NCBI GenBank assembly: GCA_013151415.1
Contig: JAADII010000144.1
Span: forward strand, 1-64,000
Reading direction: 5' to 3'
Length of the DNA: 64,000 nucleotides
Source: Chloroflexota bacterium
GTDB lineage: Bacteria > Chloroflexota > Anaerolineae > J102
This document shows positions 1 through 64,000 of this stretch, piece by piece. Every line of letters begins with the position of its first letter. Positions within the stretch are counted from its first letter, which is position 1. Made by a program: the position numbers and the translations under genes. The notes beneath the pieces are model-generated. The model was not told the origin of the DNA. It made no database searches and saw nothing but the letters and a program-made list of their open reading frames with translations.

Positions 1-4
1 CGCG

Positions 5-1543
5 TTGCGCGCCTGGCAAGCCAGCCAGGGTTTCGGCCCTACGCTGGATGCGGGCGCGCCCTTGCTCTTTAGCCTGGAAACCCTCACATTCTTCCTGGCC
101 GGCGCGAGCGAAGCCGCGGCGCGTTTCTGGCCATATCTGGCTTCGGTGGCCGCGTTGCCGGCCTGGATCGCCTGGCGGCGTTATTTCAAGCGCGACGCGT
201 TGCTCCTGGCCGCGGCGCTGCTCACGTTTTCGCCCCTGTTCAATGCATTCGCCCGTCGCGGCGACTCGACCGCTTTTGCGCTGCTGGCCCTCATCCTGGC
301 CCTGGCCGGGTGGTGGCGGGTGCGCGAGGGCGAGAAAAGCGGTTGGGTCTGGATGGCCGTCGGCCTGGGCGTCATGTTCATCGCCGGAGCGACCGGCCCT
401 TCAGCCCTCATCGCCCTGCTTCTGGTCATGGCGCTCACCCGGAGCGACGGAGAGCGACCATCCATCGCTCTCAACCATTTCCTCATCTTCCTCACCGTGG
501 TTTTGGTGGGTGGGACGGCCTTCTTCACCCGGTTGGACGCGTTGGGCCTGGCCGCCTTGAACTGGAGCGACTGGCTGGCCGCGTTCACCATCTCGCCTGC
601 GGCCTGGTCGTGGGGCGCGATTCGACTTTTCACCGACGAAGCCCTGATCATGCCGGTGGGGCTGGTCGCCGCAATCTGGCTGTGGCGACGCCCTGGCCTT
701 GAACGCGGTTTGGCCCTGGCCGGACTCATCCTTGCGTTGGTCGCGGTTTTGCAGGGCCCATACGCCGCGGGAACGCGCGCGGTGGCTGCATTGCTTCTGG
801 CGTTGCCAGCAGCCATGTTGATCTTGCATCTCGCTCGCTCGGTCGACTTGTCTCTACCCGAGGCTCTGCTCTATGGCTTCACGCTTCAGGCCATTGTCAT
901 TATTGCGGGATTGGCCTTGGTGGGTTATGCGCGTCATGGCGATCAGGCCAATCTCATTTTGTTGGCCGCGACCCTATCCATGATGTTGTTGCTCAGCATC
1001 ACCTTCGGATTCTTTATGGGCGCGCGGCTCATGTTTCTGATGTCGGCTTGGGTGGTTACGATCACCCTGGCTCTCTACAGTCTGTCCATGGCCTGGGCTA
1101 TGGGCTATGATTACATGCCGCCTCGTTTTCCAGCGCTTTACGAAACCGATACGCGCATCGGCGTTTTCGATTTGGAGCAAGCCGCAGGCGATGTGAGCGA
1201 GCGGGTGAAAGGCGACCGATGGTCTTTGCCCATCACCCTGGTCGAGGGCAGTTCATCAGACGATGTATTGCATTGGCAACTGCGCCGAGCGCCCGAGGTG
1301 AGGCGGGTGATAAGCGTTGGGCCGGAATCGGCCGCTCCGCTTGTGGTCGCGCCGGCCGCATACGATCCCCCGCTCGAAGAGCAATACGCCGGCTCGACCT
1401 TTTATCTTTTCGACGCCTGGGACCCGGTCCAAGGCGACCTTCGCCAAAAGATCGCCTGGTTGCTATTCCGCACCGCGCCCTGGGACATCCCCACCGAAAA
1501 CGAGGTCCTTTGGGTCGATGTGACGACATTGGTTCCCGAATAG
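5..1543 (+). CDS. Polytopic membrane protein, Agl23/GT39-like (likely 5'-truncated by the window edge)
   Basis: 512-aa ORF with many hydrophobic segments; same style as the adjacent 1108-aa Agl23-like protein; ORF reaches the window start. Confidence 0.6.
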   Translation: MRAWQASQGFGPTLDAGAPLLFSLETLTFFLAGASEAAARFWPYLASVAALPAWIAWRRYFKRDALLLAAALLTFSPLFNAFARRGDSTAFALLALILALAGWWRVREGEKSGWVWMAVGLGVMFIAGATGPSALIALLLVMALTRSDGERPSIALNHFLIFLTVVLVGGTAFFTRLDALGLAALNWSDWLAAFTISPAAWSWGAIRLFTDEALIMPVGLVAAIWLWRRPGLERGLALAGLILALVAVLQGPYAAGTRAVAALLLALPAAMLILHLARSVDLSLPEALLYGFTLQAIVIIAGLALVGYARHGDQANLILLAATLSMMLLLSITFGFFMGARLMFLMSAWVVTITLALYSLSMAWAMGYDYMPPRFPALYETDTRIGVFDLEQAAGDVSERVKGDRWSLPITLVEGSSSDDVLHWQLRRAPEVRRVISVGPESAAPLVVAPAAYDPPLEEQYAGSTFYLFDAWDPVQGDLRQKIAWLLFRTAPWDIPTENEVLWVDVTTLVPE

Positions 1544-1610
1544 GGCGTATCGCGCATCTTCATTCGTTTCCAAATCCCGCGTCGTCTCCCCGTCAGGCGT
1601 TGACGTTTTT

Positions 1611-1680
1611 CGACACGAATTGACATGAATTTTACGAAGAAAAAGGCAAAGAAATTCGTGTTCATTCGCTCAATTCGTGT
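1611..1680. repeat. Intergenic imperfect inverted repeat built on the word ACGAATT/AATTCGT
   Basis: acacgaattgacatgaattt (1613-1632) faces aaattcgtgttcattcgctcaattcgtgt (1652-1680). Confidence 0.6.
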
Positions 1681-1790
1681 CTGCTTTTTGTCCGCGCAAA
1701 AGGATCAACGCTCAAGAACTTCCCTATTTTCCCCTGCGCGCTCCGCCTCTCAGCATTTGAACCTTTCTCAAAGAATCCAATCCTTGCTCT

Positions 1791-4700
1791 TTGCTCAATC
1801 CCATTATGACAACCACGCCAACTCCATCCGAACGTTCTTTCCTCGATAGTCCTGCGTTGTTGACCCTACGCTTGAATTGGGAAAAGATCGCCTGGATCGC
1901 TCTGCTGTTGGTGGCTTTTTTGCTGCGCGTTTATGATGTGGGCGCGCGCACCATGAGCCATGATGAAAGTCTGCACACGACCTACAGCTACAATCTTTAC
2001 AACGGCACGGGCTTCCAGCATGATCCTCTTATGCATGGCCCGCTTCTCTTCCATTTCACCGCGGCGAGCTATTTCATTTTTGGGCCTAGCGATTTTTCGG
2101 CTCGTTTTCCGGTTGTATTGCTTGGTGTGGGCGTGGTGGCGCTCATGTGGTTTGTGCGCCCCTGGCTCGGTAAGATAGGCGCTTTTTTGGCGGCGGCGTT
2201 GATGACTTTTTCGCCTACGCTTATCTTTCATAGTCGTTACATTCGTCATGACCTATACGCTATTTTCTTTGCCGTCGCGGTCATCATTCTGCTGTTTCGT
2301 TATTTGCAAGAGGGTCGAGAGAAGCTGTTGCTATGGATGGCTGTGGCCTTGGGTTTTCTTTACACCACAAAAGAGGTCTCCTATATTTATGTGATCATCA
2401 TTTCCGGCTTTTTTGTGGTGTGGGTGGCCATGCGGCTCTTGCGTGAACGCTGGGAAAACAACGGACTGCGGTGGCCTTTCTTTGGTTTGCTCGCCTTGGG
2501 CGCGATCCTGGCCGTTTATCCCATGAACGAGGCGCTGAAAGCCCCGGCCGGGCAGCTGGTGGTGAGTCAGCGCCTGGGCGGCATGGTCATGTGGCCCATG
2601 TTGCTTTTGGGGTTCGCCCTCGTTTTTGCAGCGCTTTTCTTGCTCTGGCGCGGATATGGGGGCGAAAGACTGCGCGCCATACGCGAAATGGATGTGCTCG
2701 TATGGCTGATTACGCTGTCCGCCCCCTTATTCGCCGCTTTTCCCATCAAGATTTTCGGCGGCACGCCCGACAACGTGAATATTACCGGCAATATTTTGCA
2801 ACAGCCAACCGTGCTGTTGGCCGCGGCCGTCTTTTTCAGCATGTTGATCATCTTTACATGGTTGGGCTTTTTCTGGTCACGCGAACGTTACCTGGTGGCG
2901 CTCGGGCTTTACTACGCGGTGATGCTTCTCTTTTTCACCACCTTCTTCACCAACGGCAACGGGGTGGCCACCGGCCTTATTGGCAGTATGGGCTATTGGT
3001 TGGCCCAACAGGAGGTCGCACGCGGGGGACAGCCCTGGTTCTACTACTTCATGCTCGTTCCCCTCTATGAATTCTTGCCCTTACTGCTTAGTCTCTTGGG
3101 CGCCATTGTCGTATTGTGGCGCGCGTTGCGCGGTCGGCCGGTCGATCCCACAGGCGATGACGAGGCCGCGGCCCCAGCCTTTCGCGCGGAATGGCTTCTG
3201 TTCCTGATATGGTGGACAGCCCTCACCTGGGCCGCGTACACCTGGGCCGGAGAGAAAATGCCCTGGCTGGCCACCCATTTCGCGGTTCCCATGAGCATTT
3301 TGGGCGGCTGGTATCTGGCCGAGCGACTCAAACTTATCGACTGGGCCAGGGCGCGCGCATTGGGCGGCTGGTGGTTCGTGTTGGGTTTGCCTCTTTGGCT
3401 CCTCACCCTCATCGCGTTTTTGCGCCTGCGACCGTTCGGCGGCAGCGATCTCAATTCCCTCAGCCAGACTATGGCCTGGATCGCCAGTCTGGCTCTCCTG
3501 GTGGGCTTGGGTTACGCATTGGTGCGCAAGGGCCTGCAGTTGGGTGGTGATCTCAGTCGCCGGTTGGCCTTCCTGAGCCTTATGCTCATTCTCACAATCA
3601 TGTCGCTGCGCACAGCTTTGCTCTACAACTACGTCAACTACGATTACGCCATCGAACCCATGGTCTACGCGCATGGCACGCCCGACATCAAGATCGTGGT
3701 CGATGAACTGCACGAAATCTCGCGACGCACTGTGGGCGAGGGGCAGCTGGCGTTCGCCTATGATAATGAGACCACCTGGCCGTTCGAGTGGTATTTCCGC
3801 GACTTTCCCAACAAGAAATTTTTTGGCGGTTCGCCTTCGCGCGAATATTTGAAAGATGCGCCCGTGGTGTTGGTTGGCACCGAGAACGAGGACAAAGTGC
3901 GGCCCTTCCTGGGCAAGGATTACTATCGCATCGTCTACCGTCAGATATGGTGGCCCAAAGAGACCTACAAACAACTGATCGACGGCGCAGTTCAGCCTGA
4001 CGGCTCGGTGCTCAAGGGCTTGCCCTTGCTGGTCAAATGGCTGACCACGCCCGAAGACCGCCAGGCGCTCATTGATGTCATTTTGTATCGTCGCTATAAA
4101 CAACCGTTGGCCGACTGGGATCCCTCGGATCGTTTTATTATGTTTATCCGCAAGGATATTGCCGCACAAGTGTGGAACCTGGGCGCCGCGCCCGCGCCCA
4201 TCGCCGAGACGCTCGTGGATCCCTTCGCTGGCAAGGAAATGCTTCAGCCCGCCACTCAGATCATCGGCGGCGTTGCAGGACCCGGAGCAGGACAGTTGCA
4301 GCAGCCGCGCAACATGGCGGTCGGGCCGGATGGCCGCATCTATGTGGCCGATAGCGGCAACCATCGCATCCAGGTCTTCAACCCCGATGGCAGCTACGCG
4401 CTGGATTGGGGCGGTTTTGGCGCGGAGCCAGGTCAGTTCAACGAACCCTGGGGCATTGCCGTGAGCGAAGACGGCCGCGTCTATGTGGCCGACACCTGGA
4501 ACCACCGCATTCAGGTCTTCGATTCCGAGGGCAATTTCATCACTCAATGGGGCGCGTTCGTGTCCACCGACGGCCAGCTTGGCGAGATGGGCGTGTTCTG
4601 GGGCCCGCGCGCGGTGGCCTTCGACAACGAGGGCAACCTGTTGGTGACCGATACAGGCAACAAGCGCGTGCAGGTCTTCGATCCCGACGGCGTCCCCATC

Positions 4701-5117
4701 ACCCAATTTGGCGGCGCTGGCGTGGATACAGGCTTCTTCGATGAACCGGTGGGTCTCGCGGTCGGGCCGGATGGTAGCATCTATGTGGCCGACACCTGGA
4801 ACCAACGCGTTCAGAAGTTCAACGCCCAATACCAGTTCGTGAAAGAATGGCCCGTCCCCGGCTGGGAGAGCGAGGGCATCTTCGACAAGCCCTACATCGC
4901 GGTGGATGAGAACAACGTGGTCTACGCGTCCGATCCCACCAGTTGGCGCATCCTGGTGTGGGATAGCGAGGGCGTCGCCAAGGCCGCGCTGGGCCAATAC
5001 GGCGCGGGTCTCACCGATTTCGCGCTTCCCAACGGCGTCAGCATCGCGCCCGACGGCTCGCTTTGGGTCGCAGATGCAGACAACAACCGCATCATGCGCT
5101 TCGAGCCGATTCGATAG
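1791..5117 (+). CDS. Agl23/TIGR03663-like membrane glycosyltransferase-type protein fused to a C-terminal six-blade NHL propeller
   Basis: N-terminus SHDESLHTTYSYNLYNGTGFQHDPLMHGPLLFHF is typical of the Agl23-like family; C-terminus has six NHL-type repeats (e.g. GPDGRIYVADSGNHRIQVFNPDG). Confidence 0.85.
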   Translation: MLNPIMTTTPTPSERSFLDSPALLTLRLNWEKIAWIALLLVAFLLRVYDVGARTMSHDESLHTTYSYNLYNGTGFQHDPLMHGPLLFHFTAASYFIFGPSDFSARFPVVLLGVGVVALMWFVRPWLGKIGAFLAAALMTFSPTLIFHSRYIRHDLYAIFFAVAVIILLFRYLQEGREKLLLWMAVALGFLYTTKEVSYIYVIIISGFFVVWVAMRLLRERWENNGLRWPFFGLLALGAILAVYPMNEALKAPAGQLVVSQRLGGMVMWPMLLLGFALVFAALFLLWRGYGGERLRAIREMDVLVWLITLSAPLFAAFPIKIFGGTPDNVNITGNILQQPTVLLAAAVFFSMLIIFTWLGFFWSRERYLVALGLYYAVMLLFFTTFFTNGNGVATGLIGSMGYWLAQQEVARGGQPWFYYFMLVPLYEFLPLLLSLLGAIVVLWRALRGRPVDPTGDDEAAAPAFRAEWLLFLIWWTALTWAAYTWAGEKMPWLATHFAVPMSILGGWYLAERLKLIDWARARALGGWWFVLGLPLWLLTLIAFLRLRPFGGSDLNSLSQTMAWIASLALLVGLGYALVRKGLQLGGDLSRRLAFLSLMLILTIMSLRTALLYNYVNYDYAIEPMVYAHGTPDIKIVVDELHEISRRTVGEGQLAFAYDNETTWPFEWYFRDFPNKKFFGGSPSREYLKDAPVVLVGTENEDKVRPFLGKDYYRIVYRQIWWPKETYKQLIDGAVQPDGSVLKGLPLLVKWLTTPEDRQALIDVILYRRYKQPLADWDPSDRFIMFIRKDIAAQVWNLGAAPAPIAETLVDPFAGKEMLQPATQIIGGVAGPGAGQLQQPRNMAVGPDGRIYVADSGNHRIQVFNPDGSYALDWGGFGAEPGQFNEPWGIAVSEDGRVYVADTWNHRIQVFDSEGNFITQWGAFVSTDGQLGEMGVFWGPRAVAFDNEGNLLVTDTGNKRVQVFDPDGVPITQFGGAGVDTGFFDEPVGLAVGPDGSIYVADTWNQRVQKFNAQYQFVKEWPVPGWESEGIFDKPYIAVDENNVVYASDPTSWRILVWDSEGVAKAALGQYGAGLTDFALPNGVSIAPDGSLWVADADNNRIMRFEPIR

Positions 5118-5233
5118 CGTTGGTTCTACGACATGAATATCGGATGATAGGACGATATAGGGTCTCCTCGCGCCCCATTGTTTTCCCCGACTCGGCTGTG
5201 TTACAATCGGACGCGTCATAAGAGGAATTCATC

Positions 5234-6109
5234 GTGGACTACGACATCGCCATCAAAGAGATGCTGCGTCTATGCAGCCGTGAAATTTTGCGACGATGGC
5301 TGAACATTCCCGTCAGCGAAAGTGCGCTCATAGAAGACTTGCCGCAGGAAACCACTTCTCTCCGTCGCAGCGATTTTCCTCTGCATGTGATCACCGAGGA
5401 CGGTCGTGAGATGCTCGTCCTCATCGAGATTCAGACGCGGTGGGATCCCGACCTCCCGCCGCGAATGCTCGAATATCGCTATCGACACAAGCTCAGGTTT
5501 GGCAACCGGAACGCGCCCATCTTTTCAGCGGCTATCGTGCTGACGCCGTCGCCGGGAGTCACCGACTACTACCAAGATGAACAGGTGCGCTTCCATTATC
5601 ATCTCATTCCGGTCTACGAGATGAACGCGGCCGAAGTGGTGCAGGATGGCATTACCTGTATGGCGCCATTCGTTCCCGTTATGCGCGATGGCGAGAAATG
5701 GTTCCGTCAAGCGGACGAACTGATCGAGAAAAGCGATTTGTCCAACATGACCAAGGCCGATATGTACACGGCCATGGGCATCATTTCAGGATTGACATCG
5801 AGGCGCCTGTTACAACAGTTACTCCAGCGGAGGCATGAAATCATGATCGAGTCTGCGTTTTTCGAAGTGCTTCGAGAGGAGATCGAAAAGGAAGTCAAAG
5901 AAGAGGCGTGGCAACAAGGTTTGCAGCAGGGTTTGCGCTCAGGCTATCTTGATGCCATTGCATTGGGATTAGATCTGCGATTTGGCGCAGAGGGGTTGAA
6001 ACTTTTACCGGAAATCGAGGCGATTGCGGACGTAAGCACACTGCGCGCCATCCGAGAAGCGCTGCACAGTGTGGAATCACCCGAAGAACTGCGCACCATT
6101 TATCAATAG
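5234..6109 (+). CDS. Rpn family / PD-(D/E)XK nuclease-type putative transposase
   Basis: N-terminal DYDIAIKEMLRLCSREILRRWL and core VLIEIQTRWDPDLPPRMLEYRYR resemble Rpn/YhgA-like proteins. Confidence 0.7.
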   Translation: MDYDIAIKEMLRLCSREILRRWLNIPVSESALIEDLPQETTSLRRSDFPLHVITEDGREMLVLIEIQTRWDPDLPPRMLEYRYRHKLRFGNRNAPIFSAAIVLTPSPGVTDYYQDEQVRFHYHLIPVYEMNAAEVVQDGITCMAPFVPVMRDGEKWFRQADELIEKSDLSNMTKADMYTAMGIISGLTSRRLLQQLLQRRHEIMIESAFFEVLREEIEKEVKEEAWQQGLQQGLRSGYLDAIALGLDLRFGAEGLKLLPEIEAIADVSTLRAIREALHSVESPEELRTIYQ

Positions 6110-6157
6110 AAGCATACGCCCTTCTTTCCTGAAACTCATTCCGGTCATCACCTCACC

Positions 6158-6913
6158 ATGTTCCCCACCATTCAAATCGGCCCCATCGCTTTGCCAACCG
6201 GCCCCTTACTGCTCATCCTGGGATTCTGGGTGGGTTTGTGGGTGGCTGCGAAAGTGGGCGAACGCCGCGGCATCGATCCCGATCATCTTTACAACGCCGG
6301 CTTTTATGCGGCCGTCGCTGCCATCATCGCCGGTCGCTTGGGTCATGTCATTCGCTACTTCCCGGCCTATCGCGGGGATCCCCTCAGCGTGCTCAACCCC
6401 AACCTGAGCGCGTTTTTGCCACTGGCCGCGGTGTTGGCCGCGCTGGCGGTTCTGGCCTGGTATCAGCGCCGTTATCAAATTCCCATTCCCGCGTTGCTGG
6501 ACGCGCTGGCCCTGGGCGCGCTCGCGCTTCTGGCCTCTCTGGCTCTGGCCGATTTTCTCAACGCCCGCAACTTCGGCAGTCCCACGCTCATGCCCTGGGC
6601 CGTGACGCAGTGGAGCGTGGCCCGGCATCCGGTGCAACTTTATGAGCTTTTGGGCATTCTCATCGTGTTGGGCCTTCTCTGGGCGCGGCTCGAAGCATTT
6701 CGACCGGGACGGACCGCGCTGGTCGCATTGGGCGGCTATGCCGCGGTGCGACTCATCGTGGACGCGTTCCGCGACCAACCTCAGACCATTGGCGATGGCT
6801 TTCGCCTGAGCCAGGTCATCGCCCTCATCGTCTTGCTCATCGTATTGCTGGCTTTCTATCAAATGCAAGTGCAAGCTGAGCGTTCGGAGGAGAATGCTTC
6901 CGCGTCATCATAA
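6158..6913 (+). CDS. Prolipoprotein diacylglyceryl transferase (Lgt)-like membrane protein
   Basis: Multi-TM; N-terminal IQIGPIALPTGPLLLILGFWVGLWVAAKVGERRGID; RHPVQLYELLG motif typical of Lgt. Confidence 0.75.
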   Translation: MFPTIQIGPIALPTGPLLLILGFWVGLWVAAKVGERRGIDPDHLYNAGFYAAVAAIIAGRLGHVIRYFPAYRGDPLSVLNPNLSAFLPLAAVLAALAVLAWYQRRYQIPIPALLDALALGALALLASLALADFLNARNFGSPTLMPWAVTQWSVARHPVQLYELLGILIVLGLLWARLEAFRPGRTALVALGGYAAVRLIVDAFRDQPQTIGDGFRLSQVIALIVLLIVLLAFYQMQVQAERSEENASASS

Positions 6914-6982
6914 TTGATTGCTTTGTAAATAGCGTCCAAAGTTCGAGGTTGGTCGGACAGGTCATGTCGTGATGAGCGGCCA

Positions 6983-7066
6983 GACCAACATAGACCAAAA
7001 GGTCCACCGTCTATCTTGGTCTACTTTGGTCTACGTTGGTCAGCGCAAGCGATTTTCATGCGTATC
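6983..7066. repeat. Hairpin-forming dispersed repeat (GACCAACATAGACCAAA / TTTGGTCTACGTTGGTC); inverted partner at 12027-12073
   Basis: Arms 6983-6999 and 7025-7041 match 16/17 as reverse complements; 7020-7066 closely matches the reverse complement of 12027-12073. Confidence 0.8.
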
Positions 7067-7142
7067 GGAGCGGGCAAGCCCGCGGTCGGACTGCTTTGCA
7101 AAATCCAATCGCATAGTCTCAATATCGACTCGCGTGCCCGCG

Positions 7143-7880
7143 CTACACCCGGCGCAGCTTGTCCGCGACCAGCGAGCCGAGAAAGCGGCGCTCGCCCGCA
7201 GTGACAAAGTGAATGGTCAACTGCACATCACCATCGCTCGGGTCCACGGCTACGATCTGGCCGCGGCCAAAGCGCTCATGCTCGATCCATTGCCCCTCTT
7301 TGAACGTACGGAGGGGCTTTTTGCGCCCGCCGTTGGGTTCGGGGCGGGGTTTCTGTATCTCGGCCAGGATGCGCGCCTCGCGATCGCGCCACAGCTCCGC
7401 ATACGCGGCCAGGTCTTCGGGCCGCTTCACCTTGCGGCGAATGTCGTTGAGTCGCGTCCGCGCCTGCGAAAGCCGCTCCATCAGCTCGCCCCTGTTGCGC
7501 ATCGAACGACTACGAGCCACGCGACGCGATGCATCGTTTAGGGCGTAACCCAAAGCCTTGAACTGCTCCGATGGATACGCGTCGAGAGGTGAGATCAGCA
7601 CCAGATTCACGTTGTTCAGCCGGCAAAGCTCTTTGCGCACCTCGTCGCGAGCCGCGTCCTCCAGCTCTTGCCAGTCGTCCTTGCGTCGCATCCCGCGCGC
7701 CTGCAAGCCGGCGAAGCGCACGGCCAGCCCGATCTCGGGGTAGAGAAAATCCAGCTTCAGACGCCGTTTCGTGGCCGGATTGATCAGCCATGTGGGCGAG
7801 GCGTCGCGCTGGGCCTCGAAGCCCTCGAACACGCGCTCCAGAATCTCGCGCCATCCCATCACATAGAGCGCCGCGCTCAT
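7143..7880 (-). CDS. Protein with possible restriction-endonuclease-like (Vsr/DUF559-type, degenerate) N-terminus and UvrD/PcrA-like tudor (DUF3553-type) C-terminus
   Basis: C-terminus FKEGQWIEHERFGRGQIVAVDPSDGDVQLTIHFVTAGERRFLGSLVADKLRRV resembles the UvrD C-terminal tudor; N-terminal KLDFLYPEIGLAVRFAGLQA resembles the nuclease core. Start overlaps the upstream gene end by 4 nt. Confidence 0.5.
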   Translation of the reverse strand: MSAALYVMGWREILERVFEGFEAQRDASPTWLINPATKRRLKLDFLYPEIGLAVRFAGLQARGMRRKDDWQELEDAARDEVRKELCRLNNVNLVLISPLDAYPSEQFKALGYALNDASRRVARSRSMRNRGELMERLSQARTRLNDIRRKVKRPEDLAAYAELWRDREARILAEIQKPRPEPNGGRKKPLRTFKEGQWIEHERFGRGQIVAVDPSDGDVQLTIHFVTAGERRFLGSLVADKLRRV

Positions 7881-9791
7881 GCCACCACCTCCCCCATCTC
7901 CGACACGTCATACCCGCCCAACGCGGATACGGCCTGACGGAAATGCTCGCTGCGGATGATCTCCAACATGGGCGCGAGCAAGTCGCTTTCATAATAGGCT
8001 TTGGGAATGATCAATTGATACTTCTCCTCGAACAGGGGAACGAAATCCAGGTCCAGGGCCCGCGCCGCGGCCAGAATGCCCAATCCGCAATCGGCCGCGC
8101 CGCTGGCCACCGCGGCCGCCACGGCCAGATGTGTGAACTCGGCCCGCTCGTAGCCCTGAATCTGGTCGGGATCGATGCCTTTTTGCTTGAGCTGATAATC
8201 GAGTAGCACGCGCGTGCCCGCGCCGCGCTGGCGATTGATGAACACGACATCGGGCCGCGTCAGGTCTTCCAAACTGCGGATGTTCTTGGGATTGCCTTTG
8301 GGCGTGATCAATCCCTGCGTGCGGCCCACGAATCCCAACACGACCACCGGCATGTTGGGTAGATAGCGTTGGATGTAACCGAGATTATACTCGCCCGTTT
8401 CCTCGTCCAACAGGTGCGAACCCGCGAAATGGGCCTCCCCGCGGCGCAAAGCCAGCAGACCGCTAAGCGAACCGACATTGCCCGAGCTGAGTGAACGGTC
8501 GGGACGCTCACGGCGCAATTGATCGGCCAGAAGGTCGAGGGTGAGATCGTGGCTTCCCAGGTGGACAATGGTCTGATCGATGACATGGGGCGGTCTCAAC
8601 AACTCGACCGTCACCCTGTCACCCGCGTTCAACCCCTCGGAAAAGCGGGGGATGTGGGCGATGCCGTCGGCCCGCACCATCGACATGAGCACGCCCGCGC
8701 CGCGCGGCAAGGGCGTGGCCACGACGCGCTCGCCCACCCGCCCAAGTCACGCGCATGAACTCATCCTGGCCCATGGGCGAGAGCACCTTGCGGGTGATGG
8801 TGGCCTCGACCGTGAGCCGCGGCTCGATGGTTTGGCCAACCCAGTGTTGCAAGAGCGGCTTCACCAGCAATTCAAAGGTGATCATGGCGCTGACCGGAAA
8901 GCCGGGGATGCCCACCAAAGGTTTGCCCTGCGCGTGGCCCAACACCACGGGATGTCCGGGCCGAATGGCGATGCCATGCACCACCACTTCGCCCAGGTCC
9001 TCGAAAATGCGGGCCGTGTAGTCCTCGGAACCGGCCGACGACCCTGCGTTGACCACCACCAGATCATGATCTTCCAACGCGGCCGCCACCGCGCGCTTGA
9101 TGGCCTCGTAATCGTCTGCGATCATGGGCAGACGATTCGCATCCGCGCCCCAGTCCTCGGCCATCGCGGCCAGGACGATGGAGTTGAACTCGATGATGTC
9201 GCCCGGTTTCAGCTCGGATCCGGGCCGCACCAGCTCGGTTCCTGTGGGCAGGATGGCGATGCGGGGCCGGCGGTAGACCTGCACGTGGGTGTGACCGCTT
9301 CCCGTGATCGCGCCCAAATCTTGCGGTCGCAGCCGATGATTGGCCGGAACCACCAGTTCGGTGGCCACGATGTCCTCGCCCATGACGCGCACATTGTCCC
9401 AGGGCGGAACCGAGGCCAGGATTTCAATCTCGGGCGCGTCCTCAGGTCCCAGACGTTGCGCCTCTTCGACCGGGATCACCGCGTCGAATCCGTCGGGGAT
9501 GGGATCGCCGGTGTCCACGTAGAGGGCTTGCTGACCGATTTTCAGGCGTTTGGGGCGGGTGAGGGTGGCGCCGGCCGTGTCGGACGCGCGCACCGCGTAG
9601 CCATCCATGGCCGCGGAATGATAGTGCGGAACTGAAATGCGCGCCCACACCGGCGCCGCGGTGACGCGGCCGTTCGCGTCGCCGACGAACACCGACTCCG
9701 CGGGCAATTTGCGCAACGCGCCGACTTGGTTCAGCGCCTCGCGCCAGGCCGATATGGCTTCATCGAGGGGGATGTCGTGGAGATAGGTCAT
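7877..9791 (-). pseudogene. moeA: MoeA-type molybdopterin molybdotransferase fused to PBP-like domain, split by an apparent frameshift near 8725-8755
   Basis: MoeA part starts MTYLHDIPLDEAISAWREAL (start 9791) and runs in frame to ...MGQDEFMRVTWAGG; homologous reading continues in another frame GERVVATPLPRGAGVLMSMVRADGIAHIP followed by a PBP-like domain. Confidence 0.75.
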
Positions 9792-9836
9792 TGCGGGAAG
9801 AGGGGGTTTGGGGTAGAATAAGGCGAGGAGGCTATT

Positions 9837-10250
9837 ATGAGTGTTCAAACGATGACCATACAATTGCCATCGGAGCTTTACGAATATCTCGAACGTAGAG
9901 CGAAAAATTCGCGACGTTCGGTGAATGAAGAAGTTGTGGAGGCAATCGCTATCGCTGCTCAGGAAAGGGCGCAACTGTCTCCAGAGATGGAGTCTGTTTT
10001 GGATCAGCTCAATTATATGGACGACGCCACACTTTGGCGCATGGCTCGAAGTCGCCTATCCGAGGAAGAGGCGCGCCGACTAGAGGAATTGAACTGGAAA
10101 CAACAGCGGGAAGGGTTGACGATGGAAGAGGAAGAGGAGCGTGATATGCTGCTCTGGCAATATGATCGTCGTCTCCTGGTGCGTGCGAAAGCTATGGCTC
10201 TGCTCAAAGAACGCGGTCACGACATCAGCGAGTTGCTTGCACCTGTATGA
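9837..10250 (+). CDS. Ribbon-helix-helix-like small protein
   Basis: N-terminal MTIQLPSELYEYLERRAKNSRRSVNEEVVEAI is RHH/Arc-like; 4-nt ATGA overlap with the next gene. Confidence 0.65.
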   Translation: MSVQTMTIQLPSELYEYLERRAKNSRRSVNEEVVEAIAIAAQERAQLSPEMESVLDQLNYMDDATLWRMARSRLSEEEARRLEELNWKQQREGLTMEEEEERDMLLWQYDRRLLVRAKAMALLKERGHDISELLAPV

Positions 10251-10675
10251 GCCCCGGCTATATTTCGGCAAAGTTGCGAGCGCGAGTGCGGGCGCAGGCT
10301 CAGCACCGGTGCGGATATTGCTTGACCCCAGAGGTATTGGTGGGGATGGAAATGGAGATCGATCACATTATTCCTCTGTCATTGGGTGGATCGGACGAAG
10401 AAAGTAATCTTTGGCTTGCTTGTCCTCAATGCAACAGGCATAAAGGCGACCAGGTTTCCGTTGTTGACCCGGTGACGCTTGAATTGGTTCATATATTCAA
10501 TCCGCGCGAGCAAAAGTGGGACGAGCATTTTACATGGTCTCTGAGCGGTGAATATATCCTTGGTTTGACTCCGGTTGGTCGCGCTACTGTAAGCGCATTG
10601 CAACTCAATCGTGCGATACTGGTGGAGGCGCGCCGTTTTTGGGCTCAAGTAGGGCGTCATCCGGCAACTTTTTGA
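10247..10675 (+). CDS. HNH endonuclease
   Basis: RCGYCLTPE...MEIDHIIPLSLGGSDEESNLWLACPQCNRHKGD is a canonical HNH with two CxxC pairs. Confidence 0.9.
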   Translation: MSPGYISAKLRARVRAQAQHRCGYCLTPEVLVGMEMEIDHIIPLSLGGSDEESNLWLACPQCNRHKGDQVSVVDPVTLELVHIFNPREQKWDEHFTWSLSGEYILGLTPVGRATVSALQLNRAILVEARRFWAQVGRHPATF

Positions 10676-10679
10676 GTCC

Positions 10680-11918
10680 TCATTGATGTAACGTCACCGT
10701 GACCCAGGCGCCCTGTTCGATGCCGAGGCTGTCGAGGGGCACGCGCACGACGCCGTCAGAGTGGACAAGCGTATAGATGAGATTGGACTTGCCGAACACG
10801 GGGGCGGCCCAAAGTTCGTGGTCGCGCGTCTCCAGGCGCACCTGGATGTGGTCTTCGCGGCCCGCGGCGCTGCTGATCTGACGGCTGAGGCGGGCCTGCA
10901 CCTGCGGCTTGAACGCGGCGTGCGGGTCCGCGCCCAGGGCCAGACGGATGGCCGGGCTGACGAAAAGGTCGAAGAGCACCATCGCACTGACGGGATTGCC
11001 GGGCAGGCCGAAGATGGGTTTGCCGTCGGCCACGGCCACAATGGTGGGCTTGCCGGGACGAATGGAGATGCCATGCGCGAGGATGCCCGGTTCGCCCATG
11101 CCGGCGATCACATCCACGCTCATGTCGCGATAGCTCACCGACGAACCCGCGCTCAGGGTGACGATGTCGCATGTCTCTTTGGCGCGGCGCACGGCCTCTT
11201 CCAACGCCTCGCGGCGGTCGGGAATGATGCCGAATGGGACGGGATCGCCGCCCGCGCGCAGGGTCAGGGCCGAGAGCGTGTAGGAGTTGATGTCGCGAAC
11301 CTGGCCGGGGCCGGCGGTTTGATCGGGTGGGATGACTTCGTCGCCGGTGGAGATAATGGCCACGCGCGGGGGTCGCGCGACCGCGATGTCGGTGAGCCCC
11401 AGCGCCAACAGGCCGCCGATGTCCTGCGGCCGCAGACGATGACCCGCGGATAAAATCGGTTCGCCCTTGCGCACATCCTCGCCCACCTGGATCACATTCT
11501 CGCCCACCGCGACCGCGCCCAGCACTTCGATGCTGCGCTCGTCGGCCATCTGCGTGTTTTCGATCATCACCACCGCGTCCGCGCCCGGCGGGATCATGCC
11601 GCCGGTGTGCACGATGGCGGCCTGGCCCACGCGAATTTCGATCTCGGCCCGTTCGCCCATGGGCACTTCGCCCACGATGTCGAGAAACGCGGGCAGGCCG
11701 GGCGACGCGCCGTATGTGTCTTTCGCGCGCACCGCGTAGCCATCGACCGTGGAGCGGGGAAACTCGGGCAGGTCGTGCGGCGCGCGCGGCGCTTCGGCCA
11801 GGAAGCGATCCAGGGCCTGGGTGGTGGGAATGCGTTCGGGTTGCGGTTGCGGTTGGTAGTGCTCGACGAACTGTCGCCAGGCGTCGGCCGGGGTGAGGAC
11901 GTTGAAGAATTCGGTCAT
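10680..11918 (-). CDS. moeA: Molybdopterin molybdotransferase MoeA (second copy)
   Basis: STVDGYAVRAKDT, HTGGMIPPGADAVVMIENTQ, IISTGDEV, LPGNPVSAMVLFDLF; start chosen at MTEFFNV (11918) rather than the longer ORF. Confidence 0.9.
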   Translation of the reverse strand: MTEFFNVLTPADAWRQFVEHYQPQPQPERIPTTQALDRFLAEAPRAPHDLPEFPRSTVDGYAVRAKDTYGASPGLPAFLDIVGEVPMGERAEIEIRVGQAAIVHTGGMIPPGADAVVMIENTQMADERSIEVLGAVAVGENVIQVGEDVRKGEPILSAGHRLRPQDIGGLLALGLTDIAVARPPRVAIISTGDEVIPPDQTAGPGQVRDINSYTLSALTLRAGGDPVPFGIIPDRREALEEAVRRAKETCDIVTLSAGSSVSYRDMSVDVIAGMGEPGILAHGISIRPGKPTIVAVADGKPIFGLPGNPVSAMVLFDLFVSPAIRLALGADPHAAFKPQVQARLSRQISSAAGREDHIQVRLETRDHELWAAPVFGKSNLIYTLVHSDGVVRVPLDSLGIEQGAWVTVTLHQ

Positions 11919-12002
11919 GGGAGGTGATTGTTTAGGGGGTTGCGCGGAGCGTAGTTCGTCGCGCGTGTTGGATAAGTTGTTGCGAGAAGGACTTTTGCAA
12001 AC

Positions 12003-12159
12003 AGGCGTCACGGGCGGTCGCCCGTTGATACTAATGAAAATCGCTTGCGCCGACCAACGTAGACCAAAGTAGACGATGGGACCATAGGACGAAGAGACCA
12101 TGGCCGAACCTAACCCCATCGTCCTATCGTCTTATGTCTTATCGTCTATTTTCAAAGCA
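12003..12159. repeat. Composite intergenic repeat unit, copy 1
   Basis: aggcgtcacgggcggtcgcccgttgatactaatgaaa ... acgatgggaccataggacg ... catcgtcctatcgtc ... tattttcaaagca; recurs at 12308-12432. Confidence 0.8.
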
Positions 12160-12307
12160 GGTGACGAAAACGTGATACGCAAGGATTTGGCTCGAAAACG
12201 TTTTCAAGCCGAAATAGGACGGTTTAGGGCGAAAAATGGGCTTAAATCGGGGTGTTTTTTTGAGCTGATTTGGGATATTTTCCAGGGTTTGAAATCGTTT
12301 TCAGAGT

Positions 12308-12432
12308 AGGCTTCACGGGCGACCGCCCGCTGATACCGATGAAAGGGACGATGGGACCATGGGACGATGAGACCATGGCCAAGCCTCCCCCCATCGTCCT
12401 ATCGTCCATCGTCTATCGTCTATTTTCAAAGC
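12308..12432. repeat. Composite intergenic repeat unit, copy 2 (direct)
   Basis: aggcttcacgggcgaccgcccgctgataccgatgaaa ... acgatgggaccatgggacgatgagaccatggcc ... catcgtcctatcgtcc ... tattttcaaagca. Confidence 0.8.
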
Positions 12433-12552
12433 AATCCAACGGTGGGCTTGCCCGCGCGGAGACGGATAAAAAGGGCCGAAGTCCGGGGACTGGCGACGGG
12501 AGCGGCTGAACCTGGTCTCCGGTCTTCCGTCTCGGGCACCCTCTCTTCCTGC

Positions 12553-12990
12553 TCAGGAGGACTCCGCCGCGCGTAAATAGCGTTCGACGGCGTCGGCGAA
12601 GCGTTCGAAATCGTGCAGATGTCGCTTGAGGATGCCGTAGACCAGAGCGTCATCGATTCTGGCGTAATCGTGCACGACCAGATTACGAAATCCGGCCATT
12701 TTTTGCATTTTGCGGCTGAGATCCGGCGACAGCACGCCCTCCTCCTCGAGCACCTGAAAGCTCTCGCGATAGGTTTCTGCAAGCCGAAAACCGCGTTCAC
12801 TGATGAGCCGCTGACCAATGTCGTGACAGATTTCAATGGCGACTTGCAATGAGCGTTCAATGGCCCTCTTCAACCTAATGTTGTCGCGATATTCATCAAA
12901 ACGGTTGATTCGATCGCGCTCGTTTTTGAGATATGCGATCTCATCCATCAACATGCGCAAGCGTTCGTTGATAATGTCGTTTTCTTTCAC
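12553..12990 (-). CDS. hepT: HepT-like toxin (DUF86/HEPN)
   Basis: HEPN motif RNLVVHDYARID (RxxxxHxY-type); adjacent to MntA-like nucleotidyltransferase. Confidence 0.85.
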   Translation of the reverse strand: MKENDIINERLRMLMDEIAYLKNERDRINRFDEYRDNIRLKRAIERSLQVAIEICHDIGQRLISERGFRLAETYRESFQVLEEEGVLSPDLSRKMQKMAGFRNLVVHDYARIDDALVYGILKRHLHDFERFADAVERYLRAAESS

Positions 12991-13456
12991 CGAATCGACC
13001 CTCCCGGATGTCTTTCCGAAGAACCTGAGTCACGCGATCGTGAAGCATTTTCCAATCATAATAGTGTTTAACCGTGCGCACCTCGAAGTCGATCCGTTTC
13101 TTTTTATCGCCCTCGTATAGAAGATAGCCGTGACGCAAAACCTGAAATTGCAGCAGAATGGGCGCGCGATTGAGGATGATAAGATCGAGCGACTTGCCCT
13201 GTACGAAAGGCTCTATCGCCATTTCCAGTTCCATGCGCCGGTCGAATCGCGCCAGCGCGGCGTCCACATCATCGTCGGCCGCGGGAGCCTGATCCAGCAG
13301 CAAGGCGATGTCCATATCCGAACCAGGCCGCGGCCGACCGGCCGCGTGCGAACCGAACAGATACGCGGCGATGACGTCGGGCTGGGTGCGAAGATGGTCG
13401 CGCAGACCCTCCACATCCAGGCCGGGGATGGTCGCGTCGGCGGGAAGAAAACGCAT
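12941..13456 (-). CDS. mntA: MntA-like nucleotidyltransferase antitoxin
   Basis: GSHAAGRPRPGSDMDIALLL (GS-x10-DxD minimal nucleotidyltransferase motif); overlaps hepT; start chosen at MRFLPADATIPG. Confidence 0.85.
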   Translation of the reverse strand: MRFLPADATIPGLDVEGLRDHLRTQPDVIAAYLFGSHAAGRPRPGSDMDIALLLDQAPAADDDVDAALARFDRRMELEMAIEPFVQGKSLDLIILNRAPILLQFQVLRHGYLLYEGDKKKRIDFEVRTVKHYYDWKMLHDRVTQVLRKDIREGRFGERKRHYQRTLAHVDG

Positions 13457-13594
13457 GGGCGAGGAGAAGGGTGTAGGATGCAAGGAGCAATACAGAGCGA
13501 TGGGAGAGATGGGGAGATGGGAATGAAATCGTCCATCGTCTCATCGTCCCGAATATTAGCACAAAAGAGCGGATCGGAGCAATGATGTGGCGCT

Positions 13595-14482
13595 TTAGCC
13601 GCTTCCCCGCTGCGCGAGCGCGACGCCGAGCAGGACGAGCAGCCCGCCCGCGGCCTGAACGGGCAACAAGGCTTCATCCAGCAGAAGCCAGGCGAACAAC
13701 GCGGCGATGACCGGTTGCATGAGCAACATGACCGAGGTGAGGGAGGCCGGCAATTGGGCCAGCGAAAACGCGATCAAGCCCTGGCCGGTCGCGTGCACCA
13801 GCCAGGCCAGAGCGAAGAGGATCAGCCAGCCCAACCAGCCGCTCGGCCAAAATGGCTCGCCCGTGATGCGGGTGACGATGAACAACGCGGCCGCGGCCAC
13901 CAACGCGCTGATCAGCATGATGAAACCGGTGTGATAATGCCCGCGCAATTGCTTGATGCTGAGAATGTAGCCCGCATAGAAGACCGCGGTGAGCAGCCCC
14001 AACCCGTCGCCCAGCAACGATCCCCCCTCGCGCCCGGTCGTGGACCACACCATCAATCCCACCCCGGCCAGGGCCGCGGCCAGGCCGATCACGAACAAAA
14101 CGCGGAAACGCTCGCCAAACAGTCGCCACGCCAACAGGCTGACCAATATGGGAGCCATGTTGGGGAAGAAGGTGGCGTTGGCGATGGTGGTCAGCCGAAT
14201 GGACCAATGCCAAACTGTGAGATCGCCGGCAAAGAAGAGGCCGGGAAGCAGCAACCACAGCCAGGCTCGCTTATCCTTGCGCTCGGGCGCGTTTATCGGC
14301 CCGGACGCGCGCATCCACAGCCAAAGCGCGGGCGCGGCCAGCAACATGCGCCAGAAGGCCACGGCAATAGGGCCTACATCGCTGACGCGCACCAAAATAG
14401 GAGCAAAGGCAATGGCGCTCACCCCGGCCAGAACCGCGATGAGCGCCACATGCCGCGCATTGGATTTTCGAACAATGTTCAT
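13595..14482 (-). CDS. EamA/DMT family transporter
   Basis: About 10 TM segments, internal duplication typical of EamA (e.g. VGPIAVAFWRMLLAAPAL). Confidence 0.8.
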   Translation of the reverse strand: MNIVRKSNARHVALIAVLAGVSAIAFAPILVRVSDVGPIAVAFWRMLLAAPALWLWMRASGPINAPERKDKRAWLWLLLPGLFFAGDLTVWHWSIRLTTIANATFFPNMAPILVSLLAWRLFGERFRVLFVIGLAAALAGVGLMVWSTTGREGGSLLGDGLGLLTAVFYAGYILSIKQLRGHYHTGFIMLISALVAAAALFIVTRITGEPFWPSGWLGWLILFALAWLVHATGQGLIAFSLAQLPASLTSVMLLMQPVIAALFAWLLLDEALLPVQAAGGLLVLLGVALAQRGSG

Positions 14483-14571
14483 AAGTGAATTGTACCTGGT
14501 TTTCCACCAGTCGCCAATCTGTCAAGACGGATTTTCTCGCGGGTCGAGGTGCGATTTGAAGGTTTTCAGGG

Positions 14572-14613
14572 GCATTGGGGATTGCTTCGGCCTACGGTCT
14601 TGCAATGACCCTT
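14572..14613. repeat. Dispersed-repeat-like hairpin (ATTGCTTCGGCC...TTGCAATGAC)
   Basis: gattgcttcggcctacggtcttgcaatgac resembles a short intergenic repeat recurrent in many bacterial genomes; arms ATTGC/GCAAT. Confidence 0.45.
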
Positions 14614-14717
14614 ATGAACGCGCCCGTTCATTATTCAGACTTGCAACTCCTGGTTGAATGCACTAAGCTTGACATGATCAATCGGCGCGAGCCCGCATGC
14701 CCCATCGATGATGAACC

Positions 14718-17700
14718 ATGCTCAATCCTCTATCTCGCTTTATGGATCGTGAAAGATTGAAGATTTTGTGGCGGCTGTTGACCCTCATTGGGTTGGCGGG
14801 GCTGGTCGCTTTGATCGCAGCCTGGATATGGCGTTGGCGGCGACGTTGGGCGGTGGGCGTGAAGGAATCGCCCGCGGCGCCGATTTCGTTGGTTGAGCGC
14901 GTCGAAGGTTTGAGCGAGGCCGAAGCCGCTGCGCGACGACAACCCGATGTTGACAACGCGCTTTTATTCAAGCCGCCTCGCTCTCGCAAGCAGATCATTC
15001 GCGAGAATGCGTTCACGATTTTCAACCTTGGTTTGGTGGGCATTATCTTTGTGCAATTGTTGTTGGGCAAGCCGTTGGACGCCTTGATGAGCGTGGGCGT
15101 GCTCATCTTTACCGTTGCAGTGAATGTGGGGCAGGAAGAGTTTGCCCGGTTGCGATTGCGCAGGCTGTTGCAAGAGTCGCGACCCAAAGCCACCGTGATT
15201 CGCGAACGCAAGGTGCGTAGCATCGATGCGGCCGAGATCGTGGTGGGCGACATGGTGGCCGTGGGACCGGGCGATTTGATCTTGGTGGATGGTCGCGTGG
15301 TGGGCGAAGGCCAGCTTTTTGTGGATGAATCGGCTCTTTTTGGCGGAAGCGGAAGAGTGGCGAAGGCCGCTGGCGATGAGGTGTACGCTGGCGGCATTTG
15401 CCTACATGGTCGCGCCGTCATCCAAACCGAGCGCGTCGGCTCTCAGCGTCGTGCGATGGCGCGATTGCAAGAGCTGGAAAAGGCCCCGCAAGAACTGACG
15501 CCCATCGAGCGCACGGTGCAAACTGTGCTGCGCGGGTTGCTGGTGGTGGTGGTCCTGCTCGTCGCATTCTTGCTGATCTCCTATTTTCGCTTCGATCTTC
15601 CGATCGAGAACGATAAAATCATCGACGCGATCGGCGTCATTTTCAGCATTGCGCCAGCCGGTCTCTTTTTCATGATCGTGCTAACATACGCGGGTTCGAC
15701 CGTCGATTTGGCGCAACTGGGCGTGTTGGTGCACCGCGCGCGATCGGTGGAGTCGTTGGCCCAACTCGATGTGATTTGTTTTGGCAAGGAGGGCTTTCTT
15801 ACGGGCGCTCAGGTCGAGCTCAAATCGCCTCCTGGTCGCGCCCAGCCTTCACCGCTAAGCGAGGCGAAAATCCGCCAGATCGTGGGCGATTTCGCGCGCA
15901 GCATTTCTTTGGATAACACACTAACCCAGGCCCTGCAGGCTTCGTTCGAGGGTGAAAAGCGCGATATCGTGGAGGAATCGCCTTTTCTCGCGGTTCATGG
16001 TTGGAGCGCCGTCGTGTTCGATAATGACGATTTACGCGGAACATACGTGCTCGGTGAGCAAACTGTTTTGCAGCCTTATTTGCTCGAAGAGATGACAGAG
16101 GACCGCGAGCCAGAGGAGCGCCAGAGGCCGGCCATTTTCAAACGAGCCGCGTCCTGGAGCGGCGGTTTGACGCGTTTGCTCCGGCGCAAAGATAAAACAG
16201 CCCAGCCGAGCGCTGGCGTTGCGGGCAAGGGTGAGAGATCGCAAAAGGGCGATCCGTTGGCCGCGGATTTGCGTCGCGAAGAAAAAACGTCGCTTTTGGC
16301 GAGCGGAGGGCGGCGCTCGGAAAATGAGCTCGCGGCCGGTGAAGCGGGCGCAAAAGAGGCAGAACCCGAAGATGTTGGGACGCGCGGCCGGCTGCTCGCG
16401 CGCATTCGTCGCGAGGCGTTGCGAATATTGCCTCGCGGCAGGACCGATCAACGCAATGCGTTGGAGGCTGAGGAGATGGCGGTGATGGATGAGCGGCGAT
16501 TGCTCTTCGCCTACCTTCCTCTTGTAGAACGCTTGCAAGTCGGCGAAGAGTTGCATTTGCCTCAAGGCCTTATCCCTTTGGCCATGCTCGAATATCAAGA
16601 GAAAATCCGTCCCGAGGCCGTGGAGGCTGTGCGCATATTTGCCGAGCGCGGCGTGGAGATCAAGGCTTTCATCAGCGATTCCACTGAAAGATCGCAAACC
16701 ATTCTCCGCCGCGTGTTGAGACCCCTCTCTCTGGCGGCTGAAGAGAGCGATGTGATTTCTGCATCGGCTTTATCTTCCCTTGCGGATAATGCATTTCAAG
16801 AGGCGGTGCAAAGCAATGTCATTTTTGCTGGCGTCACGCCGACTTTGGCCGCTCGCGTGGTGCAAAGTTTGCGAGAGAGAGGCATGAAAGTGGGAGTGAT
16901 TGGTGATGGCGTGAGCGACATCCCGGCCATGATGCAAGCGGATCTGGCTATCACCACCAAGGACGGAAGCACGGCCGCGTTAAGCATGGCCGATATTGTG
17001 CTTCTCGACCGCTCTCCTCTGGTGGCTTCTAAAATGATCGATAAGGGGCAGCGCATTGTCAATGGCCTTTTGAATGTGCTCAAGCTCTATCTCACCCAGA
17101 TTCTCTACCTGTTGCTTCTTGTGTTGATTTTGCTGTTTACGGTGCGAGGATTTCCATACACGGGCGCTCAGGGGGGCGTGATCGCCGCGTTCACCATTTC
17201 TGTTCCTGGCGTGGCCATCTCGTTGTTGGCGCGACCGGGGCGTCCTCCCATGCTGCGCTTGGGGCGACTGTTGGCCGCATTTGTGTTGCCGGCGGGGCTC
17301 ACCATCGCCATGGCGGGCGCCGCGGTTTACATTATCTTTGTCCAACGCAACGACCACGCGTACGCGCAGGTGGCGTTGACTCACGCCCTCATGGTTATGG
17401 GCGCCTTGTTGGTGACGTTTATTCATCCGCCGTGGCGATGGCCGCTGTGGCGTCGCCCTCGCGCGGTCGATTTTGCGCCTGCGCTGATAGCGTTTCTTTC
17501 TTTGGGGCTTTTCGTCTTGATCACATACATTCCGTTGGCCCAAAAATTGCTCAAAATCCATCCGCTGGCATTTCCCCTGGAATACCTTTTCATTGTCGCG
17601 GTCGCGATGGTTTGGGCGCTCCTCTTTGTTTTTCTATGGCTCTTGATTTGGCTGTTGTCGATGGCGGTGACTCATGGCAGAAGAGCCGTCCCCCGCTCTC

Positions 17701-17726
17701 TCGCTCCTTCGTCCTTTTTCCGCTGA
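14718..17726 (+). CDS. HAD-IC P-type ATPase homologue, probable catalytically inactive pseudo-ATPase (CtpE-like layout)
   Basis: P-type architecture (VDESALFGGS, PAGLFFMIVLTYA, DVICFGKEGFLTG, GDGVSDIPAMMQADLAI) with key catalytic residues replaced; checked against the nucleotide sequence (ttt ggc aag gag ggc ttt ctt acg). Confidence 0.85.
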   Translation: MLNPLSRFMDRERLKILWRLLTLIGLAGLVALIAAWIWRWRRRWAVGVKESPAAPISLVERVEGLSEAEAAARRQPDVDNALLFKPPRSRKQIIRENAFTIFNLGLVGIIFVQLLLGKPLDALMSVGVLIFTVAVNVGQEEFARLRLRRLLQESRPKATVIRERKVRSIDAAEIVVGDMVAVGPGDLILVDGRVVGEGQLFVDESALFGGSGRVAKAAGDEVYAGGICLHGRAVIQTERVGSQRRAMARLQELEKAPQELTPIERTVQTVLRGLLVVVVLLVAFLLISYFRFDLPIENDKIIDAIGVIFSIAPAGLFFMIVLTYAGSTVDLAQLGVLVHRARSVESLAQLDVICFGKEGFLTGAQVELKSPPGRAQPSPLSEAKIRQIVGDFARSISLDNTLTQALQASFEGEKRDIVEESPFLAVHGWSAVVFDNDDLRGTYVLGEQTVLQPYLLEEMTEDREPEERQRPAIFKRAASWSGGLTRLLRRKDKTAQPSAGVAGKGERSQKGDPLAADLRREEKTSLLASGGRRSENELAAGEAGAKEAEPEDVGTRGRLLARIRREALRILPRGRTDQRNALEAEEMAVMDERRLLFAYLPLVERLQVGEELHLPQGLIPLAMLEYQEKIRPEAVEAVRIFAERGVEIKAFISDSTERSQTILRRVLRPLSLAAEESDVISASALSSLADNAFQEAVQSNVIFAGVTPTLAARVVQSLRERGMKVGVIGDGVSDIPAMMQADLAITTKDGSTAALSMADIVLLDRSPLVASKMIDKGQRIVNGLLNVLKLYLTQILYLLLLVLILLFTVRGFPYTGAQGGVIAAFTISVPGVAISLLARPGRPPMLRLGRLLAAFVLPAGLTIAMAGAAVYIIFVQRNDHAYAQVALTHALMVMGALLVTFIHPPWRWPLWRRPRAVDFAPALIAFLSLGLFVLITYIPLAQKLLKIHPLAFPLEYLFIVAVAMVWALLFVFLWLLIWLLSMAVTHGRRAVPRSLAPSSFFR

Positions 17727-17866
17727 CAAGGCTTAGCTCCATCGCGGCGTTTGTCGCCATTTGTCCGCCGAGATCATCTTTCCCGGTCTCTGAGTTTTCT
17801 CAAATCCTCTCGCATCCGCGTATTCTCGTCTCTCTCGTTGGCTATTATCGTCCTGCTCCACCCGTC

Positions 17867-18982
17867 ATGTCTCTTCCCACCACCTATGTTCGCATCGATT
17901 TGAACGCAATTGGCCAGAATGTGCAAGCGTTGAAACGTTGCGTAGGGCCGCGAGTGGTCTTGATGGCGGTGGTCAAGGCCAATGCATATGGGCACGGCAT
18001 TGTCGAAACCGCGCGAGCGGCGTTGGCCAATGGCGCCGAGCGGTTGGCCGTGGCCCGGGTTTCCGAAGGCGTTCAGTTGCGGCGGGCCGGCGTGCGCGCG
18101 CCTATCCTGGTGTTGGGCTATCACACCTCAGCCGAAGCCGAGGCCGTAGTCCAATATGACCTGATCGCGACCGTCAATTCTCTGGAAATGGCTCATTCTC
18201 TGGCCGAACAGGCTCGCCGTCGCGATAAACGCGTCATGGTGCACATTAAAGTGGACACTGGCATGGGGCGTTTTGGCCTGCTACCCCGCGAAGCGCTTCC
18301 CTTCTGGCGAGCGATGGCCGCCATGCCCCGTTTTGATGTGGAGGGGTTGTGGACGCATTTCGCTACGGCCGATGAACGCGATAAGGGGTATGCGCGACGC
18401 CAGCTGCGCATTTTTCTCGATGTGGCGCGGGCTATCGAGCAGGCTGGATTCACCATCGCCATACGACACGCGGCGAACAGTGCGGCTCTTCTGGATTTGC
18501 CCGAAAGTCATCTCGACATGGTGCGACCGGGCATCGCGATTTATGGCCTTCGTCCGTCGAACGAAGTGGAGCCGAGCGTTCCTCTGCGCCCCGCGCTTTC
18601 GCTTATCAGCCATGTGGGTCGGGTGCGCATGCTGCCGGCCGGGTCTAGCGTGAGCTATGGCCGCACATTTATCACCGAGCGCGCCATGCGCGTGGCTTTG
18701 GTTCCGGTGGGTTATGGCGATGGTTATCCTCGCATACTCTCCAATCGCGGAGAAGCGCTGGTCCGCGGGAGACGCGCTCGCATTTTGGGCCGCGTGTGCA
18801 TGGACAACCTGGTCTTGGACGTGGATCATATTCCTGATGTGCGCGAAGGCGATGAAGTCGTGCTCATTGGGCGTCAGGGTGGAGCCAAGATCACGGCAGA
18901 GGAAGTGGCCGGATGGGCCGAAACCATTAACTATGAGGTGACCACCGCTTTGTTGCCCCGTTCGCCACGCATTTATGTTTAA
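17867..18982 (+). CDS. alr: Alanine racemase
   Basis: VVLMAVVKANAYGHGIVETAR (PLP Lys motif), VDTGMGRFGLLP, GRVCMDNLVLDV; start at MSLPTTYVRIDLNAI. Confidence 0.95.
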   Translation: MSLPTTYVRIDLNAIGQNVQALKRCVGPRVVLMAVVKANAYGHGIVETARAALANGAERLAVARVSEGVQLRRAGVRAPILVLGYHTSAEAEAVVQYDLIATVNSLEMAHSLAEQARRRDKRVMVHIKVDTGMGRFGLLPREALPFWRAMAAMPRFDVEGLWTHFATADERDKGYARRQLRIFLDVARAIEQAGFTIAIRHAANSAALLDLPESHLDMVRPGIAIYGLRPSNEVEPSVPLRPALSLISHVGRVRMLPAGSSVSYGRTFITERAMRVALVPVGYGDGYPRILSNRGEALVRGRRARILGRVCMDNLVLDVDHIPDVREGDEVVLIGRQGGAKITAEEVAGWAETINYEVTTALLPRSPRIYV

Positions 18983-18997
18983 CACCCACACACCATC

Positions 18998-20449
18998 ATG
19001 TTTCTTCTCTCTGTCATGGCTCATATTCTTCCGGCCTGGGGTTCTCGTCTCTTCATTTCGCTTCTTTTGCTTCTCCTAACGCCTGTCTGGAACGCGGCTC
19101 TTTCGCAACCTGCTTCGCAAACCCAAACCCTGTTCTTGCCCATGCAGTGGCGCGGGAATCCATCGGTGTTGGGACCGATGATCGAGCTGAGGGGCTTGTG
19201 GGTGAATCGATTCGATTGGACAACCCTGGGACGGGCGGCGGATCCGGCCAAAATCGATGAAATCGTGACCAATGCAGCGGACGCGGGCTTCAATGTGATT
19301 TTCTTTCAGGTGCGCGGGGTCGCCGACGCCTATTACGCGCCCGGTTTGGAGCCGTGGGCGCAACGGGTGAGCGGGCAGACATTGGGAAAGGCGCCCGAGC
19401 CGTATTGGGACCCCTTGGCCTATCTCATTGCCAAAGCGCATGAACGGGGTTTGCAAGTCCACGCCTATTTCAATGTCTATCCTGTGGCTCAAGGCGGTGA
19501 TTTCTGTGCGGAAGAGCCAGACCCACTGGCTCAGCCCCAGCCGCTTTATCACCAACTGGCTCAACAACATGGCGTCACCGAAGGAAAAGTCAATGGTCTG
19601 CAATGGCGTCAAGGCGGTCAGGTGTTATGCGGGCAATATCGCGAAATGAGCCCGGCCTCGCGATTTGGTCAAAACCACATCATCCGCGTGGCTCTGGATA
19701 TTGTGTGGAGATACGATGTCGATGGCGTCCATCTCGATCGCGTGCGTTATGCGGCGGCCAACGCCTCGTGCGATCCGGTGAGTCTTTGTCGTTATCACGG
19801 ATTGAGTGAAAACTGCGATCCGGTTCCAGCCTGCGCGTTGGATGAGACGTATCGAGATTGGCAACGACAACAAGTGAGTGAGTTTGTGCATCGGCTTTCT
19901 ATGAAGTTGAAGGCCGTAAAGCCCGATCTATGGATCTCGGCGGCGGTCCTGCCCGTTTATCGCGATGAGCCCGCTTTACAGTTGCCCGGTCATCCCCAAG
20001 AGGCCTATAACGACGCTTATCAAGATTCGAAGGGTTGGTTGAGCCAAGGATATGTGGACGCGATCATGCCTTTGATCTACCCGGCCGTGTTCCGTTGTCC
20101 TGATGACAGCTATTGGACCTTGGACATTTGGCGCAGGCTGACCGCCGATTATCTAGCCGACGCCGGCGAAGGCGCGGTGATCCCTGGCATTGGCGCGGGG
20201 TATTGCACATTCGATGAGATCGAAGCTCGCATCGCGGCCGCACGCGAATTGGGCGCCATCGGGCACGCCATTTTTTCTTACCGCGGTCTATTGAACAATG
20301 GCTATTTCGACGATCTTCGATGGGGTCCATATCGCGTTCCGGCCGCGCCTCCGCAACCGCCTTCGGTTGAAAATAGCGAACCGATGATTTCTCCTTGGTT
20401 CGATGCGCATGATGGCGCGCGCGTGGATGCGCAAAAAGCGACGAGATGA
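18998..20449 (+). CDS. GHL10/DUF187-type glycoside hydrolase (YngK-like)
   Basis: ELRGLWVNRFDWTTLG, NVIFFQVRGVADAYY, VDGVHLDRVRYA, WISAAVLPVY; N-terminal signal-like segment. Confidence 0.85.
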   Translation: MFLLSVMAHILPAWGSRLFISLLLLLLTPVWNAALSQPASQTQTLFLPMQWRGNPSVLGPMIELRGLWVNRFDWTTLGRAADPAKIDEIVTNAADAGFNVIFFQVRGVADAYYAPGLEPWAQRVSGQTLGKAPEPYWDPLAYLIAKAHERGLQVHAYFNVYPVAQGGDFCAEEPDPLAQPQPLYHQLAQQHGVTEGKVNGLQWRQGGQVLCGQYREMSPASRFGQNHIIRVALDIVWRYDVDGVHLDRVRYAAANASCDPVSLCRYHGLSENCDPVPACALDETYRDWQRQQVSEFVHRLSMKLKAVKPDLWISAAVLPVYRDEPALQLPGHPQEAYNDAYQDSKGWLSQGYVDAIMPLIYPAVFRCPDDSYWTLDIWRRLTADYLADAGEGAVIPGIGAGYCTFDEIEARIAAARELGAIGHAIFSYRGLLNNGYFDDLRWGPYRVPAAPPQPPSVENSEPMISPWFDAHDGARVDAQKATR

Positions 20450-20470
20450 TAAAGGAGGGCGACTGACTTC

Positions 20471-21511
20471 ATGAACCAAGCGCGGCAAGAAACCATTCCC
20501 CCCAACCCTGCTGTTCTCGCAGACCGGTTCAACACGCTTCGATATGATCCGGAAGCGGACGCGGTCGTGTTGCTCAATCGCGCCAAATATCCGCACGAAC
20601 GAGAATATGTGTTTTGCCGCTCCGTAGAGGAAGTGGCGCGAGCTATCGAAACCATGATAGTGCAAGGAGGGCCGCCTCTGGCCTACGCGGCCGGCTTGGG
20701 TCTGGCGTTGAGCGATGTGAACGAATCGGCCTATCGCGCCGCAGCCGCTCGTCTGTTGGCCACGCGACCCACAGCCGATGATTTGCATCACATTATTCCC
20801 GCCGCGCTCCAACGCGCGCTTCAGGCTTTGGCCGCGGGCGAAGATGCAAAGGCCGCCATCCTCCATTTTGTCAATGGCGAGATCGAGCGGGGCAATCGCG
20901 TGAGCCGTCAGTGCGGCGCTCACGCGGCCGAATTGCTCGATGATGGAGATCAGGTGCTCACTCACTGCATCGCGGGCGCAGCCCTGTGTTGGATGCTCTG
21001 GATCGCCAAACACCAGGGAAAAACCATCCATCTTATAGCCACCGAGACACGCCCCTATTTGCAAGGCGCGCGGCTCACCGCGCAATGCGCGGTGGAGTTG
21101 GGCGTTGAGTGCACCTTGATCACCGATGGCATGCCCGCGCATCTTATGAGCCAGGGCATGGTGGATAAATTTATCTGCGCCGCGGATCGCATCACCCTGG
21201 ATGGCCACATCACCAACAAAGTGGGCACATTTCAGATGGCCATCGCCGCGCATTATCATGGCGTCCCCTTCTATGTTTTGGGGTATGACGGCCCTGACCC
21301 CGACACCGAAAGCGCAGAGGGGATCGAGATCGAATGGCGAGATGGGCGAGAGGTCTTGTATTGTGCTGGGCGTCGTAGTGCGGTCGAGGGGGTGAAAGCG
21401 CTCTATCCGGCCTTCGACATCACCCCGCCTCATCTTATCTCGGCCATTGTCACTGATCGAGGCGTTTTTCCGCCACATTTGATAAGGATGTATGCAACCG
21501 CTTCGGAGTGA
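20471..21511 (+). CDS. MtnA-like sugar-phosphate isomerase (eIF2B alpha/MtnA superfamily)
   Basis: VQGGPPLAYAAGLGLAL, LTHCIAGAAL, ETRPYLQGARLTA, ADRITLDGHITNKVGTFQMA. Confidence 0.8.
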   Translation: MNQARQETIPPNPAVLADRFNTLRYDPEADAVVLLNRAKYPHEREYVFCRSVEEVARAIETMIVQGGPPLAYAAGLGLALSDVNESAYRAAAARLLATRPTADDLHHIIPAALQRALQALAAGEDAKAAILHFVNGEIERGNRVSRQCGAHAAELLDDGDQVLTHCIAGAALCWMLWIAKHQGKTIHLIATETRPYLQGARLTAQCAVELGVECTLITDGMPAHLMSQGMVDKFICAADRITLDGHITNKVGTFQMAIAAHYHGVPFYVLGYDGPDPDTESAEGIEIEWRDGREVLYCAGRRSAVEGVKALYPAFDITPPHLISAIVTDRGVFPPHLIRMYATASE

Positions 21512-21584
21512 ACACATGAGGGGCGAAGGGATGCTCTCGCCGCATAAATGAGCTCGAATAGGCTCAGGCTCGCGTGCGCGCACA

Positions 21585-21606
21585 AAAAGAAACCCCCGGG
21601 GTTCTG
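21585..21606. terminator. Probable short hairpin terminator downstream of the mtnA-like gene
   Basis: agaaacccccggggttct: near-perfect inverted repeat in the intergenic region. Confidence 0.4.
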
Positions 21607-21733
21607 ACCTTGATGACCTTGCCCTCGTCGATCGAACTTGGTCGGACGAACCACTCGCGCGCGGCTCATCGTTTTCCACGCGCGCATCATCGTCATTCCC
21701 CTTGACGCCGAGCTCGAAATTCCATATACTTAA

Positions 21734-21755
21734 ACTGGTCAGACCTCTTACCAGT
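21734..21755. promoter_or_regulatory. Candidate GntR/FadR-type operator upstream of the gntR-ADAPS-glpD operon
   Basis: ACTGGTcagacctcttACCAGT inverted repeat containing TGGTCAGACC; about 36 bp upstream of the regulator start. Confidence 0.6.
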
Positions 21756-21790
21756 ATCCAGGAGCAATCGATCATCAGGAACAAAAGCTT

Positions 21791-22486
21791 ATGACATGGG
21801 ACTCTCCCCAAAAACCGGCCGAGATCGCCGAATCTCGCCTGCTTCAGGCCATCCTCGACGGCGAATTCCCCATCAACAGCAATTTGCCGGGTGAGCGCGC
21901 GCTTGCAGCCCAGATCGGCGTCACCCGGCCCACCCTGCGCGAGGCTTTGCAACGCCTGGCCCGCGACGGCTGGCTCGAGATACGCCACGGCAAGCCCACG
22001 CGCGTGCGCGATTACTGGCGCGAGGGAAGCCTGGCCGTGTTGGCGGGGCTGGCGCGATCGCCCAATCATGGAACGCCCGATTTCATTGCCCACCTTCTGG
22101 AGATTCGTCTGCTCCTCGCGCCCACCTACACCCGCCAGGCCATGGCGCGAGCGCGAGACGCGATCATCGCTCAATTGAAGCGCGCGGATGAGCTGGATGA
22201 TGATCCGGCGAGCTTCGCCCGCTTCGACTGGGACCTGCACCACTTGCTGACGCAACAAGCCCACAATCCCGTGTTCCGCCTTCTGCTCAACAGCTTCGAG
22301 AGCCTCTACCTTCTTGTAGGCGAACGTTACTTTTCATATGAGGAATGTCGTCGGCATTCGCAGAACTTCTACGCTGGCTTGCTATCATGCGCGGAAAACA
22401 ATGATCTGGATGGGGCCGAGCGGGTGGCGCGAGAGACCATGCAAGAGAGCCTGGCCCTATGGCGTCGGCTGGAGGAGCTATCATGA
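21791..22486 (+). CDS. GntR family (FadR subfamily) transcriptional regulator
   Basis: wHTH LPGERALAAQIGVTRPTLREALQRLARDGWLEIRHGKPTRV plus helical C-terminal domain. Confidence 0.9.
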   Translation: MTWDSPQKPAEIAESRLLQAILDGEFPINSNLPGERALAAQIGVTRPTLREALQRLARDGWLEIRHGKPTRVRDYWREGSLAVLAGLARSPNHGTPDFIAHLLEIRLLLAPTYTRQAMARARDAIIAQLKRADELDDDPASFARFDWDLHHLLTQQAHNPVFRLLLNSFESLYLLVGERYFSYEECRRHSQNFYAGLLSCAENNDLDGAERVARETMQESLALWRRLEELS

Positions 22487-24072
22487 AACGCTGGAACGGC
22501 TGGGGGGATGTGCATATCCATTACCCCCTGCCCGATGTTGGCATCGATTATCTCAGGGCGCAGTTGGGGCCGCTGGAAGCGCGGGCCGATGTTAGCATGG
22601 ACGCCATTCTCGCGACCATGCCCGATTCGCGGCTGCCGGACCATCCCCTCATCGATATTGCACCCGAGACGCGCTTGCGCCACGCTCGCGGCCAGAGCCT
22701 GCCCGATTGGGTGGCCCTGAATTACGGACGCATCGAAGCCTTTCCCGATGGCGTCGCTTTTCCAAATGGCGCGGACGATGTGCGCGAACTGCTGGGCTTG
22801 GCCAGGACGCGAGGGATTCGCGTCATTCCTTATGGCGGGGGCACCAGCGTGGTGGGGCACATCAACCCCTTGCCCGGCGCCAGACCCACGCTCACCCTCT
22901 CCATGGAAAAGCTCAACCGGCTGCTCGAACTGGACGAGGTTAGTCGTCTGGCCACGTTCGAGGCCGGGGTGACCGGACCGTCATTGGAAGCGCAGCTCAA
23001 AGCGCACGGATACACGCTGGGCCATTTCCCCCAATCCTTCGAATATTCGACCCTGGGCGGCTGGATAGCGACCCGCTCCAGCGGACAGCAATCGTATTAC
23101 TATGGCCGCATCGAGCAGTTGTTCGCGGGCGGTCGCGTCGAGACCCCGCGCGGCCCTCTCGAACTGCCGCCCTTCCCTGCGTCCGCGACCGGGCCGGATG
23201 TGCGGGAGATGATCTTAGGCTCGGAAGGACGCATGGGGCTCATCACCCGCGCTCAGGTGCGGGTGAGACCCATTCCCAAGGCTGAGGGATTTTATGGGAT
23301 TTTCTTTCCCACCTGGGAGCAAGGCGTGGCCGCGGTGCGCGGCATCGCCCAAAACGGAATTCCGGTTTCCATGCTGCGCCTGAGCAATCCCCAAGAAACC
23401 GAGACCTCCTTGCTCATTTCGGGCAAGTCATGGCTCAAGCTGGCCGACCGGGGTCTGCGGCTCATGGGGCAGGGCGACCAGCGCTGCCTGCTGATTTTCG
23501 GGGTCACCGGCTCGGCCGCACATGTCCGACGCACTCGCGGCGCGGTGAAATCATTTTGTCGCTCCTTTCGCGGCTTTTATGTGGGCGCGATGGTGGGGCG
23601 CACCTGGGAAAAGAACCGTTTTCGCTCGGCCTACCTGCGCAACACGCTTTGGCGGCATGGCGTGGCCGTAGACACATTGGAGACCGCGTTGCCCTGGTCT
23701 CAGGTGGAGGCCGCGGCCCAGGCCATCCCCCGCTCTATTGTGGATGCGGCCGCAGCATTTGGCGAGCGCGTCCTGGTGATGACGCATCTTTCGCACATCT
23801 ATCGCGACGGGGCCAGCATTTACGTCACCTATCTTTTTCGGCGATGCGCAGACCCCGATGAATTGTTGGCGCGCTGGCGAGCCATGAAGGGCGCGGCCAG
23901 TCACGCGATCCAGGCGCATGGCGGCGCGATCAGCCATCAACATGGCGTGGGGACTGATCACGCGGCCTATTTGTTGGCCGAGAAGGGCGAGTTGGGCATG
24001 GCGGCCATCCGCTCCCTGTGCCAGACTTTTGATCCCGACGGCATCATGAATCCGGGCAAGCTCATTCTGTAG
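22483..24072 (+). CDS. FAD-binding oxidase, alkyldihydroxyacetonephosphate synthase (ADAPS)-like
   Basis: VIPYGGGTSVVGHINPL, LGHFPQSFEYSTLGGWIATRSSGQQSYYYGRIE, EGRMGLITRAQVRVRP, ISHQHGVGTDHAAYL; 4-nt overlap with gntR. Confidence 0.8.
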   Translation: MKRWNGWGDVHIHYPLPDVGIDYLRAQLGPLEARADVSMDAILATMPDSRLPDHPLIDIAPETRLRHARGQSLPDWVALNYGRIEAFPDGVAFPNGADDVRELLGLARTRGIRVIPYGGGTSVVGHINPLPGARPTLTLSMEKLNRLLELDEVSRLATFEAGVTGPSLEAQLKAHGYTLGHFPQSFEYSTLGGWIATRSSGQQSYYYGRIEQLFAGGRVETPRGPLELPPFPASATGPDVREMILGSEGRMGLITRAQVRVRPIPKAEGFYGIFFPTWEQGVAAVRGIAQNGIPVSMLRLSNPQETETSLLISGKSWLKLADRGLRLMGQGDQRCLLIFGVTGSAAHVRRTRGAVKSFCRSFRGFYVGAMVGRTWEKNRFRSAYLRNTLWRHGVAVDTLETALPWSQVEAAAQAIPRSIVDAAAAFGERVLVMTHLSHIYRDGASIYVTYLFRRCADPDELLARWRAMKGAASHAIQAHGGAISHQHGVGTDHAAYLLAEKGELGMAAIRSLCQTFDPDGIMNPGKLIL

Positions 24073-24090
24073 AACAGGGAAAACACGGCC

Positions 24091-25680
24091 ATGTGGACTC
24101 AAGGGTGGCGAGATCGCGTTTGGGGTGAATTGGACCGCCTCTGGGATGTGATCATCATCGGCGGGGGCGTCACTGGCGCGGGCGTGCTGCGTCAGGCCGC
24201 GGAAAATGGCTTGCGCGCATTGTTGGTGGAGGCCGATGACTTTGCTTCGGGCGCGTCCAGCCGGTCGTCGAAGCTGGTGCATGGCGGGTTGCGCTATCTC
24301 AAAACAGCGCAGATCAAACTAACTTTCGAATCGGTGCGCGAACGCGAATATCTGCTTCAGCATGGACGCGGGTTGGTGCATCCCCTGGCATTTCTCTATG
24401 TGCATCGGCGGAACGACCCCTTGCCCGGCTGGGTTTTCGGGCTGGCGCTGTGCGTCTACGATATCATGGCTCGGCGCTGGAGGCATGGCTCGCTCAGCGC
24501 CCACGCGGTGCGTGAACGTTGCCCCCTGTTGACAGCGCCTGATCTGAAGGGCGGTTATTGCTATTTCGACGCCAAAACCGACGATGCGAGGCTGGTGTTG
24601 CGCCTGCTGCGCGAAGCGGTGGCTGATGGCGCGCTGGCACTCAATCACGCGCGAGTGGTTGGATTGTTGCGAACCCAAAAAGGCCGCGTGCGAGGCGTGG
24701 CGTTGCGAGACGTTTCGGGCGACGCCGAGCGCACCGCGGAGGTGAGGGCGAAGGTGGTGATCAATGCCACAGGCGCGTGGGTGGATGAATTACGCGGCCG
24801 AATCGAACGCCCTCCCCGCATGAGACCGCTGCGCGGCAGTCATCTCATTTTCCCTTATGAACGGTTGCCCATCCCTTGCGCTGTCGGCTTTCTCCATCCT
24901 AAAGATGGTCGTCCGGTTTTCGCGCTGCCGTGGGAGGGCGCGACCCTTTTCGGCACCACAGACGTGGATCACCGCACAGAACTGAACACCGACCCGGCCA
25001 TCAGCGAGGCTGAATACGAATATTTGCTCACGGCCTTGCAGCAGATTTTTCCCGGTCAGGCGCTGAGCGCCGACGATGTGCTGGCCACTTTCGCGGGCCT
25101 GCGGCCGGTGGTGAATACGGGCAAGGCCGATCCCTCGAAAGAGTCTCGCGAGCATGTGGTCTGGGATGAAGATGATATGATCACGGTGTCGGGCGGCAAG
25201 CTGACCACCTTTCGTCTCATGGCCTGGGACGCGCTCAAAAAGGCCGCCAAACACCTGGGCGCGGTGCATTTCGACCATCGCACGCCGGTGCTCGAGCCTC
25301 TTCCCGAGCAGGCGCTCTCACTTTTGGAAGAGGAGGCGCTCACTCCGCAGCAACGGTTGCGACTGCTCGCGCACTACGGGCCGCGAGTGGTGCCGGCCTT
25401 GCTAAGCGCCGGCCCCGCCGAGCTGGAGACCATTCCCGGAACGCCCTATGTGTGGGGCGAGTTGCGGCTGGCCGCGCGTTACGAAGGCGTGGTTCATCTG
25501 GACGATCTGCTTTTGCGTCGCCTGCGCCTGGGGCTGCTGCTCCCAAATGGCGGGATCGACCGGCTCGATCGCGTTCGCGACATCGTGCAATGGGAGTTGG
25601 GATGGGATGACGCCCGGTGGGAGCAAGAAATCGCGGATTACGCGCGGTTGTGGCGGTCGGCGTATCGCGCTCGTCTCTAG
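24091..25680 (+). CDS. glpD: FAD-dependent glycerol-3-phosphate dehydrogenase
   Basis: DVIIIGGGVTGAGVLRQAAENG, DDFASGASSRSSKLVHGGLRYL, TLFGTTDVDH, SGGKLTTFR. Confidence 0.9.
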   Translation: MWTQGWRDRVWGELDRLWDVIIIGGGVTGAGVLRQAAENGLRALLVEADDFASGASSRSSKLVHGGLRYLKTAQIKLTFESVREREYLLQHGRGLVHPLAFLYVHRRNDPLPGWVFGLALCVYDIMARRWRHGSLSAHAVRERCPLLTAPDLKGGYCYFDAKTDDARLVLRLLREAVADGALALNHARVVGLLRTQKGRVRGVALRDVSGDAERTAEVRAKVVINATGAWVDELRGRIERPPRMRPLRGSHLIFPYERLPIPCAVGFLHPKDGRPVFALPWEGATLFGTTDVDHRTELNTDPAISEAEYEYLLTALQQIFPGQALSADDVLATFAGLRPVVNTGKADPSKESREHVVWDEDDMITVSGGKLTTFRLMAWDALKKAAKHLGAVHFDHRTPVLEPLPEQALSLLEEEALTPQQRLRLLAHYGPRVVPALLSAGPAELETIPGTPYVWGELRLAARYEGVVHLDDLLLRRLRLGLLLPNGGIDRLDRVRDIVQWELGWDDARWEQEIADYARLWRSAYRARL

Positions 25681-25723
25681 CCGCCTGAATGTAGCGCGTT
25701 CGCCCGCAGATAAGCCATATCTT

Positions 25724-27013
25724 CTACATGTGATGTCGGTTTTCTGCAAAGCGTCGGGTGAGAAGCCTGACCGCGCGCTCAACGCCGTTTTCGGCGCGAA
25801 TGAGCCGCCCCAATGATTCGGCTCGCTCTCGCATCGCTTTATCGCGAACCGCGACCTCGATGGCTTTGGCAAGCGATTTCGCGGTCAGTTTCTTGCGGGG
25901 AATAGGCGAGGGACCCACGCCCAATTGCTTCACCCGCCATCCCCAAAACGGCTGATCGCCGAAGAAAGGAATGATGATGGACGGCGCGCCGGCCCGCAAA
26001 CCGGCCGCCGTCGTTCCGGCCCCGCCATGGTGAACCACAGCCCTCATTTGCGGAAAGAGCCAATCGTGGGGAGCCGATTCTATTTTGATTACGTGGTCTG
26101 GCAAATCACTCTGACGAAGCCCGCCCCATCCTGTAAGAAGCACGCCGCGTTGTTTTGTCGCATCCAACGCATTCAAGACGATTTCGGCCATCTCTTCCGG
26201 CGCGTGGTGAACCATGCTGCCAAAGCCCACATAAATGGGCGGCGGACCCGATTGCAAAAAATCCACCAAAGCCGGCGGAGGACGCCAGTCCTCGCTTCTG
26301 TTCAGAAACCAATATCCCGTAATGTGGACATTGTCGCCCCAATCCGATGGTTTTGGGAGAACATGGCGACTAAATCCGTAGAAAAAAGGATGGCCGCGCG
26401 CGCTCCATTCTGGAAAAGGGTTGGTTTTGTAAGGGGGTAGCTCCAGAGCCTGCTCTCGCCAACGATTGATGATCGGTCGGATCAGACGCCAGAAAACCCG
26501 ATCTTCCAGATGATATGTCGAACGGTTGTAAAGCCCCTCTAGAACGGGGATGGACACAGGGAGCGGCGCTGCAGCGGCGCTGGGATAGGCGCGCGTGGCA
26601 TGCACATGCTGGAGATACATCGGATATGCCGGGATGTCCAGCTTTTCGGCGATAGAGGCCGCAGGCAAAGCCGTAAGAAGGTGAAACAAGATGATCTCTG
26701 CATCCTGGCAAGCTTGCCAGTAATCATTGAAAACCTGAGCCAGGATGGGCTCCGCCACGGCCAGGGTGTGCCGGAGCATGGCCATTGGGTTTGCGCGGCT
26801 TTTCAATAGTTTTTGTCCGGCGTCGCCGGCAAGGATCTCGCGGGGGTTGCCCTCCACCGGGGAAAATCCCAGTCCATACTCATCAAGCAGCGGCTTGAAA
26901 TCGCGATGCGTCGCGATGCGAACCGCATGTCCCATGGAGCGAAGACCAATCCCCAAGGCGATGTAAGGCTGAACATCGCCGCGAGAGCCCGCGGTTAATA
27001 TGGTGATTTTCAT
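25724..27013 (-). CDS. UGT/MGT-type glycosyltransferase (GT1-like)
   Basis: KITILTAGSRGDVQPYIALGIGLRSMGHAVRIATH; PPIYVGFGSMVHH; AVVHHGGAGTTAAGLRAGAPSIIIPFFGDQPFWG. Confidence 0.9.
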   Translation of the reverse strand: MKITILTAGSRGDVQPYIALGIGLRSMGHAVRIATHRDFKPLLDEYGLGFSPVEGNPREILAGDAGQKLLKSRANPMAMLRHTLAVAEPILAQVFNDYWQACQDAEIILFHLLTALPAASIAEKLDIPAYPMYLQHVHATRAYPSAAAAPLPVSIPVLEGLYNRSTYHLEDRVFWRLIRPIINRWREQALELPPYKTNPFPEWSARGHPFFYGFSRHVLPKPSDWGDNVHITGYWFLNRSEDWRPPPALVDFLQSGPPPIYVGFGSMVHHAPEEMAEIVLNALDATKQRGVLLTGWGGLRQSDLPDHVIKIESAPHDWLFPQMRAVVHHGGAGTTAAGLRAGAPSIIIPFFGDQPFWGWRVKQLGVGPSPIPRKKLTAKSLAKAIEVAVRDKAMRERAESLGRLIRAENGVERAVRLLTRRFAENRHHM

Positions 27014-27038
27014 GGGTTTGCTCCAATTAGGGTTTCAC

Positions 27039-28709
27039 TTAACTTCCGGCTGCATGCCGCGCAGCCAGATAACCAAAGGTCATGGCCGGGCCGATGGTCG
27101 CGCCCGCGCCTGGATAGCTGGCGCCCATAACCGAAGCCATGCTGTTGCCGGTGGCGTAGAGTCCGGGAATGGGCGTCCCATCCTTGCGCAATACGCGCGC
27201 CCACTCGTCGGTGACCAATCCGCCCTTGGTCCCCAGGTCGCCCGGCCACATGCGCACAGCATAATATGGGGGTCTGGTCAGGGGCGCCAGGTTGGGGTTG
27301 GGCTTGACGGTGGGATCGCCGTAATAGCGGTCGTAGGCGCTCTCCCCGCGCCGAAAGTCTTGATCCACGCCCGCGCGAGCGAATTCGTTGAAGCGGCTCA
27401 CCGTCTCCACCAGGTTGGCTGCATCCACGCCCATGAGCCGGGCCAATGCTTTCAGGTTGTCGGCCTTGACAATATACCCATTTTCCAGGTGGCGCTTGGG
27501 TATGGGTTGCATGGGAAAGAACAGCCCGAAGATATATTTGTTGCGATACCGCTGGTCGAAAATGAACCAGGCCGGAATGTGGGGCGTTTCCGGGCTATGA
27601 TTGGCGTACATGGCGTGGACGACATCGATGTAAGGCGCAGATTCATTGACAAAACGACGGCCAAGGCCGTTGACCATGAGCGCGCCCGGATACGCTCGCT
27701 CGGCCACGTGGAAGAAAGGCGCTTCGTCCGGCGGTTTGGAGCTTGGCCCCCACCAGGCCTCCTCCATAAGGTCTACGGCCGCGCCGGCTTTCATGCCCGC
27801 GCGAATGGCGTCGCCTGTGTTCCCAGGGCTCGCGACGCTCCAGTCGGTGGATGTGGGCTTGGGCAAATATTGTTGGCGCATGGCCAGATTATGCGGAAAG
27901 CCGCCCGCAGCCAGCAACACGCCTCGGCCAGCCCGAATGCGAAGCGGGCGCGCCTCTCGCTCGACCCGCGCGCCCACGACGCGATCTTCTTCGATGATCA
28001 GCTCCTGCAATGCCGCATCCAGCCACAGGGGGATGTCCGCTTGCATCATGGCGTAGCGCAATCTTGCACTGAGCGCCTGCCCCATGGTGAGCTCGCGCAC
28101 GCCGGATAGGCGATGTTTCAACCAGCGCAGCCCGACCCGCAAAGCCCTCTTTTTCCCTTCCCAAGTGGACATGAACATGCCGATCTGGCGATAATCTGCG
28201 GCCGTGAACGCCAGACCCGCGGGCGCTTCGGCCATGGGTTTGCGCAAACGCGCCAGTTCCGGCCCTAGTTTGCGGCCATCGAAAGGAACCGGCTCCAGTG
28301 TGCGTCCCGCGACCAGCCCGCCGGGCCGCTCGGGATAATAATCGGCATAGCCGGGCACGCGCTGGAAGCGAACGCAGGTGTGATCCCGCAGCCATGCCAC
28401 CATCTGGGGCGCGTGGACCAAATACGCGTCTTGGAGCGATTGGGGCGAGCGGTCGCCCACGGTGTGTCGCATGTATAGCCGCGCTTGTTCCAGAGAATCC
28501 TCGATCCCGTCCTGGGCCAGCAGATAGTTGTTGGGAACCCAGATCGCGCCGCCCGAACGGGCTGTGGACCCGCCGAAAAAGCTCGTCTTTTCAATGACCA
28601 GCACATCCATGCCCGCCTCTTTGGCCATCAGGGCCGCGGTCATCCCCCCACCGCCCGATCCGACCACCAGGAAGTCCACGGTTTTGTTCCAAACACTCGC
28701 CGCGTTCAT
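27039..28709 (-). CDS. FAD-dependent oxidoreductase, 3-ketosteroid-delta1-dehydrogenase-like
   Basis: DFLVVGSGGGGMTAALMAKEAGMDVLVIEKTSFFGGSTARSGGAIWVPNN; C-terminal GLYATGNSMASVMGASYPGAGATIGPAMTFGYLAA. Confidence 0.85.
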   Translation of the reverse strand: MNAASVWNKTVDFLVVGSGGGGMTAALMAKEAGMDVLVIEKTSFFGGSTARSGGAIWVPNNYLLAQDGIEDSLEQARLYMRHTVGDRSPQSLQDAYLVHAPQMVAWLRDHTCVRFQRVPGYADYYPERPGGLVAGRTLEPVPFDGRKLGPELARLRKPMAEAPAGLAFTAADYRQIGMFMSTWEGKKRALRVGLRWLKHRLSGVRELTMGQALSARLRYAMMQADIPLWLDAALQELIIEEDRVVGARVEREARPLRIRAGRGVLLAAGGFPHNLAMRQQYLPKPTSTDWSVASPGNTGDAIRAGMKAGAAVDLMEEAWWGPSSKPPDEAPFFHVAERAYPGALMVNGLGRRFVNESAPYIDVVHAMYANHSPETPHIPAWFIFDQRYRNKYIFGLFFPMQPIPKRHLENGYIVKADNLKALARLMGVDAANLVETVSRFNEFARAGVDQDFRRGESAYDRYYGDPTVKPNPNLAPLTRPPYYAVRMWPGDLGTKGGLVTDEWARVLRKDGTPIPGLYATGNSMASVMGASYPGAGATIGPAMTFGYLAARHAAGS

Positions 28710-29176
28710 GAGTCCAGCGGCTCCAACACCACGACTTTGAAGGTGCGAACGCTGCGCTCCTCCATCATTTGCCAGGCGGGAAACATGTCGATCAAATGGG
28801 GCCAGAGTTCGGCTTTTTCCTCGTCTGTTGCGACATGGGCCTGCATATTGCGCCGTTCACCCTGCACCTCGATGGTCACCTGAGGATTGGCCTTGAGGTT
28901 CAGTAGCCAGGCCGGATCGCTGGATGTGCCGGCATTGGACGCCACCAGAATGTATTTCCCCTCCCGCTCGAGATAGAAAAGCGGTTTGGTGCGGGGCTTG
29001 CCCGATTTGCGACCGATGGTGGTGAGCAGGAGAACGGGCGCGCCCAGAAAGGTGTTGCCCCAACGACCCCTGCTGAGCTTTAGCGCCCAAATATTGCCAA
29101 GGGTGATCAGTTTGCGCAGGAATTTCAACAGCGCTTCATGCCAAATGGTGAATTGATTCGTCGCACTTTGAGACAT
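28706..29176 (-). CDS. Nitroreductase/F420-dependent (DDN-like) family protein
   Basis: GAPVLLLTTIGRKSGKPRTKPLFYLEREGKYILVASNAGTSSDPAWLLNLKANPQVTIEVQGE. Confidence 0.85.
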   Translation of the reverse strand: MSQSATNQFTIWHEALLKFLRKLITLGNIWALKLSRGRWGNTFLGAPVLLLTTIGRKSGKPRTKPLFYLEREGKYILVASNAGTSSDPAWLLNLKANPQVTIEVQGERRNMQAHVATDEEKAELWPHLIDMFPAWQMMEERSVRTFKVVVLEPLDS

Positions 29177-29263
29177 GGGTGTCGCTTCTCCTATGGCATG
29201 ATTCGTGACAACAAGGAGGTTCTTCCAGGTCTCGTTAGTATAGCACCCCTGTCAAGAACGAAA

Positions 29264-29295
29264 AAGAACCCCCGAAACGTTTCGGGGGTTCTTTA
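29264..29295. terminator. Perfect 32-bp palindrome, Rho-independent terminator-like
   Basis: AAAGAACCCCCGAAAC|GTTTCGGGGGTTCTTT, between two minus-strand genes. Confidence 0.85.
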
Positions 29296-29316
29296 CAAAG
29301 CAAAAAAGGGGGCCGC

Positions 29317-31713
29317 TTACAGCCGCATTTGCGAGCTGTGCGGAGGCGTGATCTTCTCCTCGGGGTTCAGATCATGACAGGCGTGATTCACGGCCAAGGC
29401 GGCCTGGCCCAACCCGGTGGCGATGAGCTTGAGGTTGGCGCTGCCCTCCTGCAAGGCCACATCGCCGATGGCGTACACGCCCTCGCGGCTGGCGCGCATG
29501 AAACCATCCACCTTGATGTAGTTCTTTTCCATGTCCAGGCCCAGGTCGCGCACGAAACGTTTGTCGGCTCGGAAGCCCAGGGCCAGCAGCACCGCGTCCA
29601 CGTCCAGCTCGGTTTCCTCGCCCGTGCGATTGTCGAAGATCACGGCCGATTCCACCTGACGTTTGCCTTTCACCTCCTTTAGTTCGTGGAACAGGCGCAC
29701 ATCCACATCGCTGGCCTGCAACTCGGCCACATTGGCCGGCGCGGCGCGGAATTCGTCGCGTCGGTGGATGAGCGTGACCTGATCGGCCCAATCCTTGAGA
29801 TTGAGCGCCCACAACACCGCGGTGTCGCCGCCGCCCACCACCAGGACCTTCTTTCCGCGCAGTTTGGCCCGCTCGCGCAAGGCGTAATACACGCCTTTGC
29901 CCTCCAGCCGTCGCACCGAGGGGTTGTCCAGTTTCTTGGGCGTGATCGCGCCAATGCCTGCGGCGATGATCAACCGGCGGCCGCGGTGCGTCTCGCCTTT
30001 GTTGTCCTTGACTTCGAACACGCCGTCGCTAACATGCACGGATTCTGCGCGGCGGTTGGTTACGATCTCCACATCCGGTTTGAAGCGTTCGGCCTGCGAG
30101 CGCAAGGCGTTGGCGAATTCGGCCGCGCCCACCTTCAAAAAGCCGGGCGCGTCGTAGATGGTCAGCTCGGGATAGAGCGTGGACAGTTGGCCGCCCACCA
30201 CAGGCAGCGCCTCGATCACGCGGGTTTTCATCTTGCGCAAACCCGCATAGAACGCAGCATACAAACCGGCCGGCCCGCCGCCAATGATGAGAATGTCCTT
30301 GGTTAGCGCTTCGATGGCCTTGTGCAAAGCCTCGAACATGGCTTTCACTGATGTGAACTTGACGCGCGGCCGCCCTAGCGCCTTGCCCGCCTTCACCTCG
30401 GCCGCGTCGATCAGCTTCCAATCTTGCCATGAGACGTATTTGATCCCGCGTGCGTCAAGCAGCTCGACAATGGCCTCGGGATCGGCCTTTTCATCGTCCG
30501 CGGGCGTGATGGCGGGAACGTCTTCCAACATAAGGCGAACTGTGGCCACTGCATCGGGCTTGTTGGTGCCGATGACGCCCGTTGGACCGCGCTTGGCCCA
30601 GCCCACCACATATTCGCGGGGAACCACCTCGCCCGTCTCATACACGGTCACGCGGCCATCCTCGTTGGAAATGATGCCCCAACGTTCGTGGAATGGCACG
30701 CCTGGCAAAGGCTGACCGCGATAACCGATGGAGCGCATGATCATGCCCACATCGAGATATTCGTATTCGCCAGTGCCGTGCGAGGCCAGATAGCCGGTCT
30801 CGGTCGCTCGCAGTTCATTTCGCTCCAGGCGCACCCGCACGACTTTGCCCTCCTCATCGCCGTAAATCTCGACGGGAGAGCGCAAAAACAGGAAGTGAAT
30901 GCGCTTGGGACGACCCGACGGCCCCAGCTCGGCATAGTGCCGCATGATTTCCAGGTTGGTCTGGGCCTCGCGGTTGTCTGCAATCGCGGCTGCGCTGAGC
31001 GGGTCTAGCTCCAACTCTTTGGGGTCGATGATCACATCGGTGACCTCCAGCTCGGCCAGCTCGCGCAGTTCGGGATTGGTGAATTTCACCTGCGCGGGGC
31101 CGCGGCGGGCGATGATGTAAATATCCTTGATGTTGCTGTTGCGCAGCGCCTTCAGCGCGTAGTCCGCGATGTCGGTCTTCTCTAGCTCGGCCGGCGAAAG
31201 CGCCATGATGCGCGCCACATCCATGGCCACATTGCCCACGCCGATGACGGCCACGCTCTCGATGGAAAGATCGAATGTGAGGTCCGCGTAATCGGGATGA
31301 CCATTGTACCAGGCCACGAAATGCGTGGCGGGATGGCTGCGCTCCAGGTCTTCACCGGGAATATTGAGGCGACGATCGGTCTGCGCGCCCACTGCATAGA
31401 TCACCTGGTCGTAATATGCTAGCACGTCGTCGTGGGTGATGTCTTCGCCAAAAGTGACGTTGCCGAAAAAGCGAAAACGAGGGTCCTCGGCGATGCGGTC
31501 ATAGAGTTTGGTGACCGACTTGATTTTTTGATGATCGGGCGCGACGCCATATCGGACCAGGCCATAAGGCGCGGGGAGATGGTCGAATATATCGACCGAA
31601 ACCTGATAATCGCTTTGGCTGAGCAACGCCTGGGCTGCATAAAAGCCCGACGGGCCCGCGCCGATAATGGCGACGCGCAACGGGCGTTCTTCGGTGCCTA
31701 TTTTGCTCGTCAT
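29317..31713 (-). CDS. Double ferredoxin-NADP(+) reductase fusion: FprA/adrenodoxin-reductase-type N-terminal half and thioredoxin-reductase-type FNR C-terminal half
   Basis: N-half VAIIGAGPSGFYAAQALL, LPAPYGLVRYGVAPDHQKIK, VGNVAMDVARIM; C-half DILIIGGGPAGLYAAFYAGLR, VVGGQLSTLYPE, VLVVGGGDTAVLWALNL, GVYAIGDVA. Confidence 0.9.
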   Translation of the reverse strand: MTSKIGTEERPLRVAIIGAGPSGFYAAQALLSQSDYQVSVDIFDHLPAPYGLVRYGVAPDHQKIKSVTKLYDRIAEDPRFRFFGNVTFGEDITHDDVLAYYDQVIYAVGAQTDRRLNIPGEDLERSHPATHFVAWYNGHPDYADLTFDLSIESVAVIGVGNVAMDVARIMALSPAELEKTDIADYALKALRNSNIKDIYIIARRGPAQVKFTNPELRELAELEVTDVIIDPKELELDPLSAAAIADNREAQTNLEIMRHYAELGPSGRPKRIHFLFLRSPVEIYGDEEGKVVRVRLERNELRATETGYLASHGTGEYEYLDVGMIMRSIGYRGQPLPGVPFHERWGIISNEDGRVTVYETGEVVPREYVVGWAKRGPTGVIGTNKPDAVATVRLMLEDVPAITPADDEKADPEAIVELLDARGIKYVSWQDWKLIDAAEVKAGKALGRPRVKFTSVKAMFEALHKAIEALTKDILIIGGGPAGLYAAFYAGLRKMKTRVIEALPVVGGQLSTLYPELTIYDAPGFLKVGAAEFANALRSQAERFKPDVEIVTNRRAESVHVSDGVFEVKDNKGETHRGRRLIIAAGIGAITPKKLDNPSVRRLEGKGVYYALRERAKLRGKKVLVVGGGDTAVLWALNLKDWADQVTLIHRRDEFRAAPANVAELQASDVDVRLFHELKEVKGKRQVESAVIFDNRTGEETELDVDAVLLALGFRADKRFVRDLGLDMEKNYIKVDGFMRASREGVYAIGDVALQEGSANLKLIATGLGQAALAVNHACHDLNPEEKITPPHSSQMRL

Positions 31714-31741
31714 CGTTGGTTGCCTCCTGGGGGGACAGTAA

Positions 31742-31929
31742 GGTAATGGGGTATTGGGGGTATTGGATATTGGGGTATTGGGGTATTAGGTATTGGGGTG
31801 TTGAGGTGTTGATATTAGGTATTGGAGGTGTTGGATATCAGGATGCCAAAAGCGCAATTCGACACAAAACGATGCCCAATATCCAAATATCCAGTATCCA
31901 ATATCTAATATCCAATATCCAGTATCCAA
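31742..31929. repeat. Low-complexity TATTGG-word region facing CCAATATC-word region (large imperfect inverted repeat)
   Basis: Left gtattggatattggggtattggggtattaggtattgg; right cccaatatccaaatatccagtatccaatatctaatatccaatatcc. Confidence 0.8.
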
Positions 31930-31981
31930 AAGAAAACCCGACGGTGGCGGCGGGAAATGTATTCTCGCGGTTCCGTCGGGT
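31926..31981 (-). terminator. Rho-independent terminator candidate for the minus-strand 32043-32571 genes
   Basis: Perfect 9-bp arms ACCCGACGG (31936-31944)/CCGTCGGGT (31973-31981), followed by T-rich tract on the minus strand. Confidence 0.55.
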
Positions 31982-32042
31982 GGCGTTTCATTAGGCATCA
32001 TTGCCATTGGCTATCAAGGTGGGATGCGAATGAGGGGCGACG

Positions 32043-32267
32043 CTACCTGGTTTTTGGGCTCATGATGTCGGCAAAGCTGCGCAATAGCGCGACTGCGGCC
32101 ACCCCAAATCGTATCCATTCGGTGGCGCTGGGCGTAGACAAGGTGGCGCCCGACTCTTCCAGCCTGGCGCGAGCCTCTTTGTTTTCGGTGGCGACCAGCG
32201 CGGCCACCAGGCCAATGGCCGCGCCAACTGCGGCGCCCACCAATAAGATGCGGGTGCGTTCGCTCAT
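32043..32267 (-). CDS. Small YtxH-like membrane-associated protein
   Basis: MSERTRILLVGAAVGAAIGLVAALVATENKEARARL: short N-terminal TM glycine/alanine-rich helix. Confidence 0.5.
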   Translation of the reverse strand: MSERTRILLVGAAVGAAIGLVAALVATENKEARARLEESGATLSTPSATEWIRFGVAAVALLRSFADIMSPKTR

Positions 32268-32268
32268 A

Positions 32269-32571
32269 TCAACTCCTTTGGCGACGTTGCAAAGCCTTGG
32301 AGAAAGCAGAGATTGCGCCTGTCACCTGGCTGATCTTTGTCTCCGTCTGGATGATGGGATCGGTGACTTTTTGGCTATATTCGCGGCTCATTTTCGAGGC
32401 GAGGCTGGTGTATCGCTGCGCTTGAGGCAAGCCGATCCGTCGCAGCCAGCGCGCGGCCTCGCGCGTATACTTATACGAAAAATAGAGCGCGACGCCCAAG
32501 ACCAGGACGATGACAATGCTCTCGATGGCCAGGAAAATGAGGGCTAGATCTCTGCCGGTGGCTAGATTCAT
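32269..32571 (-). CDS. Small single-TM hypothetical protein
   Basis: 100-aa ORF, one TM segment LALIFLAIESIVIVLVLGVALYFSY, adjacent to the previous small gene. Confidence 0.5.
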   Translation of the reverse strand: MNLATGRDLALIFLAIESIVIVLVLGVALYFSYKYTREAARWLRRIGLPQAQRYTSLASKMSREYSQKVTDPIIQTETKISQVTGAISAFSKALQRRQRS

Positions 32572-32727
32572 ACGTTGCTCGTAATTTGTTCAGACCATTT
32601 CAAGTTGCGCAGTTCGGTCATCCGCTTCTCTGAAATGGCCTTCAGGCTGACGACGTTTTCGCAATACAAACCCGATTGTAGCAGAGAGCCGCGTGGCTGA
32701 GCAAAAGCCGTAGGAGTTGGTGACGGC

Positions 32728-33612
32728 TTACGCCATGCCCACGGTGCGTTTGGCGCTTTCCAAGGTGTTTTGCAGCAGCATGGCGATGGTCATGGGCCCA
32801 ACGCCGCCGGGCACCGGCGTGATGGCCGAGGCCACTTCTTTCACCTCGTCGAAATGCACATCGCCAACGAGACGATAGCCCTTTTTCTTGGTGGGATCAT
32901 CCACCGCGTTCACGCCTACGTCGATGACCACCGCGCCGGGCTTCACCCAATCCCCGCGCACCATCTGGGGCCGACCCACGGCCGCGACCAGGATGTCGGC
33001 CTCGCGCACCACATCGGGCAGATTGCGCGTGCGCGAATGGCAAATGGTGATGGTGGCGTTGCGGTGCAAGAGCAGCATGGACACGGGCAGCCCCACAATG
33101 TTGCTGCGTCCAAGAATCACCGCGCGCTTGCCCTCGATTTCAACGCCCGTGCGGTCGAGCAGTTCGATGCAGCCGCGCGGGGTGCAGGGCACGAACAACG
33201 GATCGCGCCGTTTCATGGACAGTCGTCCAATATTCAGAGGATGGAAGCCGTCCACATCCTTTTCCAGGCTGATGGTGCTGAGGATGGCCTCTTCGTCGAT
33301 ATGGGCGGGCAGAGGCAATTGCACCAGGATGCCGTGAACTTCCGGTCGCGCGTTGATCTCGGCCACGATCTTCTGCAACTCTTCCTGGCTGATGTCGCCG
33401 GGCAAATCATAGCCAAACGACTGAATGCCCACCTCGGCGCACGCCTTTTTCTTCATGCGCACATAGGTTTGCGAATCTTTTCGATCTCCCACCAGCACCG
33501 TGGCCAACCCAGGAACCACGCCATATTGAGCCTGCATTTTTTCCACTTCAGCTTTGATTTCACCTCGAATGGTGGCGGCAATGGCCTTGCCGTCGATGAT
33601 TTTTGCGGTCAC
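32728..33612 (-). CDS. folD: Bifunctional methylenetetrahydrofolate dehydrogenase/cyclohydrolase
   Basis: TVLVGDRKDSQTYVRMKKKACAEVGI, GILVQLPLPAHI, VPCTPRGCIELL, VILGRSNIVGLPVSMLL, TPVPGGVGPMTIAMLLQNT. Confidence 0.97.
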   Translation of the reverse strand: MTAKIIDGKAIAATIRGEIKAEVEKMQAQYGVVPGLATVLVGDRKDSQTYVRMKKKACAEVGIQSFGYDLPGDISQEELQKIVAEINARPEVHGILVQLPLPAHIDEEAILSTISLEKDVDGFHPLNIGRLSMKRRDPLFVPCTPRGCIELLDRTGVEIEGKRAVILGRSNIVGLPVSMLLLHRNATITICHSRTRNLPDVVREADILVAAVGRPQMVRGDWVKPGAVVIDVGVNAVDDPTKKKGYRLVGDVHFDEVKEVASAITPVPGGVGPMTIAMLLQNTLESAKRTVGMA

Positions 33613-33718
33613 GAGAACCTCCTAGCTCGCGTCGATGATGGTCCACCGTCCGATGTCCAGAATGGGCAAGCTGAACGATGGAGCGATGGGACAATAAGAC
33701 GATGGTCGGCTCAGGCCA

Positions 33719-33759
33719 ATTTCACAAAATCCGCTTGCATGGCGGTCGCTTTGTGAAAT
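33719..33759. repeat. Intergenic perfect 10-bp inverted repeat upstream of folD
   Basis: ATTTCACAAA (33719-33728) and TTTGTGAAAT (33750-33759). Confidence 0.6.
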
Positions 33760-33835
33760 GGTCGTTTGTGTTTGATGAAATATAGCACAAAATGGCTCTT
33801 TTCGCCAAACTTTGTAGTCTTTTTTACACTTCGCT

Positions 33836-35614
33836 TCAGGTCCGACCGAACTGCCGCTCTAACTGGCGTGCGCTAAAGTGGAGGATGGTGGGCCGGCCAT
33901 GCGGACAGGTGAGCGGATTTTCACATGCTTCTAGCTGGCGCAAAAGCTCTCGTTGTTCGGCCAATGAAAGCGTTTGCCCGGCCTTGATGGCCAGCCGCTT
34001 GCAGATGATGCGCACCAACGCGTCTTCCCGATCGCGACCCACCAGATCGGCTCGTTCGCTCAGTCCATCGGCCACTTCCTCCAACAGGCGACGCGGGTCT
34101 TGTCCACTCATAAACGCGGGCACCCCGCGCAACAGAAAGCTGCCGCCGCCAAAAAGTTCGATATCGAAACCGCTTTGCTGCAATGTGGGCAGATGTTGCG
34201 CCACCGCGCCGGCCAATTGCGTGCCCAGCTCAATGACCATGGGCTCCAGCAGTTGCTGTGTGGGGATGGGGTTTTCGCCCGCGGCCACGATCTTTTCATA
34301 AAGAATGCGTTCGTGCGCGGCGTGCTGGTCGATAAGATAGAGCCCGTCTGGCCCTTCGGCCACCAAAAACATGGCCGACACCTGCCCCACAGGGCGCAAC
34401 GGCGGCAATTTTGCGCCGCCCCGGGTGGCCGCAATCTCGCTCGCGGAGCCCACCTCAGCCCGGCTCTGTTTCGAGTCTGGCTCGGTGGACAGTCCCGCTT
34501 GCATCAAATCCATACGTAGCTGGTCCGGCTCCTCCGGCCTTTGCTCTGGCTCTCGCCGCGCGGCCCACATCGCGCGCGACCCCTCCTCCGGCTCCAGGCC
34601 CAAGCCCACTACGGACGAATGCTCCACCAACGCGCGATGCACGGCCCGTTGCACCGCGCGAAACACCAGCGACGCCTGCCTAAAGCGCACTTCGGCCTTG
34701 GTTGGATGCACATTCACATCCACTTCGGTTGGAGCCATCTCAATGAAAAGCGCGGCGATGGGAAAGCGCTTTTCCGGCAACATGGTGTGATAGGCTCGAA
34801 CCACGGCGAATGTTAGGTTTTTGTCCTGAATGTAGCGTCGATTGACGAATAACTCGATATAACGTCGATTGGCCCGATGCAGGCTGGGCTTGCTCACGAA
34901 ACCGCTCACCCGAATCCCTGGCGCGATCACGTCTTCACCCTCTTCCACGGGTAACATTTCCCGCGCGATCTCATGGCCATAGACCTTCATCAGCGTTTCC
35001 ATGCGGTCGCCCGAGCCTGTGGATTGAAAGGCCAGTCTGCCTTCGGTCACGTAAGCGAAACGCACTTCAGGATAAGCCAATGCATAGCGCGTGATGATCT
35101 GCGAAATGCGCCCGGCCTCGGTCGCGTCTGTGCGCAGAAACTTGAGCCGCGCCGGCGTGTTCCAGAAAAGATGCTCCACCGTGATGCTGGTTCCCACAGG
35201 GCCGCCCACCGAACGCCGAGCGACCAATTCACTGCTTTCCAGCTTTAGTTCGATCCCAACCGGTTCGTCCGCGCTGCGCGTGATCAGAGTGGTCTTGCTC
35301 ACCGCGGCGATTGCAGCCAACGCCTCGCCGCGAAAGCCCAAAGTTTCGATATGCTCCAAATCGGCCGCGTCGCGCAGTTTCGATGTCGCGTGGCGCTGAA
35401 ACGCGAGCGTCGCGTCCTGGGCCGACATGCCGCAGCCGTTGTCGATGACGCGAATCAACCGTTTGCCGCCGCCGCGAATCTCCACGCGGATGTCGGTCGC
35501 GCCTGCGTCCAGACTGTTTTCGATCAGTTCCTTCACCACGGACGCGGGGCGTTCGACCACTTCGCCCGCGGCGATTTTATCGGCGACATCGGGAGGAAGG
35601 ATGTGAATGGGCAT
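33836..35614 (-). CDS. mutL: DNA mismatch repair protein MutL
   Basis: DVADKIAAGEVVERPASVVKELIENSLDAGAT, DNGCGM, TLGFRGEAL, LIDQHAAHERILYEK, CPHGRPT; start at MPIHILPPD. Confidence 0.97.
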   Translation of the reverse strand: MPIHILPPDVADKIAAGEVVERPASVVKELIENSLDAGATDIRVEIRGGGKRLIRVIDNGCGMSAQDATLAFQRHATSKLRDAADLEHIETLGFRGEALAAIAAVSKTTLITRSADEPVGIELKLESSELVARRSVGGPVGTSITVEHLFWNTPARLKFLRTDATEAGRISQIITRYALAYPEVRFAYVTEGRLAFQSTGSGDRMETLMKVYGHEIAREMLPVEEGEDVIAPGIRVSGFVSKPSLHRANRRYIELFVNRRYIQDKNLTFAVVRAYHTMLPEKRFPIAALFIEMAPTEVDVNVHPTKAEVRFRQASLVFRAVQRAVHRALVEHSSVVGLGLEPEEGSRAMWAARREPEQRPEEPDQLRMDLMQAGLSTEPDSKQSRAEVGSASEIAATRGGAKLPPLRPVGQVSAMFLVAEGPDGLYLIDQHAAHERILYEKIVAAGENPIPTQQLLEPMVIELGTQLAGAVAQHLPTLQQSGFDIELFGGGSFLLRGVPAFMSGQDPRRLLEEVADGLSERADLVGRDREDALVRIICKRLAIKAGQTLSLAEQRELLRQLEACENPLTCPHGRPTILHFSARQLERQFGRT

Positions 35615-35771
35615 GTGCGCATTATACCACACAGGCGGGTGAGGCGAGGGCAAGAGAGCGCAGCTCGAGGGGGCCTTTTCATGGGCGCTTCGCTTCAGCC
35701 CTTTTCCTCTCCACCGCCCTTCCTCTTTTCCGAATTTGTGCGCGCGGTCACGGCTCGGCGATAATAGTTGC

Positions 35772-36422
35772 ATGACTCAAAACCATCGTTTGGCTCATGT
35801 CGAGCTGCTTCTTTTCGATTTGGATAACACCCTTTATCCTCGCGATCTGGGTCTGTGGCGGGAAATCGACCGTCGCATTCTCGACTATGTTTGTCGCACG
35901 CTTGGTTTGCCGCCCGAAGAAGCGCGGCGCGTGCAAAAATACTATTGGCGCACATATGGAACCACCATCTCCGGCCTTATCGCCGAACATCAGGTCGATC
36001 CGGTTCCTTATCTTGAGTATGTTCACGATTTCGACGCCACCGTTTATTTGCAACCCAACCGCAAACTGGCCCGCATTCTCGCGGCGCTGCCTCAGCGTAA
36101 AGCCATTTTCACCAATGCCACTGCGGAGCACGCGCGCAACATTCTCACCGCGTTGGATGTGATCGAACACTTCGATCCTCTCATCGGCATGGATGATGTG
36201 GGATACATTTCCAAACCCGATCCGCGTGCATATGAGCGTTGCTTCGCCATGCTCGGGGTTGCGCCCGAACACTGCCTTTTTCTGGAGGACAGCCCCAAAA
36301 ACGTTGTTCCGGCAAGGGAGATGGGCGCGCTGACCGCGCTGGTGGGCGCGGAGCGCGGCGAGGCCGATTATCACCTCGATCGCATTGAAGACCTGGCCCA
36401 ACTCTTCGCTCTTGACGTTTGA
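35772..36422 (+). CDS. HAD-superfamily pyrimidine 5'-nucleotidase-like hydrolase
   Basis: LLLFDLDNTLYPRDLGLWREIDRRI, FTNATAEHA, ISKPDPRAY, LFLEDSPKNVVPAREMG. Confidence 0.85.
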   Translation: MTQNHRLAHVELLLFDLDNTLYPRDLGLWREIDRRILDYVCRTLGLPPEEARRVQKYYWRTYGTTISGLIAEHQVDPVPYLEYVHDFDATVYLQPNRKLARILAALPQRKAIFTNATAEHARNILTALDVIEHFDPLIGMDDVGYISKPDPRAYERCFAMLGVAPEHCLFLEDSPKNVVPAREMGALTALVGAERGEADYHLDRIEDLAQLFALDV

Positions 36423-36478
36423 AAGAGGAAGGCGCTATAGTTGAGACGACGGTGCAACCAAATTTGCTGGAGAACTCG

Positions 36479-38005
36479 ATGCGCGTTCGCACGATTGTCA
36501 CCAACACCGGTTTTAATCTCATCGCCATGGTTGTGAACTCGTTGATCGCCATGGTGATCACCCCTTATCTCATCGTTCAGTTGGGCGAAGCATTGTTCGG
36601 CGTATGGGCTTTGGCCGCGATCATCATTGTCGTGGCGCAAATGTCTGATTTTGGCCTAGGACGGGCGTTGGTGCGCAATGTGGCTCAGCATCGCTCTTTG
36701 GGGCGTTGGTCGGCCATTAGTCTAGATTTCAATAGCGATCTGTGGCCATTGGCCCTGGTCATTCTTTTTGTGAGCGCGTTGGCGTGGGCGCTCGCGCCCC
36801 TTTTGGCTGCGGCTTTGGGCGTGCCAGAATCTTTGATGACCGAGGCTGTTCCTGTCTTGCGGCTTTTGTGTCTGACATTTCTGCCGGTGGCCGCAGGGCT
36901 GTTGCTCGCCGCGACCCTTGAGGGCGCGCAACAAATGGGCTACACCAGCGCCGCGCTCATCTTGAATCGTCTGATTTTCGTCGGCGGCGTGGTGTGGGCT
37001 ATGAGGATGGGGTGGGGCTTGCAAGGGGTTGCGGCCGCACAGTTGGCGGCCGTGGTGGCGCAAACCCTCTTTCTGGCTTTGGCCGCATTTCGGATAACGC
37101 CTACGCTGCGCGTCTCGCCGGGCCTGATTGCGCCCCAACGTCTGCGGCATGATTTGCGCTTTGGTCGCTACATTTTTCTCACCGGTTTGGTGAGCCTTAT
37201 CTTCACCGCCTCAAACAAGATCATTCTGGCCCATTGGGTGGGTTTGGAAAGCGTCGCCTTCTACGAGTTGGCCTCGGTGGTCGCGCTGCAACTATTCGCC
37301 ATTGCTTTGGCCGCGGCCCAGGCCTTGTATCCAGCCTATGCAACGGCCCATGTTCAGGGCGGTTGGCCGGCCGTGCAACGATTGTATCGCGGCGCGCTGC
37401 GCGTGTTCACTCTGACCATTGCGCCTTTGGGCGCGGTCATTATTGCTTTGGCCGCGCCGTTGGTCATGGCGTGGTTTGGGCGGTTCGAGGCCGAGCCCGT
37501 GCAGGCTATGCGCTGGCTTGTGGCCGGTTGGTTGGTGGTGAGCATGGCCGCGTCGGCATCGGTGGGGTTGCAAGCCATTGGCCGACCGGGATTGGCCGCG
37601 CTATTTTCCATTTACAACGCCGCTCTAAATCTGGCGCTTGCACTGCTGCTCGTTCCTCGTTGGGGCTTTCAAGGCGTGCTTGCCGCCAATGTTTTGGCCA
37701 TCACCAGCAGCGCCCTGTTCACGCTTTGGGCGTTTCGTCGTCTGAGCGGGCTTTCTGTTCGTGAATGGTGGCGCGGCCTTTCACCAGATGTGTTGTTCTG
37801 GGTGGGTGGACTGGCTTTGGGCTTGGGATGGTTGGCTACGCGTTTGACCGATCCCTCTTTGTTGCAGATAGTCGCCCTGGTTGCGCTTTACGCCTGCGGC
37901 TATGTGGCTGGCCTGGTGGCGTTGCGTCTTTTGCGTCCTGAAGAAAGCGCCTGGCTGCGAGAGTTTTGGGATCGAAAAGCGTTGCGTTTGGGGCTTTCTT
38001 CATGA
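36479..38005 (+). CDS. Oligosaccharide flippase / polysaccharide biosynthesis (Wzx-like) membrane protein
   Basis: Multi-TM; GFNLIAMVVNSLIAMVITPYLIVQLGEALFGVWALAAIIIVVAQMSDFGLGRALVRNVA. Confidence 0.85.
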   Translation: MRVRTIVTNTGFNLIAMVVNSLIAMVITPYLIVQLGEALFGVWALAAIIIVVAQMSDFGLGRALVRNVAQHRSLGRWSAISLDFNSDLWPLALVILFVSALAWALAPLLAAALGVPESLMTEAVPVLRLLCLTFLPVAAGLLLAATLEGAQQMGYTSAALILNRLIFVGGVVWAMRMGWGLQGVAAAQLAAVVAQTLFLALAAFRITPTLRVSPGLIAPQRLRHDLRFGRYIFLTGLVSLIFTASNKIILAHWVGLESVAFYELASVVALQLFAIALAAAQALYPAYATAHVQGGWPAVQRLYRGALRVFTLTIAPLGAVIIALAAPLVMAWFGRFEAEPVQAMRWLVAGWLVVSMAASASVGLQAIGRPGLAALFSIYNAALNLALALLLVPRWGFQGVLAANVLAITSSALFTLWAFRRLSGLSVREWWRGLSPDVLFWVGGLALGLGWLATRLTDPSLLQIVALVALYACGYVAGLVALRLLRPEESAWLREFWDRKALRLGLSS

Positions 38006-38967
38006 GCAGGCCAGATTTGAGCATCGTCATCGTTAGTTGGAATGTGCGCGAGGCGTTGTTGGCCTGCCTGGCGGCCCTGCCCGACGCGGTCACCCCAGCT
38101 TACGCGTACGAAGTCATTGTTGTAGACAATGCCTCGTCTGATGGCAGCGTCGCCGCTGTTCGCAAGGCCTTTCCTTCTGTGCACATAATTGCCAATTCGG
38201 CCAATCGTTTGTATACTGCCGCAGCAAACCAAGGATTGACCATCGCGGTTGGCCGTCATCTTCTTCTGATTAATCCAGATGCGATTCCTCAACCTCATAG
38301 CCTGGCCCGGCTCATTGCTTACGCCGATCAACATCCTCGCGCCGGTCTGTTAGGGCCGCGCATCTTCCGTTCTGATGGTCGCGACGACTTGCGCACGGGA
38401 CGAGAGTATCCTACGCCTTGGTCCGAGACTTTGGACTGGTTTGGGTTCACCCGGCGTTTTCCGCATCATCCTTTTTGGGCGGCCAATTTGCGACCAGACT
38501 TTCCTCGAGATCGCACCGCATCTGTTCCCCTTCTTTCCGGCGCTTGTCTTCTGCTGAGCCAGCGCCTGCCATCTTCCCTTCGTCGACTTGATGAATATTT
38601 CCCCATGTACGGGGAAGATGTGGACCTTTGTCGTCGCGTTCAGCAGGCCGGATATGAAACCGTGCTGGTGGCCGACGCCGAGGTGTTCCACGCCGGGGGG
38701 CAAAGTAGTCGTCAGATCGGCCTTCGCACGGCATTGTTGGCCGTGGAAGGCGTTCAGCGTTATTTCCGACGTTGGCGCGGCAGCGGCGCCGCCAGACGGC
38801 ATCGCATGGGCATGGCATTGGTCGCGGTGGTCAAGTGGACCGCGTTCACTCTGCTCGGTTTGATTGGCCTTGAATCCGATCCAGCTTATCAGCGTCGCTT
38901 TCACAGAGCGCTCTTGGCTTGGGCGCTTGGCCGAGGCGATATTCAACGATTGATGATTGAAGGTTGA
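38002..38967 (+). CDS. Glycosyltransferase family 2 (rhamnosyltransferase-like)
   Basis: LSIVIVSWNVREALLACLAALP, VIVVDNASSDGSVAAVR, LLINPDAIPQP; ATGA overlap with flippase. Confidence 0.9.
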   Translation: MSRPDLSIVIVSWNVREALLACLAALPDAVTPAYAYEVIVVDNASSDGSVAAVRKAFPSVHIIANSANRLYTAAANQGLTIAVGRHLLLINPDAIPQPHSLARLIAYADQHPRAGLLGPRIFRSDGRDDLRTGREYPTPWSETLDWFGFTRRFPHHPFWAANLRPDFPRDRTASVPLLSGACLLLSQRLPSSLRRLDEYFPMYGEDVDLCRRVQQAGYETVLVADAEVFHAGGQSSRQIGLRTALLAVEGVQRYFRRWRGSGAARRHRMGMALVAVVKWTAFTLLGLIGLESDPAYQRRFHRALLAWALGRGDIQRLMIEG

Positions 38968-39027
38968 AAGCCATCATGCGTTCGTTCTCATGTCTTCAAT
39001 CATAACCCTCGTTTTTCAATCCTTTAT

Positions 39028-40221
39028 GTGCCTATGACGCAGCCTCTTCGAGTTCTTCATTGCCGTCAGGGCGACCGCGTTTGGGGGCCAGAACGTCAAA
39101 TTTTGCAGTTGGCCGAACGCTTGCCTGATTACGGCATCGAGATGGAGATCGTCTTGCTACGACGATGGGGATTGGATCCGAAACCTCATCCATTGGCCGC
39201 GCGAGCGCGTCGTCTGGGATGCGAAGTGCTCGAGGTGCCGGCAAGACCCCAAGACTGGCGGCAGGTGGTGCGGTTGTTGCGTAGTCGCTTACGCGACTGC
39301 GGAATTCTCCACACACATGAATTCAAAAGCGATTTGCTCGGCTATTGGGCCGCGCGGCAAAGCAATCGCCCCTGGATCGCCACCGATCACCATCTCGCCA
39401 TCGAAGACGATTGGTTGCTTCGCCTTTTCGGTTATGCTGATCGGGTGGTTTTGAAGCGGGCGCAGGCTGTTGTGGTGCCCTCGTACAGTCAGGCCGAACG
39501 GTTGTCCAGGCATGTGCCGCTCGAACGAATCCATGTGATCTATCATGGCATCGATGCGCAAGCGTTTGCTCGTTCGGCGGGAAACGAGCGCGCGGCCTTG
39601 CGTCGTCGTTATGGCGTGGCCGATGATGAGCATGTTATCGCCATCTTTGGTCGTCTGGAGCCGGTGAAAGGTCATCGCGATTTCTTGCGAGCCGCGCGCC
39701 GCATGTTGGAAAGACGCGATGACTTGCGTTTTTGGGTGGTGGGCGAAGGAAGTCTCGAGCCGGTGTTGCGCCGTCAGGTGCAAGAGCTTGGCATTGCGCA
39801 CCGGGTGGATTTTCTTGGCTACCAGAACGATGTGGCGCCCCTCATGGCGGCCAGCGATTTGGTGCTCATGCCTTCGCGCCATGAGTCTTTCGGCATCGTG
39901 CTCATCGAGGCCATGTCATTGGGCAAGCCCGTGATCGCCAGCGCCGCGGGCGGCATACCTGAGGTGGTGCTGGACGGAGCCAGCGGCTATTTGGTCCCGC
40001 CGGGTGACCCCGATCAGTTAAGCCGCCGCGTGTTGGAGATGTTGTCCAATCCGGGTCATGCTCAACAGATTGGCTTGGCCGGACGCGAGCGAGTCCATCG
40101 CGAATTCACCGTCGAACAAATGGTGGAGCAAATGGCGGCTTTGTATCATCAGGTGGATGCAGTGAAGCGCGGCGCGTTTGTCTCCCCTCGGCCGCAACGA
40201 GCGCCTCTTTCCGCCGTTTGA
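39028..40221 (+). CDS. Glycosyltransferase family 4
   Basis: IFGRLEPVKGHRDFLRAARRM, VDFLGYQNDVAPLMAASDLVLMPSRHESFGIVLIEAMSLGKPVIASAAGGIPEVV. Confidence 0.92.
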   Translation: MPMTQPLRVLHCRQGDRVWGPERQILQLAERLPDYGIEMEIVLLRRWGLDPKPHPLAARARRLGCEVLEVPARPQDWRQVVRLLRSRLRDCGILHTHEFKSDLLGYWAARQSNRPWIATDHHLAIEDDWLLRLFGYADRVVLKRAQAVVVPSYSQAERLSRHVPLERIHVIYHGIDAQAFARSAGNERAALRRRYGVADDEHVIAIFGRLEPVKGHRDFLRAARRMLERRDDLRFWVVGEGSLEPVLRRQVQELGIAHRVDFLGYQNDVAPLMAASDLVLMPSRHESFGIVLIEAMSLGKPVIASAAGGIPEVVLDGASGYLVPPGDPDQLSRRVLEMLSNPGHAQQIGLAGRERVHREFTVEQMVEQMAALYHQVDAVKRGAFVSPRPQRAPLSAV

Positions 40222-40446
40222 CAGCGTCTGCGTTTGGTCTCTCTTTTGACGCGAGTTTGGCGCGGGTTCTGCAAAGCAAAGGCATGAAAAGTGCATGCTC
40301 ATGCGCTAGATTCGCATCTTTATCTTCCTCCACACTTGATGACCCCCGTTCAGGAGGGGGGTGATGGCGAATAGCGTTCGCCCAAGAGGCGCTCTCTATT
40401 CCTGTTCTTTTGGCTTTCTCAAAGACAAAAAATACGGAAAAAATCG

Positions 40447-41490
40447 ATGCGAAAAGACAATGTTCCCTTAAACTTACGCGCGAGCGTGATTATTGCTGCG
40501 TATAATGCCAGCAAAGACCTGCCTCGATGCCTTGCGGCTTTAGACCAACAAACGACGCCGCGAGATGAATATGAAGTTATCGTGGTGGATGACGGCAGCG
40601 AGGATGATACGGCCGCCATTGCCGAGGCCGCGGGCGCGCGGGTGTTGCGTTTGCCGCATAGCGGCCCAGCCACGGCCCGCAACGCTGGCGTAGAAATCGC
40701 GCGCGCGCCCATTGTCATCTTCACGGATGCCGATTGTGAACCTGTGATCGATTTTGTAGAGCGCATGTTGGAGCCGTTCGCGGCGCCGGTGGTGAGCGGC
40801 GTGCGCGGGGTCTATCGCAGCCAGCAATCGTCGTTGGTGGCGCGTTTTGTGCAATTGGAGTATGAAGAGCGTTATCGGCGGATCGCTCATGTGCAGGAGG
40901 AAGGGGGCGCGGTCAATGCGCTGGATACGTCGTACGCGGCCTATCGCCGCGAGGTGTTCCTCGATGCTGGGGGGTTCGACACCCGGTTTCGGGGCGCGGC
41001 CGGCGAGGATCACGAACTATCCTACCGGTTGGCCCAACAAGGTCATATCTTTCGCCATAGCCCCCATGCCGCGGTTTATCATCGCCATGTCGATTCATTG
41101 TGGAAATATGCCAAGCGCAAGTTTCGCATCGGTTATTGGAAAGCGTTTTTAGCCCGTCAGCATCCCAGTTACGCGTTGGCCGATGCGCACACAACGCAGA
41201 GTTTGAAGCTTCAAATTGGGTTGGTCGCGCTGCTGGGCGCGACGCTGCTGGTTTGGCCGTTTTGGCCTTTTGCCGGGTGGCTGGCGGCTTTGTGGACGCT
41301 TCTATTTGCATTGAGCGCGTTGCCCTTCTTATTCCTGGTGGCTCGTCGCGATCCGGCGGTGCTGTTGGTGGCTCCGGTGTTGCTCTTTGTCCGCGCGATT
41401 TCCGCTGGCCTGGGGTTCTTTTGGGGCCTTTTGCGCATTCACCCCGATCTGGCTGCAGGCGAGGTGACGTTGGAGGCGAAAAAAGGGTAA
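40447..41490 (+). CDS. Glycosyltransferase family 2
   Basis: ASVIIAAYNASKDLPRCLAALDQQ, VIVVDDGSEDDTAAIAE, IVIFTDADCEPV; C-terminal TM segments. Confidence 0.92.
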   Translation: MRKDNVPLNLRASVIIAAYNASKDLPRCLAALDQQTTPRDEYEVIVVDDGSEDDTAAIAEAAGARVLRLPHSGPATARNAGVEIARAPIVIFTDADCEPVIDFVERMLEPFAAPVVSGVRGVYRSQQSSLVARFVQLEYEERYRRIAHVQEEGGAVNALDTSYAAYRREVFLDAGGFDTRFRGAAGEDHELSYRLAQQGHIFRHSPHAAVYHRHVDSLWKYAKRKFRIGYWKAFLARQHPSYALADAHTTQSLKLQIGLVALLGATLLVWPFWPFAGWLAALWTLLFALSALPFLFLVARRDPAVLLVAPVLLFVRAISAGLGFFWGLLRIHPDLAAGEVTLEAKKG

Positions 41491-41898
41491 GTTGTAGCCA
41501 CATCGCACTGATGAGTTTGCTTTGTGCATATTTTTGTGGCAGGATTGTTTTTGTCCGACGTTCTCCCACCTGGAGCAATTCGGCTATTGAACGTCGCTGT
41601 CCTGCGCTGCACAAGCTTTTGGGGATGCTATGCCGAGACTGCTCCTTTACTCACCTCAAACCGTATGGTTCGAAGCGCTTTTCAGCAACGGAGTGGCGTC
41701 TTGTCTGTGGTGGGACGTCCTCTGTGCGCTGTTTGCACGCGCCGCTCAAGCGTTGCATGATTTCATGAAATCATAATCTGAAGCGTTGTAGCCTTAGCTC
41801 CGCTTCATGATATACTTTCTTAGCCTGCAACGCCTGCGCCATTCTTTGGTGCAGGCGCGGCGGAGCTTGCGCTCATTTTTTCCACTCACCGACCGATT

Positions 41899-42921
41899 AT
41901 GAACAGACCAATTCAATCCGAAACACCCGACAGGCATTTCGCATCATGGCTGGACAAGCTCGTCATTGTAACGGGCGGCGCCGGCTTTCTCGGCTCCTTT
42001 CTGGTGGATGCGCTGCATGAGCGCGGCGCTCGTCATGTCGTCGTTCCGCGCAAGCGCGAATATGATCTAACCGAAATGGAGGCGATTCAGCGTTTGTTTC
42101 GAGATGTTTATCGTCAATACGACATCGCGCCCGAAAACACCATAGTGATGCATTTGGCGGCCCAGGTGGGCGGCATTGGCGCCAATCGCCTGCATCCGGC
42201 CGAGTTCTTTTATAGCAACCTGATGATGGGGGTGCAGCTTTTGCACGAGTCGTGGCGCGTCGGCGTGGGCAAGTTTGTGGCTGTTGGCACGGTGTGCGCT
42301 TATCCCAAATTCACTCCGGTTCCATTCAAGGAGGAGGATATCTGGAACGGTTACCCAGAGGAAACCAATGCGCCTTATGGCCTGGCCAAGAAGATGCTGC
42401 TGGTTCAATCCGAGGCCTATCGCCAGCAATACGGCTTCAACTCCATCTTTTTGTTGCCCACCAATCTTTATGGTCCGCGCGATAATTTCGATCTCGAAAC
42501 TTCGCATGTGATCCCGGCTCTGATTCGCAAGTGCCTGGAGGCGCAAGAACGTGGCGATAAGGAGATTGTGGTGTGGGGCGATGGTTCGCCCACGCGCGAA
42601 TTTCTCTATGTGGAGGATGCAGCCGAGGGCATCATGCTGGCCGCAGAGCGATACAATCAAAGCCTGCCGGTGAATCTCGGCTCGGGCATGGAGATCAGCA
42701 TTCGCGATTTGGTTCATCTTATTGCAGAGTTGACCGGCTTCGAGGGAGATATTGTGTGGGATGTCAGTAAGCCCAATGGCCAGCCGCGACGCGCGCTGGA
42801 TACGACCCGCGCCGAGAAACTCTTTGGCTTTCGCGCGGCCACTGATTTTCGCACCGGATTGCAACGCACCATCGATTGGTATCGCGAGCATAGGGTGAAG
42901 AAGGGGGTGGAATGCAAATGA
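41899..42921 (+). CDS. GDP-L-fucose synthase-like NAD-dependent epimerase/dehydratase
   Basis: [64 protein letters not shown]. Confidence 0.85.
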
Positions 42922-43760
42922 CCGCCAGAAAAGACATGCTCGTTATCGAACCGCCCAAGGGGTGGCAGCCCATCAATTTCAAGGAGCTGCGAGAATATCG
43001 CGATCTTTTCTATTACTTGGTGCGTCGCGATGTGCAGGTGCTCTATAAGCAGACCGTGCTGGGTTTTGCTTGGGCCATCTTGCGTCCCTTTCTTAGCATG
43101 ATTTTGTTCACGTTTGTTTTTGGCAATGTGGCCCAGGTGAGCAGCGATGGCGTGCCCTATCCTGTTTTTAGTTATGTGGCTTTGGTCCCCTGGACTTATT
43201 TTTCCACCGCGCTGACCACCTCGAGCATGAGCCTGGTGACAAACAGCAACATGCTCACCAAGGTTTATTTCCCGCGTTTGGTTTTCCCCTTGACGCCGGT
43301 GTTGGCCAAACTGGTGGATTTCGTCATCGCTTTCGCCTTCATTCCTTTGTTGCTCTTGTGGTTTCGCATCATGCCCACGCGTGATGTTGTCTTTATTCCT
43401 TTATTGATCATCATTTTGATGATGACCGCCGCGGGCGCAGGCATGTGGCTTGCCGCTTTGGGCATTCAATATCGCGATATCAAATACGCGACCCAATTTA
43501 TGACGCAATTGCTCATGTACGCTGCTCCGGTTGTGTGGTCGGTGACGGCCCTCACCGCTCGGTTGGGTGAAACGGGTCGTCTGATCTATGGGTTGTATCC
43601 GCTGGCTGGCGTGATCGAGGGCTTTCGTTCGGCTTTGTTGGGATCGGTTCCCATGCCGTGGGATCTTATTGCCGTTGGTGGGGCGTCGGCGTTTGTCCTC
43701 TTTGTTAGCGGAGCATTCTATTTCCGCCGCATGGAAGTGGCTTTCGCCGATGTCGCCTAG
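42912..43760 (+). CDS. ABC transporter permease, polysaccharide export (Wzm-like)
   Basis: [45 protein letters not shown] typical of ABC-2 O-antigen exporters; adjacent Wzt-like ATPase. Confidence 0.92.
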
Positions 43761-43878
43761 CTTTTTCGCCTCAGCTAGATGCATGCTTGAACGACTGAGA
43801 TAGCCCTTCTTAATAATTATGAATGCAGACGACGGGATTCATGAGGGCCAGCCCCCGGTCTCATAGCGACTTTGATCT

Positions 43879-45162
43879 ATGACTGATATCGCCATCCAGG
43901 TGGAGAATCTGGGCAAACGTTACCGCATTGGCGTGCAGGAAGAAAAGTACGACACTTTGGGCGCGCAAATGCTGGCCTGGCTGCGTTCGCCCATCACCAA
44001 TTATCGTCGTTTACGCGGGTTGAGCGCATTTAGTGAAAATGGTCAGGCCGAAGATGTGATATGGGCGTTGAAGGATGTCTCATTCACAGTGAAGGAGGGC
44101 GAGGCTTTGGGCGTGATTGGTCGCAATGGCGCGGGCAAAAGCACCTTGCTCAAAGTGCTCTCGCGCATCACCCCGCCCACCACCGGCCGCGTGTTGCTCA
44201 GCGGCCGCGTGGCCAGCCTGCTCGAGGTGGGGACCGGGTTTCACCCCGAATTGACGGGACGGGAAAACATTTATCTCAACGGCAGCATCTTGGGCATGAC
44301 CAAGGCCGAGATCGATCGCAAGTTCGATGAGATCGTGGCCTTTTCGGGCGTGGAGAAATTTATCGACACGCCGGTGAAGCGTTATTCCAGCGGCATGCGC
44401 GTGCGCCTGGCCTTTTCGGTGGCCGCGCACCTCGAGCCGGAGATTTTGCTCATCGACGAGGTGTTGGCCGTGGGCGACGCCGAGTTTCAGCGCAAATGCC
44501 TGGGTAAGATGCAGGATGTGGCGGGCGCAGGACGCACGGTGTTGTTCGTTTCGCATAACATGCCCGCGGTCACGCGCCTTTGCCAGCGAGCTATTTTGTT
44601 GGAAAAAGGTCGCTTGATCATGGATGGCCCCTCAGAGGAAGTGGTGGCCAGTTATCTGGCCGACGCCACGCGTACAGGCGCGGCCCGCAGTTGGGCTTTG
44701 GACGAGGCCCCCGGAACCGACGAGTTGCGATTGACCTCCGTCAGCCTGGTGAACAGCCAACATCGCATCGTCTCGGTGGTCAGCGTCGAAGAGGAGTTGC
44801 AGCTTCGTATTGGTTATCGCGTCAATACGCCGGGGCTCACCTTTCGTTGCGCAGCCAAGTTTTACACGCAAGGCGTTTGCGCGTTCGCCACGGTCGAACC
44901 GACCGAAACCACCCGCGACCGCGAAGGGCACTATTGGTCGGTGGTGCGCATCCCGGCTCATTTGCTCAGTGAGGGTGAATATCTGGTGGGCGTTTCCATT
45001 TTTTCATCGAAGGGTCGTAAAATTCACTATGTGCTCGAAGATGAAGTGATTGTGTTCCAGGTCACTGATCCTATTTCCGGTCAATCGGCTCGCGGCGATT
45101 ACACCGAGCCTTTTGCTGGCGTCATGCGCCCCAAATTGGAGTGGAGCATGGAGCATGCATAA
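43879..45162 (+). CDS. ABC transporter ATP-binding protein with C-terminal carbohydrate-binding-like extension (Wzt-like)
   Basis: [54 protein letters not shown]-terminal Wzt_C-like domain. Confidence 0.93.
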
Positions 45163-45742
45163 GACGTATGTTTTCTTGGCTCGCACATACCGTCGTCTGC
45201 GTTCATTTCTTTTGCATCCCGGTCGTTATATCGACCAAGCCGTCACCGATTACCTTAATCGACTCGGTTTCCTCACCATTCATCGTTACATTGTGCATGG
45301 CCCGCCGGATCGCCTTCATCTTGGTCATCCTCGGCCAAAGAACAACACATTTTTCAACACCCGTTCTGGGCGCATTTATGTGGGGAATGGCGTGGTTTGG
45401 GGATATCATTGCCAGGTGCTTACAGGCGTGCACCTGTTTGAGAACGGCAAGCTTAAGCAACCTAAGTCAGAACAGGTGCCCACCGAGGGCTATGACATTC
45501 GCATTGGCGACGGCTGTTGGATCGCATCGGGCGCGATCATCACCGGTGGCGTGACCATTGGCGAGAATTCCATCGTGGCTGCGGGCGCGGTGGTGACAAA
45601 AGATGTGCCCGCGGGCAGCATTGTCGGCGGCGTGCCCGCGCGCATTATCGGCCGCACCGATGAATTGGGGCCGAATGGTAGGCGCATGAGCGTGGTGCGC
45701 GTAGACTCCGATAACCAACCCTCGACTTCGTCAACCCATTGA
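45155..45742 (+). CDS. Hexapeptide-repeat acyltransferase (WbbJ-like)
   Basis: [51 protein letters not shown]. Confidence 0.9.
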
Positions 45743-45752
45743 TCTTACACTA

Positions 45753-46775
45753 ATGACCCAATCTGCACAGCCTCCGTACAATGTATGCCTCATTGGTTTG
45801 GGGCGTCATGGCCTTAAACAATTGCACCGGCTTGCAGAGAATCCCGCCCAGTGGCGTCTTGCCGCGGTAGTGGACCGCTCTGTGGCCGCGTATGCGCGGT
45901 TTCAATACCATTTTCATTCATTGCGAGTCCCGTTTTATCGAGACGCGGTCGAGGCCATTCGTTCCGAACCTATTGATGTCATCATCATTTCCACTACGGC
46001 CCCTTCACATGTTCCTATTGCCGAGAGCTTGATACGCGGCGGGTATGAGGGCGGGCTGCTCATTGAAAAGCCCATTTCCGATAGCATCGCCCGAGCCGAA
46101 GATTTACAGCATCTCATTGAAGAAGCCGCGTGGCCGGGTCGCGTGGCGGTGGATTTCAACCGGCGTTGTTCCGAACTTTATCGCCGCGTAAAGAGCGTGC
46201 ACAAGAGCGGCGAGTGCGGCGCCATCATCCGGCTCGAATTCAATCGGCCCTGTAAGCTAAGCATGGTGGGCATGCACTTTATCGATCTGGCGAACTGGAT
46301 CATCGGCAGTCGTCCTATCGAGGTGTCGGGCCGGCTGGATATGACCTCGATTGTGGACCATCGCGGCGCGGTCTTCTACGATCCGCCGGGCTGGTTGCAG
46401 GTGCGTTATGCAAGTGGCGCCATTTTCGAGATGAACACCATGCCCGACGCGCCGCCGGAGTCGTTGGGCATGACGGTCTGGTTCGAGCAAGGCAAGGCCC
46501 GCATCAACAACGATGAATCGCTGGCCGTCATCGAAACGCCGGCGGGCGAGGACAGGGTGGAAGTCACCGATGAAAACCGCCGTTATCGCTGGATCGAATC
46601 GGCCCTGGCCTCGGTGGTCGAGGCGTCGGCCGGATGTGAAATTTGCCCCCTACCCGAGGCCATCTTAGCGCTGGAGGTGGTCGCGGCCGTGCATCATTCC
46701 AACAGCATGGACGGGGCGATCGCAACCTTGCCCTTGCCGCAAGAGGTGCGGAATCGACGTTTACGGATCGCCTGA
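45753..46775 (+). CDS. Gfo/Idh/MocA family oxidoreductase
   Basis: VCLIGLGRHGLKQLHRLAEN; GGLLIEKPIS; typical layout. Confidence 0.85.
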   Translation: MTQSAQPPYNVCLIGLGRHGLKQLHRLAENPAQWRLAAVVDRSVAAYARFQYHFHSLRVPFYRDAVEAIRSEPIDVIIISTTAPSHVPIAESLIRGGYEGGLLIEKPISDSIARAEDLQHLIEEAAWPGRVAVDFNRRCSELYRRVKSVHKSGECGAIIRLEFNRPCKLSMVGMHFIDLANWIIGSRPIEVSGRLDMTSIVDHRGAVFYDPPGWLQVRYASGAIFEMNTMPDAPPESLGMTVWFEQGKARINNDESLAVIETPAGEDRVEVTDENRRYRWIESALASVVEASAGCEICPLPEAILALEVVAAVHHSNSMDGAIATLPLPQEVRNRRLRIA

Positions 46776-46805
46776 CGGATTCATTCACCGGACATCGTTT
46801 ACACC

Positions 46806-47942
46806 ATGATCAAGCCCCTATTGAGAACAGGCATTCGGGTTCTGCCGGGACCGATCCGCAGACCGGTGCAGGACTATATCAGATACGTGAGCAAGCGTCG
46901 TTCATTGGAGCGGATGCAAAACGCCTTGCCCTATTGGGAGCGAAGGGAGCAGCCCGGAGAAAAGCCGCTGGTGAGGGTGGGGTTTATTGGCGCTGGCAAT
47001 TACGCTCGGCATCATCTCAAGGTGTTGAACGCCTTGAACAACGTCTCCATCGCGGCCATTCTCACCACCGGCAGCCCTCGCGGCCGCGCGGTGGCCGAAG
47101 AATATGGCGTCTCCAATCTTTATACCGATCGCGACGCCTTTTTAAGCGAAGTTGATGTCGATTGTTATGTGGTGGTGGTCTCGGCCTGGGCCATCAAGCC
47201 TGTGGCTATGGATTGTCTGGCCACGGGCAAGCCTGTGCTTTTGGAAAAGCCGGCCGGGGTTTCGCCCGAGGATACGGCCGAGCTGGTGGAGCAGGCCGAA
47301 AAATACAACACCTATGGCATGGTGTGCATGAACCGCCGCTTTTATTCGGTCATCGAACACGGGCTGGCCACGCTCGCGACTTATGGACCCATTCGCGGAG
47401 CCATTTTGGAAATGCCCGAGCGCATCACCGATGAACGCCAATCGCGGCGACTAACCGAATGGGACTATGATCACTTCGCTTTTCGCAACTCGGTGCATGG
47501 CATCGATTTGTTGCGCTATATCTTGGGCGATGTGAAGGAAGTGCACAGCATCGCCCGGCCCAATGTCGCCTTTGATAATGCCGCGGCCTCGTTCGGCGGC
47601 GTCATCGAGCACGAAGGCGGCGCCATGAGCGCCGTGCTGGCCTTATGGGACACACAGCTTCCCTGGCGACTCACGCTCATCGCCGAAAATGGGCGTTTGC
47701 GTTATGGGCCGTTCGAGCGCGGTTGGTTCATCAATGAAAAAGGCGTGGAGATTCCCATTCGCGCCGATGAAATCGATACTGCCTTTCGGGCCGGCGTCTA
47801 TGCGCAAGATCTTCATTTCATCGAAAGCGTGCGACACCATAAACAGCCCACCCTTCCGGCCTGTTTGCTGCCAGACGCGCTGAAAACGAATATATTGATC
47901 GAGCGTTTGTATGGAGGCGGTTCAATGGAGCGTTGGCGGTGA
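46806..47942 (+). CDS. Gfo/Idh/MocA family oxidoreductase
   Basis: RVGFIGAGNYARHHLKVLNALNNVSIAAILTT; GKPVLLEKPAGVSPEDTAELVEQAEK. Confidence 0.9.
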   Translation: MIKPLLRTGIRVLPGPIRRPVQDYIRYVSKRRSLERMQNALPYWERREQPGEKPLVRVGFIGAGNYARHHLKVLNALNNVSIAAILTTGSPRGRAVAEEYGVSNLYTDRDAFLSEVDVDCYVVVVSAWAIKPVAMDCLATGKPVLLEKPAGVSPEDTAELVEQAEKYNTYGMVCMNRRFYSVIEHGLATLATYGPIRGAILEMPERITDERQSRRLTEWDYDHFAFRNSVHGIDLLRYILGDVKEVHSIARPNVAFDNAAASFGGVIEHEGGAMSAVLALWDTQLPWRLTLIAENGRLRYGPFERGWFINEKGVEIPIRADEIDTAFRAGVYAQDLHFIESVRHHKQPTLPACLLPDALKTNILIERLYGGGSMERWR

Positions 47943-49309
47943 TGTCGAGATTGGGTGATACGCTTAATATTTTGCAAATTAGCACCTATGACCACGCCGG
48001 AGGCGCGGAGGGGGTGGCTTATAGTTTGTTCGAGGCCTATCGTCAGCGAGGTCATCGTTCTTATCTCGCCGTGGGCTGGAAGCGCGGACAAGATCCCGAC
48101 GTCTTCCAAATGAAGCCGCGTGCAAATGGCCGATGGCGAGATTGGTGGCTGAGACCCGAATGGCGAACGGAGGGATCAGGCGCTCGCGCGCGCGCTCGTT
48201 TGGCCGCCTTGGGCGACCCTCGGCGTTGGTTAGAACGTCAACTGGGCGTCGAAGACTTTCATTTTCCGGCCACAGCAACAGCGCCCCTTCTGCCTCCCCA
48301 TTCTCCTCACATTCTCCACGCCCACAACCTACATGGCGGATATTTTGACCTGAGGATGCTGCCGCGACTGTCGGCGCAGCGACCTTTATTTCTTAGCCTT
48401 CACGATGCATGGCTTCTTGCAGGGCATTGCGCGCATTCATTGGATTGTGATCGCTGGTTGCATGGTTGCGGTCGTTGCCCCGATATTGCACGCCCTATCG
48501 CTATCAAGCGAGACGCCTCGGCCTATAACTGGCGACGCAAACGAGACATCTATGCGCGCAGCAAGCTCTATGTGGCCACGCCTTGCCGTTGGCTCATGGA
48601 TAAAGTGGAGCGTTCGATGTTGATGCCTGGCATTGTCGAGGCGCGGATCATTCCCTACGGCATCGATCTCACCCTGTTCCATCCCGGAGACAAGCAAAAG
48701 GCCCGAGCGACGCTTGGTCTGCCGCAAGATGCGCATATTGTTCTGTTTGTTGGCCGCGCCACCCGCAGCAGCCCCTGGAAGGATTATGATTTAATGGAAA
48801 AAGTGGTCGAGCGGCTTGCAGTGAACGCTTCGAACGCGAAGACCGTATTTGTCTTCCTGGGTGAGGAACACGCGCCGCAAAAGCTTGGCTCGGTTTTGAT
48901 GTTGTTCAAGGGCTTTGAAAAACAGGCCGCGGACGTGGCTCGATTTTTCCAGGCTGCGGACGTTTATTTGCATGCGGCTAAAGCCGACACCTTTCCCAAT
49001 GTCGTTTTAGAGGCTATGGCTTGCGGTTTGCCGGTGGTGGCGACCGCTGTAGGCGGCATTCCCGAACAGGTGGAGGATGGGAAGACGGGACTTCTCGCGC
49101 CGACTGGCGATGTCGAAGCCATGACTGCATGCGTGCATCGGCTTCTCACAGACCCGGCGTTGCGACGTCGGCTGGGCATGAATGCGGCTTGTTCGGCGCG
49201 TGAGCGTTTCGACCGAGAGCGCATGGTGAATGATTATCTTGATTGGTATTATCAGACGTTGGCAAATCAACGTCGGCGTCCGGGTCGCTCTTTTGTGGCG
49301 GCTCATTGA
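47942..49309 (+). CDS. Glycosyltransferase family 4 (paralogue of 51613-52995)
   Basis: ILQISTYDHAGGAEGVAYSLFEAYRQRG; ADTFPNVVLEAMACGLPVVATAVGGIPEQVEDGKTGLL. Confidence 0.92.
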   Translation: MSRLGDTLNILQISTYDHAGGAEGVAYSLFEAYRQRGHRSYLAVGWKRGQDPDVFQMKPRANGRWRDWWLRPEWRTEGSGARARARLAALGDPRRWLERQLGVEDFHFPATATAPLLPPHSPHILHAHNLHGGYFDLRMLPRLSAQRPLFLSLHDAWLLAGHCAHSLDCDRWLHGCGRCPDIARPIAIKRDASAYNWRRKRDIYARSKLYVATPCRWLMDKVERSMLMPGIVEARIIPYGIDLTLFHPGDKQKARATLGLPQDAHIVLFVGRATRSSPWKDYDLMEKVVERLAVNASNAKTVFVFLGEEHAPQKLGSVLMLFKGFEKQAADVARFFQAADVYLHAAKADTFPNVVLEAMACGLPVVATAVGGIPEQVEDGKTGLLAPTGDVEAMTACVHRLLTDPALRRRLGMNAACSARERFDRERMVNDYLDWYYQTLANQRRRPGRSFVAAH

Positions 49310-49403
49310 CAAATCACGAACGCATTTTATAGACTAATTTCGTTATTGTTTCACGGTGTTGCATCTCCTCTCATGTTGTTAAACTTCTCAAGAGATTTTG
49401 TCT

Positions 49404-50228
49404 ATGAAAGTTGTTCGTTCATTACACGTTCGCATTGCTCAAAAAGGATTTAAGGGCGCGATCCTGGATTTGCTCAATCCACGCACCTGGATACGCGCGC
49501 TCAGGCGTCGCTTGTTGCAATATAAACAACGGCGTTTTGCAAGTGGAGAGAACCTTGTAGTGGTCGATCTGCCCACCCTCACAGTGGATAAGAATCGGCA
49601 GATCTGGAACGATTATGATTGGTCATTGAGCGGTGAGGAGTGGACCGATCATGTGCGTGAATATCGCGGGCTTGAGCCGAAGCAGTGGAAGCAGGCGTTA
49701 ATCGACGGCATGATGCGAAAATACATTCAGCCGGGCTCTGTGGTGCTTGAAATTGGCCCGGGCGCGGGGCGTTGGACTGCTGAACTCGCGCCTTTGGCCG
49801 GTCGGTTGCTGGTGGCGGATATCACGGAACGTTGCCTGGATATTTGTCGAGACCGATTCCGGGAATATGCACACATTGAGTATTATCTCATCGAGCGGGG
49901 TCTGGATTTTATCGAGGATAACTCTCTGGATTATATATGGTCTTATGATGTGTTTGTACATATTAATCCAAGCGATGTTTCTGCATATATCCGCGATTTT
50001 TTCCGGGTGCTCAAGCCCGGCGGCATAGCCATTATTCATCATGCTGGTCAATATCCCACGGAGAAAGAGCGTCGACAAGGCTTGCGAACCTACATGAGTC
50101 GGGATTTGTTCGCTCATTTCGTGGCAAAGCATGGTTTGAACATGGTTGAACAAAATGAGAAACTGGCCCACAAGCCTGGCGATATTATCTCGGTGTTTGC
50201 CAAACCCTCATCTTCATTGGCTGGATGA
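49404..50228 (+). CDS. Class I SAM-dependent methyltransferase
   Basis: SVVLEIGPGAGRWTAELAPLAGRLLVADITERCLDICRDRF. Confidence 0.9.
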   Translation: MKVVRSLHVRIAQKGFKGAILDLLNPRTWIRALRRRLLQYKQRRFASGENLVVVDLPTLTVDKNRQIWNDYDWSLSGEEWTDHVREYRGLEPKQWKQALIDGMMRKYIQPGSVVLEIGPGAGRWTAELAPLAGRLLVADITERCLDICRDRFREYAHIEYYLIERGLDFIEDNSLDYIWSYDVFVHINPSDVSAYIRDFFRVLKPGGIAIIHHAGQYPTEKERRQGLRTYMSRDLFAHFVAKHGLNMVEQNEKLAHKPGDIISVFAKPSSSLAG

Positions 50229-50280
50229 TGCTGTCAGGGGTTTGGGCGATGCATCTGAAGCCGATGAGTGAGTAAATTTT

Positions 50281-51612
50281 ATGAAATCTGTTGACATTGT
50301 CTATCTTTACGAACATGTGGTGCGCGAACTGGATGTTGCTTGCGCAGTGAAGCATTATCTAGAACGCGATGCGGGCCTTTCCGTCGAGCTGGTGCAATAT
50401 CCTTATGGCGTTCATCGGGCTATTGCGCAAGTGCGGCCGCGAATGGTGTTGTTGCCATTTTGCTATTACGACTGTTTTGCTTTGCCTAAGCACAGTTTTG
50501 GCGCTTGCTTGGTTGAATGGCCTCAAGCAATATATGTTAACCTGGCTTGGGAGCAGCTTCTTTATAAGGGCAATCAGGCCTCGAAAACCCCGACTGGCGA
50601 ATTTGCACTGAAGCACGTCTTTCATCATGCCTGGAGCGAATCTTTTCGCGATCTTTTGCTGGCTCAGGGCATTCCGTCCAAGCGCATTTTTCTCAACGGC
50701 CACCCCGCCTATTCCCTATACGATTTTCCATATAAAGATTGCTTTGTTTCGCGCGCCCAGTTGGCCGCGACATATGGGCTAGACGTGAATAAACGCTGGG
50801 TGTTTTTCCCCGAAAATTACAACTGGATGTTTTACACCATGAGCGATTTGAAACGTCATGGGCAATACGATCGCCAGCGAGAACGCGTCGATGAGCTCGT
50901 TCGGTTTTGTCAGTCGTCGTTCGCTCGAGTGATGCGCTGGTTTGTCAATCTGGCGCGCGAGCGCGATTTTGAGATCATCGTGCGGCCGCGTCCCGCCACG
51001 CCCTTAGAGCAGTTCGAAGCCAAGGTGCGAGAGACGGTCCCTGATCGACCTCCGCAAGTGCGGGTGCTCAAAGAAGGCACAGTGCGCGAGTGGATATTGG
51101 CCAGCGATATCGTGGTCACCTCACATAGCACGAGCTTGATCGAAGCTGCGGTTGCGGGGAAGCCGGCCTACATGCTCGAACCCCATCCTATTCCCGAAAA
51201 CCTGCACGCGCCCTGGCATGATCTGGCTTTGCACTTGCAAACCGAAGAAGCGTTTCGGCAGGCCATGATGACGCCGAACGACATGCGTGAGAATCGTTTA
51301 GGTCAATGGGCGCGCACAACGCTTATGGCCAACGGCGATTCCATTTGGAACCTGGCCCAATTTGTGGCCGATCTTTATGCAGGGCGCATCGAGCCGCCCC
51401 CGCCGGCCACCTATCGCAGCCTTATGCCGCCCGAGTTTCGTTTTCCTCGTCTGGCGTTCGAATATCGCAAATTTCGGGGGCGCAAACAGCGTCATGCTGC
51501 GCCAAGAGCCATCAACCCCAAATATGAGAAAGACCTCCTGAATCAAGAACAGTTGGAGCAACGCATGGCGCATTGGCGCGCCTGCCTAAACGGCTATCGA
51601 CCGAATGCTTAA
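50281..51612 (+). CDS. Surface carbohydrate biosynthesis protein, GT-B-fold-like
   Basis: DIVYLYEHVVRELDVACAVKHYLERD; REWILASDIVVTSHSTSLIEAAVAGKPAYMLEP. Confidence 0.65.
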   Translation: MKSVDIVYLYEHVVRELDVACAVKHYLERDAGLSVELVQYPYGVHRAIAQVRPRMVLLPFCYYDCFALPKHSFGACLVEWPQAIYVNLAWEQLLYKGNQASKTPTGEFALKHVFHHAWSESFRDLLLAQGIPSKRIFLNGHPAYSLYDFPYKDCFVSRAQLAATYGLDVNKRWVFFPENYNWMFYTMSDLKRHGQYDRQRERVDELVRFCQSSFARVMRWFVNLARERDFEIIVRPRPATPLEQFEAKVRETVPDRPPQVRVLKEGTVREWILASDIVVTSHSTSLIEAAVAGKPAYMLEPHPIPENLHAPWHDLALHLQTEEAFRQAMMTPNDMRENRLGQWARTTLMANGDSIWNLAQFVADLYAGRIEPPPPATYRSLMPPEFRFPRLAFEYRKFRGRKQRHAAPRAINPKYEKDLLNQEQLEQRMAHWRACLNGYRPNA

Positions 51613-52995
51613 GTGAACATTCCTCTCAGGCGCGATGCGGTAAGTCAAAGCGATTTGAACATTTTGCAAATCAGCACCTACGACCACGCTGGTGGAGCTG
51701 AAGCGATTGCTTATGGTCTCTTTCGCGCCTACCGTAGGCGGGGTTTTGGCTCTTATATGGCGGTGGGCGTGAAGCGTGGAAACGACGCACATGTTTTTGA
51801 AATCCCTCGTTCGCGCAAGGCTGAACGTTGGCGGCGGTTTTGGTTGGGCGTCCGACGACGCGCGCATGCCCATGACGTCCTGGTCCGCGCATGCTTGCGC
51901 ATGGCCGCGTTGGGAGAGCCGCAACGCTGGCTGGAGCGGCAGTTTGGTGTTGAGGATTTTAATTTCCCAGGAACATCTCGATTGCTCGATCTAGCGCCTC
52001 ATCCCCCCGATATTTTCCACGCCCACAATTTGCACGGAGGATATTTTGATCTAAGGGCGTTGCCGCGTTTTTCTGCTTGGCGTCCTTTTTTTCTCACCCT
52101 CCATGACGCCTGGCTGCTCAGCGGACATTGCGTCCACTCTTTAGATTGCGACCGTTGGCGGATAGGCTGTGGGCGGTGTCCTGATCTGGCCCGGCCCATT
52201 GCCATTAAACGAGACGCGTCGGCCTACAATTGGCGACGAAAGCAGAGAATATTCGAACGTAGCCGCCTGTATGTAGCCACGCCCAGCCAATGGTTGATGG
52301 ACAAAGTGGCGCGCTCCATGCTTCAATCGGCCGTGGTCGAGGCCCGAGTGATTCATAACGGCGTCGATCTCACCCTCTTTCATCCCGGAGATAAACTCGA
52401 AGCCCGACAGGCGCTCGGCTTGCCGCGGCATTCTTTGTTGGTTCTGTTCGTTGGTCGCGTAGCGCGGCGAAGCCCGTGGAAAGACTATGTCACGATGGAG
52501 CAAGTGGTGAAGCGCCTGGCGTCACAATGGGAAGCCGACCCAATTACATTTCTTTTTTTGGGCGAATCTGGTGAAGCCCAACGCATGGGCTCAGCCACCG
52601 TTTTGTTAAAGGGTTTTCAGTCAGATCCGCATCAGGTGGCTGCATATTATCGCGCGGCCGATGTTTACATCCATGCTGCTCGCGCGGACACGTTTCCCAA
52701 TGCGGTCATCGAAGCCATGGCCTGTGGATTGCCGGTGGTGGCCACCGCGGTGGGCGGGATCCCCGAGCAGGTTCAGGACGGCCGCACCGGTTTTTTGGTT
52801 CCGGCTGGCGATGCCGAAGCCATGGCCGTTCGTTTGTTTCAGCTCTTGAAAGACGAACCTTTGCGCCAACGCATGGGTGCGGAGGCCGCGCTTGTAGCTC
52901 GCGAGCGTTTCGATCGCGAGCGCATGGTGGATGACTATCTGCATTGGTATCATGAGGTTCTGGCCCACCGGTTGGATGACGATGCAGGCGGCTAG
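51613..52995 (+). CDS. Glycosyltransferase family 4 (GTG start; paralogue of 47942-49309)
   Basis: LNILQISTYDHAGGAEAIAYGLFRAYRRRG; ADTFPNAVIEAMACGLPVVATAVGGIPEQVQDGRTGFL. Confidence 0.92.
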   Translation: MNIPLRRDAVSQSDLNILQISTYDHAGGAEAIAYGLFRAYRRRGFGSYMAVGVKRGNDAHVFEIPRSRKAERWRRFWLGVRRRAHAHDVLVRACLRMAALGEPQRWLERQFGVEDFNFPGTSRLLDLAPHPPDIFHAHNLHGGYFDLRALPRFSAWRPFFLTLHDAWLLSGHCVHSLDCDRWRIGCGRCPDLARPIAIKRDASAYNWRRKQRIFERSRLYVATPSQWLMDKVARSMLQSAVVEARVIHNGVDLTLFHPGDKLEARQALGLPRHSLLVLFVGRVARRSPWKDYVTMEQVVKRLASQWEADPITFLFLGESGEAQRMGSATVLLKGFQSDPHQVAAYYRAADVYIHAARADTFPNAVIEAMACGLPVVATAVGGIPEQVQDGRTGFLVPAGDAEAMAVRLFQLLKDEPLRQRMGAEAALVARERFDRERMVDDYLHWYHEVLAHRLDDDAGG

Positions 52996-53163
52996 GAACG
53001 CGGTGTGGAGATGGGGCGTTTTGGCATGAGTTCATGCCTTGCATAGGTCATTGGGAGAAAAGCTCTCAATCATGAACAAAACTGACATAACACGCGCCGC
53101 TCTGGTCGAAGAGCTTTGTTCTCAAGCGAATCTCACCCTTTAGTTTGCATTTTCTACAGCAAC

Positions 53164-55191
53164 ATGGTTATCGAAGCTATCGGTTCATTCCTTATCGTTA
53201 TCGTTCTCTTTCTCATTGGCATTGGGCCGGCCTTGTGGTTGGTTGCGCCTGGCGAAAAACGCATCGCCTACGCGGCCGCTATTGCGCCTATTCTCGGCCT
53301 TTCCTTCATCGGTCTGGTGGGGTTCACGCTCTTACGCTTTGTGGGTCCGGCGCGAATATGGGTCTGGCCTCTCACGCTGATCTTGTTTGTTTCGAGCGTG
53401 ATTGGCGTGGCGTTCGATTGGCGCCGACGCCGGGAGGATTATCGTTCATTCGAGGGTTGGCGCTCTTTGTTTGCTTCGGCCGTTTTGGTCTTGTTGTGCG
53501 CCGGGGTTCTGGCAGGACCGCTTTTCAGCAAGGGGATCAACTACGCAGTCTTTCGCGGCAACCCCAGCGACGCTTTCACCTATATGTCGGTGGCCGAGAC
53601 ATTCCGGGTGGTGGATTGGCCCACGCTCGAGGCCGGCGCGGACATGAGCAATCTAGAGGGGGTGGCGAAACTGGCCGAGATATCGCCCACCGCGCTTTAC
53701 TCGGCCCGCATGATTCTCAAACCCATTCGTTTGACCACTCAGGTTGGGTTTGCCTGGGCCGCACAATGGCTGGGCTTGGCCATCGAACGGTTTTTCTACG
53801 CATATAACCTTATATCCTTTATCATCGCCATTCCTTTGGTGTTGGCTTTGGCCGCGCAGATGCGGTTGCCGAAAAAAATGGCGTGGCTGGCCGCGTTGGC
53901 CGTTGTCTTTGGTTTTTGGGCGCGGTTTCTGTTGGAGATCGATGCGGCCGCGCGCATGAATCTCTTACCGCTGTTTCTGTTCTTCGCCTTCGCCTGGATT
54001 CAGCTTGAGAAAGCCCCGTTGCGCGCGTTTTCTCGCGAGCGCGTTTTGTTGGCCCTGGCCTCGGCCGCGTTGGTCGCCTTTTATGTGCAATCCGTTCCCA
54101 TCGCCGCGTTGGCTATGGCCTTCTATTATGGTTTGGGGATGATACAACGCGCTGTTCCTTTCAAGGCGCTTCTTTTCCATCTTATCACCTTAGCGCTCGC
54201 TCTGCTTTTCATCTTGTTGGGTTCGCAAGTTGATTTCGCATTGAAGACGTTGTTTTGGCAAACGCCGGTGGTGGTGGGAAACACCTCGCCTCTCACCGAT
54301 CTAGACGCCCTGCTATATCTTTATCGCGATGGCCCCGCGGCCCTTTGGGGAACCCCGTTTTCCCTGTTGGCGGAAGCGTTTGCGCTTGGCCCGAGTTCGC
54401 TTTGGCGCTTGGCTGGTTTCATCTTGGGCGCTGCGCTCACACTGGTCTTCCTGGTTCTCGCCTGGCAGGGGCTACGCAATGTGCGACGCATCGACCAGCG
54501 CATTCTCCTCGCTTTGGTGGGCGCAGGCGCGTTCGTCGCAGCCGTTATGTTTGCGACCGGCACTTACTGGGCTTCGGGCCGCGCCTTCACCTATGTTTAT
54601 CCTTTTCTTGTTCTCAGCATTATGGTGTTGTGGAGTGAGAATGACGCACAGGCTGCGTGGTTGTCTGTGGCCCGAAAGCTGGTGGCGGCCTGGTTTGTGT
54701 TGCAGGTTTTGTTTGGGCTTTCGTTGCCTTATGTTCATCTCACGCAACTCAAGCCTTTCCGCACCGCCAACGCCAATAAGCCAGAGGATTACGACGTTTC
54801 GGCTCTGACGAGCGCGCTGAATGAAGCTGATCCGCAATGGTTGGCGGTGAGCGCCCCAAGAGAGGAGGGGCTTTGGATGTTTCCCTATTATCTGATGTTT
54901 GTGTTTGACGATTATCCCGTCTATTTTCTCAGCGGCATTGGTTTCGACAACAACACAGATTTTCAAAATCTCTGGTTTGGCGAGCTAAACGCCGCGCCCG
55001 ACTATGTTGTGGTGCGGACGAATTCCGATTTCGTTGCCGGTGAAGGATGGGGCGAGCTGATCGCGAGCACAAAAGACTTAAGGTTGTATCGGGTGAACGC
55101 GCCCAATATCGAAGTCTTTCGCCAACATGAAGCATTTTTACAAGCTCAAGAGGCCAATAAGCTACTTTTTCCCGGTCTGCACACTCCCTAA
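53164..55191 (+). CDS. Polytopic membrane protein, glycosyltransferase-39-like or hypothetical
   Basis: About 12 hydrophobic segments followed by a soluble C-terminus; located in the glycan locus. Confidence 0.6.
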   Translation: MVIEAIGSFLIVIVLFLIGIGPALWLVAPGEKRIAYAAAIAPILGLSFIGLVGFTLLRFVGPARIWVWPLTLILFVSSVIGVAFDWRRRREDYRSFEGWRSLFASAVLVLLCAGVLAGPLFSKGINYAVFRGNPSDAFTYMSVAETFRVVDWPTLEAGADMSNLEGVAKLAEISPTALYSARMILKPIRLTTQVGFAWAAQWLGLAIERFFYAYNLISFIIAIPLVLALAAQMRLPKKMAWLAALAVVFGFWARFLLEIDAAARMNLLPLFLFFAFAWIQLEKAPLRAFSRERVLLALASAALVAFYVQSVPIAALAMAFYYGLGMIQRAVPFKALLFHLITLALALLFILLGSQVDFALKTLFWQTPVVVGNTSPLTDLDALLYLYRDGPAALWGTPFSLLAEAFALGPSSLWRLAGFILGAALTLVFLVLAWQGLRNVRRIDQRILLALVGAGAFVAAVMFATGTYWASGRAFTYVYPFLVLSIMVLWSENDAQAAWLSVARKLVAAWFVLQVLFGLSLPYVHLTQLKPFRTANANKPEDYDVSALTSALNEADPQWLAVSAPREEGLWMFPYYLMFVFDDYPVYFLSGIGFDNNTDFQNLWFGELNAAPDYVVVRTNSDFVAGEGWGELIASTKDLRLYRVNAPNIEVFRQHEAFLQAQEANKLLFPGLHTP

Positions 55192-55430
55192 TTCATTGTC
55201 ATAGACAACTTCGGGAAGACATCCGCCGCCCATAGATTGAGCCTACGGCATCGCGTTGGAGGCCTGCGACCTGGCCCAACGTCCCATTAGTCGCTTGGCG
55301 AACGTCATAATGACAAAAGGTGGATTCCGGTTCGAAACCGATGTGGTTGGAACGCAATGCACCCAACGTCATGACGCCACCATGTTGAGGAGAATGTGCA
55401 TGACATTTGCGTCGTGCACACTTGTTTTAT

Positions 55431-57542
55431 ATGTTAATGTCCAGGCAGCGCTCTTTCTTTTTATTTGCTCTGGCGGGGCTATTGCTCGCGCTTTCACCAT
55501 CGTTTTGGCGACAAAGCGAGATAGCTCTCGCCGGAGATTATGGCGCGCGCTCGAGCGACAGCGCGGTCAAGGCTCTTACGCTCGCTCCCGGCCCTTATCT
55601 TTTTGTCGATGATTATCTGATCGAGAGCGCAGAGGCCGTGACGCGGCGGGTGAACCAACCTCAACGCCATCTTTCTGGGCCCGTGGTCAACAGCGGCCCC
55701 GACTATCAGGCCGGACAACCCTTCCTCTCCGTCGTCAGAGACCCAGAATCAGGTCGCTTTCGCATGTGGTACAACGCCTGGCGACGACCCGAGGAGGAGG
55801 CCGAGACTTACTACGGTCCGGGTTTGGCATATCTGGAATCGGATGACGGCGTCAACTGGGAAGCGCCCTATCGACGCCTTGATCTTCCTCTAACAGTGTC
55901 CGCCGGCGTGTTGGACTCTGGGCCGAATTTCACCCCTTTGGCGGAGCGTTTCAAACTGGCTTATGCTTATGTGCAGACTCCGGGATATCGCGATCCTGAG
56001 GATTGGTTTAAAACGCGCATTGCTTTTTCGGCCGATGGTATTACCTGGCGACAATATGAGGCCATCGACACTTTATTTCCGGGATATGGAAACAATGTTC
56101 ATTATGAGAATTGGGGGGACATCATACACAGTTTCTATGATCCCATTCGCGGTCGTTATGGATTGACATTCCGCTATGTTAGCCCGTATGCCTGGACGAA
56201 TCTGGAAGGGGAAAGCAAATATGAGATCATTCGTCGCGTGGGATTCACCACCAGTTTGGATTACAAACATTGGGCTGAACCGCGCGTACTTTTTGCGCCA
56301 GATGAGAATGATCCCGGCGTCACACAATTTTATGGCGGGCCGGCCGGGGTTCAACGCCGCGGCGATCTGCTCATCGGCATGTTGAAGGTGTTGCGAGACG
56401 ATGTAACCGTGAGCGGCGCGCCCGAAGAGGCTTTTGGCATGGGCTACACCGTGCTAACCTGGAGCCGCGATGGCGAAAACTGGGTGCGCGATCGTCACAC
56501 CGATCCCTTTTTCGAGCCCGATCCCGCCATTGGCGCTTGGGATCACGCCTTTGCCTGGATTGATAGCGTGGTCGATGTGGGGGATGAGCTGTATCTCTAT
56601 TACGGCGGTTATCGTTGGGGACACAAATACAAACCACGAGAGGATCGTCAAATTGGTCTTGTGAAATTGCCCAAAGATCGGTTTGTGGCGCGCGAAGCGG
56701 GTTCTGAACCGGGCCGCATAATGACGCCGCTGCTCTTTCTCGACGGCGACGCGCTTCGTTTGAACGTAGACGCCTCTCAAGGTTGGGTGGAGGTGCGCAT
56801 ACTGGATGAAAACAACATTTTGGCGGCCGCCTGTGAGCGAATTAGCGGCGTAGACGCACTGGCGCAATCGTTGAACTGTGAACCAGCCGTATCCACCCTT
56901 TCTGGCCTGCCTGTTCGACTTGAATTTCGGTTGCAAAATGCGTCTCTCTTTGCGTTCTATTTGGAATCGGATGCGGTGGCGCCCACCCCCACCCCTCCTC
57001 CCACCTGGGATCCAAACTGCGCAGGCTTGAGACAGGAGGGCGAAGCGGGCGCGCTGTATGGCGCTTTTCAAGCGCGGCCCGACGCCGCCGCCAGCGGCGG
57101 CGCCTATGTTGTCGTTCCCAAAGGCAACGGCAATCGGCCTGATGAACCGGATGAAACACAAAAAGTCACCTTTTGCATATTGGTTTCTGAGCAGGGGCGC
57201 TACCGCGTGCGCGGTTGGACTCTCGCTTCTGATGGCGGTTCCAACTCATTCTATATTCAGGTGAATGATTCCAAACCTCGCATCTGGGGCGTGCCCATAA
57301 GTGAGGGGTATGTGCGCGTGGATGCGCCCGGCGAATATGTGTTGGACTTGGGCGTTCACACCGTATCGGTGTATTTGCGAGAAGCGGGCGCTCGTCTCGA
57401 TGCGCTGGAATTGGTGAAAGTGGGCGAGTCGCCAACGCCCACTCCCACGGTTCGACCCACGCGCACCCCTTCGCCAACGCCGAACGCGCTGTTAGGATTT
57501 TTGCCATTGATATGGTTTGGGGACGTTGGCCGCCATCGATGA
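55431..57542 (+). CDS. Secreted glycoside-hydrolase-like beta-propeller protein with carbohydrate-binding-like C-terminal region, TP-rich linker and hydrophobic C-terminus
   Basis: Signal peptide RSFFLFALAGLLLALSPSF; LFVDDYLIESAEAVTRRVNQP, DPESGRFRMWYNAW; C-terminus TPTPTVRPTRTPSPTPNALLGFLPLIWFGDVGRHR. Confidence 0.65.
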   Translation: MLMSRQRSFFLFALAGLLLALSPSFWRQSEIALAGDYGARSSDSAVKALTLAPGPYLFVDDYLIESAEAVTRRVNQPQRHLSGPVVNSGPDYQAGQPFLSVVRDPESGRFRMWYNAWRRPEEEAETYYGPGLAYLESDDGVNWEAPYRRLDLPLTVSAGVLDSGPNFTPLAERFKLAYAYVQTPGYRDPEDWFKTRIAFSADGITWRQYEAIDTLFPGYGNNVHYENWGDIIHSFYDPIRGRYGLTFRYVSPYAWTNLEGESKYEIIRRVGFTTSLDYKHWAEPRVLFAPDENDPGVTQFYGGPAGVQRRGDLLIGMLKVLRDDVTVSGAPEEAFGMGYTVLTWSRDGENWVRDRHTDPFFEPDPAIGAWDHAFAWIDSVVDVGDELYLYYGGYRWGHKYKPREDRQIGLVKLPKDRFVAREAGSEPGRIMTPLLFLDGDALRLNVDASQGWVEVRILDENNILAAACERISGVDALAQSLNCEPAVSTLSGLPVRLEFRLQNASLFAFYLESDAVAPTPTPPPTWDPNCAGLRQEGEAGALYGAFQARPDAAASGGAYVVVPKGNGNRPDEPDETQKVTFCILVSEQGRYRVRGWTLASDGGSNSFYIQVNDSKPRIWGVPISEGYVRVDAPGEYVLDLGVHTVSVYLREAGARLDALELVKVGESPTPTPTVRPTRTPSPTPNALLGFLPLIWFGDVGRHR

Positions 57543-57741
57543 ATGACCATCTTGTCCGGTTTGGCAGGTTTTGCAATTCGCTGGGTCTCCGTGTATATTG
57601 TTTTTGTTGATTCAGTTCATCAGGCGCGTTCCCGACCGGCGCACCGGTTAATGAGCGTCCGACGTTTTTTGTGCGTCGTTGGCGGAGCCAGTCACTTCTC
57701 GCGGGAACTCGTCAGGCGTTGATGTCATGTTTCTTTTTTGG

Positions 57742-57757
57742 GTGAGCTTTTGCTCAC
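57742..57757. other. Perfect hairpin GTGAGC-TTTT-GCTCAC in the neuB leader
   Basis: 6-bp perfect stem with TTTT loop; about 36 nt upstream of the neuB start. Confidence 0.5.
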
Positions 57758-57793
57758 GATGACCACAATCCTCAGAAAGGAGAGGAGCTACAT

Positions 57794-58858
57794 ATGACGC
57801 GCACGTTTGTCATCGACTCTCGCGAAGTCAGCGATGAAACCGATTGTTATATCATTGCCGAAATTGGGCACAATCATCAGGGGGAGGTGGAAAAGGCCAA
57901 AGAACTTTTTCGGGTCGCCAAAGAGTGCGGCGCAGATGCTGTCAAGCTTCAGAAGCGAGATAATCGCACCTTGTTTACGCGCGATCTCTACAATAAACCC
58001 TATGAACATCGCAATAGTTTCGGGCGCACCTATGGCGAACATCGAGAGTTCTTGGAGTTTGGATGGGATGAATATGTGGAGCTCAAACGTTATGCAGAGG
58101 AGGAGCTTGGCATCACATTTTTCGCCACGGCTTTCGACATTCCTAGCGCCGATTTCTTGGCCGAACTGGATGTGCCCGCGTTCAAGATAGCATCTGGTGA
58201 TCTGCGCAACATTCCTTTGCTTAAACACGTGGCTCAATTTCAGAAGCCTATGATCATTAGCACAGGCATGGCCACGTTGGAAGACGTGCGTCGCGCCTAC
58301 GAGGCCATCATGCCCATCAACCCGCGTCTGGCCATACTCCAATGCACGGCCAATTATCCCACGCCCGCTGAAGAAATGAACCTGCGAGTGATTCAGACGT
58401 TGCGTGAAGAGTTCCCCGACGTGGTCATCGGTCTTTCCGATCATTACAACGGCATTGCCATGGCCGTGGCCGCCTATGTATTGGGCGCGCGGATTATCGA
58501 AAAACATTTTACGCTCAATCACACCTGGCGCGGTTCAGATCACGCCATGTCGCTAGAGCCTATTGGCATGAGGAAAATGATTCGCGACTTGCGTCGCGCT
58601 CGCGTGGCTTTGGGCGACGGCGTCAAACGCATTTATCCTTCGGAAGAGACGGCTCTGCAAAAGATGGGCAAAGGGTTGGTGGCCGCGCGCGATTTGCCGG
58701 CCGGCCATGTGCTCACCTACGACGATGTGGCTATCAAGTCGCCCAATTTGGGTCTCCCTCCTTACGAATTGGACCGCATCATCGGACGCAAACTGGCCCG
58801 ACCTCTCGGCCTCGACGAAGGCATCCACTGGGAAGACCTGCTGGATGGAGCGGGTTGA
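57794..58858 (+). CDS. neuB: NeuB-type nonulosonate (sialic-acid-like) synthase with SAF domain
   Basis: YIIAEIGHNHQGEVEKAKELFRVAKECGADAVKLQKR, FKIASGDLRNIPLLKHVA, LQCTANYPTPAEEMNLR, GLSDHYNG, EKHFTL; C-terminal SAF ARDLPAGHVLTYDDVAIKSP. Confidence 0.93.
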   Translation: MTRTFVIDSREVSDETDCYIIAEIGHNHQGEVEKAKELFRVAKECGADAVKLQKRDNRTLFTRDLYNKPYEHRNSFGRTYGEHREFLEFGWDEYVELKRYAEEELGITFFATAFDIPSADFLAELDVPAFKIASGDLRNIPLLKHVAQFQKPMIISTGMATLEDVRRAYEAIMPINPRLAILQCTANYPTPAEEMNLRVIQTLREEFPDVVIGLSDHYNGIAMAVAAYVLGARIIEKHFTLNHTWRGSDHAMSLEPIGMRKMIRDLRRARVALGDGVKRIYPSEETALQKMGKGLVAARDLPAGHVLTYDDVAIKSPNLGLPPYELDRIIGRKLARPLGLDEGIHWEDLLDGAG

Positions 58859-58865
58859 AAAAAAG

Positions 58866-58979
58866 TTCACCGCCGAGCACGCGGAGGACGCAGAGAGGGA
58901 AATGAGGTGAATTGAGCCATGTTTTTCTCTTGAAACCCCCCACTTTTTCTCTGCGCTCTCAGCGAACTCAGCGGTGGAA
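58866..58979. repeat. Dispersed-type inverted repeat TTCACCGCCGAG...CGCAGAG / CTCTGCG...AGCGGTGGAA
   Basis: Left arm 58866-58900 faces right arm 58944-58979; word family known from many environmental bacterial genomes. Confidence 0.7.
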
Positions 58980-59029
58980 TAGCTTTTTTCAGGAAATCCA
59001 ACTGTGAACGGGGAACCGGCGAACAGATA

Positions 59030-59569
59030 TTGAACTTCGGACTTTGGACATTGGACGCTATTTTCGAAGCAGGCATCCCCGATGATTTGATCGACGCCAT
59101 CCGAGCGGTGCGTTTCATCGCCTTCGATTTCGATGGCGTGTTCACCGACAACATGGTTTATGTGTTCGAAGACGGCCGCGAGGCTGTGCGGTGCACGCGC
59201 GCGGATGGCATTGGCCTACGCAAGTTGGAACGTTTAGGCGTGGAGCCATACATCATTTCCAGCGAACCCAACGATGTGGTGGCGCATCGCAGTCGCAAAC
59301 TCAAGATCGGTTTCATCCATGGTTGCAAGGACAAACGAGCGGCCCTGAAAGAGCTTTTGCAAACACGCGGTCTGACCCCCGATCAGGCGGCGTTTGTGGG
59401 CAACGACATCAACGACTTATCTGCATTGCAATTTGTGGGCTTGCCCATTGTGGTGCAAGACGCCCATTCCGAGGTGATTTCTGTCGCCAAATATCGCACC
59501 AACCGGCCTGGCGGCCATGGCGCAGTGCGGGAGATTTGTGATTTGTTCGAGGCTGTTTATGGAACCTGA
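59030..59569 (+). CDS. KdsC-like HAD phosphatase
   Basis: FIAFDFDGVFTDNMVYVFEDGREAVRCTRADGIGLRKL, VGNDINDLSAL, GHGAVREICD. Confidence 0.88.
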   Translation: MNFGLWTLDAIFEAGIPDDLIDAIRAVRFIAFDFDGVFTDNMVYVFEDGREAVRCTRADGIGLRKLERLGVEPYIISSEPNDVVAHRSRKLKIGFIHGCKDKRAALKELLQTRGLTPDQAAFVGNDINDLSALQFVGLPIVVQDAHSEVISVAKYRTNRPGGHGAVREICDLFEAVYGT

Positions 59570-59597
59570 ATAGTCGCGCCTGTTTGCAGCACACACT

Positions 59598-60452
59598 TTG
59601 GAGGAGCGTCACTTGATGAAGACAGATTCCTCACCCTTGCTTGCCTTCTTGCACATCCCCAAAGCGGGTGGAACGACGATACATCGCATCATTGAACGCA
59701 ACTATAGTAAGGACGCCATATTCACCATCAGAGGGATGCGGGTGCAGGAATCCATTGAGGAATTTCTCGCTCTTTCGCCCCAACAGCTCGCCAGATTGGA
59801 AATCGTCAAGGGACATTTCTGTTTTGGACTACACGAATTTGTTCAGCGCCCGATGTGTTATTTCACCTTTCTTCGCCATCCGGTCGCCCGCGTAATTTCC
59901 AGTTACTATTTCATTCTGCGCACGCCTCATCACACTTATCACGATCTTTTGGTTTCTCGAAACATGACTCTGGCCCAGTTTGTTCGACAAGGCGTCTCGA
60001 AAGTGGCCACCGACAACGGCCAGACGCGTATACTTGCGGGGTGGGAATGTCTTGACGCCGTGGATTTTGGGAAGTGTGATCGAGACATGTTAGAACAGGC
60101 CAAGATCAACCTGGTCACGCATTTTGACTGCATCGGCCTTGTCGAGCAATTCAACAGGAGCCTGATTTTGGCTCGACGCGCGTTTCATTGGAACCGACTG
60201 TTGTATCTGAAGCAGAACACAATGCCGCGCTCGGTCAGGCCAAGCGTATCCGATTCCACTCGGCAACTTATTCGCGAGGCAAACCGACTTGACATGGAAT
60301 TATACGATTTTGCGGCGGGCCTATTTCAAGAGGCCTTTGCCAGGCTTGGCGCCAAGGCGGAGCTGGAGGTTAAGCTATTCGAGTTGTTGAATTCGCTTTA
60401 CGCCATAGTTGCACCGAGATACGCATCGGTGCGCTCCTCTATGCGTCAATAG
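59598..60452 (+). CDS. Sulfotransferase family protein
   Basis: LLAFLHIPKAGGTTIHRIIERNY (PAPS 5' motif), YFTFLRHPVARVISSYYFIL (3' motif). Confidence 0.88.
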   Translation: MEERHLMKTDSSPLLAFLHIPKAGGTTIHRIIERNYSKDAIFTIRGMRVQESIEEFLALSPQQLARLEIVKGHFCFGLHEFVQRPMCYFTFLRHPVARVISSYYFILRTPHHTYHDLLVSRNMTLAQFVRQGVSKVATDNGQTRILAGWECLDAVDFGKCDRDMLEQAKINLVTHFDCIGLVEQFNRSLILARRAFHWNRLLYLKQNTMPRSVRPSVSDSTRQLIREANRLDMELYDFAAGLFQEAFARLGAKAELEVKLFELLNSLYAIVAPRYASVRSSMRQ

Positions 60453-60493
60453 CAGGAGCAACATCGACGTTTGCGTGTGAGAAAACCCTCAGT

Positions 60494-61678
60494 TTGACGG
60501 CGTATTGCGGATGGCGCATGACAATGCTGACAGGCATGCGACGGCAGCTACGAAGGGTGCGGCGATTTTTCCTTTCCGATATCCATCCCCCCGCATATTG
60601 CGAAAACGTGGAGGCGTGGTGTAAAGGATATCCCGCCGCTTCTTGTCAGCGCATCTCCGAGGGATATTCTGTGGTTCGTTCATTGCCTCTAGCCCCCGCC
60701 GAGACCGAGGTGCATTGGCTCTTTCATAAACATCAGCGTCATACTTTTCCCGCTCAATACTTGGCCAAAATACCTGACGCCAAACTCGTTGGCGTCAACG
60801 GTCTCATCATTTTGCCCGATGGAACATTCACGGTGGAGCCGGTATACACGTCGGATTTTTTGAAGAGCGATCCAGCGTATCGTCACTATTTCCCTTGGGA
60901 GATCAAGCCTCGTCGCGGGCGCTATTACTCGCTTTTGCTTCGCTCCTGTTGGAGCGGGAATTATTATCATTGGCTTGTTAATGTGTTGCAGAGGTTGTAT
61001 CGCGTTCTTGAGCGTCTACCAGACGATGTAACTTTCATCACCCCTTCGCCTTTGAGACCTTATCAGTTAGAAACCTTGAGGATATTGGGCATTGAGCGCC
61101 GTTTGGCGCCTTTCCGTCCCACCGAGGTGTGGAAGTTCGATGTTTTGTTTTTCTCTCCTCCTGTCGCCTTGTCCGCGCATCATCTGCCCGAAGCCTTGCA
61201 TTGGTTGCGTTCTCGATTGATGCATGCATATTGCATCAGCAACGAGCGCGACAAGCCAGGTCGGCGCTTGTTCATCAGTCGTGAAAAAGCCCAAAATCGT
61301 CGCATCGTCAATATGGATGAGCTCAGGCCTGTGTTGGAGAGGCATGGGTTCGACATCGTTTTGGCCGAAGAACTGAGCTTGAGGGAGCAAATCGAGCTTT
61401 TCGCCAAAGCAAATGCGATCATCGCGCCCCACGGCGCGGGGCTGACCAATATGCTTTTTGCTCGTTCCGACACCGTTATCATAGAGATATTTGGCGATCA
61501 GGCGGTGCATTATGCTTATTGGACTATGAGCGAAGCGTTGGGATATTCGTATTACTACTTGATTGGTAAGAATATTCCCAACGACGCGTATGCAAAGGCG
61601 CCCCGAAAAGAATTTTATTGGGACATCTACGTTCCACCAGAAAAATTGGAGCAAGTCATCAACGAGGCGCTTCGATAA
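60494..61678 (+). CDS. Glycosyltransferase family 61
   Basis: SGNYYHWLVNVLQRLYRVLERLP, RRLFISREKAQNRRIVN, ANAIIAPHGAGLTNMLFAR. Confidence 0.88.
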   Translation: MTAYCGWRMTMLTGMRRQLRRVRRFFLSDIHPPAYCENVEAWCKGYPAASCQRISEGYSVVRSLPLAPAETEVHWLFHKHQRHTFPAQYLAKIPDAKLVGVNGLIILPDGTFTVEPVYTSDFLKSDPAYRHYFPWEIKPRRGRYYSLLLRSCWSGNYYHWLVNVLQRLYRVLERLPDDVTFITPSPLRPYQLETLRILGIERRLAPFRPTEVWKFDVLFFSPPVALSAHHLPEALHWLRSRLMHAYCISNERDKPGRRLFISREKAQNRRIVNMDELRPVLERHGFDIVLAEELSLREQIELFAKANAIIAPHGAGLTNMLFARSDTVIIEIFGDQAVHYAYWTMSEALGYSYYYLIGKNIPNDAYAKAPRKEFYWDIYVPPEKLEQVINEALR

Positions 61679-62493
61679 TGGACACTTTGTTTTCAGTGCA
61701 AGATCAAATCGTCATCATCACTGGCGGCATGGGTCAGTTGGGGCGACAGTTCACCCTGGCCTTGCTCGATCGCGGCGCTCGCGTGGCCGTGTTCGATATG
61801 CGCGTGGACGAGGACTATGTGCGCCAGCGTTTTGGTTCGCGGACCGACGATCCAAATCTTATGTTCCAACAGGTCGATGTCACCGATCGAACATCCATTG
61901 AGCTGGGCCTGGCCGCGGTGGTGGAGCAATGGGATGTTCCTCATGGCCTTATCAACAACGCGGGTCTCGATTCGCCGCCCGACGCGCCAGCCGAGGAAAA
62001 CGGCCCTTTCGAGACTTATCCCGAAGCTTCATTGGATAAGGTGCTGGATGTGAATTTGAAGGGCGTGGTGCTTTGCTGCCAGGTCATCGGCGGGGCCATG
62101 GCGCGGGCCGGTCGCGGCTCCATCATCAACATTAGCTCTATCTATGGTTTGGTCTCACCCGATCAGCGGTTGTATACTTATCGCGCCGCACAGGGCGCGC
62201 CTTTTTTCAAGCCCGTGGCTTATTCCATCTCTAAATCGGGCTTGCTCAATCTCACCCGCTATCTGGCCACCTACTGGGCCGAAAAAGGGGTGCGGGTGAA
62301 CACCCTCACCTTTGGCGGCGTGTTCAATCATCAGGACGAACAATTTTTGGCCAATTACGCTTCTCGCGTCCCCTTGGGGCGCATGGCTCGCGAAGATGAA
62401 TACAACGGCGCGGTTATTTTTTTGCTTTCCGACGCCTCTTCCTATATGACCGGCTCCAATATGATCATTGACGGAGGTTGGACCGCATGGTGA
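61678..62493 (+). CDS. SDR family oxidoreductase
   Basis: VIITGGMGQLGRQFTLALLDRGARVAVFDMR, INNAGLD, YSISKSGLLNLTRYLATYWAEKGVRVN. Confidence 0.92.
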   Translation: MDTLFSVQDQIVIITGGMGQLGRQFTLALLDRGARVAVFDMRVDEDYVRQRFGSRTDDPNLMFQQVDVTDRTSIELGLAAVVEQWDVPHGLINNAGLDSPPDAPAEENGPFETYPEASLDKVLDVNLKGVVLCCQVIGGAMARAGRGSIINISSIYGLVSPDQRLYTYRAAQGAPFFKPVAYSISKSGLLNLTRYLATYWAEKGVRVNTLTFGGVFNHQDEQFLANYASRVPLGRMAREDEYNGAVIFLLSDASSYMTGSNMIIDGGWTAW

Positions 62494-63257
62494 AAACACC
62501 CAGCATTGTCGGTCTCATCCCCGCTCGCGCCGGCTCTAAGCGCGTTCGCAACAAGAACGTGCGCCTCCTGGCCGGTCACCCTCTCATGGCCTACACCATT
62601 GCTGCGGCGTTGCAAAGCAACGTGTTCGATGCGGTCATCGTCTCCACCGATTCGGCCCAATATGCCGATATCGCTCGTCATTACGGCGCCGAGGTCCCCT
62701 TTTTACGACCGGCCGAGTTCGCTGGCGATCTATCGCCCGATATCGAATGGGTGGAGTACACATTGAAACGTCTGGTCGACGAAGGCCGGTCGTTCGATTG
62801 CTTTAGTATTTTGCGTCCCACCAGCCCCTTTCGTCAACCAGAAACCATTCAGCGCGCCTGGCGCGAGTTCCTGGCTGAAAAGGGCGTCGATTCCCTGCGC
62901 GCGGTCGAGAAATGTCGCCAACATCCGGGCAAGATGTGGGTGGTGCGCGGCCGGCGCATGACGCCGCTCTTACCCCTCTCGCCGCCCGAACAGCCCTGGC
63001 ACAGCAGCCAATATCAGTCCTTGCCCGTGGTCTATGTGCAAAATGCCAGCCTGGAAATCGCCTGGACTCGGGTCGTATTCGAGGAGCGCACCATTGCCGG
63101 CAATGTGCTCATGCCCTTTTTTACGCAGGGCATGGAGGGGTTCGATATCAACGCGGAGAAGGACTGGTGGTATGCTGAACATCTCCTAACGCGCGGCGAG
63201 GCCCATCTGCCTCGCGTTTCTCAATCTCCTTATGTTTTCCCTTCCCGTTTGGTCTAA
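62487..63257 (+). CDS. neuA: Acylneuraminate cytidylyltransferase family
   Basis: VGLIPARAGSKRVRNKNVRLLAGHPLMAYTIAAAL, VIVSTDSAQYADIARHYGAEVPFLRP, ILRPTSPFR. Confidence 0.93.
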   Translation: MVKTPSIVGLIPARAGSKRVRNKNVRLLAGHPLMAYTIAAALQSNVFDAVIVSTDSAQYADIARHYGAEVPFLRPAEFAGDLSPDIEWVEYTLKRLVDEGRSFDCFSILRPTSPFRQPETIQRAWREFLAEKGVDSLRAVEKCRQHPGKMWVVRGRRMTPLLPLSPPEQPWHSSQYQSLPVVYVQNASLEIAWTRVVFEERTIAGNVLMPFFTQGMEGFDINAEKDWWYAEHLLTRGEAHLPRVSQSPYVFPSRLV

Positions 63258-63288
63258 CTGGGCTTGATGCAATGCGTTTCAGGTGCGT

Positions 63289-64000
63289 ATGATGAAATCT
63301 CACAGTCGGTTCTTTTCCCGCAGTCTTTATTTGGTTGTATTGTTTGCGCCTTTGGTTTTGTCGCTGCTATTTCAGGCCGAGGCGAAGTCGGCCCAATCGG
63401 ACGTCGCTCGCTCTGCTGCACAGACTTACACCTGCCCGGTTAAAGTTATGGCCGTAGGGGACTCGGTGACATACGGTCGGTTGAGTTCGTGGGGGGCGGG
63501 TTTTCGCCATAATTTGAATTATTGGGGCGTCGCCGAGGGGCTGGATATCCAATGGGTCGGTCAGCTCACTTCGCCCGCGCCCAACCATGAAGGCCATCGC
63601 GGGGCCACTATCGAAGATATCCGTTTGAATGTGATCGACACCGCGATGAATAGGTATAAACCCCACGTTATGATTTTGATGATCGGCACCAACAATGTCG
63701 AGGTGGATGCAGATATTGATGCCATGCGCACGGCCATCAATACTTTAGTGAATCGCATCTTGCAAAATGATCCGAATATCCGACTCATTTTGGCTTCCAT
63801 TCCACCGGTTGGGCATCGTGAAAACGAAGATCCGGCCGTTTGGGACGCCAAGAACGTCGTGGCTGGTCTTTACAGCCAAGAGGTGGAGAGGGTGGCCAGG
63901 AATAAGATAGATAACGGCTATAATGTGGTCTTCGTCGATATCTACAACAACCTGGATCGATTCGCGGACCTGGCCGATGGACTGCACCCTAACGACAGCG
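63289..64000 (+). CDS. SGNH/GDSL hydrolase, truncated at the window end
   Basis: Own translation: signal peptide then VKVMAVGDSVTYG...MILMIGTNNVE...DGLHPND (catalytic Ser and Asp/His blocks); ORF open at 64000. Confidence 0.85.
   Translation, partial: MMKSHSRFFSRSLYLVVLFAPLVLSLLFQAEAKSAQSDVARSAAQTYTCPVKVMAVGDSVTYGRLSSWGAGFRHNLNYWGVAEGLDIQWVGQLTSPAPNHEGHRGATIEDIRLNVIDTAMNRYKPHVMILMIGTNNVEVDADIDAMRTAINTLVNRILQNDPNIRLILASIPPVGHRENEDPAVWDAKNVVAGLYSQEVERVARNKIDNGYNVVFVDIYNNLDRFADLADGLHPNDS

Follow-up and report, generated by a model that had tools for sequence, protein, structure and literature searches.

P-type ATPases are defined by the aspartate that becomes phosphorylated during the reaction cycle. 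Without it no phosphoenzyme can be formed and there is consequently no Post-Albers cycle and no pumping. In the stretch of Chloroflexota DNA analyzed here (64,000 nucleotides, the whole of which we call the window), an apparently complete P-type ATPase gene lacks this residue, which raises the question of what such a protein is for. The open reading frame (14718-17726, + strand, as for all gene features given below) starts with ATG, encodes 1002 amino acids and contains no internal stops. We annotate it as a pseudo-P-type ATPase gene, P6/CtpE-like and predicted to be catalytically dead. Automated annotation would not reveal this: the protein scores 109.6 bits for the Pfam A-domain family E1-E2_ATPase (PF00122, cut-off 28.1) and 115 bits for the NCBIfam 'HAD-IC family P-type ATPase' (cut-off 62.3), with a marginal HAD domain match (27.7 bits, cut-off 26.4). 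That a protein predicted to be dead clears the P-type ATPase cut-offs of both collections should make annotators cautious. DKTG is present in each of the genome's eight other P-type ATPases.

An earlier note, made from the sequence of the window, had pointed out three altered motifs within a full-length frame, and each could be located by coordinate. The phosphorylation loop DKTGTLT reads GKEGFLT (15783..15803), with the catalytic aspartate replaced by Gly356. The dephosphorylation motif of the A domain, DESxLTGES, reads DESALFGGS and has lost its glutamate (15324..15350). In the Mg-binding motif GDGVND, read as GDGVSD, Asn733 is substituted by serine (16902..16919). Degeneration further extends to the TGD motif (AFISDST for ..SGDxP, 16665..16685), the hinge-lysine segment (AGVTPTLAAR for GRITPxQKxR with the lysine changed to Ala711, 16827..16856) and the N-domain segment ESPFLAVHGWS, where Gly428 takes the place of the canonical nucleotide-site Lys/Arg (15975..16007). 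The unwound ligand-site motif of M4 reads SIAPAGLFF (15645..15671) as opposed to the canonical VP[E/N]GL. The PEGL-type motif is thus absent, IAPAGL standing in its place, and the coordinating residue has become alanine while the kink proline is retained. Given the missing aspartate, it follows from established chemistry that a protein of this sequence can neither go through the Post-Albers phosphorylation cycle nor pump. Residual nucleotide binding may persist because Phe423 is retained.

We searched for relatives in several ways. A search of related genomes returned six orthologues from the window's family (G004, G005, G009, G015, G017 and G019), with identities of 42-50%. A contig scan for clade-specific patterns in one genome per species (85,462 species) recovered the same six while missing the basal members, and gave a single weak match outside the phylum (L050, Dojkabacteria, 29%). 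Three further carriers, from two other families, came from a profile search of the class (397 genomes), namely G495 with a 981-residue open frame, G557 with two contig-edge fragments and G688 with the C-terminal half only. Weaker matches across the phylum were canonical pumps with DKTGTLT. The ten carriers, all from the class Anaerolineae and spread over three families, form one clade; this is a small sample in which L013, L087 and L088 are contig-edge fragments. In two maximum-likelihood trees, containing seven and ten clade rows, the clade forms a single branch with support of 100/100 inside the canonical group. L086 and L087 branch off first, followed by L088, L012 and then the window protein with the rest, and the sister of the ten-row clade is the pair L017 and L095, both with DKTGT. 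By sequence, the clade descends, through a single origin, from a Chloroflexota lineage of active P6 (CtpE-like) cation pumps.

Catalytic residues were compared in an alignment of 62 rows, comprising 52 canonical relatives and the ten clade members. The phosphorylated Asp, the TGES Glu, the TGD Asp, the hinge Lys and both the Asp and Asn of GDGxND are kept in all 52 canonical sequences. In the clade the catalytic Asp is absent from all nine members that cover position 356, and the replacement varies: G, G, N, A, S, N and G in the window's family and G in both L086 and L087, with L088 not reaching this position. Glu210, Asp654, Lys711, Asp730 and Asn733 correspond to positions invariant in the canonical set and are gone in most or all of the window's family. 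The window protein itself still has Asp654, Asp730 and Asp734, which most of the clade has lost. At the hinge-Lys position the window's family shows A, M, M, L, M and I; L086 has K and L088 has G. Only L086 and L087 keep the TGES glutamate, as TGEA. A complete GDGVND is confined to L088, and partially preserved forms occur in the window protein and L012. Gly428 replaces the nucleotide-site Lys/Arg in all covering members. A substitute nucleophile was considered and rejected, since only G, N, S or A occurs at position 356 and only E, S, A or T two positions further on. Taken together, the reading as a pseudo-ATPase is well supported at the level of sequence, catalytic residues being gone across an entire clade. 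The earlier suggestion that the phosphorylation and dephosphorylation steps changed together does not hold as history. Since the basal L086 and L087 lack the Asp yet retain the TGE glutamate, and L086 also the hinge Lys, it is simplest to assume that the Asp had already gone when the sampled clade began to diverge and that the remaining machinery decayed later and unevenly, as would be expected once constraint on catalysis had been lifted.

Loss of the catalytic residues was not accompanied by relaxed selection. In the unsaturated pair L086 and L087 (dS 0.36, dN 0.093) dN/dS is 0.25, and this pair provides the firm estimate, the values of 0.11-0.42 in other pairs coming with a high dS that makes them unreliable in the window's family. 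By region, dN/dS in L086/L087 is 0.10 for M3-M4, 0.19 for M1-M2, 0.20 for the A domain, 0.19 for the phosphorylation loop with the N domain and 0.14 for the second N/P part, and rises to 0.51 in a cytosolic insert and 0.61 at the N terminus. Based on these sequence comparisons, the gene clade is under purifying selection although the Asp is already gone. What is conserved has also changed. Compared at the same overall identity (47%), clade members resemble one another more closely than canonical pumps do in M3-M4 (0.61 vs 0.45), M5-M6 (0.64 vs 0.48) and M7-M10 (0.43 vs 0.33). The reverse holds for the phosphorylation loop (0.46 vs 0.69) and the HAD part (0.42 vs 0.58). Judged by alignment, constraint has shifted from the motor to the membrane, including helices M5-M10 (residues 767-989, 17016..17684), which are more conserved than in canonical relatives of equal divergence.

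An AlphaFold model built from the 62-row alignment (pLDDT 81, pTM 0.79) shows A, N and P domains and eleven membrane helices, with M4 broken at Pro313 (helix break at residues 311-313) and the insert disordered; canonical pumps make up most of the rows behind it, which may bias the model towards their fold. With a seven-sequence clade alignment the pLDDT was only 43. All matches listed by Foldseek are P-type ATPases, the best being a Listeria Ca2+-ATPase (E 1.4e-34, TM-score 0.51). TM-scores near 0.5 may reflect a differing domain arrangement or model error. The P-type fold, with A, N and P domains and a ten-helix core, is thus predicted to be intact.

In addition to its losses, the clade has acquired features of its own. 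The modeled eleventh helix, M0, is an extra N-terminal transmembrane segment (residues 11-44, 14748..14849; hydropathy peak 2.34 at residues 20-38) followed by an Arg-rich stretch. An N-terminal extension of 45-63 residues is present in every clade member with an assembled N terminus, compared with mostly 5-30 residues and a few long cases among canonical relatives. Canonical P6-like proteins with extensions of 120-162 residues are L071, L077 and L057, and canonical open frames of 1169-1174 residues occur in G411 and G393. The long charged cytosolic insertion described in the earlier note is real and occupies residues 456-590 of the N domain (16083..16487). It measures 135 residues in the window protein and 77-135 in full clade members, as opposed to about 16 in most canonical relatives, and is mostly disordered in the model (pLDDT below 50 over residues 459-557, helix at 559-569). 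Two basic segments recur by eye, one resembling GRxGRLxRR and the other FxRxRxRxxxxxR. Residues fixed in the covering clade members and rare in canonical relatives include Lys118, Asn136, Arg146, Arg244, Asp330, Gly428, Glu628 and Gln794. Asp330, at the cytosolic end of M4 (codon 15705..15707), is found in every covering clade member, the corresponding residue being Arg in 50 of the 52 canonical relatives.

Combining these lines of evidence, a real and selected clade of catalytically dead P6-like ATPases is close to certain. The three observations that the earlier note had named as speaking against its idea were not made: close homologues do not carry DKTGT, the missing Asp is not a sequence error and selection is not relaxed. 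Because the residues that burn ATP are gone and ten Chloroflexota genomes nevertheless retain a protein under selection, its function is very probably something other than pumping. The proposal of repurposing rather than random decay is well supported by descent in one clade, intact frames, a dN/dS of 0.25, shared gains and membrane conservation.

Genomic context offered few clues as to this function. In the window the gene is preceded at 235 bp by a divergent EamA transporter gene on the other strand and followed at 140 bp by an alanine racemase gene; neither neighbor is common to the relatives, and a shared operon was rejected. Among the contexts compared we found no neighbor conserved across the clade, no adjoining gene for an active pump and no hint of lipid flipping. 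In G004, G009 and G017, of one genus, a gene for a 213-residue multi-helix membrane protein overlaps or abuts the start of the pseudo-pump gene (L044:43-690, L045:9214-9855 and L049:5292-5933) and has no Pfam match above cut-off. This upstream gene was rejected as a partner, because the window's genome lacks it and congeners that have no pseudo-pump still carry it. The pseudo-pump is missing from some genomes of the same genus and therefore seems dispensable there. In G014 and G012 stop-riddled short frames behind the 213-residue gene resemble the pseudo-pump N terminus by eye, without a tblastn match (L133:854-1202, where the G014 contig stops after 345 bp, and L141, G012:C318, below 1531). 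From this sequence resemblance, the pseudo-pump was probably lost in both.

As to what the protein does instead, we are inclined, if only somewhat, towards a repurposed pseudo-pump that lacks a phosphoenzyme cycle and serves, by way of its membrane domain, as a sensor or scaffold. The choice of sensor or scaffold over conduit or channel partner is itself held at little better than even confidence and is reached largely by exclusion and from the location of the constraint. Such a protein would act via its membrane core, that is M1-M6 with the kinked M4 and the newly fixed polar residues Asn136, Asp330 and Gln794, while relaying a signal or binding a partner would fall to the A, N and P domains together with the tethered basic insert, no ATP being turned over. 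Of the roles put forward in the earlier note, sensor and scaffold are compatible with the sequence data. A flippase partner is unsupported, since at the threshold applied the search turned up no active P6 paralogue in nine of the ten carriers and no neighbor points to lipid flipping.

The main rival is a passive conduit, an ATP-independent channel, facilitator or lipid scramblase gated or regulated by its cytosolic domains, which we consider unlikely overall but the best of the alternatives. The best conserved part of the protein is the membrane core, the M4 kink proline is kept with alanine at the cation-coordinating position (already Ser/Ala in the active sisters), and new polar residues lie in or near membrane helices, all of which would suit a conduit. 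However, few polar residues are invariant in the clade and some of these sit at helix ends, and a simple leak needs no intact A, N and P folds.

Less probable still is a dead subunit that regulates an active P-type pump or flippase. Regulation of active paralogues is common among pseudoenzymes, and the window's genome offers eight DKTG-bearing P-type ATPases. An active P6 paralogue at threshold, however, occurs together with the dead protein only in G015, the two matches in G557 being pieces of the dead gene itself. A partnership with an active P6 pump is unlikely because the nine other carriers show none at that threshold, and no active pump gene was seen next to the pseudo-pump in the contexts compared.

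Slightly behind this we place an auxiliary subunit or regulator of a neighboring pentameric ligand-gated ion channel. Channel homologues of 630-655 residues with an extra N-terminal part (PF02931, E 1e-12 to 1e-15) are encoded beside the basal pseudo-pump genes (L109:4308-6257, L110:3908-5878 and L112:1882-3780). The channel gene adjoins on the same strand upstream in G557 and downstream in G688, and lies upstream in G495 with a response-regulator gene in between, so that two arrangements exist. A homologue with 51% identity is found elsewhere in the window's genome (G000:C67:60017-61852). Against this, adjacency is missing in the window's family, the channel search gave no match in G005, G015 and G019 and only 57 residues in G004, and G010, G535, G012 and G014 have the channel without an intact pseudo-pump.

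A gene that is decaying towards loss, some residual constraint being left, would account for the varied active-site losses and the disappearance from some congeners. It is nonetheless very improbable given full-length, intact frames through several families at 36-50% identity, core domains at dN/dS 0.10-0.20 in the close pair, a membrane core more conserved than in active pumps and gained features common to the clade. A sequencing or assembly error, for which the fragmentation of the window's genome (197 contigs) might be invoked, can be excluded for practical purposes because the Asp is also missing, with different residues in its place, from eight relatives in separately assembled genomes.

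The fold and the parent family are already known. The parent group was identified as the P6 ATPases (TC P-type family 23), a name that rests on literature and signature; the family includes CtpE, which mediates Ca2+ uptake in mycobacteria and has reported orthologues in Chloroflexi (PMC5615198, PMC10654040). Our canonical relatives also had matches in Actinobacteria, Firmicutes and Cyanobacteria, in agreement with the published CtpE distribution. The window protein shares with P6/CtpE the domain order, ten core membrane helices, a kinked M4 and 'LGA' for 'KGA' in the N domain. It differs in its degenerate Asp, TGES, TGD, hinge Lys and GDGxND motifs, in the change from PEGL to PAGL and in its added N-terminal helix and long charged insert.

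Dead P-type members have hardly been described. In case of the human P-type-like protein TMEM94/ERMA, a cryo-EM study found no ATPase activity (PMC12134183), which is contested (PMC13322241). TMEM94 likewise has P-type-like domains, ten helices and no TGES, but it is eukaryotic and a candidate Asp (D417) has been proposed, whereas here the Asp is plainly gone clade-wide; the likeness is at superfamily level. Plasmodium guanylate cyclase beta carries a degenerate P4-ATPase-like domain (PMC6592433) that was similarly retained after losing most signature residues. That domain is cyclase-fused, P4-like and eukaryotic, while the window protein is stand-alone, P6-like and bacterial. In the literature searched, with subscription journals mostly outside its scope, we found neither a stand-alone bacterial clade of dead P-type ATPases nor a paper joining the terms 'P-type ATPase' and 'pseudoenzyme'. 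With graded losses and a clear active sister group, the role of the P-type fold without phosphorylation becomes testable.

A stepwise conversion of a pump into a non-catalytic device, either a gated conduit for passive flux or an accessory subunit of the pentameric channel, is a speculative and rather doubtful scenario; were it true, the surviving intermediates would record the succession of losses in the catalytic machinery. A change in substrate handling may have preceded the loss of catalysis, since in the sister pair L017 and L095, with DKTGT intact, the ion-coordinating position of M4 is already Ser/Ala (APSGL, APASL). More widely, the catalytically intact P6-like proteins L017, L095, L019, L041 and L042 all lack Glu/Asn in the M4 motif PxGL, reading APSGL, APASL, VSAGL, IPAGL and ISAGM, which suggests altered substrates among these active members.

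Follow-up and report, generated by a model that had tools for sequence, protein, structure and literature searches.

Two families of ferredoxin-NADP reductase (FNR), the FprA/adrenodoxin-reductase type and the thioredoxin-reductase (TrxR) type, have the NADPH/ferredoxin reaction in common (PMC4518329; PMC9137726). The flavin site of the TrxR type has been described for the B. subtilis FNR, whose flavin contacts are Tyr50, Asp57, Ile296 and His324-Ser325. Tyr50 stacks on the si-face of the flavin, Asp57 hydrogen-bonds the flavin N3, His324-Ser325 belong to a C-terminal extension over the re-face, and Tyr50 mutants are strongly slowed (PMC10526003). FNR-like modules also occur fused to another redox module, as in P450 reductase, P450BM3 and flavohaemoglobin, where the reductase is joined to its own electron acceptor or carrier (PMC9687028). 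The protein described here differs from such diflavin reductases and related FNR fusions in that it joins two reductases of equivalent function.

The window, a stretch of 64,000 nucleotides of Chloroflexota DNA, carries this fusion gene on its reverse strand (Table 1). A sequence-only reading had proposed that two evolutionarily distinct FNR types share one chain, and phmmer and Foldseek assign both halves in this way. In phmmer searches of the PDB, residues 10-458 matched M. tuberculosis FprA (1lqt, E = 1.6e-122) and bovine adrenodoxin reductase (1cjc, E = 4.5e-90), and residues 472-795 matched the TrxR-type FNRs 2zbw (E = 1.1e-81) and B. subtilis 3lzw (E = 1.5e-70). Foldseek searches with an AlphaFold2 model returned 1lqt_A for the N-half (E = 2.8e-50, TMt 0.89), and 2zbw_A (E = 3.3e-39, TMt 0.75) and 3lzw (E = 8.2e-38, TMt 0.79) for the C-half. 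Residues 10-460 are like FprA and adrenodoxin reductase in fold, FAD/NADP motifs and 2'-phosphate arginines; M. tuberculosis FprA has no second FNR, whereas the fused protein has a complete one at its C-terminus. Residues 472-798 share fold, flavin contacts and HSS tail with the TrxR-type FNRs of B. subtilis (3lzw), T. thermophilus (2zbw) and C. tepidum (3ab1). Those enzymes are free-standing, whereas the fused C-half has its N-terminus joined and carries D634L, W724L and 18 further changes. The AlphaFold2 models (pLDDT 84-85) predict a helix at residues 456-470 (pLDDT ~90) that continues directly into the C-half's first strand; their pTM is 0.70-0.73, and the modeled placement of one half relative to the other is therefore not firm.

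Table 1. Features of the fusion gene and its surroundings (window coordinates; residue numbers refer to the fused protein).
Feature	Position	Strand	Evidence or remark
FAD_binding_2 oxidoreductase, downstream of fusion	27039-28709	-	Pfam
F420H2-dependent-quinone-reductase-like gene, downstream of fusion	28706-29176	-	Pfam
Terminator-like hairpin directly after the fusion stop codon	29263..29294	-	14 pairs, T tail, strong
FprA/TrxR-type FNR fusion gene	29317..31713	-	start codon ATG; 798 aa without internal stop; complete in 10 distinct genomes
C-half, residues 472-798: TrxR-type ferredoxin-NADP reductase	29320..30300	-	phmmer, alignment, Foldseek
H792-S793 (B. subtilis FNR His324-Ser325), C-terminal extension	29335..29340	-	alignment
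L634	29812..29814	-	alignment; Asp in 22/22 standalone FNRs (GGGDSAVDW)
C-half NADP motif GGGDTA (627-632)	29818..29835	-	alignment
D521 (B. subtilis FNR Asp57)	30151..30153	-	alignment
Y514 (B. subtilis FNR Tyr50)	30172..30174	-	alignment; lost in L002 and L090
C-half FAD motif GGGPAG (478-483)	30265..30282	-	alignment
Junction, residues 456-471	30301..30348	-	AlphaFold2 models
N-half, residues 10-460: FprA/adrenodoxin-reductase-type ferredoxin-NADP reductase	30334..31686	-	phmmer, Foldseek
R203 R204, aligned with FprA R199/R200	31102..31107	-	phmmer alignment
N-half NADP motif GVGNVA (158-163), then conserved D165	31225..31242	-	alignments
N-half FAD motif GAGPSG (18-23)	31645..31662	-	sequence; kept in all fused and single FprA
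100-aa putative membrane protein, one hydrophobic N-terminal stretch, upstream neighbor	32269..32571	-	tblastn

The peptides cited in the sequence-only reading (LPAPYGLVRYGVAPDHQ, GGGPAGLYAAF and GGQLSTLYPE) are all present, and its claim that both halves have FAD and NAD(P) motifs holds. The N-half has the FAD GxGxxG, GxGNVAxD, the RRGP arginines and a GTNK segment; R203/R204 presumably contact the 2'-phosphate of NADPH. The C-half of the window protein keeps the flavin contacts Y514, D521, F525, I764, H792 and S793, and its H650-R651-R652 stretch supplies candidate 2'-phosphate arginines. C779 is the only cysteine in the chain, which leaves neither an Fe-S relay nor a disulfide of the thioredoxin reductase kind. 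The C-half does not belong to thioredoxin reductases themselves: it has no CxxC and scores 193 bits with TIGR01292 against a cut-off of 343.

The fusion is real. An artefact of assembly or a frameshift near position 30300 is extremely improbable and was rejected, since in ten distinct sequences from separate assemblies (those left after identical proteins were dropped) the halves meet at the same junction and are spaced alike. Both component families are known, and the domain architecture is new. In the literature searched, which excepted most subscription journals, we found no description of a fused member and no biochemical data on one. Among 20 genomes searched from the window's order, 10 carry the full-length fusion, two the FprA half alone (G003 and G004), one a decayed copy (G007), and seven gave no match at the threshold. 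A scan of genome contigs returned six full-length fusions among the best 80 loci, all from Chloroflexota (labeled Caldilineales, Caldilineae, Anaerolineae or Chloroflexota) and all also found in the search of the order. Outside this Chloroflexota family no such fusion was found among the genomes searched, which for the contig scan means the best 80 loci.

In the tree, the fused C-halves form one clade with support of 100/100, apart from 22 standalone FNRs. Thus, judging from sequence, the gene most likely arose by a single fusion event in the ancestor of one Chloroflexota family. The two unfused sister genes (L005 and L006, from G004 and G003) branch within the fused N-halves without a resolved position, and on loss versus original absence of their C-half the N-half tree gives an AU p of 0.133, which is no decision. 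No C-half remnant was found behind these two genes and no close C-half copy elsewhere in their genomes, and the absence may predate the fusion. A recent fusion of operon partners was considered and rejected: no unfused relative among the best 80 loci has a TrxR-type gene beside fprA. The decayed copy in G007 (L093, 1501-2286) has a stop at codon 25, a deletion of residues ~170-387 and an end within the linker.

The two halves have not been conserved equally. Of the positions that 93% or more of the standalone FprA (38 relatives) have in common, the N-half has lost none. In the C-half, 20 positions that standalone FNRs conserve carry another residue in 80% or more of the eight intact fused copies; these include D634L and W724L (Leu in 8/8 each), F768 and the G719-P720 pair. 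The alignment shows D634, P720, W724 and F768 retained even in the distant Thermus and Bacillus FNRs. In the two degenerate fused copies, residue 634 is Leu (L002) and Gln (L090); the Asp at this position is a feature conserved in relatives and no published criterion of a TrxR-type FNR. In L002 and L090 the C-half, still in an open frame, further lacks both Y514 and the tail with H792-S793. dN is 1.6-3.2x higher in the C-half than in the N-half, a rough ratio because dS is often near saturation, and dN/dS is below 0.35 wherever dS is computable. This purifying selection in the intact lineages indicates that the C-half has some specific role. At the same time, a C-half that is altered, degenerate or absent in relatives has the look of a passenger, redundant or put to new use, and not of a new bifurcating machine.

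The distribution of the two reductase types across genomes bears on whether they are equivalent. When the same sample of 298 genomes of the class was searched with each half, 85 Anaerolineae genomes outside the window's family had the FprA type and 36 the TrxR type (matches of at least 41% identity plus one split gene). None had both, where ~11 would be expected by chance. Among 111 Deinococcota genomes, FprA occurs in 59, a TrxR-type FNR in 49 and both in none. The Fisher values, 2e-6 for Anaerolineae (computed with n = 284 for the genomes outside the family, where the exact n of 278 changes nothing material) and 2e-28 for Deinococcota, are too small because the sampled genomes are related and not independent. 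Four families (f4, f33, f39 and f45) each hold both FprA-only and TrxR-type-only genomes, and these switches make the exclusivity more than one ancient split. One exception is another Chloroflexota genome (G614), which has both types; the window's own genome has an additional, separate TrxR-type FNR on contig C75 (42% identity). Such near-exclusivity across the Anaerolineae and Deinococcota sampled points to a cell requiring one type or the other, and thus to the fusion joining functional equivalents.

The hairpin that follows the fusion suggests that the gene is probably transcribed apart from the F420H2-quinone-reductase-like gene downstream. This gene, the FAD_binding_2 gene and a UDP-glycosyltransferase gene (Pfam) on the same side were not matched at any other fused locus examined. 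By tblastn, the small upstream gene adjoins the fusion in 8/10 fused genomes and also, in the sister genus (L005/L006), the unfused fprA. Its product gave no match in a Pfam search; the idea that it might be a ferredoxin was rejected, as it is a small putative membrane protein instead. Weak matches to it occur at two fprA loci (L029 and L054) and at a standalone TrxR-type FNR locus (L116). Between this gene and the fusion start lies an imperfect palindromic repeat, (TATTGGGG)n followed by (CCAATAT)n, at 31741-31929; it folds better than shuffled sequence (z -3.63). The TATTGGGG triplet repeat also occurs elsewhere in this genome, on contigs C36, C84, C152 and C190, with 0 occurrences in a reversed control.

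The explanation that we favor, with a somewhat better than even chance of being right, is an FprA-type reductase that has captured at its C-terminus a functionally equivalent, now diverging TrxR-type FNR. The N-half would be the housekeeping NADPH-ferredoxin reductase: as in its family, NADPH would pass a hydride to the N-half FAD, which would pass single electrons to free ferredoxin. After fusion the C-half may have become redundant as the main reductase and so have diverged; it retains its FAD and NADP motifs and in most members is probably still a flavoprotein. TrxR-type FNRs are homodimers, and the likeliest present roles of the C-half would be to form homodimers, to offer a second reductase site that is auxiliary or ferredoxin-selective, or to do both. 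For the fused protein we infer reaction, direction and dimerization by analogy.

If both halves were instead fully active, the protein would be a bifunctional hub serving different ferredoxins or running NADPH/ferredoxin transfer in opposite directions. The window protein's C-half has every documented flavin-contact residue, dN/dS is well below 1, and ferredoxin-like domains are numerous in the genome, which also has two P450 genes. However, the four residues that even Thermus and Bacillus FNRs retain (D634, P720, W724 and F768) are changed in the window protein, several relatives have a degenerate or absent C-half, and no ferredoxin gene adjoining the fusion was found, so that we consider such a hub possible but unlikely. 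Still less likely is a C-half acting purely as a structural or regulatory pseudo-reductase that, without turnover, dimerizes or stabilizes the FprA half or uses its flavin to sense redox state. It would fit the C-halves of L002 and L090, open and selected yet without Y514 and the H792-S793 tail, and the disappearance of the Asp of the NADP motif from every fused protein; the flavin residues present in most members, the window's included, argue against it.

The sequence-only reading had also raised bifurcation-like chemistry, and this did not survive the comparison. Bifurcation calls for two acceptors that differ in potential and, as a rule, for Fe-S clusters. NfnAB, also a large flavoprotein with an FprA/GltD-like Rossmann pair, gave a local match to residues 9-170 in the phmmer search of the PDB. 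Fe-S clusters and an NADH half are part of Nfn; the fusion, in contrast, has one cysteine and two halves that are both FNR types. Since NADPH/ferredoxin is the couple of both families, there is no exergonic/endergonic pair to couple, and as far as the residues tell, bifurcation is without basis in the fused protein. Two FAD and two NADP motifs per chain and a short linker predicted to be helical would suit a bifurcating or intramolecularly wired enzyme, but the single cysteine rules out an Fe-S relay, the halves share one redox couple, and L005/L006 manage with the N-half alone; we regard such an enzyme as very improbable. Any electron exchange between the two flavins would probably go via ferredoxin and not along a wired intramolecular path.

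The captured domain might also have become something new for this enzyme class, namely a redox-sensing or dimerizing pseudo-reductase domain modulating the FprA half, with intact, active-site-dead and absent states across one family; we hold this more specific proposal to be rather unlikely. As a natural experiment, the fusion family bears on redundancy, on domain capture and on the birth of pseudo-enzymes in flavoproteins, and the fusion itself is a ready-made two-flavin construct with which to ask whether linked reductases exchange electrons.
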